64,000 nucleotides of DNA from contig NZ_FQXQ01000005.1 in NCBI RefSeq assembly GCF_900130035.1, positions 1 to 64,000 of the forward strand. The letters run 5' to 3'. The notes under the pieces were generated by a model, which saw nothing but the letters and a program-made list of their open reading frames with translations, had not been told where the DNA came from and did no database searches. Positions 1-64,000 of the stretch are shown piece after piece (positions within the stretch are counted from its first letter, which is position 1; every line of letters starts with the position of its first letter). Both the position numbers and the translations under genes were made by a program. Source of the stretch: Wenyingzhuangia marina. Lineage in GTDB: Bacteria; Bacteroidota; Bacteroidia; Flavobacteriales; Flavobacteriaceae.

Positions 1-1
1 T

Positions 2-877
2 ATGAAAGGAATTATATTAGCCGGAGGATCTGGAACCAGATTGTATCCACTCACCAAAGCAACCTCCAAACAATTATTGGCTATCTATGACAAGCCCATG
101 ATTTATTATCCTTTATCTGTTTTGATGCTTGCTGGAATCAAGGATATTTTAATCATTACAACACCCGAAGATCAAGACCGATTTATCAATCTTTTAGGAG
201 ATGGAAGCCAACTTGGAATTAAACTTTCATACGAAGTACAACCCAATCCAGAAGGATTGGCTCAAGCTTTTATTATAGGGAAAGAATTTATTGGAACTAA
301 TGATGTTGCTCTTATTTTAGGAGATAATATTTTTCATGGACAAGGTTTCATCAAACTACTTTCTAGTGCTATTGAAAATGCTAAAAACGAAAACAAAGCC
401 ACTATTTTTGGTTATTATGTAAATGATGCTGAACGTTATGGTGTTGTTGACTTTGATGAAAACAAAACAGCTTTAAGCATAGAAGAAAAGCCTAAAAATC
501 CAAAGAGTAATTATGCGGTTTCTGGTTTGTATTTTTATCCTAATAATGTCATTAAAATTGCAGAAGCTGTAGTGCCAAGCGAAAGAGGAGAATTAGAAAT
601 CACCAGTGTAAATCAAGCTTACTTAAAAAATAAAGAATTAAACGTACAAGTAATGGGACGTGGTTATGCTTGGTTAGATACAGGAACACATGAATCTATG
701 TTAGAAGCTTCTAACTTTATTCATACCATAGAAAAAAGACAGGGTTTAAAAGTCGCTTGTATAGAAGAAATTGCCTTTGAAAAAGGTTACATAAGCCAAG
801 AGCAATTGTTAGCTTTGGGACAAGAAATGAAGAAAAATGAATACGGACAGTATTTAATTAGAAGAGCAACAAAATAG
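2..877 (+). CDS. rmlA: Glucose-1-phosphate thymidylyltransferase
   Basis: This enzyme makes dTDP-glucose from glucose-1-phosphate and dTTP, the first step of dTDP-L-rhamnose synthesis in the cytoplasm. The nucleotidyltransferase signature LAGGSGTRL is at residues 6-14 and the metal/nucleotide-binding LGDN at 106-109, with EEKP near residue 160. At 291 residues it has the normal full length for RmlA. The ATG is the second base of the window, so any upstream promoter is not visible. The stop codon abuts the rmlC start, so the two are translationally linked in an rmlACDB operon. The identity is very secure from the family motifs. Confidence 0.97.
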
Positions 878-1450
878 ATGAAATATACACGTACCGAAAT
901 TCCAGATGTTATTATTTGTGAACCCAAAGTGTTTGGGGATCACAGAGGTTATTTTATGGAATCTTTTAAAGAAGATACCTTAACTGAATTCTTAGGGTAT
1001 AAAATTAATTTTTGTCAAGATAATGAGTCTTCTTCTACAAAAGGAGTCTTAAGAGGATTACATTACCAAATGGGAACATTTGCTCAAACAAAATTGGTGA
1101 GAGTGATTCAAGGTGAGGTGATTGATGTGGCAGTAGATATTAGAAAAGGTTCTCCTACTTTTGGACAACATGTGGCGGTAGAATTGTCTGCTGACAATAA
1201 AAAACAATTATTGGTTCCTAAAGGATTTGCTCACGGGTTTGTGGTATTGAGTGATACTGCTATTTTTAGTTATAAAGTAGATAATCTTTATAGTTTTGAA
1301 AATGAAAGAGGATTGGCTTTTGATGATCCTACTTTAAATATAGATTGGGGATTAGAAAAATCAGCATTGATTTTATCTGATAAAGACACTAAAAACCCGA
1401 CCATAGGAAACGCTGATTTGTTTGATTATAACATCAACTATTATGAATAA
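878..1450 (+). CDS. rmlC: dTDP-4-dehydrorhamnose 3,5-epimerase
   Basis: RmlC epimerises dTDP-4-keto-6-deoxyglucose at C3 and C5 on the way to dTDP-rhamnose. The cupin-fold signature RGLHYQ at residues 59-64 carries the catalytic His62, and the later FSYKVDNLYS segment supplies the conserved tyrosine region. Its 190 residues match the usual length. It begins immediately after the rmlA stop and its last 8 bases overlap the start of rmlD, so it belongs to a tightly packed operon. The order A-C-D-B is common in Bacteroidota. Confidence 0.97.
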   Translation: MKYTRTEIPDVIICEPKVFGDHRGYFMESFKEDTLTEFLGYKINFCQDNESSSTKGVLRGLHYQMGTFAQTKLVRVIQGEVIDVAVDIRKGSPTFGQHVAVELSADNKKQLLVPKGFAHGFVVLSDTAIFSYKVDNLYSFENERGLAFDDPTLNIDWGLEKSALILSDKDTKNPTIGNADLFDYNINYYE

Positions 1451-2300
1451 TATTTTAGTCACTGGAGCAAGTGGTCAATTAGGATCTGAAATTCAACATC
1501 TTTCTAAAGATTACTCACAATATGCATTCTTTTTTACGGATGTTAATGATTTAGACATCACCAATTTAGAAAAGGTACGTGAGTTTTGCAGTACCAATCA
1601 AATTAAAACGATCATCAATTGTGCTGCCTACACAGCTGTTGACAAGGCAGAAGAACAAACAGGTATTTGTGATGCCGTAAATCATATCGCGACCATCAAC
1701 CTAAGTACGGTTGCAAAAGAATTAAATATCAAGTTCATTCATACTTCTACAGATTATGTGTTTAATGGAAAAAATCATGTTCCTTTTAAAGAAGATGACA
1801 TCACCGATCCTATCAATGTTTATGGAAAAACAAAGTTATTAGGGGAACAAGCCATGATAGAAATCAATCCAAAACATTCCATTATCATTAGAACTTCTTG
1901 GGTGTATTCTACTTACGGAAACAATTTTGTGAAAACCATGTTAAAGTTGGCTGAAACTAGAGAACAATTAACTATTATCGCAGATCAAGTGGGAAGTCCT
2001 ACTTATGCTTATGATTTGGCAAAAACCATTTTGGAAATCCTTCCTAAAATCAACAATGATCAAGTAGAAGTTTATCATTACTCAAACGAAGGAATTTGCT
2101 CTTGGTACGATTTTGCTTTTGAAATTTTTCATCAAACCAACACCAATTGTAAAGTGTTGCCCATAGAAACCAAAGATTATCCAACAGCAGCAGAGAGACC
2201 ACCATATAGTGTCATGAACAAATCAAAATTTAAAAACTCATTTGATACTGAAATTCCACATTGGAAAACATCTTTATCTAACTGTTTAAAAAAATTATAA
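1443..2300 (+). CDS. rmlD: dTDP-4-dehydrorhamnose reductase
   Basis: RmlD reduces dTDP-4-keto-L-rhamnose to dTDP-L-rhamnose with NAD(P)H. It is a short-chain dehydrogenase fold: the nucleotide-binding TGASGQLG at residues 7-14, STDYVF at 102-107 and the Tyr127-x-x-x-Lys131 catalytic pair are all present. I chose the ATG at 1443, which overlaps rmlC by 8 bases, because an upstream in-frame start at 1422 would add seven residues with no family match before MNNILVTGASG. The protein is 285 residues, the usual size. It directly abuts rmlB. Confidence 0.95.
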   Translation: MNNILVTGASGQLGSEIQHLSKDYSQYAFFFTDVNDLDITNLEKVREFCSTNQIKTIINCAAYTAVDKAEEQTGICDAVNHIATINLSTVAKELNIKFIHTSTDYVFNGKNHVPFKEDDITDPINVYGKTKLLGEQAMIEINPKHSIIIRTSWVYSTYGNNFVKTMLKLAETREQLTIIADQVGSPTYAYDLAKTILEILPKINNDQVEVYHYSNEGICSWYDFAFEIFHQTNTNCKVLPIETKDYPTAAERPPYSVMNKSKFKNSFDTEIPHWKTSLSNCLKKL

Positions 2301-3350
2301 ATGAAAAATATATTAGTTACTGGAGGTGCTGGGTTCATAGGTTCACACTTGGTACGTTTATTAGTAAATAAGTATCCAAATTATAATATTATAAATATGG
2401 ATCTATTGACGTATGCAGGTAATTTAGAGAATCTAAAAGACATAGAGGATAAAAAAAATTATACATTTATAAAGTGTGATATATGTGATTTTGAAAATGT
2501 AAAAAATATATTTTCAACATATAAAATCAATAGTGTTATTCATTTAGCTGCAGAATCTCACGTAGATCGTTCTATAAAAGATCCTTTTTCATTTGCAAGA
2601 ACTAATGTTATGGGAACTATAAGTTTACTACAAGCAGCAAAAAATGAATGGGAAGGTAACTTTGAAGATAAATTATTTTACCACGTATCCACAGATGAAG
2701 TCTATGGTTCTTTAGGAGATGAAGGTTTCTTTTTAGAAACCACAGCGTATGATCCACATTCACCATATTCTGCATCTAAAGCATCCTCAGACCACTTTGT
2801 AAGAGCATTTCATGATACTTATGGATTACCAATAGTTATTTCTAACTGTTCTAATAATTACGGATCATATCAATTTCCTGAAAAATTAATTCCATTGTTT
2901 ATCAATAATATCGTAGAGAACAAGCCATTGCCAGTATATGGTAAAGGTGAAAATATTCGTGATTGGCTATTTGTAAATGATCATGCACGTGCTATTGATG
3001 TTATTTTTCATGAAGGAAAATTAGGTGATACGTATAATATTGGAGGATTTAATGAATGGAAAAATATTGATTTGGTTAAGGTTTTAATTGAAACAACCGA
3101 TCGTTTATTAGGAAGACCAAAAGGGGCTTCTGATAAACTGATAACTTATGTAACAGATAGAGCGGGTCATGATTTACGTTATGCCATTGATGCAACTAAA
3201 TTAAAAAATGAATTAAACTGGGAGCCTTCTTTACAATTTGAGGAAGGGATTGAAAAAACAGTGAAATGGTATTTAGAAAATAATGATTGGTTGAATAATA
3301 TTACCAGTGGCGATTATAAAACTTATTATAAAGAAATGTATAAATCTTGA
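2301..3350 (+). CDS. rmlB: dTDP-glucose 4,6-dehydratase
   Basis: RmlB converts dTDP-glucose to dTDP-4-keto-6-deoxyglucose, the second step of rhamnose precursor synthesis. It is an extended short-chain dehydrogenase of 349 residues with TGGAGFIG at 7-14 for NAD+, the catalytic STDE motif (Asp132-Glu133) and Tyr156-x-x-x-Lys160. The start is adjacent to the rmlD stop. The base texture changes here: from rmlB onward the sequence is visibly richer in A/T runs than rmlA, rmlC and rmlD, which may mean this copy has a different history from the other three. Confidence 0.97.
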   Translation: MKNILVTGGAGFIGSHLVRLLVNKYPNYNIINMDLLTYAGNLENLKDIEDKKNYTFIKCDICDFENVKNIFSTYKINSVIHLAAESHVDRSIKDPFSFARTNVMGTISLLQAAKNEWEGNFEDKLFYHVSTDEVYGSLGDEGFFLETTAYDPHSPYSASKASSDHFVRAFHDTYGLPIVISNCSNNYGSYQFPEKLIPLFINNIVENKPLPVYGKGENIRDWLFVNDHARAIDVIFHEGKLGDTYNIGGFNEWKNIDLVKVLIETTDRLLGRPKGASDKLITYVTDRAGHDLRYAIDATKLKNELNWEPSLQFEEGIEKTVKWYLENNDWLNNITSGDYKTYYKEMYKS

Positions 3351-3376
3351 TTCATACATTTATTAAAAAGTAAAAA

Positions 3377-4615
3377 ATGAAAAAGAAAATAGCGATTATA
3401 GGGAGTGGTATATCAGGAATGACACTTGCTCATCATTTCAAAGATAAATATGAGGTTGAATTATTTGAGAAAGAAAGTAGGCCAGGAGGGTTAATTAAAT
3501 GTGATGTAATTGATGGTAATTTATACCATATGGTTGGAGGTCATGTTTTTAACTCTAAGAGACAAGATGTCTTAGATTGGTTTTGGAATTTTTTTGATAA
3601 AGAGCATGAGTTTACTAAAAGTATTAGAAATGCTGTAGCCTATATGGGGAAACCTATTGGTTATCCAATAGAAAACCATTTGTATCAAATGGATAATGAT
3701 ATCACTAAGGAAGTGATAAATGATTTGTTAGACTTGAGCAAATCAAATGAAGAACCTCAGAATTTTGAAGAATTTCTGAAAGGTAAATTTGGGTTAACAT
3801 TATATGAAAATTATTTTAAGCCGTATAATGAAAAAATATGGAAAAAAGATTTAAGTAAGGTACCTCTAACTTGGTTAGAAGGAAAGTTGCCTATGCCTAA
3901 GATTGAAGAAATATTTTACAATAATATTAAAAAGGAGAAAGAAATGAATATGGTACACAGTTCTTTCTTTTATCCTAAAAATAATGGATCTCAGTTTTTA
4001 GCAAATCGATTGTCGGAGGGATTAAAAATTAACTTAAGTACTCCTGTTGAGACCTTGTTAAAAGATAAAGAAAATAACAAGTGGATTGTAAATGCTGATA
4101 AAGAATTTGATATGGTTTTTTTCGCTGGAAATATCAAATCTTTAACATCAATGTTAAAAAATGATTTTATAGAAGATTATAAAGAAAAAATTCAATCTCT
4201 AGATTTCCATGGAACTACCACTGTTTTATGTGAAATAGATCCAAATGATTTCAGTTGGATATATATGCCAAATGTTAAATATGATGCTCATCGTATTATA
4301 TGTACTGGGAATTTTTCAAAAAACAATAATAAGGAAGGTATTATGTCTGCAACTGTAGAGTTTACAGATTTTGTTTCTGAAGAAACGATCAAGGAACAAT
4401 TAAAAGACATTCCTTTTACTCCAAAATATATATCACATAAGTATACAAAATATACTTATCCTATTCAGGACGTTACAACAAGAGCTCTTATTTCCGAAAT
4501 AAAAGAGTTGACAGAAAAAGAAGGACTTTATTTATCAGGTCGTTTTGCAGAATGGGAATATTACAATATGGATGCTGCTATGGGAGCTGCGATGGATTTA
4601 GCTAAAAATTTTTAA
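3377..4615 (+). CDS. UDP-galactopyranose mutase-like FAD-dependent oxidoreductase
   Basis: This 412-residue flavoprotein has an N-terminal Rossmann dinucleotide-binding motif GSGISG (residues 9-14), an FAD-contacting GG-x-H loop (54-56, GGH), and KPYNEKIW at 148-155, which resembles the conserved segment of UDP-galactopyranose mutases. Near the C-terminus the GRFAEWEYYNMD stretch resembles the FAD-binding tail of the same superfamily. UDP-galactopyranose mutase interconverts UDP-galactopyranose and UDP-galactofuranose, and position between the rhamnose genes and a glycosyltransferase fits a nucleotide-sugar role. It is divergent, so another amine-oxidase-like activity on a sugar or lipid substrate is possible. 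The fold is secure, the reaction is inferred. Confidence 0.6.
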   Translation: MKKKIAIIGSGISGMTLAHHFKDKYEVELFEKESRPGGLIKCDVIDGNLYHMVGGHVFNSKRQDVLDWFWNFFDKEHEFTKSIRNAVAYMGKPIGYPIENHLYQMDNDITKEVINDLLDLSKSNEEPQNFEEFLKGKFGLTLYENYFKPYNEKIWKKDLSKVPLTWLEGKLPMPKIEEIFYNNIKKEKEMNMVHSSFFYPKNNGSQFLANRLSEGLKINLSTPVETLLKDKENNKWIVNADKEFDMVFFAGNIKSLTSMLKNDFIEDYKEKIQSLDFHGTTTVLCEIDPNDFSWIYMPNVKYDAHRIICTGNFSKNNNKEGIMSATVEFTDFVSEETIKEQLKDIPFTPKYISHKYTKYTYPIQDVTTRALISEIKELTEKEGLYLSGRFAEWEYYNMDAAMGAAMDLAKNF

Positions 4616-4666
4616 GATAATTTAAAAGCTTCTCTAACTTTTACTGAATTAATTTTTATTTATAAA

Positions 4667-5887
4667 ATGCAAACATTTTTTTTTAATACTTCTAATGTAT
4701 TACCCGTACCTGCTGTTTTTGGCGGAGCTACAGAATCGTTGCTAACATTTTTAATTGAAGAAAATGAAAAGCATAAATTAATGCGTTTTGTAATTCATTG
4801 TAAGTATTCTAAAGAGGCTGAATTGTTGAGTGATAAATTGCTTTATACCAAAATATTTTATCACAAAAACTTTCAAGAATTAAGTGTTTATGATAAAATG
4901 TTAAACACAGATGTTTTATCTTTTTTATGCTATAAGTTAATCTCTAAAATTAGACCAACTAAGTATCCCAATATTAATAGATACTATTATTTTGCCTATA
5001 GAATTGCACGTAAAATAAAACCTGATTATATCATTGCCGAGGGAGGCCTATATGAACAATACGAATATTTTTTAAGAAAATTTGATAAGAGTAAGTTGTA
5101 TGCTCATTTACATAGAGAAGTTAATGGAAATGAAGATTTATGGAAAATATTTCCAAATGCAATTGCGATTAGTGATTTTATAAAAAATAAATACATAGCA
5201 TCAAATAAAACAGATAAGTTAAATGTAAAGTTGCTATATAACTCTTGTGATGACTCCAAATTTAAGGCGACAATAGCTGAAGCTAAAAAAGATGAGATTA
5301 GAAAAGAACTTCAAATTAAAAAGAACAATTTTGTCATTGTTTTTAGTGGTAGAATTATACCAGAAAAAGGGGTATTAGAATTAATAGATGCAGTAAATTC
5401 TATGAATAATAACAATATTAAATTAATCATTATAGGTTCTTCTTTGTTTGCAAATGCTCCTCAATCAGAGTATGAGTCATTAGTTAAATTTAAAGCCGAA
5501 GAGTCTAATGGACAAATTGTTGCCACAGGTTTTATCCATAATTCATTACTTCCAGTTTATTTTTCAATAGCAGATACTTGTGTAGTTCCTTCAATTTACG
5601 ATGAACCTTTAGCACTTGTTCCTGCAGAAGCAATGACTGCTGGTTTACCTGTCATTATAACAGATTCTGGCGGGATGGTTGAATATCAAAAAGAGGAATG
5701 TTTAATAGTGGTTAAAAGAGGGGATGATATTGTTAAAAACATTAAAGAAGCAATATTAAGACTGTATAATAACCCTAATGAAAAAGAAGAGTTTATAGAA
5801 AGAGGTAAAAAACGTGCCGAGGATTTTACCAAAGAAAAATATTACTTCAATTTTTATGATTTGTTCAAAGCCCTACCTAAAAAATAA
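4667..5887 (+). CDS. Glycosyltransferase family 4 protein
   Basis: This is a GT-B fold, retaining glycosyltransferase of 406 residues. The C-terminal half has the donor-binding signatures of the family: SGRIIPEKG at residues 227-235 and the Glu-x7-Glu motif EPLALVPAE at 313-321, followed by the GLPV and GGM turns. It probably adds one sugar to the undecaprenyl-linked repeat unit on the cytoplasmic face of the inner membrane. The specific donor and acceptor cannot be read from sequence. Its stop overlaps the start of the flippase gene by one base (TAATG), which indicates coupled translation. Confidence 0.85.
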   Translation: MQTFFFNTSNVLPVPAVFGGATESLLTFLIEENEKHKLMRFVIHCKYSKEAELLSDKLLYTKIFYHKNFQELSVYDKMLNTDVLSFLCYKLISKIRPTKYPNINRYYYFAYRIARKIKPDYIIAEGGLYEQYEYFLRKFDKSKLYAHLHREVNGNEDLWKIFPNAIAISDFIKNKYIASNKTDKLNVKLLYNSCDDSKFKATIAEAKKDEIRKELQIKKNNFVIVFSGRIIPEKGVLELIDAVNSMNNNNIKLIIIGSSLFANAPQSEYESLVKFKAEESNGQIVATGFIHNSLLPVYFSIADTCVVPSIYDEPLALVPAEAMTAGLPVIITDSGGMVEYQKEECLIVVKRGDDIVKNIKEAILRLYNNPNEKEEFIERGKKRAEDFTKEKYYFNFYDLFKALPKK

Positions 5888-7326
5888 TGAGTAGCAAATT
5901 AAAAATAAATGCCATATACAATGCCTTTTATCAAATAGTATTATTTGTTAGTCCGATAATTGTAGCTCCTTATGTTTCTAGAGTTTTTGGGCCTGAAGGG
6001 ATTGGAGCTATTAGTTTTTCACAATCAATTTTTATTTTTTTTAATTTACTAGGCTCTTTGGGTTCTGGAACTTATGGACAAAGATTAATTGCCAGTACCA
6101 GAAATAACATTGAAGATTTAACAAAGTCTTTTTGGGAAATAGTTATTCTCAAAGTTTTTCTGTCGATTACTAGTATTATTATATATACAACATTTGTGTT
6201 TTATTCTAATATTGGCTACAAAACTTTATTATTGGTACTTATCGTGGATCTTTCGGTGAATATGTTTGATATAGCGTGGCTCTATCAAGGGTTAGAAAAC
6301 TTTAAAAAAACAATCATAAATCAAGTAATCATAAAGGTTTTAGCAATTGTTGGTATTTTTCTTTTTGTAAAGAATTCAGAAGATACGTATGTATATCTTT
6401 TGTGTTTTTCTATCCCACTTTTGTTAGGATACATAGCATTATGGAAAGGTGTTAGTAAAAATTTAGTAAAAATAAAAATTAGAGATCTAAAACCGTTTAA
6501 GCACTTGGGGGGATTAGTGGCTTTATTTTTACCCTTTATTGCAATATTACTATTCTCTAAAGTAGATAAGTTAATGTTAGGATTTTTGTCTGACGAAATT
6601 CTTGAAGTAGGGTATTATGAGCAAGGAATGAAGTTTATTTCCATCGCTCTAGGGTTTATAACTTCTTTTTCAGTAGTGCTGTTACCTACTTTAACAAATT
6701 ATTTTCAAAGCAAAAACCATAAAGAACTCAAGGATATTATATTAAAAACAATTTTGCGTGTTTTTGGTTTGTCTATTCTGCTTTTTCTAGGACTTTTTGT
6801 TGTGAGTAGTAATTTTGTGCCTTGGTTTTTTGGTAAAGAATTTATACCCTCTATTGCAATCATGAAAATATTAAGTGTTTTAATGATGTTTAAAGGTATA
6901 AATGCCATACTAGGGTCTGCTTATTTAATTTCTATATACCAGCAAAAAAAATATACAATAGCCATTTATACAAGTGTTATACTTAACATACTGCTTAATT
7001 GGTTACTAATACCTATTTATTTTTCTAAAGGAGCCGCTTACACATCAGTGTTTTCAGAAATTTTTTTATTCGCAATGCTAATGTACTTTTCCAAAGACGT
7101 CATCAATTATGCTGTTTTATTTAAATTGGTATGGAAATATATTTTAGCAGGTATTTTCACCATTTTACCATTAGGGTTATTGGCAAACCATTTAGACCCC
7201 TCAATATTAAATACCATCATTTTAACAATATCTTTATTATTAATGTATGGTACAATATTAATTTTTGTTTTTAAAGATGAAGTAATCATTACTAGTTTTA
7301 AAAAAATAGTTGGTAAGTTTTATTAA
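5887..7326 (+). CDS. Wzx-type lipid-linked oligosaccharide flippase, module 1
   Basis: This 479-residue protein is made almost entirely of hydrophobic segments, about 12-14 membrane helices, and begins with the family pattern NAIYNAFYQ...APYVSRVFGPEGIGA typical of polysaccharide transporters of the MATE/MOP superfamily. It should flip undecaprenyl-diphosphate-linked repeat units across the inner membrane for Wzy-dependent polymerisation. The ATG overlaps the previous stop. A second flippase gene lies at 19655, so this locus carries two. The family is secure; which glycan it moves is unknown. Confidence 0.88.
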   Translation: MSSKLKINAIYNAFYQIVLFVSPIIVAPYVSRVFGPEGIGAISFSQSIFIFFNLLGSLGSGTYGQRLIASTRNNIEDLTKSFWEIVILKVFLSITSIIIYTTFVFYSNIGYKTLLLVLIVDLSVNMFDIAWLYQGLENFKKTIINQVIIKVLAIVGIFLFVKNSEDTYVYLLCFSIPLLLGYIALWKGVSKNLVKIKIRDLKPFKHLGGLVALFLPFIAILLFSKVDKLMLGFLSDEILEVGYYEQGMKFISIALGFITSFSVVLLPTLTNYFQSKNHKELKDIILKTILRVFGLSILLFLGLFVVSSNFVPWFFGKEFIPSIAIMKILSVLMMFKGINAILGSAYLISIYQQKKYTIAIYTSVILNILLNWLLIPIYFSKGAAYTSVFSEIFLFAMLMYFSKDVINYAVLFKLVWKYILAGIFTILPLGLLANHLDPSILNTIILTISLLLMYGTILIFVFKDEVIITSFKKIVGKFY

Positions 7327-7334
7327 GTTTTGTT

Positions 7335-8273
7335 ATGGAAGAAAAATTAGTAAGTATCATAATGCCAGTATATAATGTAGAAAACTACCTTAAGGAGTGT
7401 TTAGACAGCATTATAAATCAAACATATAAAAATATTGAGCTGATATTAATAAATGATGGCTCTACAGATAATTCGGGCTTCATATGTGATGAATATGCAA
7501 GCCAATATAAAAACATAAAAGTACTCCATACAAAAAATGGCGGACAAGGGGCTGCAAGAAATATTGGATTAAAAATAGCAGAAGGTTTCTATGTTTATTT
7601 AATAGACTCTGATGATTATATATCCCCTAGTTTAATAGAAAATTGTTGTAGTTTTGCCGAAAAAGAAAAGTTAGATTTGGTTACTTTTAATACAAGTTTA
7701 ATTGTTGAAAAAGGGGCAACTGTTCAACATCATTACAACAGATCTATCACGCCAAACAAAGTTTATTCCAACATAGAGTTATTTAATTTTATGATTGCCA
7801 ATGAGGAGTTTTGTGTTCCCCCTTGGTTTTATTTTTATAGGTTAAATTTTTTAAAAGAAAACAATATTTTATTTCTGGAGGGATATATTTATGAAGACAA
7901 TCTATTTACCATAAAAACATTACATGCCAACGGAAAAATTGGGTTTTTAAAAGAAAAACTTGTATTTCATAGGTTTAACAATCAATCTACTACAGGTAAA
8001 AAAATAACCAATTACAAGGTTAAAAGTTTAATTAAGTGCCAACAATCTATTAATGATTTCTACTTAATAAATAAAGGTAAAATAGAGCTAAGGTTTTTAC
8101 AAAATTTTTTAAAATGGTTTGTAAGTACCACTATTAGGTCTATTATTTTTAACGAAGAAAAAAACAAAGAATCTAAAATATTGGCCAAAGAATATGTTAG
8201 GTTTCTGTTTTTTAACAAGCATTTATGGTCAATGCATTTGGTAAAGAGTTTTATAAAAGCAAAAATAAATTAA
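7335..8273 (+). CDS. Glycosyltransferase family 2 protein
   Basis: This is an inverting GT-A fold enzyme of 312 residues. The N-terminus has the family pattern VSIIMPVYN (6-14), NDGSTD at 40-45 for nucleotide binding and the DXD-type metal motif DSDD at 91-94. It likely transfers a sugar to the growing lipid-linked unit. The C-terminal third is basic and aromatic with no clear membrane helix, which suits peripheral attachment. It follows the flippase by 8 bases and is in the same transcription direction. Substrate unknown. Confidence 0.87.
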   Translation: MEEKLVSIIMPVYNVENYLKECLDSIINQTYKNIELILINDGSTDNSGFICDEYASQYKNIKVLHTKNGGQGAARNIGLKIAEGFYVYLIDSDDYISPSLIENCCSFAEKEKLDLVTFNTSLIVEKGATVQHHYNRSITPNKVYSNIELFNFMIANEEFCVPPWFYFYRLNFLKENNILFLEGYIYEDNLFTIKTLHANGKIGFLKEKLVFHRFNNQSTTGKKITNYKVKSLIKCQQSINDFYLINKGKIELRFLQNFLKWFVSTTIRSIIFNEEKNKESKILAKEYVRFLFFNKHLWSMHLVKSFIKAKIN

Positions 8274-8358
8274 AGAAATTTATAAATGCCAATAGTTTTT
8301 TTGTTTAATAAAATAAAGGGAGTTACAAAGAATAAAATTAAATAAGTTGTTTAAAAAA

Positions 8359-9321
8359 ATGAAAAATTCAAAAATTTTAATCACTGGAGGTTCTGGTTTT
8401 ATAGGAACCAACTTAATAGAACATTTTTTAAAGAATAACAATGATGTTTTAAGTATAGACATAAAAGCGCCTAAAATATTAGAACACCACTCGGTATATA
8501 AAAAGATAGACATAGTAGATTTAGAATCTTTTAAAAGTGCTGTACTAGCCTTTAACCCAGATTACATTATTCATTTAGCTGCCCGTACAGATTTAGATGG
8601 TAAAACACTAGAAGATTATGCTGCAAATACAACAGGAGTACAAAATTTAATGACCATTGTATCAGAGCTCCCTACCTTAAAAAAATTGATGGTAGCATCT
8701 TCTAAATTTGTAACAGAAAATAATTATCAAATTAAAGATCAATTTGACTATTGTCCACATACTGTTTATGGAGAGAGTAAAGTAGAAACTGAAAGAATGG
8801 TTTGGAAAAACGCTCCTAGTTGTGATTGGTGTATTATTAGACCAACGTCTATTTGGGGGCCTTGGTTTGGAGTACCTTACCGTAATTTTTTTGATGTCAT
8901 AAAAAAACGAATGTATTTTCATATTGGGAATATAAAATGTTATAAAACTTATGGTTTTATAGGTAATAGTATTTATCAAATAGAAACATTATTGTCTACC
9001 GAAACGACTAGTAGTGATGATAAAGTTTTTTATATTGGAGATGAACCTGCTTATGAAATTAATGAATGGGCAGATGAAATTGCAAAAGAGTTAGGGTTTA
9101 ATATGCCAACAATGCCTGTGTGGTTTGTTAAATTATTAGCAAAATTTGGAGATTTTGTAGGAGTATTTGGTTTTCATTTTCCAATGCAATCTTTTCGTTA
9201 TAACAACATGACAAAAGATGGTAAAAATGATTTAAAAAAGACTCTAAAAATTGCTCCTAACATGCCATTTACAAGAATAGAAGGGGTAAAAGAAACATTA
9301 AAGTGGATGCAAAATAATTAG
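8359..9321 (+). CDS. NAD-dependent epimerase/dehydratase family protein
   Basis: This 320-residue extended short-chain dehydrogenase has the GGSGFIG cofactor motif at residues 10-16, IHLAARTD near 71-78 and the Tyr137-x-x-x-Lys141 pair within YGESK. It most likely modifies a nucleotide sugar (epimerisation, dehydration or reduction) for this locus. I chose the ATG at 8359 over a TTG at 8347, which would add only MFKK. The substrate cannot be assigned; the sequence is not closely like RmlB or GalE, lacking for example their full STDE motif (the equivalent segment reads ASSKFV). Confidence 0.82.
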   Translation: MKNSKILITGGSGFIGTNLIEHFLKNNNDVLSIDIKAPKILEHHSVYKKIDIVDLESFKSAVLAFNPDYIIHLAARTDLDGKTLEDYAANTTGVQNLMTIVSELPTLKKLMVASSKFVTENNYQIKDQFDYCPHTVYGESKVETERMVWKNAPSCDWCIIRPTSIWGPWFGVPYRNFFDVIKKRMYFHIGNIKCYKTYGFIGNSIYQIETLLSTETTSSDDKVFYIGDEPAYEINEWADEIAKELGFNMPTMPVWFVKLLAKFGDFVGVFGFHFPMQSFRYNNMTKDGKNDLKKTLKIAPNMPFTRIEGVKETLKWMQNN

Positions 9322-9325
9322 TTAA

Positions 9326-10444
9326 ATGGAAGCAAAAAGAAGAATTAAAATTATTCAACCAACAGATTGGTCTTTTAAACCGATGGATGATTATATAGCA
9401 TCTGGGGGAGAAGCTTTTTCTGTTTCACGTTTTGGTTATGAGCTTTTTAAAGAAAAAGGAGTTGATGTAGAGGTAATTTCACCAAATTATGATAAATGGA
9501 TCACACGATTTTTGACAAAGATTTTGCGTCATGAAGGAAGTAATTTGTTACTACAACTAAAATTAATTATTAAAAGCCGTAAATATGATGTTGTTTATTA
9601 TTCGGCAGATAGACATCCTTATCTTTTAGCATTGGCAAGATGGCTAAGAATATGCAGAACACCTGTTTTAATGGTTTGCCATTTTTCTTATGACACTAGG
9701 GCGGTTAATAATAAGTTAAAAAAGACATTGCTTCGTGCAGAACGTTGGTTGGTGTACAGAGGAATGGATAAAATAATATTTAATTGCGAAACTTTAATGC
9801 GTTTGGCAGAGCAAGATGGTAAATTGCCTGAAAGACATAAAGAAAATAGTGGTTGGGGAGCAGATTTAAATTATTTTGCAAGAGGTGATAAAGATTTAAA
9901 TAAGAATATACAACCATACTATTTCTCTGCAGGAGGAGCAAATAGAGATTACCATACGCTAATTTCTGCTTTTAAAAAGATGCCTTATAATATCGTAATA
10001 AGTTGTCCTAAAGAAGTTCTCTTAAAAGAGGCTCCATTAACACCTAATATTATTCATTTTGATTATAGCAAATATGGTTTTGAACGTTATGAAAAATTAC
10101 GTTCTTTCTATCAAGATGCCAAAGCGGTATTAATACCAATTACCGCTAGAAATCATGTAGCCAATGGAGCAAGTGTGTTGGTAGAAGCTTTAGCGTGTGG
10201 AAAACCAGTTCTGATATCAGACCTACCTACAGATTTTGTAGATGTTGAAAACGAAATAATTGGAAGAAAAGTAAAGATGCATGATGTTAATGATTGGATT
10301 TCACAAATTGAGTATATGGAGAAAAATCCAGAAAAAGTAACAAAAATGGAAGAAAATTCTTTAAAGCTTGCTCAAGAAAAGTACAATTACGAATTGTTTT
10401 CAAACAATGTTGTAACACATATAAAAAAATTAGTAAACACATAA
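9326..10444 (+). CDS. Glycosyltransferase family 4 protein
   Basis: This 372-residue protein looks like a GT-B glycosyltransferase. A GGEAF loop at residues 27-31 sits where family 4 enzymes have their acceptor-side glycine loop, and the C-terminal donor domain has NGASVLVEALACGKPVL at 280-296, followed by a 'DLPTDFVD' segment. The usual Glu-x7-Glu motif is not intact: the first acidic residue is replaced in NGASVLVE. It starts five bases after the preceding stop. Likely role: a sugar transfer in assembly of the repeat unit at the cytoplasmic membrane face. Confidence 0.78.
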   Translation: MEAKRRIKIIQPTDWSFKPMDDYIASGGEAFSVSRFGYELFKEKGVDVEVISPNYDKWITRFLTKILRHEGSNLLLQLKLIIKSRKYDVVYYSADRHPYLLALARWLRICRTPVLMVCHFSYDTRAVNNKLKKTLLRAERWLVYRGMDKIIFNCETLMRLAEQDGKLPERHKENSGWGADLNYFARGDKDLNKNIQPYYFSAGGANRDYHTLISAFKKMPYNIVISCPKEVLLKEAPLTPNIIHFDYSKYGFERYEKLRSFYQDAKAVLIPITARNHVANGASVLVEALACGKPVLISDLPTDFVDVENEIIGRKVKMHDVNDWISQIEYMEKNPEKVTKMEENSLKLAQEKYNYELFSNNVVTHIKKLVNT

Positions 10445-10447
10445 AAA

Positions 10448-11521
10448 ATGAAAATTTTAATTTATGATGTACATGCAAGTGAATCTGGTGCATTGGCAAT
10501 ATTAGATGATCTTTATAAACAGGTTTGCAGTCATTCTGATAAAAAAATTGAATGGGTGTTTGCTGTAAGTACACCCAACTATAAAGAAACTAAAAACATC
10601 AGAGTAATTAGACATCCTTGGGTTAAAAAAAATTGGTTTTACAGGTTGTATTTTGATCTTATAACAACTAGAAAAATATTAAAAAAAGAAAAACCCAACA
10701 AAATAGTTTCGTTACAAAACAAAGGGATTTCTTTTTCTAATTTACCTCAGATGGTCTATTTACACTTACCGTTTGTTTTATGTGATTATAAATTTAATAT
10801 CAAAAGAGATGGTAAAGTCCTTTGGTTGTATCAAAATGTATTGAGTAAATTTATTTTTAAATCACTAAGAAAGGTCCAAAAAACCATTGTTCAAACGCAA
10901 TGGATGAAAGAGGCATTAATTAAAAAAGCAAAGGTAAATGAAGATAAAATTGAAATAATAGTACCAGATATCTCTACAAATAACATTCAAAAATATAAGG
11001 ATTCTATAGAAAACAGAAAACGCTTTTTTTACCCTGCAACGTCCTTTACTTATAAAAATCATTTTATTTTACTAAAAGCATTTAAAATACTTCAAGACAA
11101 AGGTTATAAAGATTATGAGCTAATATTTACAATTACGGAAAGTGAAAATGAATATACCTTACAGCTTTCTGAATATGTTAAAAAAAATAGTTTAAATGTA
11201 AAATTTAACGGTCCTGTAAAAAGGGAAGAAGTTTTTGAAATGTATGCAAAATCAGTTTTAATTTTTCCTTCTTTTGTAGAGTCATTTGGGCTACCGTTGT
11301 TAGAAGCCAGACTAAGTAATGCATTTGTAATAGCAAATAAAACTTCTTTTAGTCAAGAAATTCTTAAAAACTATGAAAATGCAATCTTTTTTAATGGAAA
11401 TGATGCTGCTGAATTAGCAAGAGGGATTGAAAAGTTAAATTTATTGCCATATATCAATCCAAAAGGTGCTGAATTGAAGAAGGAGTCTGTAAATTTAATT
11501 GATTTGTGTATTTCTTTTTAG
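10448..11521 (+). CDS. Glycosyltransferase family 4 protein
   Basis: This is a 357-residue GT-B type enzyme. The donor-binding signature ESFGLPLLE gives Glu278-x7-Glu286, preceded by a FPSFVES turn, and the N-terminal half begins with the DVHASESGALAIL loop. It lies three bases after the previous gene. The C-terminal tail after the donor domain is short compared with sister genes, ending in NLIDLCISF, which could be natural or the trace of an old frameshift. It should act on the lipid-linked oligosaccharide; the sugar is unknown. Confidence 0.82.
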   Translation: MKILIYDVHASESGALAILDDLYKQVCSHSDKKIEWVFAVSTPNYKETKNIRVIRHPWVKKNWFYRLYFDLITTRKILKKEKPNKIVSLQNKGISFSNLPQMVYLHLPFVLCDYKFNIKRDGKVLWLYQNVLSKFIFKSLRKVQKTIVQTQWMKEALIKKAKVNEDKIEIIVPDISTNNIQKYKDSIENRKRFFYPATSFTYKNHFILLKAFKILQDKGYKDYELIFTITESENEYTLQLSEYVKKNSLNVKFNGPVKREEVFEMYAKSVLIFPSFVESFGLPLLEARLSNAFVIANKTSFSQEILKNYENAIFFNGNDAAELARGIEKLNLLPYINPKGAELKKESVNLIDLCISF

Positions 11522-11554
11522 TCTATAATAAATATTAATCATCAAAAGTAGAGT

Positions 11555-12955
11555 ATGTTAAATATATTCAGTTTTATCTTAATTTTTATTGTTGGCTATA
11601 TTTTGTCTAAAAAAAACAGCCTCAAGAGTAAGTTTAAGGATTTTTTTATTCTTGAAATTATTTTTTCTGTATTTAGAATTAATGTGGGTTATTTTTTGAA
11701 AATTGGTGATTTTGAAATTCAAAATGATGATCTTTTATTAGCTATTTTGTTTGCAATGTCAATAGTAGTATTTGGTTCCTCCATTTCAAAAAAAATTAAA
11801 ATACGGCAGTATGTAGTAATATATACTATTATAATAATTTTAGGGATGTTAAATTTATATTTAAATCCATCTGATGAAGGTATCATTGCTTTTAATACGG
11901 GTAGTTGGGATCGTTATATGCGAGGGGTAACAAACTTAACCACTCCAGTGTTTTCAATGCAGTCTATATTAATGTTTATAAGGGTTGTTATATTTGTGGC
12001 AATTATGTTGGCGACAAAAGACCTATTTAATAGAGAAGATTTTATTGAAATGGGAAAGCGTATTGGTTTTTTCTCTAAATTATTATTAATATACGGTATT
12101 ACAGAGTTTTTACTGTCTTATGTTTTAAAAATTGATACAACCAATATTTTAAAGTTGTTTTTTGGTCGTGGTGTGGCTACTTCAAATGATTTTGGAAGGC
12201 TTAAGGGACTTTCACGTGAACCCTCTTATTATTCACATGCATTATACAATGCCATTATTATTCTTTATGCTTTGTCAAAAATAGATTATGAAAATAAAAA
12301 TATTTTTAAGAAATATAAAGTTTGGATCATCATTGCATTTTTTTTAGGATTAATTTCTTCTTCATTTGCTTTTGTTTTGGTTACAGTTACTTTGCTAATA
12401 TTTTTTTATGTGGTTTCTAATATTGAAAACAGAAAATTTGTATTTTATTTAAAACCACAAGCTGGGCTAATTTCTATTTTAGGATTACTTATCTTGATGA
12501 TAATTTTACCATTTGTAGACCTTACAGATTTTACTTATTATGAAAGAATCTTAGAGTCTCTAAATCAATTTTCTAAGGGTGTAAATAGAACCTATAAATT
12601 AGGTAGTGATTACTCATCAGAGGCAGTTAGACTTATAAGTGGTATAGAAACTTTTAAAGCAACTTTAAGTCGTCCATTATTTGGTTTAGGGATTGGAACT
12701 GCTTATTCTGTTTCGGGAATTATAAGTATTTTAAGTAACATAGGTTTTTTAGGTTTATTTATTTGGTATAGATTAATTTCTACGGAGTTCTATAAAACCA
12801 AAAAGAAAATACTAATCTTAATTCTTTTAACACCTATAGTTTTTACAGGTGATATGTATTCTTTGTATGATACATCTTATTTGTTGTTAATTCCTTTAAT
12901 CGCTATTACAACCGAAACTTTATATATGAAACATCAATTAAAAAAAAGAGATTAA
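11555..12955 (+). CDS. O-antigen polymerase/ligase-like membrane protein (Wzy-type), module 1
   Basis: This 466-residue protein has about ten or more hydrophobic segments and a large extracytoplasmic loop roughly at residues 320-360, the layout of Wzy polymerases and O-antigen ligases. A loop segment, GRLKGLSREPSYYSH near residues 212-226, resembles the conserved Arg/Glu/Pro-Ser-rich loop of the O-antigen ligase/polymerase family. It should join repeat units in the periplasm after Wzx flips them. Wzy proteins diverge quickly, so the call rests on topology, size and position between glycosyltransferases. Confidence 0.78.
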   Translation: MLNIFSFILIFIVGYILSKKNSLKSKFKDFFILEIIFSVFRINVGYFLKIGDFEIQNDDLLLAILFAMSIVVFGSSISKKIKIRQYVVIYTIIIILGMLNLYLNPSDEGIIAFNTGSWDRYMRGVTNLTTPVFSMQSILMFIRVVIFVAIMLATKDLFNREDFIEMGKRIGFFSKLLLIYGITEFLLSYVLKIDTTNILKLFFGRGVATSNDFGRLKGLSREPSYYSHALYNAIIILYALSKIDYENKNIFKKYKVWIIIAFFLGLISSSFAFVLVTVTLLIFFYVVSNIENRKFVFYLKPQAGLISILGLLILMIILPFVDLTDFTYYERILESLNQFSKGVNRTYKLGSDYSSEAVRLISGIETFKATLSRPLFGLGIGTAYSVSGIISILSNIGFLGLFIWYRLISTEFYKTKKKILILILLTPIVFTGDMYSLYDTSYLLLIPLIAITTETLYMKHQLKKRD

Positions 12956-12956
12956 T

Positions 12957-14075
12957 ATGAACAAAATAGTATTTGTATCACCCAATATTAATAAAGACGG
13001 AGCAGAAAAATCTTTAATAGCATTACAAGTTTATTTAAATAGCAAAGGAATTAGTACTTTAGTAGTAATCCCAAAAAACGGTTTAATAGAAGAGTTGTTA
13101 ATTAAAGATAACGTAGACTACATAGTTCATCATTTTGTTGGAAGTGTTAATTTTGGACGTGGTAAAAAATTGTTTAGAGGGATAGTTAAAAAATATATAA
13201 ATATTTTTTCTTCATTTCAACTAGCTTATAAATTGAAAAAAAAAGGAATTAGTGTTGTTGCAGTTCATTCTAATACCATAACAACAGATTTTGGACATTA
13301 TCTTGCTAGTAGGTTAAATACGCATCATTTCTGGCACATAAGAGAATTTGGGAAGTTAGATTTTAACTTTGATTTTGAGTTAGGAATGGATTATATGGCT
13401 AAAATAACAAAGAAAGCCGCTAAAATAATTTGTAATTCTAATGCTGTTAAAAATTATTACTCAAAATATTTTGAGACCAGTAAATTAGTAACGGTTTATA
13501 ACGGTGTAAAACCAAGTGTAGATGTAGATATACAAAAGGAATCTGGGTTGTTTAAAATGTTGTTAATAGGTAGGTTAAGTAAGGAGAAAGGACAAAAAGA
13601 AGCTATATTAGCGTGTAGTAGATTATTAAAGTCTGGAAGAGATAATTTTTTATTAAATCTATATGGTACAGGAAAAGATCTAGAATACCTAAAAGATTTA
13701 ATTAAGTCTTTACATTTAGAGGAAAAAATTATTTTAAAAGGGTATAGTGATAAAATAGAAATTAATAAATATGATGTTGGCTTGATGTGTTCTCCTTTTG
13801 AAGCTTTTGGAAGGGTTACTGTAGAATATATGTTTGCTGGTTTACCAGTAATTGGTAAAAATGCTGGGGGAACACCAGAAATTATTAACAAAGATACAGG
13901 GATTTTGTATTCTGATGAAGACTCATTATATAAAGCAATGTCTTTGCTCTATGACAATCAGGATTTGAGAAAAGAAATGGGATATAAAGCCAATGAAAGG
14001 GCTATAGAAGTATTTTCCGAAAATAAATACTGCGAAAATATTTTAAAAGTGTACAAAGAAATAATAGAATTATAG
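12957..14075 (+). CDS. Glycosyltransferase family 4 protein
   Basis: This 372-residue GT-B enzyme begins MNKIVFVSPN followed by a KDGAEKSL acceptor loop. Its donor domain carries IGRLSKEKGQ at residues 204-213 and the Glu282-x7-Glu290 motif in EAFGRVTVE, then GLPVIGKNAGGTPEII. It starts one base after the polymerase stop and abuts the next gene, so it sits in the middle of a co-transcribed block. It is predicted to be a retaining sugar transferase for the repeat unit. Donor unknown. Confidence 0.88.
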   Translation: MNKIVFVSPNINKDGAEKSLIALQVYLNSKGISTLVVIPKNGLIEELLIKDNVDYIVHHFVGSVNFGRGKKLFRGIVKKYINIFSSFQLAYKLKKKGISVVAVHSNTITTDFGHYLASRLNTHHFWHIREFGKLDFNFDFELGMDYMAKITKKAAKIICNSNAVKNYYSKYFETSKLVTVYNGVKPSVDVDIQKESGLFKMLLIGRLSKEKGQKEAILACSRLLKSGRDNFLLNLYGTGKDLEYLKDLIKSLHLEEKIILKGYSDKIEINKYDVGLMCSPFEAFGRVTVEYMFAGLPVIGKNAGGTPEIINKDTGILYSDEDSLYKAMSLLYDNQDLRKEMGYKANERAIEVFSENKYCENILKVYKEIIEL

Positions 14076-15017
14076 ATGGATAATAGAAATGACATAACAG
14101 CTGTAGTTACTACATTTAATGATAGTAAGAGTATAGTAGATTTTTTAAATAATGTAAGTAAACAAAGTGTTTTGCCAGACAAGATGATTATCGTAGATGG
14201 TGGATCAAAAGATAATACTGTTGACGTAATAGAAAAATATGCGTTGACTAGTAAATTTAAGATAGAGGTTGTTTCTGATAATAAAAGAAGAAATATTTCA
14301 GAAGGAATTAATACAGGAATAAAATTAGCCAAAACAGAATGGATATTAATCTTGGGTACTGGTAATTCATATAACCCAGAAATGATTGAGCAGTTTATAA
14401 CTTATAGAAAGAAATCTAAAGCTCAAGTATTTTATAGTGCTATTATTGGAGTGAATGATACTACCTTTGGTTATATATTTAATCAGTATTTTCTTAGAGG
14501 AAATCGAATTCAAGATTTAGATGCAAGTAATCACGCTGTATTAGTTCATAAAAATGTTTTTGTAGAAAACGGTTATTTTTGGGAAAGGTTTATTTATGCT
14601 GGAGAGGATTTTGAATTTTTTGCGAGACTCAGAAAAAATAACATTGAACTTGTTTATGTAAAAGAAGCAATTTCGTTTTGGGATACTCCTCAAAATTGGA
14701 AAGATTACAAGAAGAAAATGCGTGTAAACTCCATTGCAGATTGGCAAATAGAGGATAAATCTAAAATTCTGTTAAAGTGTTATTCTCAATTATTGTTATT
14801 ACTTATGGTTGTTATACTAACCATAAAAACACCTTTAACACTTTTGCTAATTCCTTTTATTATTGTAGTATCTGGTATTAAAAAGAAAACATTTAATATA
14901 ATCTCTATTATGTTGGGTCTTTATAATAGATATTTAATGGTCTATTTTTATCTTAAAAATTATAATTACAGTAAAGAAGAATACCATTTTAAAATAGACG
15001 AAACTTATGATTCTTAA
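14076..15017 (+). CDS. Membrane-attached glycosyltransferase family 2 protein
   Basis: This 313-residue protein has an N-terminal GT-A domain (ITAVVTTFND at 7-16, VDGGSKDNT at 40-48) and a C-terminal hydrophobic region around residues 238-270 with one or two membrane helices, as seen in membrane-attached polysaccharide glycosyltransferases. The usual DXD is weak; ILGTGNSYN occupies the corresponding place near residues 90-98. It directly abuts the preceding gene. It is predicted to extend the lipid-linked glycan from the inner membrane. Confidence 0.82.
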   Translation: MDNRNDITAVVTTFNDSKSIVDFLNNVSKQSVLPDKMIIVDGGSKDNTVDVIEKYALTSKFKIEVVSDNKRRNISEGINTGIKLAKTEWILILGTGNSYNPEMIEQFITYRKKSKAQVFYSAIIGVNDTTFGYIFNQYFLRGNRIQDLDASNHAVLVHKNVFVENGYFWERFIYAGEDFEFFARLRKNNIELVYVKEAISFWDTPQNWKDYKKKMRVNSIADWQIEDKSKILLKCYSQLLLLLMVVILTIKTPLTLLLIPFIIVVSGIKKKTFNIISIMLGLYNRYLMVYFYLKNYNYSKEEYHFKIDETYDS

Positions 15018-15075
15018 TTTACTATTGTCTGATTTTTTTTCATTTATAATTTATTAAGATTAACTTTTTTTAATA

Positions 15076-15837
15076 ATGAAAGTATCAATTATTACTATAG
15101 TATATAACAATGTTAATTGTATTGAAAGCTGTATACAATCAGTATTAAATCAAACATATCCAAACGTAGAACACATCATTATTGATGGAGGTTCAAATGA
15201 TGGAACTCAAAAAGTGATAGAACCGTATATTCCTAAATTGGGTTGCTATCTTTCAGAAAAAGACAAAGGGTTATACAATGCACTAAACAAAGGAATTAAA
15301 GCAGCTACAGGAGACGTGATAGGGATTTTGCACTCAGATGATTTGTTTTATAATGAAAACTGTATACAGGAAGTAGTAAATAGTTTTAAAATCTCTAGTG
15401 CTGACGTGCTGTACGGAAATGGAATGTATGTAGAGAGAGACAATATAGAGTCGGTAAAAAGAATTTACAAAGCCAAACCTTATAAAAAAAGATATTTAAA
15501 CTTTGGATGGATTCCTTTGCATACAACTATTTATGTAAAAAAAGAAGTGTTTGATGATTATGGATTATATGATGAGTCTTATAGAATAGCTAGCGACTAT
15601 GAAGTCTCTTTAAGGTGGTTCCAGAATGATGCTTTAAAAAAACATCATGTAAACAAGTGGCTAGTAAAAATGAGATTAGGCGGGAAAAGCACTACACCTA
15701 AATTACAAAAGTTAAAGTCTACGGAAGATTTAAATATCATTAGGAAGAAAAGTTTATGGGGGGAGTTTACTTTGATTTGTAAAATTGCACGAAAAATACC
15801 ACAATATATCTTGCCAAAATTTAAAACGTATCGTTAG
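15076..15837 (+). CDS. Glycosyltransferase family 2 protein (WcaA-like)
   Basis: This compact 253-residue GT-A enzyme begins MKVSIITIVYNN, with DGGSNDGT at residues 37-44, EKDKGLYNALNKGI at 61-74 and the metal motif HSDD at 86-89. This pattern is characteristic of WcaA/SpsA-like transferases of colanic-acid-type clusters. It is the last gene of the first module, and a 354-bp gap follows. It probably performs one of the late cytoplasmic sugar additions to the repeat unit. Confidence 0.88.
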   Translation: MKVSIITIVYNNVNCIESCIQSVLNQTYPNVEHIIIDGGSNDGTQKVIEPYIPKLGCYLSEKDKGLYNALNKGIKAATGDVIGILHSDDLFYNENCIQEVVNSFKISSADVLYGNGMYVERDNIESVKRIYKAKPYKKRYLNFGWIPLHTTIYVKKEVFDDYGLYDESYRIASDYEVSLRWFQNDALKKHHVNKWLVKMRLGGKSTTPKLQKLKSTEDLNIIRKKSLWGEFTLICKIARKIPQYILPKFKTYR

Positions 15838-16191
15838 TTTTTTTGTGTAAACCTTAAGAGGTTAATGAAAGTGAATTTAGAAATATAGCATAGAGAATAA
15901 TGTCTTGTTATATCAAAAAAAAGAGAAATGACTAGTGTTTAGCCCTGTTTAAGTAAATTGAGATATAGACCTATAGAGAGCCTAAGGCATCAAAATTTTA
16001 AAATAAAATAGCCAATATCAATTATTAAGCTTCTTTAATAATATTTTAATCCAAAACATAAAAGCGGTTTTAACAAATCATTACTAACATATGTCATAAA
16101 ATATTTATAAGTTTGTTGATTAAATTATGTTAAAAAAACAAATTCTATTCACAAGAATGATTTAGTTTGATTAATTTTACTTAAAAAAGCG
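15838..16191. other. Gap with no gene seen (354 bp)
   Basis: This stretch between the last module-1 glycosyltransferase and the WcaJ-type gene has no credible open reading frame on either strand. I see no strong hairpin-plus-T-run terminator; a short palindrome AACCTTAAGAGGTT near 15850 is weak. A promoter for the 16192 gene would be expected in the last 100 bases, where TAGTTTG occurs one base short of the TAnnTTTG consensus. I do not call it. Confidence 0.5.
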
Positions 16192-17583
16192 ATGTTCCAA
16201 GAAAAGAATAAAAACATATCCATTCTCTCTTTATCAGTAGACTTATTACTCTTATTGATTTCTTTTTTTATAGCCAAACAAACCATTTTTAGTTGGGAAA
16301 TGTCAGACAAGTTTTTGTATAATGGGTTAATTCTAGCATGGTTAATTATATGGACAGTCATAGGATTAAAACTGGGTTTGTATGACATTCCTAGAATCAT
16401 TCAAATGCACAAGATTTTTACAAAAAATATTAAATCCATTTTGGTGTTTGGTTTTATATGTACAGGATTGATTTTTTTTGGAACAAACTATAAGTTTTCA
16501 AGAAGTTTTGTATTGATAACACTAGGAGTGTTTTTAGTTCTAATTACAATTTGGAGGATGGCTTTAGTCTCTTGGTTAAAATACACCAGAAGAAGAGGGA
16601 ACAAAGAAAGCAGAATTGTCATTGTGGGGATGAACAAAAATGTAACCAACCTAATTAAAAAAATATATGTAAATCCCAACTTCGGTTTTAATATTTTGGG
16701 AGTCTTTACAGATGCCAAAATTACAGAGGAAATACAAGATTATTATAAAGGAAGTTTAAATGAAGTCATTTGTTTTTTTAAAGATAACGACATTGATGAA
16801 ATTATAATTTCCCTGCCTTATTCTCAAAGTAAGTTAATTAATGATTTGTTTCAATACGCAGACAATAATATGATCAGAGTAAGGGTCATTCCTGAGTTTT
16901 CAGAATACTTATCTCAAGTATTTACTATTGACTATGTACAAAATGTACCAGTCATGAAATTAAGAAAAGAACCTTTACAAAGTTTATCAAACAGGTTTAT
17001 CAAGAGAATTTTTGATTTGGTGTTTTCATTAGGAGTCATTATTTTAATTTTTTCATGGTTATTTCCAATCATTGCCATTATTATAAAAGCAACAAGCAAA
17101 GGACCTGTATTCTTTTCACAACTAAGAACAGGGAAAGATGGTAAATCTTTTAAATGTTTAAAGTTTAGAAGCATGGAGGTGAATGAAGAGTCAGATGCTA
17201 AACAAGCAACCAAAGATGACAAAAGGATCACACCCTTTGGTGCTTTCATGCGTAAAACCAGTATTGATGAATTGCCGCAAATTATCAATGTATTGTTAAA
17301 CAATATGTCTCTAGTAGGGCCAAGACCCCATATGTTAAAGCATACTGAGGAATACAGAGTATTGGTAGATAAATTTATGGTGCGTCATTTTGCAAAACCA
17401 GGGGTAACAGGTTGGGCACAAATCAATGGGTTTAGGGGGGGAACCAAGTTTGTAAAAGACATGGCAAACAGAGCAGAAGCAGATATTTGGTATATAGAAA
17501 ACTGGAGTTTCCTTTTAGATGTTAAAATTATTTACATTACGGCTTGGTCTATGTTCTTTAAAAAAGACGAAAATGCTTTTTAG
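16192..17583 (+). CDS. Undecaprenyl-phosphate hexose-1-phosphate transferase (WcaJ/PssY type)
   Basis: This polyisoprenyl-phosphate sugar-1-phosphate transferase starts glycan assembly by loading the first sugar, often glucose or galactose, onto undecaprenyl phosphate. It has about four N-terminal membrane helices (residues 10-130), a central nucleotide-binding-like domain (140-240), a hydrophobic hairpin at 273-300, and the C-terminal sugar-transferase domain with KFRSM at 324-328, DELPQ at 359-363 and SLVGPRP at 373-379. Asp359-Glu360 correspond to the catalytic acidic pair of the family. Its 463 residues are the usual length. A second, unrelated initiating enzyme is the next gene. Confidence 0.92.
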   Translation: MFQEKNKNISILSLSVDLLLLLISFFIAKQTIFSWEMSDKFLYNGLILAWLIIWTVIGLKLGLYDIPRIIQMHKIFTKNIKSILVFGFICTGLIFFGTNYKFSRSFVLITLGVFLVLITIWRMALVSWLKYTRRRGNKESRIVIVGMNKNVTNLIKKIYVNPNFGFNILGVFTDAKITEEIQDYYKGSLNEVICFFKDNDIDEIIISLPYSQSKLINDLFQYADNNMIRVRVIPEFSEYLSQVFTIDYVQNVPVMKLRKEPLQSLSNRFIKRIFDLVFSLGVIILIFSWLFPIIAIIIKATSKGPVFFSQLRTGKDGKSFKCLKFRSMEVNEESDAKQATKDDKRITPFGAFMRKTSIDELPQIINVLLNNMSLVGPRPHMLKHTEEYRVLVDKFMVRHFAKPGVTGWAQINGFRGGTKFVKDMANRAEADIWYIENWSFLLDVKIIYITAWSMFFKKDENAF

Positions 17584-17665
17584 CAACAAACGTTTTTGTA
17601 AAGAGAGGAGTCTATAAACAATAATCATCCATTGATGCCTAATAAAATAAGGAATCAAGAACAAT

Positions 17666-18613
17666 ATGTACATCATCACTTTCTTAATACTAAGTCTAGT
17701 ATCAATAGTTTATTTAAAATTAGCAGACAAATTAAATATCATTGACAAACCCAACCAAAGAAGTTCTCATACGGTTCCTACCATTAGAGGTGGAGGAATT
17801 TTATTTGTTGTTGCTTTTTTTTTATATCAAATAACCACAGGGTTTACAGATACTTATTTGTCAATAGCGGTCTTATTAATAGCTACAGTAAGTTTTATAG
17901 ACGACATGGTTACGCTAAGTGCTAAAATTAGGTTTCCTTTTCAGATGGTAACAGTAACTTTAGTAATTTATCAAATAGGCCTTTTTAATTTACCCATTTG
18001 GATTCCTTTAATAACTATTTTTTTAGGAACAGCTTTTATTAATTTTTTCAATTTCATGGATGGAATTAATGGAATTACTGGCTTGTATAGCATAGCGGTG
18101 TTGATAGGAATATACATAGTAAATTTTAACAATCCCATAATAAGCAATAAGCTAATCGTATATGAATTATTGGCTTTGGTTGTTTTTGGATGTTATAATT
18201 TTAGAAAAAAAGCACGTTTTTTTGCGGGAGACATTGGGAGTATCTCAATGGCTTTAATTTTAGCGTACATGCTCATTACCTTGTTTTATAAATTTGAATC
18301 TCCAATTTATATTTTATTATTTGTAGTTTATGGTGCAGATGCAACCATAACAGTATTCTATAGAGCAATGATCAAAGAAAACATAACGGAGGCACACAGA
18401 CACCATATATATCAAAAATTAGTAGATAGAACTCTGTTAACACATCTTCAGGTAGCAGCATTATATAGTGTGTTACAATTAATAATGGTGGCATTCGTTT
18501 GGTTAATCTTACCTTATCCAATTGAAATACATTACATATTTACAGGAATTGTGATGTTGTTTATGATGATTTTGTATGTTTTCATCTATACCAAAATGGA
18601 AAAAAAATCATAA
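17666..18613 (+). CDS. Undecaprenyl-phosphate GlcNAc-1-phosphate transferase-like protein (WecA/TagO/MraY family)
   Basis: This 315-residue polytopic membrane enzyme of the glycosyltransferase 4 (MraY/WecA) superfamily transfers a HexNAc-1-phosphate to undecaprenyl phosphate. Motifs visible are the Mg-binding Asp79-Asp80, NFMDGING at 129-136, AGDIGS at 187-192 and the cytoplasmic HRHHIYQ at 244-250, whose His-rich form favours UDP-GlcNAc-type substrates rather than MurNAc-pentapeptide. It lies 82 bases after the WcaJ-type gene. Having both kinds of initiator side by side suggests two distinct glycans, or alternative priming, from this locus. Confidence 0.9.
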   Translation: MYIITFLILSLVSIVYLKLADKLNIIDKPNQRSSHTVPTIRGGGILFVVAFFLYQITTGFTDTYLSIAVLLIATVSFIDDMVTLSAKIRFPFQMVTVTLVIYQIGLFNLPIWIPLITIFLGTAFINFFNFMDGINGITGLYSIAVLIGIYIVNFNNPIISNKLIVYELLALVVFGCYNFRKKARFFAGDIGSISMALILAYMLITLFYKFESPIYILLFVVYGADATITVFYRAMIKENITEAHRHHIYQKLVDRTLLTHLQVAALYSVLQLIMVAFVWLILPYPIEIHYIFTGIVMLFMMILYVFIYTKMEKKS

Positions 18614-18640
18614 AAGTAAATTAACAACGATCAACCATCG

Positions 18641-19440
18641 CCTCCTAACACCTAATTCCCCTCGAATATCGGTTATCGCCCTCGTCTCCTGGCATAATAA
18701 ATAGCTCCGTAATATTTGCAGAGAACTCTCTTAAAAATTTTAGGCTGTTTGAGTGTTGATAAAATTGTTATAGTGAAAATAATGTAACCACGAGTTCCTA
18801 AAATTTAAGAGAGGAACAAAAAATATAGGATGAATTTATGTAGCCTAGATTTTTTTGGTTCGTTTTTTCATCAATGGAAAAAATGAACGTAATTGTTGAA
18901 ATAAAAAGAGGAGTTAGAAGTGAATAGAAAATTAAACCCTGAATCCATTCCTTTCTCGTCCTGTGGAACTGGTTTCAGCATCTCATTCCTCACAACCCAA
19001 TCTTCACACTTCGACAACAGAAAAAAAGCAACCATTCATTCCTCACTCCCAACACATAATTCCCCTAGAACATCGGTCATCGCCCTCGTCTCCTGGCATA
19101 ATAAATAGCTCCGTAATATTTGCAGAGAACTCTCTTAAAAATTTTAGGCTGTTTGAGTGTTGATAAAATTGTTATAGTGAAAATAATGTAACCACGAGTT
19201 CCTAAAATTTAAGAGAGGAACAAAAAATATAGGATGAATTTATGTAGCCTAGATTTTTTTGGTTCGTTTTTTCATCAATGGAAAAAATGAACGTAATTGT
19301 TGAAATAAAAAGAGGAGTTAGAAGTGAATAGAAAATTAAACCCTGAATCCATTCCTTTCTCGTCCTGCGGAACTGGTTTCAGGATCTTATGCTCCATAAC
19401 CCAATCTTCACACTTCACCAACAGAAAACAAGTAACCATT
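18641..19440. repeat. 404-bp tandem duplication in a non-coding stretch
   Basis: Positions 18641-19044 and 19045-19440 are two head-to-tail copies with a constant offset of 404 bases (for example ATCGCCCTCGTCTCC at 18675 and 19079). The middle of each copy, from the GAGAACTCTCTT segment to CATTCCTTTCTCGTCC, is nearly identical; the two ends have diverged. Each copy contains an inverted repeat, CTCTCTTAAAAATTTTAGG at 18726-18744 against CCTAAAATTTAAGAGAGG at 18797-18814, repeated at +404. The only reading frames are short and low-complexity. No transposase or terminal inverted repeats are visible. The duplication lies exactly between the two polysaccharide assembly modules. The whole gene-free stretch runs from 18614 to 19654. 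Confidence 0.9.
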
Positions 19441-19654
19441 CAGGAATCGTTACACAAGTTTAGTGCATAAAAAACACAATTAAATCACAAAAAAAGAACA
19501 ATTCTTGTGTTTTAAAAAGATATATAGAACTTGGTAGGATTATTTTTCAATTTTTTGTGTATACAAAGGATGAAATCATAAAAAAAGTATAGTATTTTGC
19601 GTTTCTGTAGAAATGAGTTTTCAGAACATAAAAAATCAATATTGAATAGCGAAA

Positions 19655-20881
19655 ATGATCAATAAAAAAGTCTTTCAATTAGTAGAGAATGTCAGTGCTT
19701 TGTTTTCTTTAAAAGTGATTGATTTAGGATTAAGCTTATGGCTAATTCCTTATTTAATATTAAAAATAGGTTTGCATAACTATGGTGTTTATGCTTTAGC
19801 AATGTCTTTGATCTTGTTTTTTGTGAATATTTTAAATTACGGGTTCAATTTATCAACGGTAAGAGAGTTGGCTAGACACAAGAATGATAATATAAAAGTA
19901 AATCTTATTTTTAATGAAGTCTTTTCTGTAAAACTTTTTTTATTTGCGTTGTTGTTTCTGTTGTTCATAGGAGTTAGCTTTATAATTCCTAAATTTTCGG
20001 AACATTTTCATTTGTATTTTTTTGCTTCTTTAATCTTGTTAGGAGATTTGTTTTCTTTAAGGTGGTTTTTTATGGGCATAGAAAAAATGAAATTTATGAC
20101 CTTAATTCACTTATGCTCAACCGGAATATTTACAATTTTGGTGTTAATATGTATAACCCTACCTTCAGACTACGTAACAATTCCTTTGTATGAAGCTATT
20201 GGTTTGTTAATTAGTGCTGTTTTTTCTTTTATATGGGTGTTGAAAAAATACAAAATTCAAATAAAATTAATTTCTTTTACAGCGGTCTTGAATTATCTTA
20301 AAATACATTTTAATTCCTTTGTAAACTTATTGTTGCCATCAACTTCAGGGACACTTATAGTTTTGTTGTCGGGGATGTTAGTAGGGCCTTCTTTTGTAGG
20401 TTTAACACAAATAGGGGTCAAATTTACAGCTGCTTTTACAACGCTGAACACCATTTTGACCAGTGCTTTTTATCCTTTGATAAATAGAAATAAAGAAATA
20501 GAAGTAACAACAAGAAAAATATTAAATAGCTTAGGCTTCTTAGTTAGTATATCCATGTTTTTATTAGGGGAATTTTTAACAAAAACATGGTTGAATTTTG
20601 AATCAGAAGCCATGATGCAAAACATGGTGATGATTGTAAAGATATTGAGTCCTATCCCTTTTTTAGCAGCATTGGTTTCTAGTTATGGAATCAATGGTTT
20701 GTTAACGCAATATAAAGACAAATTATTCGGAAGAATAACATTGATCTCTACCTCTGTTATGTTGATAACTGCAATTGTATTAGTACCCTTGTACCCAATA
20801 ATTGGGGCAGCAGTTTCATTTTTATCAGCAAGAATTGTATATAGTGGTTTATCGTATTATTATTTAAAAGCGAATAGGTAA
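19655..20881 (+). CDS. Wzx-type flippase, module 2
   Basis: This 408-residue polytopic membrane protein has about twelve hydrophobic segments and the N-terminal polysaccharide-transporter pattern ALFSLKVIDLGLSLWLIPYL. It is the second flippase of the locus and is not obviously a recent copy of the one at 5887; the two share only family-level features and differ by about 70 residues in length. It opens the second module, 215 bases after the 404-bp repeats. It is expected to flip an undecaprenyl-diphosphate-linked glycan across the inner membrane. Confidence 0.85.
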   Translation: MINKKVFQLVENVSALFSLKVIDLGLSLWLIPYLILKIGLHNYGVYALAMSLILFFVNILNYGFNLSTVRELARHKNDNIKVNLIFNEVFSVKLFLFALLFLLFIGVSFIIPKFSEHFHLYFFASLILLGDLFSLRWFFMGIEKMKFMTLIHLCSTGIFTILVLICITLPSDYVTIPLYEAIGLLISAVFSFIWVLKKYKIQIKLISFTAVLNYLKIHFNSFVNLLLPSTSGTLIVLLSGMLVGPSFVGLTQIGVKFTAAFTTLNTILTSAFYPLINRNKEIEVTTRKILNSLGFLVSISMFLLGEFLTKTWLNFESEAMMQNMVMIVKILSPIPFLAALVSSYGINGLLTQYKDKLFGRITLISTSVMLITAIVLVPLYPIIGAAVSFLSARIVYSGLSYYYLKANR

Positions 20882-20884
20882 TTG

Positions 20885-22045
20885 ATGAATATTTTAGCGT
20901 TAGGAATTTGTGTGGGATTATTTGGATATATAGGATATTTGTTAAAACAACAGATGGGGCTTACAAGCAGCGTAAAGCTTAAATCATTTTTGGTACTTTT
21001 TACATTTGTACATTTTTCAATATCCTTAGTATTCGCATCTTATCTAGATAGCTTTTCAAACATTAATGATCCCAAAGATTTTTTTACGATGGCTACAGAT
21101 AGCAATTCATGGTTACCATTAATAGGCTTAGGTCATGATTTTATAGCTTTCCTAATTTATCCTTTGGTAAAAGCTGGAGTGGGAATTGAGGTCTTATTTT
21201 TAATCTTCTCAACCATTAGTTATGTAGCTTTTTTTAAATATTTCAAATTAATTGGCGTTAAAACTTTAGAAAAAACATCAGTATTGTATTTGTTGTTTTA
21301 TTTAATCCCAACCATTCATGTGTGGACTGCTTTTTTAGGAAAAGAACCCTTATTGATGTGGTTAATGGTTGTGTTACTAGAAATAATAAAAAACAAAAAG
21401 AGCTATACTTTAGGAGTCTTGGTGTTAGGATTTATATTTTTAATAAGACCTCATGTTTGTTTGGTGTTAATATTCGTTTTGTTTATTTTAAAATTAGGGG
21501 ATCCCAAAATATCCAAAAAATATAAAATTAAAATAATCATTGCATTCACAATATTAATTGTTGCTGGTGCAATCCTGTTCATGAAATTCTTTTTAGGTAT
21601 TGAGTCCTTGAACGTGGAGAGCATCTCAAATTATGTGCAAGAGTTTAAGAATCAAACAACAAATAAAGGTGGGAGTGCCATTAGCATTGAAGATACAAAT
21701 TTGGGAACAAGAATTTTATATCTTTTATGGATGCCTTTACCTTATTTGTATAAGATAAAAACATCTTTACAAGCATTGGTAGCTTTAGAAAATATATATT
21801 ATGTTGGGATTATGTTGTGTATAGGTTTTGTGTGTGTCAAAAATAAATTAAAAATGACAATCGAAAAAGAAGTGCAATTTGCCCTCATGGCAGCAGTAGC
21901 TTTGATGTTATTATTTGCTTCATATTTGTATAATTTAGGCTTAGGAAACAGAATGAAAATAATGTTTTTACCTTACTTCTTTTATGCATGGATACAAATG
22001 AATAAAAGACTTTTTGATAAGACAAAGGGATATGAAAAGAGATAA
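20885..22045 (+). CDS. Polytopic membrane protein, probable second polymerase (Wzy/EpsG-like)
   Basis: This 386-residue protein has about ten hydrophobic segments with loops at residues 60-90 and 240-270, the topology of EpsG/Wzy polymerases. I do not see a diagnostic motif; LGLGNRMKIMFLPYFFYAW near the C-terminus resembles the terminal segment of such proteins. The start is the ATG at 20885, with an adjacent upstream TTG as an alternative. It sits between a flippase and a glycosyltransferase, which supports polymerisation of the module-2 glycan. Its 3' end overlaps the next gene by 14 bases. Confidence 0.6.
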   Translation: MNILALGICVGLFGYIGYLLKQQMGLTSSVKLKSFLVLFTFVHFSISLVFASYLDSFSNINDPKDFFTMATDSNSWLPLIGLGHDFIAFLIYPLVKAGVGIEVLFLIFSTISYVAFFKYFKLIGVKTLEKTSVLYLLFYLIPTIHVWTAFLGKEPLLMWLMVVLLEIIKNKKSYTLGVLVLGFIFLIRPHVCLVLIFVLFILKLGDPKISKKYKIKIIIAFTILIVAGAILFMKFFLGIESLNVESISNYVQEFKNQTTNKGGSAISIEDTNLGTRILYLLWMPLPYLYKIKTSLQALVALENIYYVGIMLCIGFVCVKNKLKMTIEKEVQFALMAAVALMLLFASYLYNLGLGNRMKIMFLPYFFYAWIQMNKRLFDKTKGYEKR

Positions 22046-23162
22046 AGTACTATTAATGGTCATCAATGTAGATTGGCTTTTTTTACTCCATAGATTAGAA
22101 ATAGCCAAAGAGGCATTAAATAGAGACTGGAGGGTGGTCATTGCTGCAAAAGGTACTGGGAAAGAACATGAAATAAAAGAGCAGGGTTTTGAATTTGTAA
22201 ATATTGACATCACCCGATCTGGAACTAGTATGGTCAAAGAATTTAAGACCTTTTTTAAATTATATTTTTTATACAGAAAATTACAACCAGAGGTAGTGTA
22301 TCAAGTAACCATGAAGCCTGTTATTTACGGAACACTTGTGTCAAAGTTTTTAGGAATAAGTACCCTGAATTCAATAAGTGGATTAGGATATAATTTCACC
22401 AATGAACGCAAAGGAAGGGTGCAAAACATCATGATAAAAATGATGCGTTATGGGTTTAATAAAAAGAAAAACAGTTTGGTTTTCGAAAATGAAGAGGACT
22501 GTCAAGAACTGAGAAATCTTAACATAATTAATATTCAAAACACAGTAAATGTGATCAAAGGAATTGGTGTAAACTTAAACAAATTTAGACCTATAGAGCA
22601 ACAGCCATCAGATAAGGTAAGAATATTATTGCCTACACGAATGCTTTGGGACAAAGGGGTGAGAGAGTTTGTGGAAGCTGCAATTTTGTTGAAAAAAAAG
22701 TATAAAGAAAAGGCAATATTTGTTTTGTGTGGTCGTTTAGATACAGAAAATAAAGAAGCGGTTCCTAAAGAATATCTTGATAAAAATACAATAGAGGGCT
22801 ATTTAGAGTGGATTGGAAATCAGGAAGATATGGTTACACAGTATAAGAATTCAGATGTTGTAGTTTTGCCATCATATAGAGAAGGTTTACCTGTAGTATT
22901 GATGGAGGCATGTGCCATGGGTAAACCTATTGTAACAACCAATGCTGTTGGATGTAAAGAGTGCGTAGAGGAGGGAAGGAATGGGTATAAAGTTCCTGTG
23001 AAATCTGTGTTACAATTGGCTGAGGCCATAGAGAAATTAATAAAGAGTCCAGAAGAAAGAATAAGAATGGGACAGGCTTCAAGACAAAAAGCAGAAAAGG
23101 AATTTGATAAAACGGTGGTGGTAAAAAAGCATGTAAATTTATGTGAAGAGCTATTAAAGTAG
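22032..23162 (+). CDS. Glycosyltransferase family 4 protein (PglA/CapM-like)
   Basis: This 376-residue GT-B enzyme has a MKPVIYG segment at residues 94-100 and NSISGLGYNF at 113-122, which resemble PglA-type transferases that add GalNAc to an undecaprenyl-diphosphate-linked bacillosamine-like sugar. The donor motif is Glu284-x7-Glu292 in EGLPVVLME. I chose the ATG at 22032, which overlaps the previous gene by 14 bases, over a TTG at 22014. It is followed by a 4,6-dehydratase gene of the kind that makes UDP-2,4-diamino-type or 6-deoxy sugars, so it could extend such a sugar. The exact substrate is inferred. Confidence 0.85.
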   Translation: MKRDKVLLMVINVDWLFLLHRLEIAKEALNRDWRVVIAAKGTGKEHEIKEQGFEFVNIDITRSGTSMVKEFKTFFKLYFLYRKLQPEVVYQVTMKPVIYGTLVSKFLGISTLNSISGLGYNFTNERKGRVQNIMIKMMRYGFNKKKNSLVFENEEDCQELRNLNIINIQNTVNVIKGIGVNLNKFRPIEQQPSDKVRILLPTRMLWDKGVREFVEAAILLKKKYKEKAIFVLCGRLDTENKEAVPKEYLDKNTIEGYLEWIGNQEDMVTQYKNSDVVVLPSYREGLPVVLMEACAMGKPIVTTNAVGCKECVEEGRNGYKVPVKSVLQLAEAIEKLIKSPEERIRMGQASRQKAEKEFDKTVVVKKHVNLCEELLK

Positions 23163-23243
23163 TGTAAGGCTAATAACATGATTATTAATAATAAATGTAA
23201 TCACAAATGATGTTTAATCTGTAATTATACAGAGAAACAAAAA

Positions 23244-23272
23244 TTGAAAATAGGATGGAAATCATATATTTG
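23244..23272 (+). promoter_or_regulatory. Predicted Bacteroidota-type promoter of the 4,6-dehydratase gene
   Basis: A -33 TTG (23244-23246) is followed after 18 bases by TATATTTG (23265-23272), a perfect match to the TAnnTTTG -7 consensus. Transcription should begin within about 8 bases, which is at or next to the GTG start at 23278. No other consensus element is seen between it and the gene. Confidence 0.6.
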
Positions 23273-23277
23273 CAGCT

Positions 23278-25164
23278 GTGAAAAAGTATATAATAGACAA
23301 AATTAGTAACAACATTCCTAGGTATCTAGTATTGTTAATAGATTTATTGATTGTAACAATCAATTTTATTCTAACTTATTTTATTTTAGAAAATTTTTCG
23401 AGGGAGATAGATTATATAAAACTATTGATTCAATTACCATATACAGTTGTCATCGCTTTAGTTTCTTTTTTAATCGTAGGTTCCTATAAAGGGGTAATTA
23501 GATACACAGGATTAAGAGATACCATTAGTCTTTACATAAGTATCACTTTAATGAGTATTTTATTTGTATTCATAAATTATGCTAGTGAAACGTTAAATAT
23601 ATCCTCTCTATATAGATTACCCTTTTCGTATATCATTGTTTTGTTCTTGCTAAACGTAATGTTACTGGTAACAAGTAGGTTTTTATTCAAGTTTGTATAT
23701 AAAACTTTGATAAAAAATCCATTGAATACAATAAATGTTATGATTTTTGGAGCAGGGGAGTTAGGAACAATCGTCTATTCTACCTTAGAAAAAGAAAATG
23801 TACAACGAAATAAGGTTCGTTGTTTTATTGATGATGACCCTAGAAAGAAAGGGAAAAGAATTGATAGAATTAATATATATGGTTTAGAAAAAATTGATGA
23901 ATATTTTGTGAATTCAAGGGGGATAGAAGAAGTAATCATTGCGACAGATAAAATTTCTCAAAAAAGATTGTTAGAGGTCTCTGATAAATTTTTAACACTA
24001 GGTGTAAAAGTTAAAATTGTACCTCCAGTAGTCAATTGGGTAGAGGGAGATTTAAGTGTAAATCAAATAAAAGAAATCAATATTGAAGATTTATTAAACA
24101 GAACTCCTATAAATATAAAAAATACTTTAATAGAAACAGAAGTGAGTCAAAAAGTGATTTTGATAACAGGAGCTGCGGGTTCTATAGGTGCTGGAATTGT
24201 TGAACAATTAGCCAATTATAATTGTGAAAAAATGATACTAATAGACCAAGCGGAGTCTTCATTATATGATTTGCAGCAAAAATTAAAAAGAAATAAAAAA
24301 GGAAACATTGTCTGTTATGTGGCTGATGTTAGAGATGTGAACATGATGGAAATGATTTTCCAAAGGCATAAACCTAATTTGATTTTTCATGCAGCTGCTT
24401 ATAAACATGTGCCTTTGATGGAAGAAAACCCTTATGAGGCAGTAAAAGTGAATGTTGTTGGGACAAAAATCATAGCAGATTTATCTTGTAAATTTAACAT
24501 AGATAAGTTTGTGATGATCTCTTCCGACAAAGCAGTTAACCCTACAAGTGTAATGGGAGCAACTAAAAGAGTGGCTGAATTGTACGTAGGAACTAAAAAC
24601 AAAAGAACTAAGGGAACAAAGTTTATAACCACTAGATTTGGAAATGTACTAGGGTCTAATGGGTCTGTAATTCCATTGTTCAAAAAACAGATAGCAGAAG
24701 GAGGACCAATTACCTTAACACATCCTGAAATCACAAGGTATTTCATGACCATTCCAGAAGCCTGTCAGTTAGTCATTGAAGCCGGAGCGATGGGAGTAGG
24801 AGGGGAAATTTTTATTTTTGACATGGGGAAATCTGTCAAAATCATAGATTTGGCAAAAAGAATGATAAAATTATCAGGATTACATTATCCAAATGATATT
24901 GATATCAAAATTACGGGATTGCGACCAGGGGAAAAATTATATGAAGAATTGTTAAATGATGGTGAAAATGCTTTGCCAACACATCATCAAAAAATAATGA
25001 TTAACAAATCTGAAGTTTTTAATGTGCAAGAGAAAGTAAATTTAATAAAACAATTAATTCAAATCAATCACCCAGAAAATAATATACAAATTGTAGAAAA
25101 AATGAAAGAAATTGTACCCGAATTTATTTCTAATAATTCTATCTTTGAAAATCTTGATAAATAA
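23278..25164 (+). CDS. Membrane-bound UDP-GlcNAc 4,6-dehydratase-like protein (PglF/WbpM/CapD family)
   Basis: This 628-residue enzyme has four N-terminal membrane helices (residues 16-140), a nucleotide-binding domain with FGAGELG at 157-163, and a C-terminal short-chain dehydrogenase domain with TGAAGSIG at 297-304, SSDKAVNPT at 415-423 and Met426-x-x-x-Lys430 where ordinary relatives have Tyr-x-x-x-Lys, as is typical for the long family members. It makes a UDP-4-keto-6-deoxy sugar, the precursor of several acetamido-deoxy sugars. The only plausible start is a GTG directly after the promoter, so its mRNA may have almost no leader. Confidence 0.92.
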   Translation: MKKYIIDKISNNIPRYLVLLIDLLIVTINFILTYFILENFSREIDYIKLLIQLPYTVVIALVSFLIVGSYKGVIRYTGLRDTISLYISITLMSILFVFINYASETLNISSLYRLPFSYIIVLFLLNVMLLVTSRFLFKFVYKTLIKNPLNTINVMIFGAGELGTIVYSTLEKENVQRNKVRCFIDDDPRKKGKRIDRINIYGLEKIDEYFVNSRGIEEVIIATDKISQKRLLEVSDKFLTLGVKVKIVPPVVNWVEGDLSVNQIKEINIEDLLNRTPINIKNTLIETEVSQKVILITGAAGSIGAGIVEQLANYNCEKMILIDQAESSLYDLQQKLKRNKKGNIVCYVADVRDVNMMEMIFQRHKPNLIFHAAAYKHVPLMEENPYEAVKVNVVGTKIIADLSCKFNIDKFVMISSDKAVNPTSVMGATKRVAELYVGTKNKRTKGTKFITTRFGNVLGSNGSVIPLFKKQIAEGGPITLTHPEITRYFMTIPEACQLVIEAGAMGVGGEIFIFDMGKSVKIIDLAKRMIKLSGLHYPNDIDIKITGLRPGEKLYEELLNDGENALPTHHQKIMINKSEVFNVQEKVNLIKQLIQINHPENNIQIVEKMKEIVPEFISNNSIFENLDK

Positions 25165-25168
25165 CAAT

Positions 25169-25957
25169 ATGAAAGGATTAAAAATAATTATTATATCTCT
25201 ACTGGCATTAGGAACACTGTCATGTGCCTCTAGGAAAGACATCATTTATCTTCAGGATGTAAAGGATAAAACAGCACAGAGTGACGTGCTAGAAATAGAT
25301 AGTGTATATTTTAAGGCACCAACAATCAAGCCTGATGATCGTTTAACAATCAATATTTCTTCTATCAATCCAGAAGCGGCAAGACCTTTTAATTTATATT
25401 TATCAGCGTTCAATACAGGAGGAATAAGTGCTACTGGGCAGCAACAACAACAATCGTATTTGGTAGACGCAGACGGATATATTAGTTTTCCTCAGTTAGG
25501 AGATTTAAAAGTAATAGGTTTTACAAGAGTGCAATTAGAAAAACACTTAGAAAAGAAAATAAAACCTTTTTTACCGGATGTAAAAGCCAATGTACAATTG
25601 GTGAATTTTAGGGTTTCTATTTTAGGAGAGGTAAAAACTCCGGGAGAATATAGTATCAATAGAGATAAAATATCGGTATTACAAGCCTTAGCTATGGCGG
25701 GAGATTTAACCATTCATGGAAAACGTGAAGATATTAAATTGATCAGAGAGAACAAAGGGAAGCTAACTTATTATAACATAGATTTAAGATCTAAGGATAT
25801 TGTGACTGCTCCTTTTTTTTACTTACAACAAAACGATGTGATCTACGTGGCTCCTAACAAACCTCAAGTAAATGCTTCAGCAAGTTCACCCACAGCTTCT
25901 TATATCATATCAGCAACAGGTTTATTAATCACAATTATTTCTATTTTAACGAGATAA
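25169..25957 (+). CDS. Polysaccharide export outer membrane lipoprotein (Wza-type)
   Basis: This 262-residue protein has a lipoprotein signal with the lipobox GTLSC, so Cys19 is the lipidated residue, followed by a polysaccharide-export domain and an SLBB-like domain (VSILGEVKTPGEYS near residues 150-163). It should form the outer-membrane channel for capsule or exopolysaccharide. The C-terminus has a hydrophobic stretch (residues 238-260), as Wza uses for its outer-membrane alpha-helix. I chose the ATG at 25169 because an upstream start at 25112 would precede the signal peptide with 19 extra residues. It lies 3 bases before the Wzc gene. Confidence 0.92.
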   Translation: MKGLKIIIISLLALGTLSCASRKDIIYLQDVKDKTAQSDVLEIDSVYFKAPTIKPDDRLTINISSINPEAARPFNLYLSAFNTGGISATGQQQQQSYLVDADGYISFPQLGDLKVIGFTRVQLEKHLEKKIKPFLPDVKANVQLVNFRVSILGEVKTPGEYSINRDKISVLQALAMAGDLTIHGKREDIKLIRENKGKLTYYNIDLRSKDIVTAPFFYLQQNDVIYVAPNKPQVNASASSPTASYIISATGLLITIISILTR

Positions 25958-25960
25958 ATC

Positions 25961-28339
25961 ATGGAAAACAATCTACAGAACAACTTTAGAAATGAAAATG
26001 ATAGCATAGATATAAGGTCAGAAATTGAAAAATACCTAATCCATTGGAAATGGTTTTTATTATCTACCGTTATATGTCTAGGAATTGCGGTTTTTTATGC
26101 CAAATCAAAAGTAAATGTATATCAGTCAAATGCTTCTGTTTTAATCAAGGAAGAAGGGGGAGCTGCCTCTGAACTATCGGCATTCCAAGACTTATCAGCT
26201 TTGGGCTTAGGAGGAAAGAACAATGTGACAGATGAAATAGAGATCATCAAATCAAGAACCTTAGCTGAAGCCTATGTAAGGGAACTTGATTTGAATGTAT
26301 CTTTATTTCAACAACAAGGATTAAAGAAAGTAGAGATATTTAAGAACATACCCATAAAACCTCAAGTATTATCTAACAAAGAATCTTTTTACCAATTAGA
26401 CACCGTTATAGATATTACAATTATAAACAAAGAACAGTTTAAATATCAAATTGAGGGAACAGATGAAGAAAACACGGCAAGATTTGGGCAGAAATTAAAG
26501 ATTGGAAACTATGAATTTTTATTAACGCCAAATTTTGAAAAATTTAATGAAGAAGCAAATAATAGTTATGAATTGGTATTTAAAAGTTTAGATGAAACCA
26601 TTGAGAAATTCAAAAAAGAAGTATCGATGTCGGAAGTTGATGATGCTAATATCATCAATATAAGTTTGCAGTATCCCGTAAAAGCAAAAGCAGAATTGAT
26701 TCTAAATACTTTGATTGACTTGTATAATCAAATGTCTATAGAAGACAAAAACCAAGTGGGGAAAAAAACAGACGCTTTTATTGAGGAACGTTTAGAAGGA
26801 ATCAAAAAAGAATTAGATCAAGTAGATCGTATAGAAGAGGCTTATAAAAAGGACAAACAGATCACAGACATTAAAGAGCAAGGAAAGTTATTTGTGGAGG
26901 AGAAATCGTTAAATGAACAGGTCTTGTTTCAAAAATCAACGCAGTTGAGTGTCGTTGAATTTATGATTGAGAACATTCAAAAACAAAAAGAAGATTTTGA
27001 TTTATTACCATCAAGTATTGGTATAGAGGATAATTTGCAGTTAAGTGCCTCCGTGGCAAATTTTAATCAATTATTATTGGAACGAAATAGACTGTTAAGA
27101 ACATCGTCCTCAGCCAATCCAGTGGTGCAAAATTTAAACATTGAATTGAGTAACTTAAGAGAGAATATTAAGTTTTCATTAATCAATAGCAAACAGCAAT
27201 TAAAAATAGCTATCAATTCTTTAAAAGAAAAAGAGAGTCAATATGATGGTAAAATTTCTTCAATGCCGCAGCAAGTTCGTGAATACCGTGTCATTTTAAG
27301 AAGACAAGAAATCATAGCTCAATTATATTCTTATTTACTTCAAAAGAAGGAAGAAAATAAAATTTCCTTAGCAGTTACTGTATCCAATGCAAAAATCATT
27401 GACAGGGCCTATAGTAATAAAAAACCAGTGGCTCCTAAAAAACCTATAATTGCTTTAGCAGGATTAATCATAGGATTAATCATTCCTTTTGCAATCATTT
27501 ATATTAGAGAGTTATTAGATACTAAATTCCATTCAAGAGAGGATATAGAAAAGCATGTGTCTATTCCAATTTTAGGAGACATTCCTTTTGATAAATCAGA
27601 AGAAAAAGTAATCATCAAACAAGGAAGTAGGAGTAGTTCGGCCGAGGCTTTTAGATTATTGAGAACGAATTTAGATTTTATTTTGTCTGGAGTAACTGAA
27701 AAATCAAAAGTGATCTTTGTAACTTCTACAGTGTCAGGAGAAGGAAAAACATTTGTGTCTGTAAATACGGCTTCTTCCTTAGCCTTAACAGGAAAAAAAG
27801 TATTATTAGTTGGATTGGATTTAAGAGCTCCTAAGATTACGCAATATTTAGGACTACCTAACAGAAGTGGCGTAAGTAATTATTTAATTGGTCAGGAAGA
27901 GAAAATTACAGATGTAGTATTCTCTTTACAAGAGGTTGATAATTTAGATGTATTGAGTTCGGGTGTAGTGCCACCAAACCCAGCAGAATTGTTGTTAAAT
28001 ACTAGACTACAAACAATGTTCGAAGAATTAAAAGAGATTTACGACTATATTGTAGTAGATACGGCTCCTGTTAATTTGGTGACGGATACTTTAATGATTA
28101 GTAAATATGCAGATATGTTTGTATATGTAGCAAGAGCAAATTATTTAGACAAACGTTTGTTGGAAGTACCTCAAAAATTATATCAAGAAAAACGTTTACC
28201 AAATATTTCTATTTTAATAAACGCCATGAGTCATGAAAGATCTTATGGATATGGAGGATATTATACCTATGGTGGTTATGGCTATGGAGAAGAGGACAAC
28301 GTAAAACAGAATTTTTTCAAAAAAATATTTAAACGATAG
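25961..28339 (+). CDS. Polysaccharide co-polymerase / tyrosine autokinase (Wzc-type)
   Basis: This 792-residue inner-membrane protein has a first helix at residues 31-47, a long periplasmic Wzz domain with coiled coil (about 250-480), a second helix near 495-515, and a cytoplasmic BY-kinase domain with Walker A VSGEGKT at 591-597 and the second Walker motif LLVGLDLRAP near 618-627. The C-terminal tail has seven tyrosines between residues 762 and 775, the autophosphorylation cluster. It controls polymerisation and export with the Wza-type protein just upstream. An 18-bp-range hairpin terminator follows directly, so this ends the transcription unit. Confidence 0.95.
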   Translation: MENNLQNNFRNENDSIDIRSEIEKYLIHWKWFLLSTVICLGIAVFYAKSKVNVYQSNASVLIKEEGGAASELSAFQDLSALGLGGKNNVTDEIEIIKSRTLAEAYVRELDLNVSLFQQQGLKKVEIFKNIPIKPQVLSNKESFYQLDTVIDITIINKEQFKYQIEGTDEENTARFGQKLKIGNYEFLLTPNFEKFNEEANNSYELVFKSLDETIEKFKKEVSMSEVDDANIINISLQYPVKAKAELILNTLIDLYNQMSIEDKNQVGKKTDAFIEERLEGIKKELDQVDRIEEAYKKDKQITDIKEQGKLFVEEKSLNEQVLFQKSTQLSVVEFMIENIQKQKEDFDLLPSSIGIEDNLQLSASVANFNQLLLERNRLLRTSSSANPVVQNLNIELSNLRENIKFSLINSKQQLKIAINSLKEKESQYDGKISSMPQQVREYRVILRRQEIIAQLYSYLLQKKEENKISLAVTVSNAKIIDRAYSNKKPVAPKKPIIALAGLIIGLIIPFAIIYIRELLDTKFHSREDIEKHVSIPILGDIPFDKSEEKVIIKQGSRSSSAEAFRLLRTNLDFILSGVTEKSKVIFVTSTVSGEGKTFVSVNTASSLALTGKKVLLVGLDLRAPKITQYLGLPNRSGVSNYLIGQEEKITDVVFSLQEVDNLDVLSSGVVPPNPAELLLNTRLQTMFEELKEIYDYIVVDTAPVNLVTDTLMISKYADMFVYVARANYLDKRLLEVPQKLYQEKRLPNISILINAMSHERSYGYGGYYTYGGYGYGEEDNVKQNFFKKIFKR

Positions 28340-28344
28340 TTAAC

Positions 28345-28380
28345 AAAGTGTTTAGAATTAATTTTCTAAACACTTTTTGT
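28345..28380 (+). terminator. Intrinsic terminator after the Wzc gene
   Basis: A perfect 13-bp stem (28345-28357 pairing with 28364-28376) with a 6-base loop is followed by a short T run. It lies six bases after the Wzc stop codon and before the PAP2 gene, so it should end the polysaccharide transcript. Confidence 0.85.
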
Positions 28381-28403
28381 ATAAAGACAACAAATTGAGA
28401 GCA

Positions 28404-29309
28404 ATGAAAAAGATATGTATAGGTTTGTTAATAGTTCCTTTTTTGCTGAATGCCCAAGAGATTCATAAATCTTATTTTCCTAGAACATTAAATTTAGCAG
28501 GCAATGTCATCAAAACATCTTTCAAAACCATTCCATCTGATTTTGTGTACATGGGAAAAAATGTATCAGAAGATTGGAAAAAAACGGCCTTATATACTGG
28601 CATTGTTGGAGCTTTAGTATTAGTAGACAAGCCTGTGACTCAGTTTTATCAAGAAGAAATTGAAACGAGAATAGACTATACTATTCCAAGATTTAGTAAT
28701 ATAGACTTCCCCTGGTTAGAAGGAAATGATGCCTATATGTTTTATGCCATGGCAGGAACATATGTAGGGTCTTTTTTTGGAGGGTATGAAAAAGGACAAT
28801 ATGCTGCTATTAATGGATTCAAAGCTTTAGGCTACTCTATTTTAGTATCTCAAGTTATCTTAAAAACAATATTTGGAAGAGCAAGACCTTATAATAGTTT
28901 AAAAGATAAAAACGCTGATTTTGATTCAGCAACAGATAATCCTTTTGATTTTTTTAATAGTAGGAATGGAGATCATATATATGGAAATTTCTCAGGCACA
29001 TCACTTCCATCTTTACATGCGACCGCCTTTTTTGCCATGGCAAAAGTATTCCAAATGGAATTTGACAATTATTGGATTCCTTATGGATTCATGACTGCTG
29101 TTTTTTTAGCTGAAATAAAAGAACATAGGCACTGGGTATCTGATATGGTAGCAGGTGGAATCATCGGGACAGTTATTGGGAGATCTATCGTAAGGAGTAG
29201 TTGGAGAGCTAGAGGAATACTACCGAACAAAGAAAAAGAAATATCGTTTCAGTGGATGCCATCTATTTCATCTCGATACAATGGCTTAACGCTAGTAGCA
29301 ACTTTTTAA
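28404..29309 (+). CDS. PAP2-family phosphatase
   Basis: This 301-residue protein has an N-terminal signal peptide (cleavage after about residue 17, LLNAQ) and the three PAP2 motifs: Lys154-x6-Arg161-Pro162 (KTIFGRARP), Pro202-Ser-Leu-His205 in place of the usual PSGH, and His243 with Asp247 in HRHWVSD. Such enzymes dephosphorylate undecaprenyl diphosphate or lipid phosphates in the envelope. Being next to the polysaccharide locus suggests carrier recycling, though it is separated by a terminator. I chose the ATG at 28404 because the upstream TTG start at 28377 lies inside the terminator. Confidence 0.85.
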   Translation: MKKICIGLLIVPFLLNAQEIHKSYFPRTLNLAGNVIKTSFKTIPSDFVYMGKNVSEDWKKTALYTGIVGALVLVDKPVTQFYQEEIETRIDYTIPRFSNIDFPWLEGNDAYMFYAMAGTYVGSFFGGYEKGQYAAINGFKALGYSILVSQVILKTIFGRARPYNSLKDKNADFDSATDNPFDFFNSRNGDHIYGNFSGTSLPSLHATAFFAMAKVFQMEFDNYWIPYGFMTAVFLAEIKEHRHWVSDMVAGGIIGTVIGRSIVRSSWRARGILPNKEKEISFQWMPSISSRYNGLTLVATF

Positions 29310-29442
29310 CAGCTATCCATTTTCCTAATTTGTAATTCTAAACAATTAACAACATTCATTTTGAAGACGTTTAAGTATCTCAATTTTGAATTTTAAACGT
29401 TTAATCTTGAACATCGACTGTTGAGTGACATTCACTGATTTT

Positions 29443-29686
29443 GTCGAAATCTATTCGAGCTTGGTCATCGAGCGAAGTCGAGATGCACTATCTATACAAA
29501 TAACAAACAAGTTTTTAAAACGATAGATCTAAGAAATAAGCATGTAGTCATAGAATTGTGTAGCAGGACGGAGCGTTAAAAAAGAATCTAGTAGATTCTT
29601 TTAGCGAACGAGCCAGACGGCGGGTTGGAAGATAATAATACGTGAATTGTTACGTAGTAATTTCATAAGATTGATCTTGATTTTTT
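29443..29686. repeat. ~240-bp direct repeat, left copy (R1)
   Basis: This copy matches 30371-30612 at a constant offset of about 928 bases. The most conserved section runs from GCAGGACGGAGCG (29563) through an exact palindrome at 29580-29602 (AAAAGAATCTA, one base, TAGATTCTTTT) to CCAGACGGCGGGTTGG and on to CATAAGATTGATCTTGATTTTT. It has no reading frame. The two copies flank the tRNA-Thr gene. Confidence 0.85.
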
Positions 29687-29941
29687 GATTCGTTTTGTAC
29701 TTGTGCTGAGCTAGTCGAAGTATCAAGCAAAAATGAATAAAGAAAACATAAATGCATAAATTTTATAATAGTCACAGAACTTATCAGGTAGAGTTTTGGA
29801 GTATATCAAAGACGGTTACTGAACTTGTCGAAGTACCAAATAATATCCCAGCTTATATAGATAAAAAACATATGCTATTTGTTTGATTTTAAGTGATTTA
29901 TTTTTACACTAAAAAAAATGAAATTTTTTATTAAAAAAATG

Positions 29942-29972
29942 TTTGGTGAATTGTAAAAACCAACTATATTTG
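29942..29972 (+). promoter_or_regulatory. Predicted promoter of tRNA-Thr
   Basis: TTTG at 29942-29945 and TATATTTG at 29965-29972 are separated by exactly 19 bases, a perfect match to the Bacteroidota sigma consensus. The mature tRNA starts 10 bases after the -7 element. Confidence 0.8.
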
Positions 29973-29982
29973 CACCCGCAAC

Positions 29983-30059
29983 GCCGATATAGCTCAGCTG
30001 GCTAGAGCAGCTGATTTGTAATCAGCAGGTCGTAGGTTCGAGTCCTATTATCGGCTCCA
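29983..30059 (+). tRNA. tRNA-Thr, anticodon TGT
   Basis: The 77-base sequence folds as a standard cloverleaf. The acceptor stem is GCCGATA (29983-29989) pairing with TATCGGC (30049-30055), followed by discriminator T and an encoded CCA. The anticodon arm is GCTGA-TTTGTAA-TCAGC, giving anticodon TGT for threonine ACA codons, and the T arm carries GGTTCGAGTCC. It is a single-gene transcript with its own promoter and terminator and has no integrase or duplicated 3' end nearby. Confidence 0.97.
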
Positions 30060-30060
30060 A

Positions 30061-30088
30061 AGAGACAACTTTCGTTGTCTCTTTTTTT
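30061..30088 (+). terminator. Intrinsic terminator of tRNA-Thr
   Basis: AGAGACAAC (30061-30069) pairs perfectly with GTTGTCTCT (30074-30082) over a TTTC loop, and a T run follows. It begins two bases after the CCA end of the tRNA. Confidence 0.92.
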
Positions 30089-30370
30089 GCTCATATGAGT
30101 ACTTCCTTTCTTGTAGAGTTTTAGATATATAAATTGTCACTTCGAGTAATTTTTGAGGAACGAAAAAATGTATCGAGAAGTGTCAGGCATAACAAAGCTT
30201 AAAAGGTTAACATGGCTTTTCTTAGCTGTATAGCTAAACCATTTTGATTTATAGAAGACTGACGATTAAGTTTTTTATACAAGGTTCACTGAATATGTCT
30301 CAGCATCTCAACCTTAGATTTTGAACCTTGAATTCCGAACATAGACCATCGAGCGGCTGTCACAGAGCTT

Positions 30371-30612
30371 GTCAAAGTCTATTCGAGTTTGGTCATCGAG
30401 CGGAGTCGAGATGCACTCTCAATACCAATAACAAACAGGTTTTAAACCGATCAATCTAAGAAATAAGTTATGTAGTCATTGAATTGCGAGCAGGACGGAG
30501 CGTTAAAAAAGAATCTAGTAGATTCTTTTAGCGAACGAGCCAGACGGCGGGTTGGAAGATAATAATATGTGAATTGTTACGCAGTAATTTCATAAGATTG
30601 ATCTTGATTTTT
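30371..30612. repeat. ~240-bp direct repeat, right copy (R2)
   Basis: This is the second copy of the element at 29443-29686, with the central palindrome at 30507-30529. After the shared part ends, this copy runs into GTACTTTGTATCAAGACAAAGTAT, itself a palindrome. Its left flank (30330-30370) also matches the partial third copy downstream. There are no coding frames. Between 30089 and 31020 I see only repeats and no gene. Confidence 0.85.
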
Positions 30613-30769
30613 GCGTACTTTGTATCAAGACAAAGTATGAGAATTAAAAAAGAATAGTGATTGTTAGTTTATTTAGTAGACAGTTCTTTATTTTTCACTA
30701 TTCATTATTCATCTCTCACTCTTCACCAATTCTCGCTCCTCGAATATTGAACCTTAGACATTAAATAAT

Positions 30770-30853
30770 GAATTCCGGACATCGACTATCGAGCGGCTGT
30801 CACAGAGCTTATCAAAGTCTATTCGAGTTTGGTCATCGAGCGGAGTCGAGATA
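30770..30853. repeat. Partial third copy of the intergenic repeat (R3)
   Basis: This 84-base segment repeats 30330-30413 at an offset of 440 bases, from GAATTCCG through GAGCGGCTGTCACAGAGCTT to CATCGAGCGGAGTCGAGAT. It matches only the left part of R2 plus the first few dozen bases shared with R1, and lacks the GCAGGACGGAGCG palindrome section, so the repeat family is modular. Confidence 0.85.
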
Positions 30854-31020
30854 CATTATATAAAAAAAACTTAATTATCTATTTGTAACTCATAATTCCA
30901 AAAAATAATCATTGTAGTACTAATCTCATTTTATTATCTCATCAAAAAAATGCGAAGTAAGTCTAGAACTAACAAAAAGCAACTATCAAACTAACACAGT
31001 TAAAAAAAATAAAATTAATG

Positions 31021-31051
31021 TTTGTCAATGTAGATTTAATTTTTACATTTG
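31021..31051 (+). promoter_or_regulatory. Predicted promoter of the aromatic amino acid operon
   Basis: TTTG at 31021-31024 and TACATTTG at 31044-31051 are spaced by exactly 19 bases, a full consensus match. Transcription should start near 31057, about 14 bases before the leader peptide. Confidence 0.8.
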
Positions 31052-31070
31052 CCCTATTATATTACAAGTC

Positions 31071-31145
31071 ATGAAATTATTTAACACTAACGGATTTTAT
31101 TATTTTTTCTTCTTTATGGGGGAAAAGAGACTTTTCGTGTGTTAA
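31071..31145 (+). CDS. Phe/Tyr-rich leader peptide of the pheA operon (24 residues)
   Basis: This short frame begins with ATG 20 bases after the predicted promoter -7 element and ends with TAA at 31143-31145. Residues 9-15 are seven consecutive aromatic codons, FYYFFFF (31095-31115), and Phe also occurs at 4 and 22, so 9 of 24 residues are Phe or Tyr. It precedes an intrinsic terminator and the genes for phenylalanine and tyrosine synthesis. This is the layout of ribosome-mediated attenuation: scarce Phe-tRNA or Tyr-tRNA stalls the ribosome in the aromatic run. The peptide itself should have no other function. Confidence 0.85.
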   Translation: MKLFNTNGFYYFFFFMGEKRLFVC

Positions 31146-31199
31146 TTTTATATAAAACTGCATAACTAGAAGTCTCGATTTATCGAGACTTTTTTTTTT
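31127..31199 (+). promoter_or_regulatory. Transcription attenuator: antiterminator and terminator
   Basis: The terminator is a 9-bp stem (AAGTCTCGA at 31170-31178 with TCGAGACTT at 31183-31191) with a TTTA loop, running into nine T residues to 31199. The antiterminator alternative is GAGACTT at 31127-31133, inside the leader frame just after the aromatic codons, which is complementary to AAGTCTC (31170-31176), the left arm of the terminator; a G-U and a U-A pair can extend it to 9 bp. A weak earlier pairing, TCTTT (31111-31115) with AAAGA (31124-31128), could free the terminator when the ribosome does not stall. pheA starts 15 bases after the T run. Confidence 0.8.
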
Positions 31200-31213
31200 G
31201 TTAAAAAAAGAAA

Positions 31214-32029
31214 ATGAAAATAGCAATTCAAGGAATAAAAGGGTCATTTCATCACATAGTAGCCGAGAACTATTTTGGAGAAAACATTGAGTTAATAGAA
31301 TGTATGACCTTTGGAGAAATGCCAAACCTTCTGTTAAATGGAACCGCAGATTTTTTAGTCATGGCTATTGAAAACTCTATCGCTGGAGCAATCATTCCTA
31401 ATTACACCTTGATTGATGAAAATGATTTGGCAATTGTAGGGGAATATTATTTGGGAATTCATCAAAATTTAATGAGTTTACCAGGTCAAAAAATAGAAGA
31501 AATTAAAAAGGTGTATTCTCACCCGATGGCATTATTGCAGTGTAGAAGTTTTTTTAAAGATTATCCACACATCAAGTTGATTGAAGATACAGATACAGCA
31601 GAGGTAGCTAGAAGAATTCAAGAGAATCAATTAAAAAAAGTGGGAGCTATAGCGAGTGATAAAGCGGCAGAAATATATGAATTAGAAATGGTTGCAGAGC
31701 AAATTCAAACCATCAAAAACAATTATACAAGGTTTGTGATTTTACAAAGGCAAGAATCATTAAACAATCCAGAAGTAACCAAAGCTTCTTTAAAATTTGT
31801 ATTAAAAGATGAAAGTGGTTCTTTAGGAGAGGTATTGATGTTGTTGGCAAATCACAAAGTCAATTTATCTAAAATACAATCTTTACCTATCATAGAAACG
31901 CCTTGGGAATATGCATTTTTTGCAGATTTGGTTTTTGAGGATTACCAAGAGTACAAAAATGCATTGGTGGACATTAGAGGGAAAGTATCGAGTTTAAAAA
32001 TATTAGGAGAATACAAAAACAACAAGTAA
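31214..32029 (+). CDS. pheA: Prephenate dehydratase
   Basis: This enzyme converts prephenate to phenylpyruvate in phenylalanine synthesis. It is a 271-residue monofunctional form: a periplasmic-binding-protein-like catalytic domain (1-175) with the conserved Thr172-Arg173-Phe174 of the active site, then a C-terminal ACT domain (about 193-268) that senses phenylalanine. The usual ESRP effector motif is replaced by QSLPIIE-type sequence, as in many Bacteroidota. It is the first structural gene after the leader-peptide attenuator. Its stop overlaps the next start by one base. Confidence 0.95.
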   Translation: MKIAIQGIKGSFHHIVAENYFGENIELIECMTFGEMPNLLLNGTADFLVMAIENSIAGAIIPNYTLIDENDLAIVGEYYLGIHQNLMSLPGQKIEEIKKVYSHPMALLQCRSFFKDYPHIKLIEDTDTAEVARRIQENQLKKVGAIASDKAAEIYELEMVAEQIQTIKNNYTRFVILQRQESLNNPEVTKASLKFVLKDESGSLGEVLMLLANHKVNLSKIQSLPIIETPWEYAFFADLVFEDYQEYKNALVDIRGKVSSLKILGEYKNNK

Positions 32030-33180
32030 TGATTGTTTCGATAGCAAATAGATTAGAGGAGGTAAAAGAATACTATTTCTCAAAAAAATTAAGAGAAGTA
32101 GCCGCTTTAAGAGCAGCAGGGAAACCAATCATTAGTTTAGGGATTGGGAGTCCAGATTTAATCCCTGATGAAAAAGTTTTACAGGCATTAAGTTCGGCAG
32201 CTAGTGAGTCTACAGCTCATGGATATCAATCTTACCAAGGATTACCAGCCTTGAGACAAGCAATGGCTTCTTTCTATCAAGAAAATTTTAAGGTAACCTT
32301 AAATCCTGATACAGAAGTGTTGCCTTTAATGGGGTCTAAAGAAGGAATCATGCACGTATCGATGGCTTTTTTAAATCCAGGAGATCAAGTATTGGTGCCA
32401 AATCCAGGATATCCAACATATACTTCAGTAACAAAGTTGGTGGGGGCAGAACCTGTTTTTTATGATTTAGTAGAAGACAATGAGTGGTTGCCAAATTTTG
32501 AGGCTTTAGAAAAATTAGAGGTATCTAAGGTAAAAATCATGTGGATCAATTATCCACACATGCCAACTGGAGCAATAGCGAAGAATCAGGTATATCAAAA
32601 GTTAATCGAGTTTGCTAAAAAACATGAAATATTATTGGTAAATGACAATCCATATAGTTTTGTGTTGAATGAAAATCCTGAAAGTATTTTAAACTTTGAA
32701 GGAGCCAAAGAAGTAGCTTTAGAGCTGAATTCTTTGAGTAAAAGTTTTAACATGGCAGGTTGGAGAGTTGGAATGTTTGTAGGGGCTCAAGAATATTTAG
32801 ATCAAATATTAAAAGTAAAAAGCAATATGGACTCTGGAATGTTCTATGGAATTCAAAAAGGAGCTATTGAAGCTTTACACTTGTCAAAAGACTGGTTTAA
32901 AAGCATCAATGAACATTATCACAGACGTAGACAAATTGTTTATCAAATATTAGATAGCTTAAATTGTGTGTATGATACCACACATGTTGGAATGTTTGTA
33001 TGGGCAAAATTACCAGAAGGAATCACATCAGAACAAATGACAGATAAAATGTTATATGAAAAAGATGTATTTATTACACCAGGAACCGTTTTTGGTTCTA
33101 ACGGAGAGGGATATATAAGATTATCTTTATGTGTTTCCGAAGAAAATTTACAACAAGTTTTAGTTAGGGTTAAGGCATAG
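32029..33180 (+). CDS. Pyridoxal-phosphate aminotransferase, aromatic type
   Basis: This 383-residue class I/II aminotransferase has the PLP-binding lysine at residue 238 in SLSKSFNMAGWR, the Asn-Pro loop INYPHMPTGA, and the C-terminal Arg in YIRLSLC. The N-terminal half carries the GIGSPDL and YQSYQGLPALR patterns of fold type I. Lying between pheA and tyrA, it probably transaminates phenylpyruvate and 4-hydroxyphenylpyruvate, or prephenate. The exact substrate is inferred from the operon. Its start overlaps the pheA stop (TAATG). Confidence 0.88.
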   Translation: MIVSIANRLEEVKEYYFSKKLREVAALRAAGKPIISLGIGSPDLIPDEKVLQALSSAASESTAHGYQSYQGLPALRQAMASFYQENFKVTLNPDTEVLPLMGSKEGIMHVSMAFLNPGDQVLVPNPGYPTYTSVTKLVGAEPVFYDLVEDNEWLPNFEALEKLEVSKVKIMWINYPHMPTGAIAKNQVYQKLIEFAKKHEILLVNDNPYSFVLNENPESILNFEGAKEVALELNSLSKSFNMAGWRVGMFVGAQEYLDQILKVKSNMDSGMFYGIQKGAIEALHLSKDWFKSINEHYHRRRQIVYQILDSLNCVYDTTHVGMFVWAKLPEGITSEQMTDKMLYEKDVFITPGTVFGSNGEGYIRLSLCVSEENLQQVLVRVKA

Positions 33181-33218
33181 TTAAAGTATAGATAAAGCAT
33201 AGATAGAGTATTAAAAGT

Positions 33219-34067
33219 ATGTTAGTAACAGTCATAGGGTTAGGGTTAATAGGAGGTTCTTTAGCATTAGAATTAAAGAAACGTTTAGGCTATTCCATCC
33301 ACGGAATCGATGCGAATGAGACGAATGCCCAAAAAGCATTAGACCTTGGTATTGTTGATAAAATAGTAGATTTCCCTCAAATTACTGATAGTGATGTTGT
33401 TGTGTTGGCTGTGCCGGTAAATTTTTTACCAGATTTAGCAATAAAAGTACTAGATGTAGTTAAAAAAGACGCCATTGTCTTTGATATGGGCTCTACCAAA
33501 GAGAAACTGAGCAAAACAGTTGAAAATCACGAAAAAAGGAGTAATTTTGTGGCCGTTCATCCAATAGCGGGTACAGAACATTCTGGACCAGAGGCTGCTA
33601 TTTATAATTTGTTTGATGATAAAGTAAATATCATCTGTGATAAAGAGTTAAGTAGTAAGGAGGCCGTAGATAAAGTGTTACACATTTTTAACACTTTAAA
33701 CATGAGAACTATTTTTATGAATAGTGCAGAACACGACAAGCACATTGCTTACGTTTCTCACTTATCACATATTAGTTCTTTTATGTTAGGGAAAACGGTA
33801 TTGGAGAAGGAAAAGAACGAGAAGAATATTTTTGACATGGCGGGTTCTGGTTTTGAATCTACCGTTCGTTTGGCAAAAAGTTCTCCAAACATGTGGACTC
33901 CTATTTTTATAGAAAACAAGGAGAATATTTTAAGTTCATTAAATGAGTATATAGATAATTTAACTGCATTTAAGAATTTAATCTTAGAAGAAAATAAAGA
34001 AGGGTTACAACAAACAATGTTGGAAACCAATCATATAAAAGAAGTATTAACAGGAATTCAAAAATAA
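33219..34067 (+). CDS. tyrA: Prephenate dehydrogenase
   Basis: TyrA oxidatively decarboxylates prephenate to 4-hydroxyphenylpyruvate for tyrosine synthesis. The NAD(P)-binding GLGLIGGS motif is at residues 7-14, the conserved HPIAGTEHSGP near 113-123, and the catalytic histidine region HDKHIAYVSHLSH near 179-191. At 282 residues it is a single-domain form without fused chorismate mutase, which in this operon is supplied by the next gene. It lies 38 bases after the aminotransferase and 18 before the DAHP synthase fusion. Confidence 0.94.
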   Translation: MLVTVIGLGLIGGSLALELKKRLGYSIHGIDANETNAQKALDLGIVDKIVDFPQITDSDVVVLAVPVNFLPDLAIKVLDVVKKDAIVFDMGSTKEKLSKTVENHEKRSNFVAVHPIAGTEHSGPEAAIYNLFDDKVNIICDKELSSKEAVDKVLHIFNTLNMRTIFMNSAEHDKHIAYVSHLSHISSFMLGKTVLEKEKNEKNIFDMAGSGFESTVRLAKSSPNMWTPIFIENKENILSSLNEYIDNLTAFKNLILEENKEGLQQTMLETNHIKEVLTGIQK

Positions 34068-34085
34068 AAGTATATAATTACTAAG

Positions 34086-35168
34086 ATGGAAAACAAAAAA
34101 GAATTAAGAACGTGGTTGGATGACATGAAATTAGATCATCCTCTAGTAATTGCTGGACCTTGTAGTGCAGAAACAGAAGAGCAAGTATTAAAAATTGCTC
34201 ACGAATTAAAAGACACAGATGTAACTGTATTTAGAGCAGGTGTTTGGAAACCAAGAACTAGACCAGGAGGATTTGAAGGAGTTGGTGCTGTAGCATTACC
34301 TTGGTTAAAGAAAGTAAAAGAACAAACAGGATTGTTAACTGCTGTTGAGGTTGCTAATGTAGCTCACGTAAAATTAGCTTTAGAAGCTGATGTTGATATC
34401 TTATGGTTAGGTGCTCGTACTACAGTAAACCCATTTGCTGTTCAAGAAGTAGCAGATGCTTTAGAAGGTACTGATAAAATTATTTTGATTAAAAACCCAA
34501 TCAATCCAGATTTAGCTTTATGGTTAGGTGGTGTTGAACGTTTGTACAAAGCAAATATTAAAAATTTAGGAGTTATTCACAGAGGATTCTCTTCTTATAA
34601 GAAAACTCGTTACAGAAACGTTCCTCAATGGCAATTGCCAATTGAATTGAAACGTCAATTCCCAGATTTACCAATCATCAACGATCCATCTCACATTTGT
34701 GGAAACAGAACTGGAATCCAAGAAATTTCTCAAATCGCTTTAGATTTAAACTTCGAAGGATTGATGATTGAAACTCATATTACTCCAGATGATGCTTGGT
34801 CTGATGCTGCACAGCAAATTACTCCTGCTCGTTTGGTAGAGATTATGAACGATTTAAAAGTTCGTAAGCCTAAAGCAGAAGGAGAAACTTTAGATCAATT
34901 ACAACAGTTAAGAGCTGAGATTGATGTGATAGATAACCACATCATTGATACTTTAGCTGAGCGTATGAAAGTTGCCGTTCAAATAGGTGAAGTTAAAAAA
35001 TCTAAAAACATTTCTGTTTTACAAGATGCTCGTTGGGGAGAAATTTTACAAAACATGGTTGCTGTTGGAGAAAAATCTGGTTTAAGCCAAGATTTTATCG
35101 AATCTGTTTTTAAAGCAATTCACCAAGAGTCTATTAACAAACAAGAAGAAATTGTTACTTCTAAGTAA
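34086..35168 (+). CDS. Bifunctional 3-deoxy-7-phosphoheptulonate synthase / chorismate mutase
   Basis: The first two-thirds (residues 1-260) are a type-I-beta DAHP synthase, with IAGPCSAE at 22-29, KPRTRPGGFEG and NDPSHICGNR, which commits carbon to the shikimate pathway. The last third (about 268-355) is an AroQ-type chorismate mutase with LRAEIDVIDNHII and VQIGEVKK motifs, making prephenate for pheA and tyrA. The 360-residue fusion is normal in Bacteroidota. It is the last gene before a strong terminator, so the operon holds the first pathway step plus the branch to Phe and Tyr, under one attenuator. Codon use is noticeably richer in optimal codons, fitting high expression. Confidence 0.95.
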   Translation: MENKKELRTWLDDMKLDHPLVIAGPCSAETEEQVLKIAHELKDTDVTVFRAGVWKPRTRPGGFEGVGAVALPWLKKVKEQTGLLTAVEVANVAHVKLALEADVDILWLGARTTVNPFAVQEVADALEGTDKIILIKNPINPDLALWLGGVERLYKANIKNLGVIHRGFSSYKKTRYRNVPQWQLPIELKRQFPDLPIINDPSHICGNRTGIQEISQIALDLNFEGLMIETHITPDDAWSDAAQQITPARLVEIMNDLKVRKPKAEGETLDQLQQLRAEIDVIDNHIIDTLAERMKVAVQIGEVKKSKNISVLQDARWGEILQNMVAVGEKSGLSQDFIESVFKAIHQESINKQEEIVTSK

Positions 35169-35188
35169 TTAAAGATTTTTTTATATTA

Positions 35189-35229
35189 AAAACGGGGACA
35201 AGTTAAACTTGTTCCCGTTTTTGTTTTAT
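35189..35229 (+). terminator. Intrinsic terminator of the aromatic operon
   Basis: A 15-bp stem (35189-35203 with 35207-35221, one G-U pair) with a 3-base loop contains the CGGGGACAAG / CTTGTTCCCG core and is followed by a T-rich tail. It lies 20 bases after the stop of the DAHP synthase gene. Confidence 0.92.
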
Positions 35230-35301
35230 GGGATAATAAGAAACAAATAAATTTTTATCTTTCCAATAGAATAAGTTCTTAGGAACAACTATTTTTACCA
35301 T

Positions 35302-36240
35302 ATGAATGGAATCGTTACAAAATCTACAGGAAGTTGGTATTCAGTAAGAACTGAAGATGGAGAAGTGCATCAATGTAGAATTCCGGGTAAGTTTAGAATG
35401 AAAGGAATTAAAAGTACCAATCCAATTGCCGTAGGTGATGTGGTAACTTTTGAGTTAGAACCTAAAAAAGAAACGGGAGTTGTAAAAGAAATTCACGAAC
35501 GAAGAAATTTCATTGTTCGTAAATCTGTAAACTTATCAAAGCAAACACATATCATCGCTTCTAATATTGATATTGCTTTTCTAATTGTAACCCTTCATAA
35601 CCCAGAAACCACAACTACTTTTATCGATCGTTTTTTAGCGACTGCCGAAGCCTATAGTATCAAAACAATTTTGTTGTTTAATAAAGTTGATACACATGAT
35701 GAAGAAATGGATGAGTATCGTGAAGCATTTAAATATATTTATACCAGTATTGGTTATGAATGTATTGATGTTTCTGCGACCGAAAAAATAAATATCAATC
35801 TTGTTAAAGTCTTAATGAAAGATAAAGTGAGTTTGTTTGCCGGACATTCTGGAGTAGGAAAATCTACTTTGGTAAATGCTTTAGAACCTACTTTAGATTT
35901 AAAAACCAAAGCTATTTCTGAGCAACATCAGCAAGGACAACATACCACAACATTTGCAGAAATGTATCCACTTTCTTTTGGAGGTTATATTATTGATACT
36001 CCTGGGATTAGAGGTTTTGGAGTGGTAGATTTTGATAAATACCAAGTCACTGATTATTTTCCTGAATTATTTGCTTTAAAATCAGATTGTAAGTTTAACA
36101 ATTGTCTTCATTTAAACGAGCCTAAATGTGCGGTAAAAGAAGCTTTGGAGGAAGGAAAAATATCGGAAACCAGATATGAAAGCTATCTTCAATTATTAAG
36201 CGAAGATGAGGAACATTATAGACAAGACGTTTTTAAATAA
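35302..36240 (+). CDS. rsgA: Ribosome small subunit-dependent GTPase A
   Basis: RsgA is a ribosome assembly GTPase that checks maturation of the 30S subunit. It has the family's circularly permuted G motifs: NKVD (127-130) comes before the P-loop GHSGVGKST (181-189) and DTPG (232-235). An N-terminal OB-fold domain (1-80) and the C-terminal zinc finger Cys263, Cys268, His270, Cys276 are intact. Its 312 residues are standard. The stop overlaps the dtd start (TAATG), so the two are translated together. Confidence 0.97.
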   Translation: MNGIVTKSTGSWYSVRTEDGEVHQCRIPGKFRMKGIKSTNPIAVGDVVTFELEPKKETGVVKEIHERRNFIVRKSVNLSKQTHIIASNIDIAFLIVTLHNPETTTTFIDRFLATAEAYSIKTILLFNKVDTHDEEMDEYREAFKYIYTSIGYECIDVSATEKININLVKVLMKDKVSLFAGHSGVGKSTLVNALEPTLDLKTKAISEQHQQGQHTTTFAEMYPLSFGGYIIDTPGIRGFGVVDFDKYQVTDYFPELFALKSDCKFNNCLHLNEPKCAVKEALEEGKISETRYESYLQLLSEDEEHYRQDVFK

Positions 36241-36692
36241 TGAGAGTAGTAATTCAGCGAGTTAGTGAAGCATCGGTAACGATTGATCAACAAAAAGTAG
36301 CTGAGATAGCTAAAGGATTGTTGGTATTGGTGGGCATTGTTCCTGAAGATACTTATGAAGATATTGAATGGTTATGTCAGAAAATTATCAAGCTAAGGAT
36401 TTTTGGAGATGAAAAAGGTTTGATGAATTTATCATTACAAGATATTGATGGAGAAATAATTGTTGTAAGTCAATTTACTTTACATGCTTTAACTAAAAAA
36501 GGAAATAGACCTAGTTATATAAAAGCCGCGAGGCCAGAAACTGCCATTCCACTTTACGAAAGTTTTAAAAAACGTTTGCAAGAATTATTATCCAAAGAAG
36601 TTAAAAGCGGTGAGTTTGGAGCAGATATGAAAGTTGCTTTGATCAATGATGGACCTGTAACGATTACTATAGATTCCCACAATAAAGAATAG
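36240..36692 (+). CDS. dtd: D-aminoacyl-tRNA deacylase
   Basis: This enzyme hydrolyses D-amino acids wrongly attached to tRNA. The 150-residue protein has the three conserved segments SQFTL (77-81), GADM (127-130) and DGPVTI (137-142), the last containing the cross-subunit Gly-Pro motif that gives chiral selectivity. Start overlaps rsgA by one base, and the next gene follows after two bases. All residues expected for function are present. Confidence 0.97.
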   Translation: MRVVIQRVSEASVTIDQQKVAEIAKGLLVLVGIVPEDTYEDIEWLCQKIIKLRIFGDEKGLMNLSLQDIDGEIIVVSQFTLHALTKKGNRPSYIKAARPETAIPLYESFKKRLQELLSKEVKSGEFGADMKVALINDGPVTITIDSHNKE

Positions 36693-36694
36693 TT

Positions 36695-38218
36695 ATGAAA
36701 AGAATATTTACATTTTTACTACTCATTTTCTCATTTGTATCTTTTTCACAAAATAAATATCAAGTAGAAAGACTTCCTTCTAGAATTCGTCTTTCTGGTG
36801 AAATAGTGAGAATGCAGGGAGAACAAGATTTAGGTTTTTTAGGTCATGGTTATGAAATGTTTGGGCTAATACCTAAGGCTCCAAAATGGTATTTCGGTGT
36901 CAATTCATATTCAGCATTAACAGGAATTAGATCAGGTTTATTTGTGTTTGGAGTTACTGCAGGAATTCAGAAGCCTATTATAAAGGATTGGTTATATTAT
37001 GATGCTGGTCTTTTTCTAGGAGGTGGAGGGGGAAGTGGTGCCCCTGACGGAGGTGGTTTAATGGTTAGACCTCATTTAGATTTAGAAGCTTTTGTAAGTA
37101 AGAATATTTCTCTTAGAGCAGGTTTATCCTTAGTTGATTTTCCTAGTGGAGCCATTAACAGTTTTAATCTTAATGTGGGAGCTACCATTAAGACTAATAC
37201 TTATCTAGCGAATAATATCAATTCAACTGAAAAAGGAAATGGAATTACATTTTTTAATATGATAGAAATAAGTGCGCTTTCTATGAACTTAATGAATTAT
37301 AAAAAGGGGCCTTTAAAAACAGATGTTGTTGTTGATAAAGATGCTCCAAATATTTCTTTATTAGGGGCACTTTTAAAAAGTGGTCATCATCATAATTTTT
37401 ATGGGGTTTTAAAATTAGGAGGAGCTTTTATTGGAGAAGTAGATGGTTTTATGATGCTTTTATCAGGAGTAGGATACGAATTGCCAATAACCAATTGGTT
37501 GTCTATTGATGCAAAAGGATTGGTTGGAGGTGCAGGAGGTGGAAATGTGCAGTTTGGAGGTGGATTTGCCACTCAAATAGAAGCGGGTGTTGGGCTTCGA
37601 TTTTCAGATTATTTATTCAACGTAAGCTATGGAAACACCTATGCTCCTAATGGAAATTTTGAATCTAATCACATAGATATTTCTTTAGGAAAAAGATTTA
37701 AATTGTATAAAAATCCAGACATAAATTCGATTGAATTGGTAGAGTCAGATAAAATAAAGAAAGAAGAATTTAGTTTTAGTACTTATAACAGGGCTTATTT
37801 TTCTGGAAATAAAAAAGATAAAGGAGGGAGAGTTTATGACGATGTTTTTAATTCTATAGGATTTGAATTAGAAAAGAAATTAAATAATCATATTAGTATA
37901 ATAGGGGCTACCGTTTGGGCATATCAAGGAAATTATGGAGCATATGCTGAAGGTTGGTTAGGACTACAATATTATCATCCTATAAGTACTTCGTGGAGTC
38001 TTACTGCTAAAGGATTGTTTGGAGCTGGTGGAGGAGGGAGTATTAATTTAGGAAGTGGAATGATATATCAATATAATATTGGATTAGAAAAACAAATAAA
38101 CAAGCGTTGGAGTTTTGTTTTAAACACAGGACAAGTAAGAGCTGTTACTGGTAATTTTACACCATTTTTGTTGGATGTAGGAATTAAATTAAATATTAGT
38201 CAGTTGGTGAAGAACTAA
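36695..38218 (+). CDS. Predicted outer-membrane protein with three glycine-rich repeats
   Basis: I do not recognise a named family. The 507-residue protein has a signal peptide (residues 1-19, ending FVSFSQN) and is built of alternating short hydrophobic strands, like an outer-membrane beta-barrel. Three tandem units of about 100 residues recur at roughly 65-165, 234-335 and 399-498. Each runs W-x4-A-x-G-L, then a glycine-rich loop (107-121, 275-290, 440-455), then a strand-rich stretch ending in DVG or ISLG. It follows dtd by two bases, and its stop overlaps the convergent porin gene by three bases. Confidence 0.75.
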   Translation: MKRIFTFLLLIFSFVSFSQNKYQVERLPSRIRLSGEIVRMQGEQDLGFLGHGYEMFGLIPKAPKWYFGVNSYSALTGIRSGLFVFGVTAGIQKPIIKDWLYYDAGLFLGGGGGSGAPDGGGLMVRPHLDLEAFVSKNISLRAGLSLVDFPSGAINSFNLNVGATIKTNTYLANNINSTEKGNGITFFNMIEISALSMNLMNYKKGPLKTDVVVDKDAPNISLLGALLKSGHHHNFYGVLKLGGAFIGEVDGFMMLLSGVGYELPITNWLSIDAKGLVGGAGGGNVQFGGGFATQIEAGVGLRFSDYLFNVSYGNTYAPNGNFESNHIDISLGKRFKLYKNPDINSIELVESDKIKKEEFSFSTYNRAYFSGNKKDKGGRVYDDVFNSIGFELEKKLNNHISIIGATVWAYQGNYGAYAEGWLGLQYYHPISTSWSLTAKGLFGAGGGGSINLGSGMIYQYNIGLEKQINKRWSFVLNTGQVRAVTGNFTPFLLDVGIKLNISQLVKN

Positions 38219-40176
38219 TTCCAGAAATTCCATACAAGACCTAATCTAATAGAAAGGTCTCTAGCAGGATTGTTAGGGGTTACAAAGTAATTTCTTCCTG
38301 TAAGAGCGGCAGTTACATTCTCTACTTTAAAATAAATTCGGGTACGTCTTACTTCTCCGTTTACAAATACATCAAAAGTAGGATAATCTCCAATTTTGGT
38401 GTCATTCTGAATGTAAAATTCATTTAATACAGGATTAAAAGCATTAGCATAATATTTGGTAAAATATTTAAAACTAATACCTATTTGTGCCAATAAAGGT
38501 TTTCCCTTAAAAAAGTAATCTTGATAATATAAAGTGTTTCTAGTCACAAATTCAGGAACTCTAAACACATCACTACCACGTGCCAATTTTTGATACATAA
38601 TGGTATTGTTCAATCTAAAATTTCCAAACTTAAACTCGTTGTTTACTTTCACTTTTAAATAATCAATGGTTTCGGTATTTTGACTTGCTACGCTGTTACT
38701 ATTGTAGTAGGTATAGTTTTTTATTTGATGAATATATGCATCTGCATTAATCCACTTGGTTTTGATATTTCCATAAATAGTTCTGTAAACAATGTTTTCG
38801 AAATTTTGGTTCCAGTTAAGATTGCTAAAATTAGATTGGTAAAACATCGTATTTGTATTTGGAGCTGCTGTTTTTAATTGAATTCCCGCCCTAGCTAAGG
38901 TGTTGTTTTTTAGCTTAAATCCGGCATTTACATGTAAATTACTTCCAAAGTCTCCTCCGCTAATCACTTGTTCGGCATAAGCGTTTAAAAAGATTCCTTT
39001 TAGTTTTCCATTCCAATTGGCTCCTGCTGATGTATAACTGGTTGTTTTACTTTTAGGAATAACATTGGATCCTACAACTAAAGAATTATCATATGACTGA
39101 TTAAAGTTGTAAAGGCTGCTAAAAACTTTAAAGTTTCCTAAAATCCATGGAGAATTAAATTTTAAATATACTTGATTTTCAGTATCAGTAAAGTTGGTTT
39201 TATCATTAGTTCCAATATTAATGGTATCTAATCTTGTTCCATATATATTAGGGTTATTGTCGAAATATTGGGTGTCTTTAGACTCGAAAGTATATTTTGA
39301 TTTTTCGTAACTAATATGATGTCCTAACTTTAAGTTGGTTAAATGTTGATCTAAACTATCTTTAGAGTTTAATATTCTAAGTTCATGCTCGTAATAATAT
39401 CTGGTTGATTTTAAGAGACTTTCTGAGCTTGATAGGTTTACGTTAACTCTACTTCTTACAGAAAAATCAGGATTGTCATTTTTGAAATTAATGATAGAAC
39501 GTTCTGTTAAACCACCGTTTTCAAAATTGCTTAATTTTTGAGAAATAATATGGGTTCTGAATTGATACCTTTTAGCTGGATTAAAATAGCTATAGGCAAA
39601 ACTGAAATTAACATGGCTAACCCTAACTTTTTGATAATCACCTTGAGATCTTAATCCTTTATAATTAATTGCAACATTATTATGTTTGCCAAAATTAGTT
39701 GTAAATAAGCTATTTAAATATTGTCCAGTAAAACCAGATCTATAATTTAAAATAGTAGTTGGTGTGGGAACGTGGTAGTAGTTTATATCTTCAACTTTAT
39801 AAAAATTATATTGCTTGGCTGTAATTCCAAGTTTAGGTGTAATTTGGTTGTTTACCAAATCATATCCTAATTTATTAAAGGTTTGTCCCATGTTTGCAAA
39901 AGCCAGCCATTCAAAATCATCTTGATGGGTATAATTATGGGCAAAATATTTTTGAATTGTTAAAGTAGTATCTATTTGTACAGTATCTTGATCATAAGTA
40001 ATCATTTTATAATCAACATATCTAGCACCATACATGTTCTTAATACTATCTAAAGGGATGTCTTCAGATTTTTTTTCTTTTTGTATTTCTATTTTGGTTT
40101 CTACTATTTCATTTTCCTGAGAAAATAGTGGGAACGCCGTAATAAAAAGTATCCAAAGGAAGATGTATTTTTTCAT
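38215..40176 (-). CDS. Putative porin (outer-membrane beta-barrel)
   Basis: This 653-residue protein has a signal peptide (about residues 1-19, FPLFSQ), a short acidic linker, and then many alternating amphipathic strands with aromatic girdles and a C-terminal strand ending NFWN, typical of barrel proteins. It resembles the large 'putative porin' proteins common in Flavobacteriia, whose substrates are unknown. I chose the ATG at 40176, since an upstream start at 40251 lies within the promoter region. The gene diverges from rnhB and converges with the preceding outer-membrane protein gene. Confidence 0.75.
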   Translation of the reverse strand: MKKYIFLWILFITAFPLFSQENEIVETKIEIQKEKKSEDIPLDSIKNMYGARYVDYKMITYDQDTVQIDTTLTIQKYFAHNYTHQDDFEWLAFANMGQTFNKLGYDLVNNQITPKLGITAKQYNFYKVEDINYYHVPTPTTILNYRSGFTGQYLNSLFTTNFGKHNNVAINYKGLRSQGDYQKVRVSHVNFSFAYSYFNPAKRYQFRTHIISQKLSNFENGGLTERSIINFKNDNPDFSVRSRVNVNLSSSESLLKSTRYYYEHELRILNSKDSLDQHLTNLKLGHHISYEKSKYTFESKDTQYFDNNPNIYGTRLDTINIGTNDKTNFTDTENQVYLKFNSPWILGNFKVFSSLYNFNQSYDNSLVVGSNVIPKSKTTSYTSAGANWNGKLKGIFLNAYAEQVISGGDFGSNLHVNAGFKLKNNTLARAGIQLKTAAPNTNTMFYQSNFSNLNWNQNFENIVYRTIYGNIKTKWINADAYIHQIKNYTYYNSNSVASQNTETIDYLKVKVNNEFKFGNFRLNNTIMYQKLARGSDVFRVPEFVTRNTLYYQDYFFKGKPLLAQIGISFKYFTKYYANAFNPVLNEFYIQNDTKIGDYPTFDVFVNGEVRRTRIYFKVENVTAALTGRNYFVTPNNPARDLSIRLGLVWNFWN

Positions 40177-40193
40177 ATTCAATAATTGCAAGA

Positions 40194-40201
40194 CAAAGGT
40201 A
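40194..40201 (-). promoter_or_regulatory. Predicted -7 element of the porin gene
   Basis: On the minus strand TACCTTTG matches the TAnnTTTG consensus and is 17 bases from the ATG at 40176. I do not see a good -33 TTG at the expected distance, so this is tentative. Confidence 0.35.
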
Positions 40202-40252
40202 ATTTTTTTAAACGAATTAGTTTGATTAATATTGAGCTGTACAACTATCAAT

Positions 40253-40861
40253 ATGGGATTAGCGATAAATTTTTCAGGACAAGTATTGGAGGCAGGAACA
40301 GATGAAGCTGGTAGAGGTTGTTTATCAGGACCAGTAGTGGCAGCAGCAGTTATTTTACCAGAAAATTTTGAACATCCTTTACTAAACGATTCTAAAAAGT
40401 TAACGGAAAAACAACGTAAAATGTTGTTGCCAATTATAGAAAAAGAAGCGATTGCCTTTGGTGTTTCATTTGTTTATCAACAAGAAATAGATGAAATTAA
40501 TATTTTACAAGCTTCAATAACAGCCATGCATCGTTCGATTGATCAGCTTAGTATAAAACCAGAGTTTATTATTGTAGATGGAAATAAGTTTAGACCTTAT
40601 CAAGATATTCCTAGCGAAACCATCGTGAAAGGGGATGGAAAGTATTTGTCTATTGCAGCAGCATCGGTCTTGGCAAAAACTTATAGAGATTTTTACATGG
40701 AAAAAATTCATAAAGATTTTCCTGCTTATAATTGGAAAAAAAACAAAGGATATCCAACCAAAGAACACAGAAAAGCGATTAAAGAAATAGGAAGTTGTGA
40801 ACATCATAGACAAACTTTTAAGTTGTTGCCAGATGAACAATTAAGTTTGTTTAAAGACTAA
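40253..40861 (+). CDS. rnhB: Ribonuclease HII
   Basis: RNase HII removes ribonucleotides from DNA-RNA hybrids. The 202-residue protein has the catalytic D-E-D-D set: Asp17 and Glu18 in GTDEAGRG, Asp109 in IIVDGN and Asp146 in TYRDFY. I chose the ATG at 40253 because a TTG start at 40232 would add residues without family match. The stop overlaps the end of the convergent lipB by three bases. It diverges from the porin gene across 76 bases. Confidence 0.96.
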
Positions 40862-41565
40862 ATCAACTCCCATTCAAAAAGTTGACCAAGGTGCTTTAAT
40901 AATTTTTGCTGAACTTCTTTGATGTCTATTTTCTTACCTAATTCTGCTTCCATAGATGTCACAGCTTTTCCTTTAATTCCACAAGGAATGATATTGTCAA
41001 AATAACCCAAATCTACATTTACATTTAAAGCAAAACCATGCATAGTTACCCAACGACTACTACGAACACCCATAGCACAAATTTTTCTTGCAAAAGGAGT
41101 TTCAACATCTAGCCAAACACCTGTTTCACCAGAACTTCTTTCAGATTTTAACCCGTATTCATGCAAAGTCAAAATAACGGCTTCTTCCAAAAAACGTAGG
41201 TATTTGTGAATGTCAGTAAAAAAATTGTCTAAATCTATAATAGGGTACCCCACTATTTGTCCAGGTCCGTGGTAAGTAATATCACCACCTCTATTGCTTT
41301 TGTAAAATGTTGCTCCTTTGGCTTCAAGTTGTTTTTCGTTAAGCAATAAATTAGAAATATCCCCACTTTTACCTAAAGTATAAACATGAGGATGTTCTAC
41401 AAACAGGAAATAATTTTTAGTAGGAACTTCAGTATTGTTTTTTCTATTATCCATTTTAGACTGAATAATTTCTTGAAACAATTGGTCTTGATAATCCCAA
41501 GTTTCTTTGTATCCTTTTTTACCAATATTTTGGTAGGAAACTTTTTTATTTAAGTGTGACTTCAA
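40858..41565 (-). CDS. lipB: Octanoyltransferase
   Basis: LipB transfers octanoyl groups from acyl carrier protein to lipoyl domains, the first step of lipoate synthesis; the pyruvate dehydrogenase in this genome needs it. The 235-residue protein has [12 protein letters not shown] at 58-69, [12 protein letters not shown] at 92-103, the catalytic Lys161 (ARKICAMGV) and the acyl-thioester Cys195 (IIPCGI). It overlaps the 3' end of the upstream lipoprotein gene by 20 bases, so the two are probably co-transcribed. Confidence 0.96.
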
Positions 41566-42283
41566 ATTCTAATAAATATGGGTTTAGTGTTAAGGTATCC
41601 ATCGGATAACTTATTTCTAAAGTTTTTTTATCGTCACTAATAACAGCATCTTTATTGGTAACCTTTTTTATTTTTCTATCAAAATGATATACCAGCTTAT
41701 AATTGATGCCACTAAAAAATAGTTTGCTATTTTTTATATTAGCTTGGTATTTATTTTCATCTTCTTTAGATAGTTTCTTTTCAATTACAAATCTCTTAAA
41801 TTTTTTTCTTTTAAAGTCAAAACCTGTATTGTATTTAATAGGATACTTAGTTTCCTTATTTTTATTATTAATGGAAGAAGCTTTTTGCATTAATTCCTCA
41901 AAATGTCCAAGTTTACTGATGTGTTTAAACTCGTTAGATATCGCCATTTTTCCAATTTTTTGGTCAGGATCAATGTTCATACGCATACTAAAATTCTTGA
42001 GTTCATTAATGGTTTTCTGATCCTCTAAACTTAATAAACCAATACTGTCTTTGTTTTGATCTATAAAATCTTTAAAATAAATAATAGTATCTGTTTTCTT
42101 ACCAATATTAATTTTGTTTTTAGAATTGCTATTAACAAAACCTTTCATGGTAGAAAGCTGATTTCCGTAGTCAATCACAAAATTGATGTTTCCACTTCCA
42201 TCATTGTGTAAATATATTTCTTCTTGTATTTCACAACTGATAAGTAATATGGCTGTGACAAATAATAAACATAACTTTTTCAT
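41546..42283 (-). CDS. Hypothetical lipoprotein
   Basis: I do not recognise a family with certainty. The 245-residue protein has a lipoprotein signal peptide, with the lipobox LLISC placing lipidation at Cys17, and a charged, lysine-rich periplasmic part with predicted mixed structure. It starts at the ATG at 42283 rather than an upstream one (42295), so that the signal peptide begins MKKLCLLF. Its end overlaps lipB by 20 bases, and it diverges from the gldA-like gene across 69 bases. It is probably anchored in the envelope; function unknown. Confidence 0.7.
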   Translation of the reverse strand: MKKLCLLFVTAILLISCEIQEEIYLHNDGSGNINFVIDYGNQLSTMKGFVNSNSKNKINIGKKTDTIIYFKDFIDQNKDSIGLLSLEDQKTINELKNFSMRMNIDPDQKIGKMAISNEFKHISKLGHFEELMQKASSINNKNKETKYPIKYNTGFDFKRKKFKRFVIEKKLSKEDENKYQANIKNSKLFFSGINYKLVYHFDRKIKKVTNKDAVISDDKKTLEISYPMDTLTLNPYLLEFEVTLK

Positions 42284-42352
42284 AGCGACAATCATTTTTC
42301 TTTTTTTAAAAGTACTAAAAGAATGTTTAATTTAGCTCTAAAATTATAAAGG

Positions 42353-43246
42353 ATGTCTATTAAGGTTGTTCATGTTTCTAAAAAGTACGGAGAGCAAATT
42401 GCTGTAAATAATTTAGATTTTGAAATTAACAAAGGAGAAATTGTTGGTTTTTTAGGGCCTAATGGAGCAGGGAAATCTACCTTAATGAAAATGTTAACTG
42501 GTTTTTTAACTCCTACCGAAGGTAAATTGTATATTAATGAACTTCCTGTAATTCCTAATCAAAAAGAAACAAACAAACATATAGGATACTTACCTGAACA
42601 CAACCCACTTTATAAAGAAATGTTTGTGAAAGAATATCTACGATTTATTGCAGACATTCATAAAGTTGATAAAAGAGAGATTGACAAAGTTGTTTATCAA
42701 ACCGGGTTAACCAATGAAGCTTCAAAAAAAATACATCAATTATCTAAAGGATACCAACAAAGAGTTGGTTTGGCGGCTGCTTTAATTCACAATCCTGAGG
42801 TTTTGATTTTAGATGAACCTACCACTGGTTTGGATCCAAATCAAATTCTTGAAATAAGAGCTTTAATTAAAGAAATTGGAAAACAAAAAACTGTGCTTTT
42901 TTCTACACATATTATGCAAGAAGTAGAGGCTGTTTGTGATAGAGTTATTATTATTAACAAAGGAAACTTAAAAGTTGATGAAAAATTATCGACTTTAAAA
43001 GCAGGGCAACAACAAATTATTCAAGTAGAGTTTGATTTTAAAATTGAAGAACAATTCATCAAACAAATTTCTCATTTAGTTTCTTGGGTAAACTACCATG
43101 ATAACGAGTGGGAACTTACTTTTAGCACTCAAAAAGATCAACGTTCTGCTATTTTTGATTTTGCTAAGGAGCAAGGTTTAAAAATTTTACAAATGAATAC
43201 TAAAAATAAGACTTTAGAAACTTTGTTTAAAGAAGTTACTGCCTAG
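42353..43246 (+). CDS. gldA: ABC transporter ATP-binding protein, gliding-motility GldA type
   Basis: This 297-residue ATPase has Walker A GPNGAGKST at residues 35-43, the signature LSKGYQQR at 130-137, Walker B LILDEP at 151-156 and the switch STHIMQEVEAV near 186-196. Sequence pattern and length match GldA, the ATPase of the GldAFG exporter required for gliding in many Flavobacteriia. The permease genes gldF and gldG are not adjacent here, which is common. Involvement in gliding is family knowledge and not shown by this window. Confidence 0.82.
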   Translation: MSIKVVHVSKKYGEQIAVNNLDFEINKGEIVGFLGPNGAGKSTLMKMLTGFLTPTEGKLYINELPVIPNQKETNKHIGYLPEHNPLYKEMFVKEYLRFIADIHKVDKREIDKVVYQTGLTNEASKKIHQLSKGYQQRVGLAAALIHNPEVLILDEPTTGLDPNQILEIRALIKEIGKQKTVLFSTHIMQEVEAVCDRVIIINKGNLKVDEKLSTLKAGQQQIIQVEFDFKIEEQFIKQISHLVSWVNYHDNEWELTFSTQKDQRSAIFDFAKEQGLKILQMNTKNKTLETLFKEVTA

Positions 43247-43249
43247 TAA

Positions 43250-43603
43250 TTATTTAATTAATTCCAAGCTAATAGGATATTTATATAATTGTCCACCACT
43301 AGCGTTAATAGCAGCAATGACTACAAAAATAATAGATAGTACCCCAAGTATAATGGCTAGAGGTACCATAAGGAAAGCTCCTAAACCAAAAGTAAATAAA
43401 GAAAAAAGTAGAGCAGCAGCTCCCACAATTAACATGGTTAACTGAAAGTTTAATGCTGATTTTCCATGCTCATTGATAAATTGACTTTCATCTTTTTTTA
43501 GCAACCATATAACTAACGGAATTACAATTGGTAAAAATCCACTTAAAAAAATAGATAAATGTATAATGATGGCTAAAGTTTTTTCTGTGCGAGTATCTAT
43601 CAT
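43250..43603 (-). CDS. DUF4870 family membrane protein
   Basis: This small 117-residue protein has three hydrophobic segments and the DUF4870 pattern: AIIIHLSIFLSGFLPIVIPL near the N-terminus, a KDES-QFINEHGKSALNFQ loop and a final IFVVIAAINA helix. Function of the family is unknown; it is a widespread small inner-membrane protein. I chose the ATG at 43603, because an upstream start at 43702 adds 33 residues unrelated to the family and overlaps the divergent gene. It converges with gldA, with only 3 bases between the stops. Confidence 0.85.
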   Translation of the reverse strand: MIDTRTEKTLAIIIHLSIFLSGFLPIVIPLVIWLLKKDESQFINEHGKSALNFQLTMLIVGAAALLFSLFTFGLGAFLMVPLAIILGVLSIIFVVIAAINASGGQLYKYPISLELIK

Positions 43604-43658
43604 AGCATTATTTTTTTGAATTTTATTTGTGTATCTTTTCCTAGGCTTTAAATATACT

Positions 43659-44114
43659 ATGAAACTTACTGTAAAACAATTTAATAGATTTATTTTATAC
43701 AAACTTCCCTCAGCTTACTTTTGTGGAGTTCGCTTGTTAGATTTGAAACACGATAGTGCGGTAGCAAAAGTTAGGTTCAGGTGGATCAATCAAAATCCTT
43801 TTAAATCAATTTATTTTGCAGTATTGGCTATGGCTGCAGAATTATCTACAGGAACATTGGTTTTAAAACAAACCCAAGAAAGTAAACTTAAGTTTTCTAC
43901 TTTGGTGGTGGGAATGAATGCACAATTTTTGAAAAAAGCAGTTGGCGAAATTCGTTTTACCTGTGCTGATGGGGCTGAGATTCAACAACACATTTATACA
44001 GCCATGGAAACTAGAGAAGGAGTTGCCTTTACTTTAAAAAGTACTGGAGTGGATGAAAGCGGTGATGAAGTTGCTCGATTTGAGTTTTCTTGGAGTATTA
44101 AAATTAAAGCGTAG
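43659..44114 (+). CDS. DUF4442 hotdog-fold protein (thioesterase-like)
   Basis: This 151-residue protein matches the YiiD/DUF4442 group of hotdog-fold proteins, with the MAAELSTGTL helix near residues 58-67 that marks the family, flanked by beta strands such as SAVAKVRFRW and KLKFSTLVVGMN. Relatives are thought to be acyl-thioesterases acting on small acyl-CoA or carrier substrates; the substrate is unknown. I chose the ATG at 43659, as the earlier start at 43629 lies in the divergent promoter region. Its 3' end overlaps the convergent lipoprotein gene by 11 bases. Confidence 0.8.
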   Translation: MKLTVKQFNRFILYKLPSAYFCGVRLLDLKHDSAVAKVRFRWINQNPFKSIYFAVLAMAAELSTGTLVLKQTQESKLKFSTLVVGMNAQFLKKAVGEIRFTCADGAEIQQHIYTAMETREGVAFTLKSTGVDESGDEVARFEFSWSIKIKA

Positions 44115-44793
44115 CGTCTAATTCTTTTTTTAATAATAATCCATATTTACTTTCTTTTACTTCTGGAGTTAAAGCATCATAAATTTGTTTTTTTAATTTA
44201 GGTGTTGCATTCTCCATTCTAGCTAGAGCAATATAGGCCGCAATAATATCGCTACTGTGATTAATAGCGTAGTTTGCAGAGAATAAATAAATTCGCTTTA
44301 AATTATTATTGTATTTGTTATCTAATGCTTCTAGTTTATCTAATTCGCCATTTTTTTGTGCGATAAATCTATCTTTAATAAGATCTAAGTTTTGATATTG
44401 GATTTGTTTGGTGTAATCATCATGTTCTTTTAATAAATCTTGTTGCGGAGATCCTGTAATTTTTGCGTTTGAAATAAATTTATTTAAATCAGTTTCAATA
44501 TTCATTTGCCCTGGTTCTCCAAAAAACAATATTTTTTTAGTCATTGATTCATCTAAAGAAATTGCAAAAAGATCTGCTTCTTTAATATTTTCAGAAAAAG
44601 AAAAAGTTTCTACTCCATTGTTTATATAAACAGAATCTAATACTTGAGTACTATCAATATCAATTTTTTCTAAATAGATAGTTCCCTTTTTTAAGCCTAC
44701 TATTTTTCCTTGAATGTTAAAATTTCCGTTTTTGCTTTTTGAACAACTAACGAATAAAACCGCACAAATTACTAGATAAAGAAAATTTCTCAT
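44104..44793 (-). CDS. DUF4369 domain-containing lipoprotein
   Basis: This 229-residue lipoprotein has a signal peptide with lipobox LFVSC (lipidated Cys17), then a DUF4369 domain (about residues 26-120, FNIQGKIVGLKKGTIYLEK) and a helical C-terminal half. In Bacteroidota DUF4369 often sits in front of a thioredoxin-like domain; here no CxxC is present, so it looks like the binding domain alone. It overlaps the convergent DUF4442 gene by 11 bases. Its role is unknown. Confidence 0.8.
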   Translation of the reverse strand: MRNFLYLVICAVLFVSCSKSKNGNFNIQGKIVGLKKGTIYLEKIDIDSTQVLDSVYINNGVETFSFSENIKEADLFAISLDESMTKKILFFGEPGQMNIETDLNKFISNAKITGSPQQDLLKEHDDYTKQIQYQNLDLIKDRFIAQKNGELDKLEALDNKYNNNLKRIYLFSANYAINHSSDIIAAYIALARMENATPKLKKQIYDALTPEVKESKYGLLLKKELDATL

Positions 44794-44802
44794 AATGATA
44801 AA

Positions 44803-44836
44803 ATAAATAACCCTACTACAAAGGAGTAGTAGGGTT
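44803..44836 (-). terminator. Intrinsic terminator after the symporter gene
   Basis: An 11-bp perfect stem (44809-44819 with 44826-44836) containing CCCTACTAC / GTAGTAGGG, with a 6-base loop, is followed on the minus strand by TTATTTATTTTA. It lies between the symporter stop and the lipoprotein start, ending the symporter transcript. Confidence 0.75.
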
Positions 44837-44871
44837 GCAAATATATCTATTTGATTATGATTTGCAAATAC

Positions 44872-46578
44872 TTATTTTAAGAAGTCGGCTAGTGGACTGA
44901 AATAAATATAAGTTAACACCACAATAATTACTACAATAATACTTACTGGTTTTAAATACTTCCAAGGAGTAATATCTACTTGTTCAGTGTACTCTTGTAC
45001 AAAGTCAGTATCTCTTGGTTTTAATTTACCAATAACTAACATAATAACAATATTTAGTACAAAAAGAATAGCCATTACATGTAAAAAGTGAGGGTAAGTA
45101 CCACCAGCTTCAACAACCATTGGTTTTAAAACAAATTGACTAATAGTATAAAGAACAACTCCAGATATTAATCCAACTTTAGCTGCAATTGCAGGAACAC
45201 GTTTGGTAACATATCCCACAACAATAATAGTAAAGATTGGAATAGAGTAACATCCGTTAATTTCTTGTAAATAATTAAATAAACCTCCTTTAGCATAAAT
45301 TAAGAAAGGAGCGATACAAACACCTCCAATAGCTAAAAATACTCCAAAAGTTTGTCCAATTTTTACAACTTTAGCTTCAGACGCTTCTGTATTGATATGC
45401 GCTTTATAGATATCTAAACCAAAAATAGTTACAGATGAGTTTAAAGCTCCGTTAAAAGAACTTAAGATTGCTCCAAATAAAACAGCTGCAAAAAAACCAA
45501 CCATTCCGGCAGGTAATACTTGTTTTACCAATAATGGATATGCTTGATCTTTATAGATACTATCTCCTCCTGCAAAAAAGGTAAAAGATTCAGGATGTTG
45601 AGACATATAAAAGGCAATGATACCTGGTAAGACCAACATCAACGGTCCTAATATTTTTAAGAAAGATGCAATTAACAATCCTTTTTGACCTTCAGCCAAG
45701 TTTTTAGCTCCTAATGCTCTTTGAATAATAGCTTGATTTGTTCCCCAATAGAACATTTGTACTAACATTAAACCTGTAAAGATTGTTGCGAAAGGTACTG
45801 ATGCTGTTGAACCACCTATGGCATTAAATTTTCCTGGAAACTCAGTCAGTAAGTTATCAACCCCTGCCATTGCAGAACCATCACCAATAGCAATCAATCC
45901 AAATAAAGGAATTGCTAATCCACCAACTAATAATCCAATTGCGTTAATAGAATCAGATACAGCTACGGCTTTTAATCCACCAAAAACAGCATAAATTACT
46001 CCAATAAAAGCAATAGAAATTACTGTTGGCCATAAAGCTATAAAGTCATATTCTCTTTGTAAATCTAATAATTCAGTAGGGTTTAAAGTACTTGCTACAT
46101 CAGCAGGAATGACCAATCCTAAAGCGGTGGGAACATCAAACATGGTGTTTACTGCCAACGCCCCAGAGTATAATACAATAGGTAATAACACTACTACATA
46201 TCCACTTAAGAACAATCCTGAAACCCAAGTTTTGGTCATTTTATCATACCTATTTTCTAAGAACTGAGGAACTGTTGTGATTCCCCCTTTCAAATATCTA
46301 GGTAACAAAAACATTGCGGTAAGAACCATGGCAATAGCAGCTAAGGTTTCCCATGCCATTACTACAACTCCTTCTTCAAAGGCAGCTCCGTTTAATCCTA
46401 CAATTTGTTCTGTGGATAAGTTTGTTAATAGTAAAGACCCCGCAATTACAGGTCCAGTTAAACTTCTACCTCCTAAAAAGTATCCATCAGAAGAGTTTAC
46501 ATTTTTTCTTGTTGCAAGCCATGCAATTAGGGCTACTAAAAGAGTAAACCCCAAAAAAGATGCTATTGATAAAATCAT
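44872..46578 (-). CDS. Sodium/solute symporter family protein
   Basis: This 568-residue protein has about 14 hydrophobic segments and the sodium:solute symporter family patterns: GGRSLTGPVIAGSLLLTNLS near residues 36-55, a GGLKAVAVSDSINAIGLL stretch and the SSFNGALNSSVTIFGLDIY segment. It looks closest to the sugar/inositol-type SLC5 symporters of marine Bacteroidota. The actual solute cannot be assigned, because no catabolic genes sit alongside. It is a single-gene unit with a clear terminator after it. Confidence 0.88.
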   Translation of the reverse strand: MILSIASFLGFTLLVALIAWLATRKNVNSSDGYFLGGRSLTGPVIAGSLLLTNLSTEQIVGLNGAAFEEGVVVMAWETLAAIAMVLTAMFLLPRYLKGGITTVPQFLENRYDKMTKTWVSGLFLSGYVVVLLPIVLYSGALAVNTMFDVPTALGLVIPADVASTLNPTELLDLQREYDFIALWPTVISIAFIGVIYAVFGGLKAVAVSDSINAIGLLVGGLAIPLFGLIAIGDGSAMAGVDNLLTEFPGKFNAIGGSTASVPFATIFTGLMLVQMFYWGTNQAIIQRALGAKNLAEGQKGLLIASFLKILGPLMLVLPGIIAFYMSQHPESFTFFAGGDSIYKDQAYPLLVKQVLPAGMVGFFAAVLFGAILSSFNGALNSSVTIFGLDIYKAHINTEASEAKVVKIGQTFGVFLAIGGVCIAPFLIYAKGGLFNYLQEINGCYSIPIFTIIVVGYVTKRVPAIAAKVGLISGVVLYTISQFVLKPMVVEAGGTYPHFLHVMAILFVLNIVIMLVIGKLKPRDTDFVQEYTEQVDITPWKYLKPVSIIVVIIVVLTYIYFSPLADFLK

Positions 46579-46742
46579 ATTAGATTTGGTATTAAATTAA
46601 GTTTTTTACGGACGGCAAATTAGTGATTTTAAGATTCCTATTTCCAGAATCAAATCTTTTTTTTACAGATTTAATTAAAAACAAACCGTAAATATTGTTT
46701 TTTGCTACCAGTTGGTATTCTTAATTTTAGAAACCATAAATC

Positions 46743-47552
46743 CTAAATAAAATTTTTAATAGCTTTGGCTACTCCGTCTCTTTTGTTAGTATCAGAAACA
46801 GCATCGGCAATCAGTAAAACTTCTTCTTTAGCGTTTCCAACCGCTACTCCTAGTTTTACCGCTTCTAACATTTCAATGTCATTGTAATTATCGCCAAAAG
46901 CAATACAATTTTCAAGCGTTAAGTGAGGGTATTTACAAGCCAATAGCTCATTAATCCCAGTAAGTTTAGAAATATCTTTGTTGGCAATTTCTATGTAAGT
47001 GTCTTTAGATCTATATAAGTGTAATTTATCGCCATGTAGTTTTCCTAGTTCAGAATATAAATAATCCATGTGTTCTTTATCTCCCATACACATTACTTTA
47101 TGAGCTCCTTTTCCTTCTCTAATCCATAAATCAATCACGTCTTTTGTGGGTTTTACAATAGGAGTCACTTTGGTGTTATTTTCTTCTCTTTTTGCCCAAA
47201 AATCCATTTCAGGAACATACCAGTCGTCATTATTATATAAACTAATATGGAACTTACCATTTCTGTTTATTTCAAGAATGTCTTCTAAAATGGTTGGGGC
47301 AATAGAAATATCGTCTACAACATCTCCATCTACCAAAACCAAACCACCATTATAGCAAATAATTGGTAAGTTTTCTATGTTTAAATCTTTTTGAATATGA
47401 GTCATTGCACTTGGCATACGGGAGGAAATTAAAATAAAAGGAACATTTTGCTCAGTAATTCTAGCTACTTGTTCTTTTAACATTTCAGAAACTTCACGTT
47501 CTGAATTTAATAAAGTTCCATCGATGTCTGTAAATGCTATTTTGATATTCAT
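46743..47552 (-). CDS. HAD-superfamily Cof-type sugar phosphatase
   Basis: This 269-residue hydrolase has the nucleophile motif DIDGTL at residues 9-14, an ISSRMPSAM loop with the conserved Ser, the Lys in the third motif and GDNYNDIEML near residues 219-228, which identify the Cof/YidA group of class IIB HAD phosphatases. They act on sugar phosphates or related metabolites in the cytoplasm. The substrate is not predictable. It is monocistronic, preceded on its strand by the htpG terminator. Confidence 0.92.
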   Translation of the reverse strand: MNIKIAFTDIDGTLLNSEREVSEMLKEQVARITEQNVPFILISSRMPSAMTHIQKDLNIENLPIICYNGGLVLVDGDVVDDISIAPTILEDILEINRNGKFHISLYNNDDWYVPEMDFWAKREENNTKVTPIVKPTKDVIDLWIREGKGAHKVMCMGDKEHMDYLYSELGKLHGDKLHLYRSKDTYIEIANKDISKLTGINELLACKYPHLTLENCIAFGDNYNDIEMLEAVKLGVAVGNAKEEVLLIADAVSDTNKRDGVAKAIKNFI

Positions 47553-47640
47553 GTGTAATAATATTTGAATTGTAACAAAAATAACTTTTTGATTGAATAA
47601 TGAAGAATGAAAAGTAAATAATACAGTTTTGAGCTAAATA

Positions 47641-47681
47641 AAAAAACAGCCTTTGTCAAAATTTTGATAAAGGCTGTTTAG
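47641..47681 (-). terminator. Intrinsic terminator of htpG
   Basis: A 16-bp stem (47644-47659 with 47664-47679, one G-U pair) with AACAGCC / GGCTGTT arms is followed on the minus strand by a run of T residues. It lies 30 bases beyond the htpG stop. Confidence 0.9.
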
Positions 47682-47709
47682 TATATTGAGGATTGGTTAA
47701 ATCAAAATT

Positions 47710-49620
47710 TTATTTGATTAACTCATAACTACGTTTGATAAATTTGGTTAAATCTTCACCATGTAATAAGTTTTGAGACAATTTAGCCAAATCAAAAGCT
47801 TGAGAAATTAATCCTTGTTGCTTTTCTTCATCAGCATTTAAAATATCTGAAACTAATGGATTGTTTGTGTTTACTACCAAGTTGTACATTTCTGGCATGT
47901 TTTCCATTCCAAACATTCCACCTCCACCAGTAGCGCTCATCTCTTTCATTCTACGCATAAATTCTGGAACGGTAATAATAAATGGAGAAGCATTAGAATC
48001 CATAGCCTCTAACTGAACAGTGTAGTTTTCTTTAGGAACTGCAGCTTCAATAATTGGCTTTAATTTGTCTTTTTCTTCATCAGATAATTTAGAAATTATG
48101 TTGTCGTCTTTCTTGATTAAATTATCAATATGATCCGCATCTACACGTACAAAAGTTACATTTTCGTTAGTAGATTCTAATTTTTGAATTAAGTGAGAAA
48201 CAATAGGAGAATCTAGTAATAATACTTTATACCCTTTATCGTTTGCAGATTGAATAAAACTGTGTTGTGCTTGTTTGTTTGCACTATATAAAACAACTAG
48301 TTTACCATCTTTGTCAGTCTGAGCATCTTTAAATTGCTCTTTAATTTCATCAATAGTAACATACTGTCCATCGGTAGTTGGATACAAAGCAAATTTGTTT
48401 GCCTTTTCAAAGAATTTCTCGTCAGATAACATTCCGTACTCAATAATTACTTTGATATCATCCCAATATCCTTCAAAGGCTTGTCTGTCTTTTTTATAGA
48501 TAGAGCTTAATTTATCAGCAATTTTTTTAGTGATGTAACCAGAAATCTTTTTAACTGCACCATCTGCTTGTAAGTAAGAACGAGATACGTTTAATGGAAT
48601 GTCTGGAGAGTCAATCACCCCTTTTAACATTTGTAAGAAATCAGGAACAATTCCTTCTACATTGTCTGTTACAAAAACTTGGTTTTGATACAATTGGATT
48701 TTATCCTTTTGCATGTCCATGTTTTTAGATAATTTAGGGAAGTATAAAATACCTGTTAAATTGAATGGATAATCTACATTTAAGTGAATGTTAAACAATG
48801 GCTCTTCAAATTGCATTGGATACAATTCACGGTAGAAGTTTTTATAATCATCAGCTTCTAAATCTGATGGTTTTTTAGTCCAAGCAGGATTTGTATTGTT
48901 GATGATATTGTCTACATCAATTTGTTTGTGAGGTTCTTTTTCTTCAGTACCATCTTCTTTTTTAGTAACTTTTGGTTCAAAGTTAGGGTCGTTTACTTTT
49001 TTAGTTCCAAATTTAATTGGCACTTGATTAAAACGGTTGTACTTGGTTAATAAACCAGAAATTTTAGATTCTTCAAGGAATTCTTCAGAGTCTTCAGCAA
49101 TATGTAAAATAATTTCTGTTCCTCTTTCTGCTTTTTCAACTTCTTCTAATTCGTAATTTGGAGAACCATCACAAGACCATTTTACAGCCGGAGCATCTTT
49201 GTAAGATTTTGTAATTAATTCTACTTTACTTGCTACCATAAAGGCAGAGTAGAATCCTAATCCAAAGTGACCAATAATTCCAGAATCTTCTACTTTGTCT
49301 TTGTATTTTTCAATAAATTCTTCAGCCCCAGAAAAAGCAATTTGGTTGATGTATTTTTCAACCTCGTCTTCTGTCATTCCTAATCCTTGATCAATAATAT
49401 GAAGTTTTTTTCCTTCCTTATCAATCTTTACTTCTAACTTCGCATCACCCAACTCAACACCTTCAGCTTCACCAATAGTAATTAAATGTTGTAATTTTAA
49501 AGTTGCATCTGTTCCGTTAGAAATTAACTCACGTAAAAAGATTTCGTGGTCAGAGTACAAGAACTTTTTAATTAACGGAAAGATATTTTCTACCGATACA
49601 TTAATGTTTCCTTTAGCCAT
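47710..49620 (-). CDS. htpG: Molecular chaperone HtpG (Hsp90)
   Basis: This 636-residue protein has the GHKL ATPase N-terminal domain: Glu31 and Asn35 in ELISNGTDA, DQGLGMTEDE, and the GHFGLGFYSAFM glycine loop near 117-128. The middle and C-terminal dimerisation domains follow. The Gly-Thr in the first motif, in place of the usual Ala-Ser, is common in Bacteroidota. The KKEDGTEEKEPHK linker matches the lineage. It is a stress chaperone of the cytoplasm with its own terminator. Confidence 0.98.
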   Translation of the reverse strand: MAKGNINVSVENIFPLIKKFLYSDHEIFLRELISNGTDATLKLQHLITIGEAEGVELGDAKLEVKIDKEGKKLHIIDQGLGMTEDEVEKYINQIAFSGAEEFIEKYKDKVEDSGIIGHFGLGFYSAFMVASKVELITKSYKDAPAVKWSCDGSPNYELEEVEKAERGTEIILHIAEDSEEFLEESKISGLLTKYNRFNQVPIKFGTKKVNDPNFEPKVTKKEDGTEEKEPHKQIDVDNIINNTNPAWTKKPSDLEADDYKNFYRELYPMQFEEPLFNIHLNVDYPFNLTGILYFPKLSKNMDMQKDKIQLYQNQVFVTDNVEGIVPDFLQMLKGVIDSPDIPLNVSRSYLQADGAVKKISGYITKKIADKLSSIYKKDRQAFEGYWDDIKVIIEYGMLSDEKFFEKANKFALYPTTDGQYVTIDEIKEQFKDAQTDKDGKLVVLYSANKQAQHSFIQSANDKGYKVLLLDSPIVSHLIQKLESTNENVTFVRVDADHIDNLIKKDDNIISKLSDEEKDKLKPIIEAAVPKENYTVQLEAMDSNASPFIITVPEFMRRMKEMSATGGGGMFGMENMPEMYNLVVNTNNPLVSDILNADEEKQQGLISQAFDLAKLSQNLLHGEDLTKFIKRSYELIK

Positions 49621-49710
49621 AATAATATATTTATGTTAATTGTTTAAAATCTGTGATTAGCTTTAAACAAATAGAATACCAAAAGAATAAAAATGACAGG
49701 ATGTCAGTGG

Positions 49711-52113
49711 TTAGAACATGTCTCCACCACCATCGCCTTCTTGACCTTGTTGTCCTCTATCATTTTCTTTCTCTTTAGATTTAATACCAAAGTTGTATAC
49801 AAAACCTAATGTAATTCTACGACTTTCCCATTTAAATTCACCGTCTTGCTCAAAAGGAGCATCAGAATTAAATCGGAATCCAAAAGTGTTAAAAATATCA
49901 GAAACACCTAAAGAAATAGTTCCTTTGTCTTTTAATACTTTATAGCTAGCACCTGTGTTTACCATATGCATTGGTTTACGAACTCTTTGTAAGCTTTCGC
50001 TAGCTCCACGGTACATGGTAGATAATTGAAAAGTTAATTTATCACTTGCAGTAAAAGTATTACTTACTCTAAAATTAAAACGATTGTTGGTAACGCTTCT
50101 GTTTTCTCCTGCTACAAATCCTCTAATTTCTCTAGTGTAAAAATCGGTACTAGCATTTAATCGCCACCAGTTTTGAATTCGTAAATAGGATGCTAATTCA
50201 AATCCATAGCTATTTGTATCATCAAAATTATCGTAAGACATAATAGCTCTTTCTGGCATGGTTGGGTCTACAGAAATAGTTCTACTAATATTGTCTTTGG
50301 TGTTTCTGTAAAAGGCAGTTGCTGAAACATTTCCGATTCCAACTTCACGATTATATCTTACTTCTAAAGAATTGGTGAATTCTTGCTTTAAGTTTGGATT
50401 TCCTCTAGAAGTTGTTAAAGGTGTTCCCCAACTACGAATAGGGGTTACTTGCCTAATAGAAGGTCTATCTACTCTTCTAGAATAACTAAATTGAATTTGG
50501 TTGTCTTCGTTCAGTTCATAAGTAGCAAAAAAAGATGGATATAAAGAGTTTACTTTTTGATTGATACTGCTATCTTGGTTGTCTACATCAGTATGGAAAT
50601 CTCCATCAATATGATATGATTCTGCTCTTAAACCAGCTTGAACTCCTAATTTTTCAAATTGTTGTTTGTAATTAAAATAAGCTGAGTATATTTTTCTTCC
50701 ATAAGTAAAGTTAGATAGATCTCTTGATACAGGATCTCCATCAATATTGTTTACTTCTTGAGTAGAAAAGTTTTCATTATCAGTGTTTTCTTCTCTATAG
50801 GCCAAACCTGTTTCAATATAACTTTCTTCAGCAAAAGGAAGGGTGTAGTCTAAGTTGATTAAAGTAAGATTGTTTTTGTTAGAAATATCTTCAGTGTAAT
50901 TTGTGCTATTATCATTTGTGTTTAGGCTGTTTGACCATTGACTGTCTTCTGGTTGGGTACGGTCACTGTACATAGCTTCTAAACTTAACTCATGATCTTT
51001 GTTTTCTCCAAACTGTTGATGTAATTCTGCATTATAAGTTTGATTATATGGTTTTCTTGTAAAAGCAAATATATTATTACTGGTTGGGGTTGAATTTTTA
51101 GTTTCAGAAATAATAGTATTGTTTCTGTAATCTAAATCCACAAAACTTTGCGTGGTAGAAACTCCAATAGATGTTTTTTCGGCTAAATCTATATCTACAC
51201 CAACTTTAAAAAGTTGATTTAAGAAATCATCATTTCCGTTAATGTCTTGATAATTTGTAGACTGATCTGGGTTGACACGATCTAATTTTCCAAAGGTGTT
51301 TTTCTTACCTCCATTGATGTTGTAATTTCCGTAATAATTTACGTTTTTGGTTTTGTAGTTAAGGTTTACACCTCCTGTATGTCTAAAGTTTCTACCGTAT
51401 TGTGTGTTTGCATTTACACTACCATTAATACCTTGTCTTGTATTTTTTACCAATTCAATATTAATAATTCCGCTGTTTCCTTCTGGATTATATTTTGCAG
51501 ATGGATTGGTAATTAATTCAATACTTTTAATAGCATTTGAGGGAATTTGTTGTAATAATTGATCTGTAGGAATATTGGTTGGTTTTCCATCTATTAATAC
51601 TCTAACATTGGAGTTTCCTCTCAAAGAAAGTTCTCCTGTTTGTTGATCTACAGAAACAGATTGTACATTGTTTAAAACAGATGAGGCATCTGTTCCAACA
51701 GAGGTCAAATCTTTACCAACATTAATAACCAATCTGTCAATTTTTTGAGTTACAGTAGAGGTTTCTGCTCTCAAAACTACAGCATCCAAAGCTTCTACGT
51801 TTTCTTCTAAAAATATTTTTTTTAGATCAACATAATTTTTTCCGTTAAACTCAATTGTTTTATTGATGGTTTTATAACCAATCGCTTCAATAGTTAAATT
51901 GTAAGTTTTGTTACTAAGGTTTTGGAGGTTAAATACTCCTGATTCATCAGATAAATTGGTTTTAATTTCATTTCCATTCTTAGCATATATGGTTACATAT
52001 GGAACAGGTTCTTTGGTGTTTTTGTTGATGATGATACCTGAAATGAAGTTTTTATCTGTTTGGGAAAAGGCAATTTGTGTAAATAGGGTAAGTAGTAATA
52101 AAATTCTATTCAT
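49711..52113 (-). CDS. TonB-dependent receptor, outer-membrane beta-barrel family
   Basis: This 800-residue outer-membrane protein has a signal peptide (residues 1-17), a CarboxypepD-regulatory-like domain (about 22-100), a plug domain with VRVLIDGKPTNIP near 167-179, and a C-terminal barrel. The tail is glycine- and glutamate-rich and ends in DMF. It belongs to the OMP_b-brl_3 type, lacks a SusD-like partner, and so is not an ordinary polysaccharide-utilisation SusC protein. Substrate could be an iron complex or a peptide. There is no linked TonB or regulator gene. Confidence 0.88.
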   Translation of the reverse strand: MNRILLLLTLFTQIAFSQTDKNFISGIIINKNTKEPVPYVTIYAKNGNEIKTNLSDESGVFNLQNLSNKTYNLTIEAIGYKTINKTIEFNGKNYVDLKKIFLEENVEALDAVVLRAETSTVTQKIDRLVINVGKDLTSVGTDASSVLNNVQSVSVDQQTGELSLRGNSNVRVLIDGKPTNIPTDQLLQQIPSNAIKSIELITNPSAKYNPEGNSGIINIELVKNTRQGINGSVNANTQYGRNFRHTGGVNLNYKTKNVNYYGNYNINGGKKNTFGKLDRVNPDQSTNYQDINGNDDFLNQLFKVGVDIDLAEKTSIGVSTTQSFVDLDYRNNTIISETKNSTPTSNNIFAFTRKPYNQTYNAELHQQFGENKDHELSLEAMYSDRTQPEDSQWSNSLNTNDNSTNYTEDISNKNNLTLINLDYTLPFAEESYIETGLAYREENTDNENFSTQEVNNIDGDPVSRDLSNFTYGRKIYSAYFNYKQQFEKLGVQAGLRAESYHIDGDFHTDVDNQDSSINQKVNSLYPSFFATYELNEDNQIQFSYSRRVDRPSIRQVTPIRSWGTPLTTSRGNPNLKQEFTNSLEVRYNREVGIGNVSATAFYRNTKDNISRTISVDPTMPERAIMSYDNFDDTNSYGFELASYLRIQNWWRLNASTDFYTREIRGFVAGENRSVTNNRFNFRVSNTFTASDKLTFQLSTMYRGASESLQRVRKPMHMVNTGASYKVLKDKGTISLGVSDIFNTFGFRFNSDAPFEQDGEFKWESRRITLGFVYNFGIKSKEKENDRGQQGQEGDGGGDMF

Positions 52114-52165
52114 GTTGATTATTTCTTGCAGTTGATTTATTTAGACCGAAGAAATTATTAAAGGT

Positions 52166-52657
52166 TTAATTCTTTCTTTTATATTTTACAAAACTGTAGT
52201 CGTAAATGTTTTTTTCGTCAGATTTAAAATCCTCTCTTTTTATTTCTTCCCAAATGTTGGTGTCAATTTTTGGAAAAAAAACATCTGCATCAAAAGTTCT
52301 GTGTACTTCGCAAATATCAAGTTCATCAACTAAGTCTATGGCTTTTTTGTAAATTTTAGCCCCACCAATAACAAAAGCATTTTCATCTTTTTTAGCAATT
52401 TCAATGGCATGTTCAAGAGAGTCTGTTGTAATACATCCTTCTACTTTATAATTTTTATTTCGGGTAATAATAATGGTGGTTCTATTAGGTAAAGGTTTAC
52501 CTATAGATTCGTATGTTTTACGTCCCATAATAATATGGTGACCAGTGGTTATTTTTTTAAATCTTTTTAAGTCAGCAGGTAAGTGCCAAATTAAATCATT
52601 ATTTTTTCCTAACTCGTTGTTGTCTCCTATGGCAGCAATTAGTGTAATCATGTTCAT
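52166..52657 (-). CDS. folA: Dihydrofolate reductase
   Basis: FolA reduces dihydrofolate to tetrahydrofolate, which thymidylate synthase (two genes upstream on this strand) consumes. The 163-residue protein has the NADPH/folate pattern IAAIGDNNELGKNNDLIWHL at residues 7-26, the catalytic acid Asp29, MGRKTYES at 44-51 and IGGAKIYKKA near 96-105. The start is ambiguous between 52657 and 52651, six bases apart. One lipoprotein gene lies between folA and thyA. Confidence 0.95.
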   Translation of the reverse strand: MNMITLIAAIGDNNELGKNNDLIWHLPADLKRFKKITTGHHIIMGRKTYESIGKPLPNRTTIIITRNKNYKVEGCITTDSLEHAIEIAKKDENAFVIGGAKIYKKAIDLVDELDICEVHRTFDADVFFPKIDTNIWEEIKREDFKSDEKNIYDYSFVKYKRKN

Positions 52658-52708
52658 TTTTTAATCGGCTGCAATATAATATCATTTTACGATTTATAAT
52701 TAGGAATT

Positions 52709-53680
52709 TTAAAAACCTACACGATAAATTTTTTCATGTTCTTTTTTAATAACCAGTCTTTGAATATAATTTTTGATGTTTTCGGGCAAAGTTCTACCGT
52801 TGTCTTTTTCGTATAAAAAATATTTTCTAAACCCTTCGTTGTTTCTAACCAAGTCTGTAATAGTTGAGGGAAAAGTGTATCCGAAATAATAAGGTTCTCC
52901 GTTAATTTTTGCAGGACTTTCTGCTTTAGGGAGTGTCTTAATTACTTTGTAATAATTTTCTATCAATTCTTTGTTTTGTGATTCAATTTTGGCAGCTACA
53001 ACTTTACCATTTTTGTCAATAATAAACTTAGGAAGTACTCTATGGCTATAGTCTATGTCAATATCTTTAGCAAGACTAAGGTCTAGTTTGTTATACATGT
53101 AATTTGATATGTATAAATAATTGCAGTTATTTAATCCTTGATAGGTAGTTTCTCCACTACATATTTCAAAAACGGGAGGTGTATAACCAATTACATTTTC
53201 GCTACATTTTATAATAGGTTCTCCTTTAAAATCTTCTTGAATTACAACTAAGGTGTATTTGTAGCGAGAATCGTATTCTGGAAATTTAAAGAAATTAAAG
53301 TTTAGCTTTTTAAAAGCTTTTTTTAATTGTTTGTCTAATTTTTTACTAGAAGTATTGGTATCTATATAAGTGATTTCTTTTCTGCTGTTTAGTGAAAATT
53401 CTATATAAATTTTACTTCTCCACTCTTTAAACTGAACACTTTTTAAGGCATTGTTAGAAATATGTTTTCTGAAGTGATTTGTGATAGGATTTTCAAAACT
53501 AGTATGATCTTCTATTTTATCAACTATTTTTTGATCGTATTCAATAAATTTTTGAATGCTATCATTTATTAATAAAGGAAGTTTTTCTTGTTCTAAGGCA
53601 ATACTATTGTTCACTGCTTGTTTTTTACTTTTACAAGAAACAATTAGCAGTAGCAATATAAATAACTTAACAAGTTTCAT
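52709..53680 (-). CDS. Lipoprotein with two TonB C-terminal-like domains
   Basis: This 323-residue lipoprotein has the lipobox LIVSC (lipidated Cys16). Two stretches (about residues 78-145 and 208-275) resemble the TonB C-terminal fold: each has a basic beta-strand pattern, SRKEITYIDT and NGKVVAAKIES, followed by a helix and a short LP or P turn. Being lipid-anchored and lacking a transmembrane helix, it is unlikely to be a true TonB energy transducer. It sits between folA and thyA and may be co-transcribed with them. Function unknown. Confidence 0.6.
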   Translation of the reverse strand: MKLVKLFILLLLIVSCKSKKQAVNNSIALEQEKLPLLINDSIQKFIEYDQKIVDKIEDHTSFENPITNHFRKHISNNALKSVQFKEWRSKIYIEFSLNSRKEITYIDTNTSSKKLDKQLKKAFKKLNFNFFKFPEYDSRYKYTLVVIQEDFKGEPIIKCSENVIGYTPPVFEICSGETTYQGLNNCNYLYISNYMYNKLDLSLAKDIDIDYSHRVLPKFIIDKNGKVVAAKIESQNKELIENYYKVIKTLPKAESPAKINGEPYYFGYTFPSTITDLVRNNEGFRKYFLYEKDNGRTLPENIKNYIQRLVIKKEHEKIYRVGF

Positions 53681-53691
53681 TTAGAATATTT

Positions 53692-54516
53692 TTAAACAGA
53701 TACTTTTCCTTTAATTAATGGATGTGGGTCGTAATCTACTAAAGTGAAATCTTCATATTTAAAATCAAAAATATTTTTGATTTCAGGATTTAAAATCATT
53801 TTAGGTAAAGGTTTAGGATCTCTACTTAGTTGTAACGCTATTTGTTCAAAATGATTGTTATAAATATGTGCATCTCCAAAAGTATGTATAAATTCTCCAG
53901 GCTCTAAACCAACCACTTGAGCAATCATTAAAACTAACAAAGCATAAGATGCAATGTTAAAAGGAACTCCTAAAAATACATCAGCACTACGTTGGTATAA
54001 TTGACATGATAATTTTCCTTCGGCAACATAAAATTGAAAAAAAGCATGACAAGGAGGTAAAGCAGCTTTGTTGTTGGCAACATTTTCTGAAAAAGAAACA
54101 GAAGTATCTGGCAGTACACTAGGATTCCAAGCAGAAACCAACATACGTCTACTGTTTGGGTTGTTTTTTAAAGTTTCTATTAGTTCAGAAATTTGATCAA
54201 TTTCTTCACTGTTCCAATTACGCCATTGATGTCCGTAAACAGGTCCTAAATCTCCATTTTCATCAGCCCATGCATCCCAAATTTTTACATTGTGTTCTTT
54301 TAAATATTCAATATTGGTTTCTCCTTTTAAGAACCAAAGCAATTCGTGAATAATAGATTTTAAATGTAGTTTTTTAGTAGTTACCATTGGGAAACCTTCA
54401 GACAAATCAAAACGCATTTGATATCCAAAAACACTTTTTGTTCCTGTACCGGTACGATCTCCTTTTTGTACTCCGTTTTCTTGAATGTGCTTAATTAAAT
54501 CTAAATATTGTTTCAT
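53692..54516 (-). CDS. thyA: Thymidylate synthase
   Basis: ThyA methylates dUMP to dTMP using methylenetetrahydrofolate. The 274-residue protein has the nucleophile Cys156 in [13 protein letters not shown], the phosphate-binding [11 protein letters not shown] at 21-31 and the QRSAD segment at 175-179. All catalytic parts are intact. Its gene ends 11 bases before the lipoprotein and folA genes on the same strand, which fits the shared folate pathway. Confidence 0.98.
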
Positions 54517-54544
54517 GGTAAAAATATATAAGTATTGGTAAAAT

Positions 54545-54580
54545 TATAAAAAAGCCGATACGTTTAGGTATCGACTTTTA
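54545..54580 (-). terminator. Terminator after the bifunctional nuclease gene
   Basis: AAAGCCGATAC (54551-54561) pairs with GTATCGACTTT (54568-54578) with one mismatch and a 6-base loop. On the minus strand a T-rich run follows, which fits the end of the gene at 54608. The T-rich plus strand would also work in the other direction. Confidence 0.6.
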
Positions 54581-54607
54581 TTATTTTATAAAGACATTAT
54601 TAACAAC

Positions 54608-55243
54608 TTACCTTTTATTGAGTTCATCTCTAATTTTAGCAGCTGTTTCATAATCTTCTTTTTCTATGGCATTATTTAGTTTTTTCTCTAATTCTTGAGT
54701 AGAAATATTTTGAAAAGCCTTATTGATGTCTTCAGATTTAGAGCTGTTTAATAAATCTGTAATTTCATCATCCTCTTCTTCCATTAGATTTTCGTTCTCC
54801 TCTTCTTCTTGAGCATCTACAAAATCTTCTTGTTTAAGAATAATACCTGCTTTGTCTAAAATGTTTTGGTATGTGTAAATGGGAGTGTTAAAACGAATGG
54901 CCAATGCAATGGCATCAGAAGTTCTTGCATCAAACACTTTTTCTTCATTATTTTGAACACAGACCATGCTGGAAAAAAACACGCCATCAACTAATTTGTG
55001 AATGATTACTTCTTTTACACGTATGTTATAAGACTCGGCAAAAGTTTTAAATAAATCGTGAGTTAAAGGTCTTGGTGGTGTTATTTCGCTTTCCAACGCA
55101 ATGGCAATGGATTGAGCTTCAAAAGCACCAATTACAATTGGAAGGGTTCTTTCTCCATTTACCTCACTTAATACTAATGCATATGCACCTGTTTGGGTTT
55201 GGCTGTAGGATATTCCTCTAATATCTAATTGTACTAAACTCAT
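54608..55243 (-). CDS. Bifunctional nuclease family protein with UVR domain
   Basis: This 211-residue protein has an N-terminal DUF151/bifunctional-nuclease domain (about 1-130, with the ALESEITPPRPLTHDL segment), an acidic linker rich in Glu and Asp (about 145-165), and a C-terminal UVR motif at 178-211 (ELEKKLNNAIEKEDYETAA) of the kind that in UvrB binds UvrC and in McsA binds partners. The family is related to plant wound-response nucleases. It may take part in DNA or protein damage response. It lies 16 bases after etfA on the same strand. Confidence 0.85.
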   Translation of the reverse strand: MSLVQLDIRGISYSQTQTGAYALVLSEVNGERTLPIVIGAFEAQSIAIALESEITPPRPLTHDLFKTFAESYNIRVKEVIIHKLVDGVFFSSMVCVQNNEEKVFDARTSDAIALAIRFNTPIYTYQNILDKAGIILKQEDFVDAQEEEENENLMEEEDDEITDLLNSSKSEDINKAFQNISTQELEKKLNNAIEKEDYETAAKIRDELNKR

Positions 55244-55259
55244 TCTTTAATTTTAAAAA

Positions 55260-56219
55260 TTATGCATTTTCAGCTTTAAAGGCTTTTAATTTTTCAATCA
55301 ATTGTGGCACTACTTCAAAAGCATCTCCTACAATACCATAATCTGCAGCCTTAAAGAAAGGAGCTTCAGGATCTGTATTGATAACAACTTTTGTTTTAGA
55401 AGCGTTTACTCCAGCTAAGTGTTGAATGGCACCAGAAATGGCAATGGCAATGTATAGATTGGCAGCTACTGGTTTTCCTGTTTGTCCAACATGTTCTCCA
55501 TGTGGTCTCCATCCCATGTCAGATACAGGTTTAGAACAAGCGGTAGCAGCACCTAAAACATCTGCTAATTCTTCAATCATTTTAAAGTTTTCAGGTCCTT
55601 TTAATCCTCTACCCCCAGAAACTACAATATCTGCATCTGCAATGGCAATTTTACCAGATGCTTTTTCTACTGATTCAGATTTAACGCTTGTAGATAATAA
55701 TACCGGAGAAAATTCCTCAATTTCAGCAGTAGTAGGTTCTTCTTTTACTTCAAAAGCATTTTTAGCCAATCCAATTACTTTACTATCTGCACTAATAACA
55801 GTATTGCTAAATGCTTTGTTAGAAAAAACTTTACGTTCTACGGTAAAAGGAGCAAGGCTACTTGGAGCACTCACTACGTTTGATACGTAACCAGCGTTAA
55901 ATTTAGCAGCTAATAGTGGAGCTAAATATTTACCATTATTACTACTATCAATTATAATAATATTAGTGTTGCTAGTAAAAGCAGCTTCTGTAATAATACC
56001 AGCGTATATTTTTGCATTAAAAACAAAGCTATCATCTTTTACAAATAATATTTTGTTTGCACCATATTTTTGTAACTGTTCTGGTTCTGTGGCATTAATT
56101 GTTATTACTGTTAAATCAGTATCTAATTGATTTGCCAGTGCTTTTCCATAAGAAACAACCTCAAGGGCAGATTTCTTAAATTTTCCTTCGCTATTGTCAG
56201 CGTATACTAATACAGACAT
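55260..56219 (-). CDS. etfA: Electron transfer flavoprotein subunit alpha
   Basis: EtfA binds FAD and with EtfB passes electrons from acyl-CoA dehydrogenases to the respiratory chain. The 319-residue protein has the C-terminal FAD domain with SGGRGLKG near 200-207, SKPVSDMGWRPHGEHVGQTG near 233-252 and the final segment NTDPEAPFFKAADYGIVGD. It is 50 bases downstream of etfB on the same strand and presumably co-transcribed. The length is normal. Confidence 0.96.
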   Translation of the reverse strand: MSVLVYADNSEGKFKKSALEVVSYGKALANQLDTDLTVITINATEPEQLQKYGANKILFVKDDSFVFNAKIYAGIITEAAFTSNTNIIIIDSSNNGKYLAPLLAAKFNAGYVSNVVSAPSSLAPFTVERKVFSNKAFSNTVISADSKVIGLAKNAFEVKEEPTTAEIEEFSPVLLSTSVKSESVEKASGKIAIADADIVVSGGRGLKGPENFKMIEELADVLGAATACSKPVSDMGWRPHGEHVGQTGKPVAANLYIAIAISGAIQHLAGVNASKTKVVINTDPEAPFFKAADYGIVGDAFEVVPQLIEKLKAFKAENA

Positions 56220-56269
56220 GTTTGTATGTTTTTAGTTGCCTAATTTATTTAAGGCACAAGGTTTTTAAA

Positions 56270-57016
56270 TTAAATTACTTTTGCTTCGTTGTGTAATAAG
56301 TTGATCAACTCATCTAGGTTGTTAGCATCAACCATTTTACAAGCACTTTTTTCAGCGTTTTTCTCAAAGTTTGTAATTTGAGTAGTGGTTGTAGATTCTA
56401 TAGCAGGAACAACGGTTAAAGGTTTTTTACGAGCCATCATAATTCCTCTCATATTAGGTATTTTAAGATCTTTTTCTTCAACCAATCCTTTTTGTCCAGC
56501 AATTACTATAGGTAGTGTAGCACTTAGTTTTTCTGTACCACCATCAATTTCTCTAGAAGCACTTACAGTATTTCCTTCAATTTCTAAACCAATACAAGCA
56601 TTAATGTAATCAATATCTAGGAAAGAAGCAAGTAAACCAGGTACCATTCCTCCATTGTAATCAATAGATTCTTTACCTGTTAAGATTAAATCATATTCTC
56701 CATTTCTGTATACTTCTGCAATTTGTTGAGCTACATAAAAACCATCAGTAGGTTTTGCATCAATACGAATTGCTTCATCAGCTCCAATAGCCAATGCTTT
56801 TCTTAGAGTAGGTTCTGTTGTAGCATCTCCTACATTTACCACAGTAACAGTTGCTCCTTGTTTTTCTTGAAACCAGATAGCTCTTGTTAGTGCAAACTCA
56901 TCATAAGGATTTATAACAAATTGTACTCCATTTGTATCAAATTCTGTCGAATCACTTGTGAAATTGATTTTAGAAGTAGTATCTGGGACGTGACTTATAC
57001 AAACTAATATTTTCAT
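56270..57016 (-). CDS. etfB: Electron transfer flavoprotein subunit beta
   Basis: EtfB is the AMP-binding partner of EtfA in transfer of electrons from fatty-acid and amino-acid oxidation. The 248-residue protein has the VNPYDEFALTRA pattern (here INPYDEFALTRA, near residues 36-47) and the DLILTGKESIDYNGG segment of the family. It diverges from the pyruvate dehydrogenase gene across 142 bases, so the intergenic region should contain both promoters. Confidence 0.96.
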   Translation of the reverse strand: MKILVCISHVPDTTSKINFTSDSTEFDTNGVQFVINPYDEFALTRAIWFQEKQGATVTVVNVGDATTEPTLRKALAIGADEAIRIDAKPTDGFYVAQQIAEVYRNGEYDLILTGKESIDYNGGMVPGLLASFLDIDYINACIGLEIEGNTVSASREIDGGTEKLSATLPIVIAGQKGLVEEKDLKIPNMRGIMMARKKPLTVVPAIESTTTTQITNFEKNAEKSACKMVDANNLDELINLLHNEAKVI

Positions 57017-57158
57017 ATCGAGATGTTTATCTATTTATATATATTATTAAATAAGTAAAAGCTAATGTAAATTAAATTTTGTAAATATTTTGGTTTAATA
57101 TTAGAAAATATGGCTGTGTTTTTGTTATTTTTGTGAACGTTTAAATAAAATAGAGTAC

Positions 57159-58139
57159 ATGAAAACTATACAATTTAGAGAGGCAATTTGTGAAGCGATG
57201 AGCGAGGAAATGCGCATGGATGAGAGCATTTATTTAATTGGAGAAGAGGTTGCTGAATATAATGGAGCTTACAAGGCTTCAAAAGGAATGTTAGACGAGT
57301 TTGGTGAAAAACGTGTAATTGATGCTCCCATTGCTGAATTAGGTTTTGGTGGTATTGCTGTAGGTTCTACTATGACTGGTAACAGACCAATTGTAGAGTA
57401 TATGACTTTTAACTTTGCTTTGGTTGGTATTGATCAAATCATTAACAATGCTGCAAAAATTAGACAAATGTCAGGAGGTCAATTTCCTTGTCCAATTGTA
57501 TTTAGAGGACCAACTGCATCAGCAGGACAATTAGGAGCGACTCACTCACAAGCTTTTGAAAACTGGTTTGCAAATACTCCAGGTTTAAAAGTTGTAGTAC
57601 CATCTAACCCATATGATGCGAAAGGATTATTAAAAGCTGCGATTAGAGATAACGATCCAGTTATTTTTATGGAGTCTGAGCAAATGTATGGTGACAAAGG
57701 TGAAGTGCCAGAAGGAGAATACATTATTCCTTTAGGAGTTGCCGATATTAAAAGAAAAGGTACAGATGTAACGGTGGTTTCTTTTGGGAAAATTATCAAA
57801 GAAGCTTATAAGGCTGCTGAGATTTTAGAAAAAGAAGGAATTTCTATTGAAATTATAGATTTACGTACTGTTCGTCCAATGGATACTAAAGCAATTATAG
57901 AATCTGTTAAGAAAACAAATCGTTTGGTTATTTTAGAAGAAGCTTGGCCATTTGGTTCAGTTGCTACTGAAATAGCATATAGAGTACAAGAACAAGCATT
58001 TGATTATTTAGATGCTCCAATTCAAAGAATTAATACAGCAGATACACCTGCAGCATATTCTCCTGTTTTAATGGAAGAATGGTTGCCAAATGCACAAGAC
58101 GTAATTGAAGCCGTAAAAGCAACATTATACGTTAAGTAA
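57159..58139 (+). CDS. pdhB: Pyruvate dehydrogenase E1 component, beta subunit
   Basis: This 326-residue protein is the beta half of the thiamine-dependent decarboxylase that feeds acetyl-CoA production. It has GEEVAEYNGAYKASKG near 24-39, EYMTFNF, and the C-terminal PRP-rich transketolase-C segment EEAWPFGSVATEIAY. The alpha subunit gene is not in the window, so in this genome E1 alpha and beta are separate, as in many Flavobacteriia. TATTTTTG at 57126-57133 is a possible -7 element for the gene. Its strong terminator makes it monocistronic. Confidence 0.93.
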   Translation: MKTIQFREAICEAMSEEMRMDESIYLIGEEVAEYNGAYKASKGMLDEFGEKRVIDAPIAELGFGGIAVGSTMTGNRPIVEYMTFNFALVGIDQIINNAAKIRQMSGGQFPCPIVFRGPTASAGQLGATHSQAFENWFANTPGLKVVVPSNPYDAKGLLKAAIRDNDPVIFMESEQMYGDKGEVPEGEYIIPLGVADIKRKGTDVTVVSFGKIIKEAYKAAEILEKEGISIEIIDLRTVRPMDTKAIIESVKKTNRLVILEEAWPFGSVATEIAYRVQEQAFDYLDAPIQRINTADTPAAYSPVLMEEWLPNAQDVIEAVKATLYVK

Positions 58140-58167
58140 TTTCTGCGAAACAACATAACTTAATCTA

Positions 58168-58203
58168 AATTCCTTTCTTACTTTTGAGAAAGGAATTTTT
58201 TTA
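58168..58203 (+). terminator. Intrinsic terminator of pdhB
   Basis: An 11-bp stem (58168-58178 with 58187-58197) containing ATTCCTTTCT / AGAAAGGAAT and an 8-base loop is followed by a run of T residues. It lies 28 bases beyond the stop and six bases before the next ATG. Confidence 0.9.
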
Positions 58204-58208
58204 TCTAC

Positions 58209-60722
58209 ATGAATTATAAACCCCTAATTAATATCATATTTTTATTAATTACTATTGTTGTTTTTAGCCAATCTAAGGTTAAAGGAATAGTAGTAGATAT
58301 TGATGGGAATCCTTTACCTTTTGCAAGTGTAATTTTTAAAAATACTACCGAAGGAACAGTTTCAGATGAGAATGGATCTTTTTATTTATCATCGCCTAAA
58401 ACACATACCGAATTACAAGCAAGTTATGTAGGGTTTGATAAAGTAATACTACGAATAGAAAAACAAAATCAGTATTTTAAATTTGTTTTAAAAGAAAGTG
58501 CCGATCAACTACAAACTGTAACCATTGTAACGGGAAGAGTTCCTAAAAAAGGAAATCCGGCCATTGCATTGTTGGAAAAAGTTTGGGCAAGAGAAAAAAG
58601 TAACGGACTTAGAATGTTCCCGAATTATCAGTACGAAAAATACGAGAAAATTCAGTTCGATTTAAATAATATAGACTCCTCCTTTACAGAACAAAAGATA
58701 TTCAAAGGGATGGAATTTGTTTTTAAACAAATAGATACTTCTAGAGTTTCTGGGAAAAACTTTTTGCCTGTTTATATAAACGAATCTGTCTATAATGTTT
58801 ATGGTAAAAATGAGGGGAATAAAGAATTTGTTAGGCAAGATTTAGTAGCCAATAAAAACTCTGGAATTGGTGCGGGTGAAGGAGTTACTACTTACATTAA
58901 AGATTTGTATGTAGATTATGATATTTATGATGATTACATTCGTTTGTTTGGTAAGAGTTTTACAAGTCCTGTTGGGAAAGCTGGGGTCAATACTTATAAT
59001 TATGTGTTAGCAGATAGTGCTACCATTTCTGGAAAATGGTGCTACAATATTATTTATTATCCCATTCGTAAAAATGAGCTAACTTTTAAAGGAGATATGT
59101 GGATTGCCGATACTGTTTTTGCAGTAAAAGATATCAGCATGCAAGTCTCTAAAAGTGCCAATCTAAACTGGATCAAAGAGGTTTATTTAGAGCGCGATTA
59201 TAAGGTTGAAAATGATTCAGTAATCCTTCCAGAAAAAGATTACATGATGGCAGACTTTAGCTTACGTAAGAAAAAATCATCTATGGGTGTTTTTGGAAAA
59301 AGAACTACTTATTTTGATTCCTACAGTTTTAACAATCCTAAAAAAGAGAGTTTTTACAAAGAAAAATCAGATGTGTTTGCAGATAGTATTTACAATGCAG
59401 GCGATAGTTATTGGAAAACGCATAGAATTGAAAGACTAGATAAAAATGAACAGGGAATTTATTCCATGTTAGATACCCTAAAAACAGTTCCAAAGTTTAA
59501 AAGAATCTATAATTTAGGAGTCATTTTAGCGACAGGGTATGTAGAATTTCCAAATTTTGATTATGGACCTGTATTTTCTACTTTTGATTATAATGATGTT
59601 GAAGGTGTAAGAATTAGAGTAGGAGGAAGAACCTATTTTGGTGTGAATGATATGTGGCGACTTCAAGGATATACAGCTTATGGTTTTAAAGATCAGAGAG
59701 TAAAATATGGAGTGTTTTATAAATACATGTTTGATAAGCAAAAAAGATTAATTTTTGGAATAGGACGTAGAGATGATGTAGAACAAACAGGAGCGGGTTT
59801 AACCACAAGTAACGATGTATTAGGAAGAAGTTTTGCAACCTCAGGATTGTTCTCAAGTGGAGCATCAAACTTGTTAACAGATGTAAAGCTAACAAATGTG
59901 TTTTTTAGTGCAGAACCCGTTGATAATATCAATTTTGAAATAAACTTTGCTCAAAGGAGTCTAAAATCAGCTTCTCCAGCTTTTAATTTGTCTTATGTTG
60001 ATGAGTTTGGCAATATTCAAAATGAAACACAACAAACGGAATTAGGTTTTGCGATTAAATACACACCAGGAAGAAAAATATTTGGAAATGGTGTAGAACG
60101 TAAAAATGTAAATGATAATTTTCCAGTTTTCTACCTAAGTTATGCCAATGGTTTTGGTGCGTTGTTTAATAGTGATTTTGATTACCAAAAATTACAAATG
60201 TATTACAAACAGCCTTTTTATATAGGAAGTATTGGTAGAACCACAACTACGATTGAAGTTGGTAAAACATTTGGAGAGGCTTCTTTAGCGCTTTTAAATA
60301 TTGTTCCTGGAAATCAATCTTTCTTTAATATTCAAAACACTTTTGGGCTTTTAAATTATTATGAATTTGTAACAGATACTTATGCTTCCTTGCATTTAGA
60401 ACATAATTTTAACGGACGTATTTTAGGTAAAATACCTTTTTTAAGAAAACTAAATCTTCGTGAAGTGGTTGGTGTAAAAGGAGCTTATGGAACTATCACA
60501 CAAGCTAATATTGATAGAAACATACCAGCTTTTCAATCACTACCTTTCTTAAATTTAGATGCTAAAACCATTGCTCCTAGTCAAGTTTATTATGAATATA
60601 ATGCAGGAATAGACAACATACTAAAGGTATTTAGATTAGATTTTTATTGGAGAGGGAGTTATTTAGATCATCCCAACGCTAATAAATTTGGAATTAAAGG
60701 TTCATTTGGATTTACTTTTTAA
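58209..60722 (+). CDS. DUF5686 and carboxypeptidase-regulatory-like domain protein
   Basis: This 837-residue protein has a signal peptide (residues 1-20), a CarboxypepD-regulatory-like beta domain (about 23-100, KVKGIVVDIDGNPLPFASV), and a long DUF5686 region thought to be an outer-membrane barrel, with a C-terminal strand ending SFGFTF. The family is confined to Bacteroidota and its job is unknown, although its frequent place next to central-metabolism genes is noticed. Here it begins six bases after the pdhB terminator, so it needs its own promoter or reads through. Confidence 0.88.
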   Translation: MNYKPLINIIFLLITIVVFSQSKVKGIVVDIDGNPLPFASVIFKNTTEGTVSDENGSFYLSSPKTHTELQASYVGFDKVILRIEKQNQYFKFVLKESADQLQTVTIVTGRVPKKGNPAIALLEKVWAREKSNGLRMFPNYQYEKYEKIQFDLNNIDSSFTEQKIFKGMEFVFKQIDTSRVSGKNFLPVYINESVYNVYGKNEGNKEFVRQDLVANKNSGIGAGEGVTTYIKDLYVDYDIYDDYIRLFGKSFTSPVGKAGVNTYNYVLADSATISGKWCYNIIYYPIRKNELTFKGDMWIADTVFAVKDISMQVSKSANLNWIKEVYLERDYKVENDSVILPEKDYMMADFSLRKKKSSMGVFGKRTTYFDSYSFNNPKKESFYKEKSDVFADSIYNAGDSYWKTHRIERLDKNEQGIYSMLDTLKTVPKFKRIYNLGVILATGYVEFPNFDYGPVFSTFDYNDVEGVRIRVGGRTYFGVNDMWRLQGYTAYGFKDQRVKYGVFYKYMFDKQKRLIFGIGRRDDVEQTGAGLTTSNDVLGRSFATSGLFSSGASNLLTDVKLTNVFFSAEPVDNINFEINFAQRSLKSASPAFNLSYVDEFGNIQNETQQTELGFAIKYTPGRKIFGNGVERKNVNDNFPVFYLSYANGFGALFNSDFDYQKLQMYYKQPFYIGSIGRTTTTIEVGKTFGEASLALLNIVPGNQSFFNIQNTFGLLNYYEFVTDTYASLHLEHNFNGRILGKIPFLRKLNLREVVGVKGAYGTITQANIDRNIPAFQSLPFLNLDAKTIAPSQVYYEYNAGIDNILKVFRLDFYWRGSYLDHPNANKFGIKGSFGFTF

Positions 60723-60792
60723 CAGATGTATATATACATTTTTTTATTTGTATTTTTGTGCTCTGAAAAATTTGACTTAACATAAAAAAGAT

Positions 60793-61707
60793 ATGGCATT
60801 AAAAATTTTTGGACATAGATCTCCAGATACTGATGCAACTGCATCGGCAATTGTATGGTCTTGGTATTTAAATCAACAAGGAGTTGAAGCTAAACCTTAT
60901 GTATTAGGAACTCCTAATACTGAAGCTTTATTTGTGTTAAAACATTGGGGTTTTGAGGTTCCTGAAATTTTAACTTCGGTTTCTGCTCAAGATGAAGTAG
61001 TAATTGTCGATACCAACAACCCAGACGAATTGTTTGAAAACATTAATGAATGTAACATTACACAAATTATAGATCATCATAAATTAGTTGGAGGATTAGA
61101 GACAGCTGGGCCTATAGATATTACCATAAAGCCTTTAGCATCTACAGCTTCTGTTATGTATTTAATTTTAGGTTCAGAAGAAGTTGAGGATTTACCCAAT
61201 GAAATTGCAGGATTAATGTTGTCTTGTATTATTTCGGATACATTAGAATTCCGTAGCCCAACCACTACAGAGGATGATAAAATGATGGCTGAACATTTGG
61301 CTTTTAAATTAGGAATTGATATTACGGAATATGCTACCAAAATGTTTGAAGCAAAATCTGATATTTCTGCTTTTTCTGATGAGGAATTGATTAAAATGGA
61401 TAGTAAAAAGTATGAGGCGAGTGGGAATAAATACAGAGTATCTGTATTAGAAACCACAAGTCCTAATATTATTTTAGATAGAAAAAATTCTATTTTATTA
61501 GCTATGGAAGCTATAAAAGTAAAAGAGGAACTAGATGAGGTTTTATTATTTGTAGTAGATATTTTAAAAGAAGAATCAACTTTGTTTGTACCTAATGATA
61601 TAGTAAAACAAGTGGCTGAGTCTAAATTTAACGCAACAGTAACTAGTGATTTAGTAGTGTTGCCAGGAGTAGTGTCTCGTAAAAAGCAAATTATACCAGT
61701 ATTGTAA
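60793..61707 (+). CDS. ppaC: Manganese-dependent inorganic pyrophosphatase
   Basis: This 304-residue family II pyrophosphatase hydrolyses pyrophosphate to drive biosynthetic reactions. It has GHRSPDTDAT at residues 7-16, the metal-binding DTNN and DHH (94-96) motifs, and the C-terminal SRKKQIIPVL with the substrate-binding Arg-Lys-Lys. The DHH and DHHA2 domains are both complete. A TATTTTTG possible -7 element is at 60751-60758 without a clear -33. A bidirectional terminator separates it from the converging regulator gene. Confidence 0.96.
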   Translation: MALKIFGHRSPDTDATASAIVWSWYLNQQGVEAKPYVLGTPNTEALFVLKHWGFEVPEILTSVSAQDEVVIVDTNNPDELFENINECNITQIIDHHKLVGGLETAGPIDITIKPLASTASVMYLILGSEEVEDLPNEIAGLMLSCIISDTLEFRSPTTTEDDKMMAEHLAFKLGIDITEYATKMFEAKSDISAFSDEELIKMDSKKYEASGNKYRVSVLETTSPNIILDRKNSILLAMEAIKVKEELDEVLLFVVDILKEESTLFVPNDIVKQVAESKFNATVTSDLVVLPGVVSRKKQIIPVL

Positions 61708-61728
61708 ATCAATATTAAAACAATAAAC

Positions 61729-61762
61729 AAAAAAAGCCCAACTATTTAGTTGGGCTTTTTTT
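61729..61762. terminator. Bidirectional intrinsic terminator between ppaC and the LacI-family gene
   Basis: AAAAAGCCCAACT (61731-61743) pairs with AGTTGGGCTTTTT (61748-61760), giving a 13-bp stem and ATTT loop, with T runs on either strand. It serves ppaC rightward and the regulator gene leftward. Confidence 0.95.
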
Positions 61763-61776
61763 GTTTGTAAAATGTA

Positions 61777-62832
61777 TTATTCATAAATAGTTTCTTTCTG
61801 TGTGTAAGAACTTAAATTTTCTGAGTTTATAATGTTAATAGGTAATAAATTCCTTTTTGGAGTTTTTTTACTAAACATAAAATATTCTATAAGATTTGTT
61901 AAGCCTAAGTGTATTTGATGTTTTGCGTTTTGATGGATTAAAAACTGGATTGTGTTATTCTTTAAATAAGTGATGTTTTCTTCTAATAAATCATAACCAA
62001 TTAATTTAATATCTTTTAAATTGTGTTTTTTGATCAGTTTTGCAACCATATATGTTTTGGAATTTGTTACAAATATTCCTTTTACATCAGGGTTTTGACT
62101 TAAAAAATTAGTTAATTCAAGCTCTAAGTTTTCAGATGAAAATGTTTGAGTAACAGAACTTAATGCTGTATCTGTTTGTTTTATATATTCTTTAAAACCT
62201 TGGTCTTTCTCGTGAAAATAAGTAGCATTTTTAAAGTTTGCACCAATATAAAGAATTGCTACTTTTCCGTTACCTAAAATTAAATCGAATAATTTAGCAG
62301 CAATTCTACCGCTTTTAATTAAATCTTGTCCCACAAAATTAAAAATCTTGTTGTTAGGAATGTTGTTGTTAAAAATACTGACAACAATATCTTGGTTGGC
62401 GAGTAAATTAATAATTGTTTCCGATTCCTTTTGAAATGAAGGTACCATTAAAACAGCATCAGGTTTTAGGGCTAATACCTCATTGCTTTTTTGTAAAAAT
62501 GAGTTAACATCTTTGGAGTGATATAGCAATGTCTTTATTTGAATATCAAATGATGCAAATTCTTGTTTTACAGATTCAATCCCTTCTTTACAAGACAACC
62601 AATAATCATCTAAATGATAATCAGGAATTAATACACAAATGCTGTAAACTTTATTATTCTTTAAATTCCTAGCAATCAAGTTAGGTTTGTAGTCAATCTC
62701 TTCTAAGATTCTAGTAACATCTATAAGTGCTTTTTCAGAAACCTTTCCTCTTTTATGAATAACACGATCAACAGTCCCCTTAGAAACCCCTGCAAGTTCT
62801 GCAATATCTTTAATTGTGTATTTTTTTCTCAT
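61777..62832 (-). CDS. LacI-family transcriptional regulator
   Basis: This 351-residue repressor has an N-terminal helix-turn-helix (residues 6-27, TIKDIAELAGVSKGTVDRVI) with the hinge helix EIDYKPNLIARNL at 45-57, and a periplasmic-binding-protein-like effector domain that should bind a sugar. I chose the ATG at 62832 over an upstream in-frame start at 62856, which would add only FFYYIYH-like sequence. It diverges from a sugar transporter; the four palindromes in the gap are its likely operators. The sugar cannot be read from sequence. Confidence 0.93.
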   Translation of the reverse strand: MRKKYTIKDIAELAGVSKGTVDRVIHKRGKVSEKALIDVTRILEEIDYKPNLIARNLKNNKVYSICVLIPDYHLDDYWLSCKEGIESVKQEFASFDIQIKTLLYHSKDVNSFLQKSNEVLALKPDAVLMVPSFQKESETIINLLANQDIVVSIFNNNIPNNKIFNFVGQDLIKSGRIAAKLFDLILGNGKVAILYIGANFKNATYFHEKDQGFKEYIKQTDTALSSVTQTFSSENLELELTNFLSQNPDVKGIFVTNSKTYMVAKLIKKHNLKDIKLIGYDLLEENITYLKNNTIQFLIHQNAKHQIHLGLTNLIEYFMFSKKTPKRNLLPINIINSENLSSYTQKETIYE

Positions 62833-62893
62833 GTGGTAAATATAGTAAAAAAACATTTTTCGATTTTTTTTGTGTGTGAAAATGTCATTGTCA

Positions 62894-62974
62894 TGTGTTC
62901 GAAAACATTAATAAGTGTGTTCGAGAACAAAATTAAACGTGCTCGAGCACAATAAAATTATGTGTTCGAGCACA
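62894..62974. promoter_or_regulatory. Array of four operator-like palindromes
   Basis: Four 14-bp sites of consensus TGTGYTC-GARMACA, each with central TCGA, occur at 62894-62907 (TGTGTTCGAAAACA), 62916-62929 (TGTGTTCGAGAACA), 62938-62951 (CGTGCTCGAGCACA, containing a perfect 12-bp palindrome) and 62961-62974 (TGTGTTCGAGCACA). Centre-to-centre spacing is 22, 22 and 23 bases, about two helical turns, so they lie on one face of the DNA. Such CG-centred palindromes are the usual targets of LacI-family proteins. They sit between the divergent regulator and transporter genes. Confidence 0.8.
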
Positions 62975-62976
62975 TT

Positions 62977-63005
62977 TTTGTGTTTTTTCTTTTTTTTTAC
63001 GTTTT
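62977..63005 (+). promoter_or_regulatory. Possible promoter of the sugar transporter gene
   Basis: TTTG at 62977-62980 and TACGTTTT at 62998-63005 (one mismatch to TAnnTTTG) are separated by 17 bases. The last operator palindrome ends two bases upstream, a position where a bound repressor would block the polymerase. TATACTTT at 63011 is an alternative -7 element. Confidence 0.35.
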
Positions 63006-63156
63006 CATTCTATACTTTAGCAAAGTGAAAAAAACATAAACTCATAATTGATAATTGTTAACTTGTTGTTTTTGAGTGTTTTGTTGGTTGGGTGTAGAGG
63101 TGGGGTTTGTTTAAATATGAGTGTGTAATTTTTATAAATTAAAATTTGGGTAAATA

Positions 63157-64000
63157 ATGACAGCAGTAACTACTAAACAAAAAAACTTAGTTCCAATGAT
63201 GATAATAGCTGGGCTATTTGTCATTTTTGGATTTGTAACATGGATTAATGGAGCGTTGATTCCTTTTATGAAAACCATCAACGAGTTAACAGAATCCGAA
63301 TCTTATTTGGTAGCGACAGCTTCTTACATTTCATTTGTGGTAATGGCTTTACCTTCTTCTTATGTAATTGGAAAAATTGGTTATAAAAAATCTATTTCTT
63401 TAGGACTTGTTATTATGGCAATAGGAGCTTTGGTTTTTATTCCTGCTGCAGAAGCAAGAACCTATTGGGTGTTTTTATTAGCTATTTTTTTACAAGGAGC
63501 TGGAATGACTTTGTTACAAACAGCAGCCAATCCATATATCACCATTTTAGGGCCTATAGAAAGTGCTGCAAAACGTATTGCAATTATGGGAATTTGTAAT
63601 AAAGTAGCTGGAGCTGTAGGGTCTATAATTTTTGGAGCATTACTGTTAACAGGTATTGATGAAGTAAACGAAAAATTAAGCACTGTATCAGCTTTTGAAA
63701 AAACTGAACTTTTAAATACGATGGCTAACAGTGTGGTGATGCCATATGTTGTAATGTCTTTAGTATTGGTGATTTTTGCAGTATTAATTAGAAAAGCACC
63801 TTTACCTAATGTTGAATCGGAGTCAGAGGCTAGCGAAGATAATAGTTCAGAAAAAACAACAAAAACAAGCATTTTTCAATTTCCACATTTATGGTTAGGA
63901 GTTTTAGCATTGTTTGTTTATGTAGGAGCTGAAGTGATTGCAGGAGATACTATTATTGCATACGGAATATCATTAGGTTTCTCTGCTGCCAAAGCAAAGT
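63157..64000 (+). CDS. Sugar MFS transporter, FucP/GluP type (truncated by the window end)
   Basis: The visible 281 residues form a major-facilitator-family protein, with the pattern of FucP-type sugar/proton symporters: FVIFGFVTWINGALIPFMK near residues 22-40, and the LLQTAANPYITILGP stretch near 119-133. A charged central loop (about residues 221-240, ESEASEDNSSEK) separates two halves of the transporter. It continues beyond the end of the window. It faces the LacI-type regulator over four operators, so the pair likely forms one sugar uptake system. The sugar could be fucose, glucose, galactose or another hexose. Confidence 0.9.
   Translation, partial: MTAVTTKQKNLVPMMIIAGLFVIFGFVTWINGALIPFMKTINELTESESYLVATASYISFVVMALPSSYVIGKIGYKKSISLGLVIMAIGALVFIPAAEARTYWVFLLAIFLQGAGMTLLQTAANPYITILGPIESAAKRIAIMGICNKVAGAVGSIIFGALLLTGIDEVNEKLSTVSAFEKTELLNTMANSVVMPYVVMSLVLVIFAVLIRKAPLPNVESESEASEDNSSEKTTKTSIFQFPHLWLGVLALFVYVGAEVIAGDTIIAYGISLGFSAAKAK

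Follow-up and report, generated by a model that had tools for sequence, protein, structure and literature searches.

The window, that is, the whole 64,000-nt stretch of Wenyingzhuangia marina DNA analysed here, contains a Phe/Tyr operon of four genes on the forward strand: pheA, encoding prephenate dehydratase with an ACT domain (31214–32029; Pfam PF00800 and PF01842), a class I/II aminotransferase gene (32029–33180; PF00155), tyrA, encoding prephenate dehydrogenase (33219–34067; PF02153 and PF20463), and a gene for DAHP synthase fused to chorismate mutase (34086–35168; PF00793 and PF01817). The Pfam matches uphold all four identities in the gene order claimed by an earlier note on this DNA. 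DAHP synthase catalyses the first step of the aromatic pathway, and the inclusion of this step in the operon, also claimed earlier, recurs in relatives: the fused gene lies downstream of pheA in 84 of the 88 loci of sufficient length, 79 with the full four-gene order and 5 with pheA and the fused gene only. The nearest named pheA locus is that of Wenyingzhuangia gilva (95% protein identity).

Upstream of pheA, and likewise on the forward strand, lies a putative promoter (31021–31051) consisting of TTTG (31021–31024), a 19-nt spacer and TACATTTG (31044–31051). It matches what we take to be the Bacteroidota promoter consensus, in agreement with the promoter proposed earlier for this position. 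In the longer spacer ahead of the leader, TCGAGCGGAGTCGAGA occurs three times, once with a mismatch (29468–29483, 30396–30411 and 30836–30851; none in 100 shuffles), and is perhaps a short interspersed repeat.

The promoter is followed by a leader ORF of 24 codons plus TAA (MKLFNTNGFYYFFFFMGEKRLFVC; 31071–31145), within which seven aromatic codons in a row, Phe Tyr Tyr Phe Phe Phe Phe, form a candidate sensing run (31095–31115). Both the ORF and the FYYFFFF run lie where the earlier note had read them. Downstream, a terminator hairpin is formed by a 5′ arm (31168–31178) and a 3′ arm (31183–31193), the latter leading into ten T (31190–31199; together 31183–31199). The terminator and T run described earlier are thus present, and the stem comprises 11 pairs, not the 9 given before. 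GAGACTT (31127–31133), within the leader ORF, is complementary to AAGTCTC (31170–31176) inside the terminator 5′ arm, exactly at the positions and with the pairing reported. These two segments constitute the 5′ and 3′ arms of a putative antiterminator. A pairing of GACTT with an upstream AAGTC (31066–31070) was also considered and dropped, since neither L001 nor L012 retains AAGTC.

Conservation and joint variation of the leader

Conservation of the aromatic codons and of the pairing in relatives had been set beforehand as a check on this arrangement, and an aromatic-run leader, a terminator and an antiterminator duplex were found together in 136 of 147 pheA loci. These loci comprise 10 from named genomes, 30 and a further 60 from the family, and 27 and a further 20 from a search across the phylum; pheA was matched in 268 of 299 family genomes and in 215 of 247 genomes in the phylum search. 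Since they were chosen by similarity to the query, the 147 are not a random sample; they include the window itself (L011) and two identical pairs in which the same genome appears twice (L005/L014 and L097/L109). The 136 leaders encode 127 distinct peptides. Among 22 loci belonging to other families of the class, which we infer to be Bacteroidia, 16 had the complete set, and the comparison would place the device in Flavobacteriaceae and five other families of that class. A −7-like motif, TANNTT[TA]G, lies 8–60 nt ahead of the leader ATG in 109 of the 136 loci (shuffled mean 13.7, maximum 25).

Eleven loci lacked the full set. In eight of them the ORF or the terminator was missing (L009, L010, L060, L093, L123, L125, L126 and L145), and in L108, L133 and L142 both were present but not adjacent. 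L009 and L010 are labelled Helicobacter cetorum and Acidobacteria, outside Bacteroidota. The PheA protein of L009 (NZ_FZMR01000001.1) is 58% identical to flavobacterial PheA and its gene carries neither leader nor terminator, pointing either to transfer or to a mislabelled contig. Some of the 136 positive loci are weak, such as L127, with a duplex score of 9 and an arm 29 nt away.

The sensing run is T-rich in an AT-rich genome, which counts against an attenuator: a T-rich tract is readily read as Phe codons, and the hairpin could be a plain terminator or insulator with the aromatic ORF a by-product and no switching. Single parts do arise by chance: among 627 background stretches of the window, 13 had a qualifying ORF and 40 a terminator. 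A terminator-like hairpin was found in 141 of the 147 pheA upstream regions. Against a plain terminator, a strict rule requiring an ORF in which 5 or more of 8 residues are aromatic, a terminator and an antiterminator duplex score of at least 14 was satisfied by 127 of the 147 pheA upstream regions and by none of the 627 window stretches; it was also satisfied by 3 of the 1182 stretches taken from other loci, and these 1182 include a few real leaders of the same kind. Furthermore, C is nearly confined to third codon positions of the run (4, 12 and 370 at positions 1, 2 and 3 in the 136 leaders), which suggests a reading frame and not a plain pyrimidine tract, in a comparison that is partly circular because the run was picked by aromatic density. 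Together with the joint changes of the two arms described below, these observations make a plain terminator very unlikely. A covariance model of the leader had the pheA site as its sole match in the genome at E values up to 0.05. Matches were obtained in 66 of the 80 family genomes searched, a few being weak and away from pheA; of the weak extra matches, L183, L184, L186, L187, L188 and L191 look like chance terminator matches and were set aside.

In the segment separating run and terminator, the best duplex score with the terminator left arm averaged 17.6, compared with 6.8 in shuffled spacers, and reached at least 14 in 91% of loci versus 6.5% of shuffles. Between lineages the arms vary jointly, as in GAGAC/GTCTC, GGGAC/GTCCC, CCGGGACT/AGTCCCGG, AGGATT/AATCCT, AGGCGGGA/TCCCGCCT and GAGAACTTC/GGAGTTCTC. 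Among 99 aligned leaders, 86.7% of the cells in the seven antiterminator pairs were paired, compared with a mean of 80.7% and a maximum of 82.7% when whole segments were swapped, and 62 cells showed double changes (mean 22, maximum 37 in 500 swaps). Pair 86:161 was G-C in 38 leaders, A-U in 53, G-U in 7 and another combination in 1. In the MAFFT alignment GAGAC and GGGAC were offset by one column, and the antiterminator counts were made with our own script, not the pair-counting tool, after the gap in column 85 had been shifted by hand. Other measures were less distinctive: any double change was seen in 6 of the 7 antiterminator pairs, a number inside the swap range (mean 4.4, maximum 7), the antiterminator slid by −2 columns still yielded 41 double-change cells, and the outermost pair was broken in 39 of the 99 leaders. 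Because kinship inflates such pair counts, the diversity of the arms across families is the better argument. Of the cells in the eight terminator pairs of the same 99 leaders, 95.9% were paired and 68 showed double changes, where swaps yielded at most 15.

The T run ends 14 nt ahead of the pheA start codon, a proximity that would suit translational control, in which leader translation changes access to that start. The hairpin is nevertheless backed by ten T, and columns 191–196 of the aligned leaders are each T in at least 94 of 99. In addition, the hairpin starts at least 75 nt before the gene in 47 of 136 loci (46 nt in the window), so it stands in no fixed relation to the start codon. We consider control of translation initiation the most improbable of the alternatives.

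Codon-to-arm spacing and the codon hairpin

Measured from the first nucleotide of the final aromatic codon, the antiterminator arm begins 14 nt downstream in the window; the distance is 12–15 nt in 110 and 10–17 nt in 132 of the 136 loci. Among 427 shuffled spacers forming any duplex, 8% gave a spacing of 12–15 nt. A ribosome with a codon in its A site should have its leading edge about 12–13 nt further on, given a footprint size assumed for Bacteroidota, and this puts the last sensing codon approximately where a stall would just leave the arm free. Under an assumed footprint of −18 to +13 for a ribosome at the stop codon, the arm lay wholly inside in only 113 of the 136 loci.

The last aromatic codons can also fold with the purine tract behind them into a candidate pause hairpin (31103–31128), which ends at the antiterminator arm. 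Across the 136 loci, the 3′ end of this codon hairpin fell within −1 to +1 nt of the arm start in 117, and its folding energy was moderately better than that of shuffles (mean z −1.8 for dinucleotide shuffles and −1.1 for spacer shuffles). In 119 distinct loci, a pyrimidine-G step was located 13 nt behind the hairpin in 50%, nearly always with a G ten bases earlier, and such steps were also frequent at +9 (42%) and +1 (66%). Any step at +10 to +13 was present in 92 of the 119, compared with a shuffled mean of 43. The pattern is like that of a pause site, although common descent may account for it. The stretch behind the arm (31134–31145 in the window; TGTATGTATAA-like in many relatives) is itself unusually conserved, either as a pause site or through shared ancestry.

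The leader is predicted to share with that of E. coli trp a stall at cognate codons, and resembles it in mutually exclusive 2:3 and 3:4 helices and in a candidate hairpin of the codon region. In E. coli trp, the 1:2 hairpin sequesters strand 2. We looked for such a mutually exclusive protector helix here and rejected it, as the codon hairpin ends at the arm and leaves it uncovered. We tentatively infer a pause hairpin and no protector helix. The codon hairpin adjoins the arm and can coexist with the antiterminator, and an untranslated leader is consequently predicted to read through.

In the mechanism we propose, RNA polymerase would initiate near 31057 and the leader would be translated. If Phe-tRNA or Tyr-tRNA were short, the ribosome would stall within codons 9–15 with its leading edge just before 31127; GAGACTT would then be free to pair with 31170–31176, the terminator would be blocked and the operon transcribed. 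With both tRNAs plentiful, the ribosome would reach the stop codon at 31143 and cover GAGACTT, the hairpin at 31168–31193 would form and transcription would stop at the T run. Comparison of the relatives shows the leader, both alternative helices with two-sided changes, the codon-to-arm distance and the match between codons and products; leader translation, ribosome stalling, a polymerase pause at the codon hairpin and a change in readthrough are predicted steps. The attenuation proposed in the earlier note thus draws support from conservation, from helix covariation and from a spacing suited to a stalled ribosome. Judging from these comparisons, we assign a probability of roughly 0.9 to the locus being a ribosome-mediated transcription attenuator that matches aromatic amino acid synthesis to the availability of charged tRNA-Phe and tRNA-Tyr.

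Leader codons and the downstream genes

Phe and Tyr codons were both present in the run of all 136 pheA leaders, which fits the earlier suggestion that one switch reads both end products. Trp codons also occurred in 74 of these leaders, Trp-Trp in none. Of the 299 family genomes, 31 gave no pheA match, and 20 of these were taken further. None of the 20 had tyrA over the cut-off, and trpC was found in 11. Six were left out: G062, because its DAHP contig opens with a frame that looks by eye like the final part of a tyrA; G116, because the contig stops at the gene; and G057, G079, G136 and G161, for lack of a full-length match to DAHP synthase/chorismate mutase. Eight genomes with trpC and six without remained.

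A Trp-Trp leader and a terminator preceded a lone DAHP synthase/chorismate mutase gene in six of the eight trpC-positive genomes (G073, G078, G074, G027, G054 and G033; loci L225–L230), all from different genera. G101, also trpC-positive, had a single Trp codon and a terminator before DAHP synthase, and G042, which keeps trpC and DAHP synthase, had neither leader nor terminator there. In the six trpC-negative genomes (G055, G098, G041, G053, G022 and G089), no terminator-like hairpin was found within 300 nt, and two had a short ORF with one Trp ahead of DAHP synthase. The arms of the Trp-Trp leaders again vary jointly (CGGGATT/AGTCCCG, TGGGATT/AGTCCCA and GAGGGATT/AGTCCCTT). Their Trp codons lie 25–35 nt before the arm, compared with 12–15 nt at pheA, a distance that also leaves the arm free. 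The reading of Trp-Trp at DAHP synthase in these six pheA-less genomes is a further point against a plain terminator with a fortuitous T-rich ORF.

Similar leaders were associated with other genes. The phenylalanine hydroxylase gene of G042 (PF00351, 148.7 bits) is preceded by the leader MKNLNNTYYYYPILTRRIGQ and a terminator, with a weak antiterminator, and that of G089 by the Tyr-rich leader MKTNRIYTIYMYTFYHRWRAR and a terminator; one phenylalanine hydroxylase leader reads Tyr-Tyr-Tyr-Tyr. A Tyr leader with terminator was found in only 2 of 30 phenylalanine hydroxylase loci (L245 and L246), both with short hydroxylase-like genes in genomes without a pheA match. In W. marina itself, hisG (L158, G000:C4) follows a His leader, MNSVKLHHHHIQYCA, and trpE (L174, G000:C1) a Trp leader ending in MKLDRKNTWWWYTLN, each with a hairpin and T run identified by eye. 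A His-rich ORF lay upstream of hisG in 15 of 15 loci, and no clear leader was found in this genus upstream of ilvD (12 loci) or homoserine dehydrogenase (16 loci). In the sequences compared, leader codons track the product of the downstream genes.

Two further loci were recorded alongside these. Upstream of ilvD in another family of the order, L195 has an Ile/Leu-rich ORF, MRVNNVILSIIILLCQL, ahead of a terminator-like hairpin and may be a branched-chain leader. L185 (G003:C4:25570–25687, minus strand) combines a Met/Cys-rich leader, MNKNLNIMCRCMMCINYAGDTIV, with a terminator ahead of a gene that by eye resembles O-acetylhomoserine sulfhydrylase, and is a possible methionine or cysteine attenuator.

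Alternative helices by themselves are silent on what decides between them, and a ligand or protein, not the ribosome, might control the same pairings, through an aromatic riboswitch, a T-box or an RNA-binding protein; the sequence kept behind the arm in many relatives could be read in this light. On the other hand, no T-box, other riboswitch or further Rfam family reached its gathering score in the leader region, a tRNA at 29983–30056 being the only feature to do so in the whole window, and the leader RNA is short, at about 140 nt. Moreover, Phe/Tyr, Trp, Tyr or His leader codons go with the downstream gene. We therefore regard control by a ligand or protein as highly improbable.

Returning to ribosome-mediated attenuation, the leaders can be joined in a broader account, to which we give a little under even odds. 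The device would be an old Bacteroidia attenuator with a fixed ruler, the arm lying about 13 nt beyond the final sensing codon, that selection has re-coded. Where pheA and tyrA were lost and Trp synthesis kept, the codons before DAHP synthase would have changed from Phe/Tyr to Trp-Trp; a hydroxylase making Tyr from Phe could carry a Tyr leader; and where aromatic synthesis is absent, leader and terminator would have vanished. With no protector helix, an untranslated leader would leave the operon switched on, opposite to what happens in E. coli trp.

Related systems and biological meaning

Most described cases of amino-acid attenuation come from Proteobacteria, Actinobacteria and some Firmicutes. 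The enterobacterial pheA attenuator (RF01859) combines a Phe-rich leader, a terminator and an antiterminator in the control of prephenate dehydratase, an architecture shared by the present locus. The latter differs in its mixed Phe/Tyr, often Trp, run and in a four-gene operon that includes tyrA and DAHP synthase. Phe_leader RF01859 is also the nearest Rfam family, at 23.7 bits and so well below its gathering cut-off of 55.

According to the available part of a 2010 survey, no leader-peptide system had been shown outside Proteobacteria or Actinobacteria before its own Firmicutes case (PMC2965389). Bacteroides sORFs have been described as reminiscent of leader peptides (PMC7366714). The Corynebacterium ilvB uORF (uORFC-75-1) likewise has product-cognate codons, a terminator and a complementary antiterminator and differs in phylum, genes and codons; the available text, on uORF attenuators in Corynebacterium, mentions neither Bacteroidetes nor pheA (PMC11109978). 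Closest is a 2021 study of Flavobacterium psychrophilum, which presents strong clues that amino acid operons are attenuated through leader peptides and singles out a conserved 5′ element ahead of pheA that is present in other genera of Flavobacteriaceae (PMC9723704). This element has gene, position and family in common with the present leader. The available text does not explicitly call it one of the attenuators and is silent on leader sequence, codon run, antiterminator, covariation and any distribution beyond the family (PMC9723704). In view of that paper, the kind of device was already known and had been flagged at the family level. Judged by title or abstract, none of the open-licence papers found describes the codon content, covariation, spacing, wider spread or re-coding reported here.

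For W. marina, the putative attenuator sits at a Phe/Tyr operon that includes the first step of the aromatic pathway, in a genome that also has trp and his leaders. The codon-to-arm spacing offers a quantitative prediction of the ribosome leading edge in this group of bacteria and supplies a simple search rule for further leaders of this type. A natural test of the mechanism is provided by the Trp-Trp and Tyr leaders, in which codon identity follows the pathway that remains, and such re-coding, if true, would be of wider interest.
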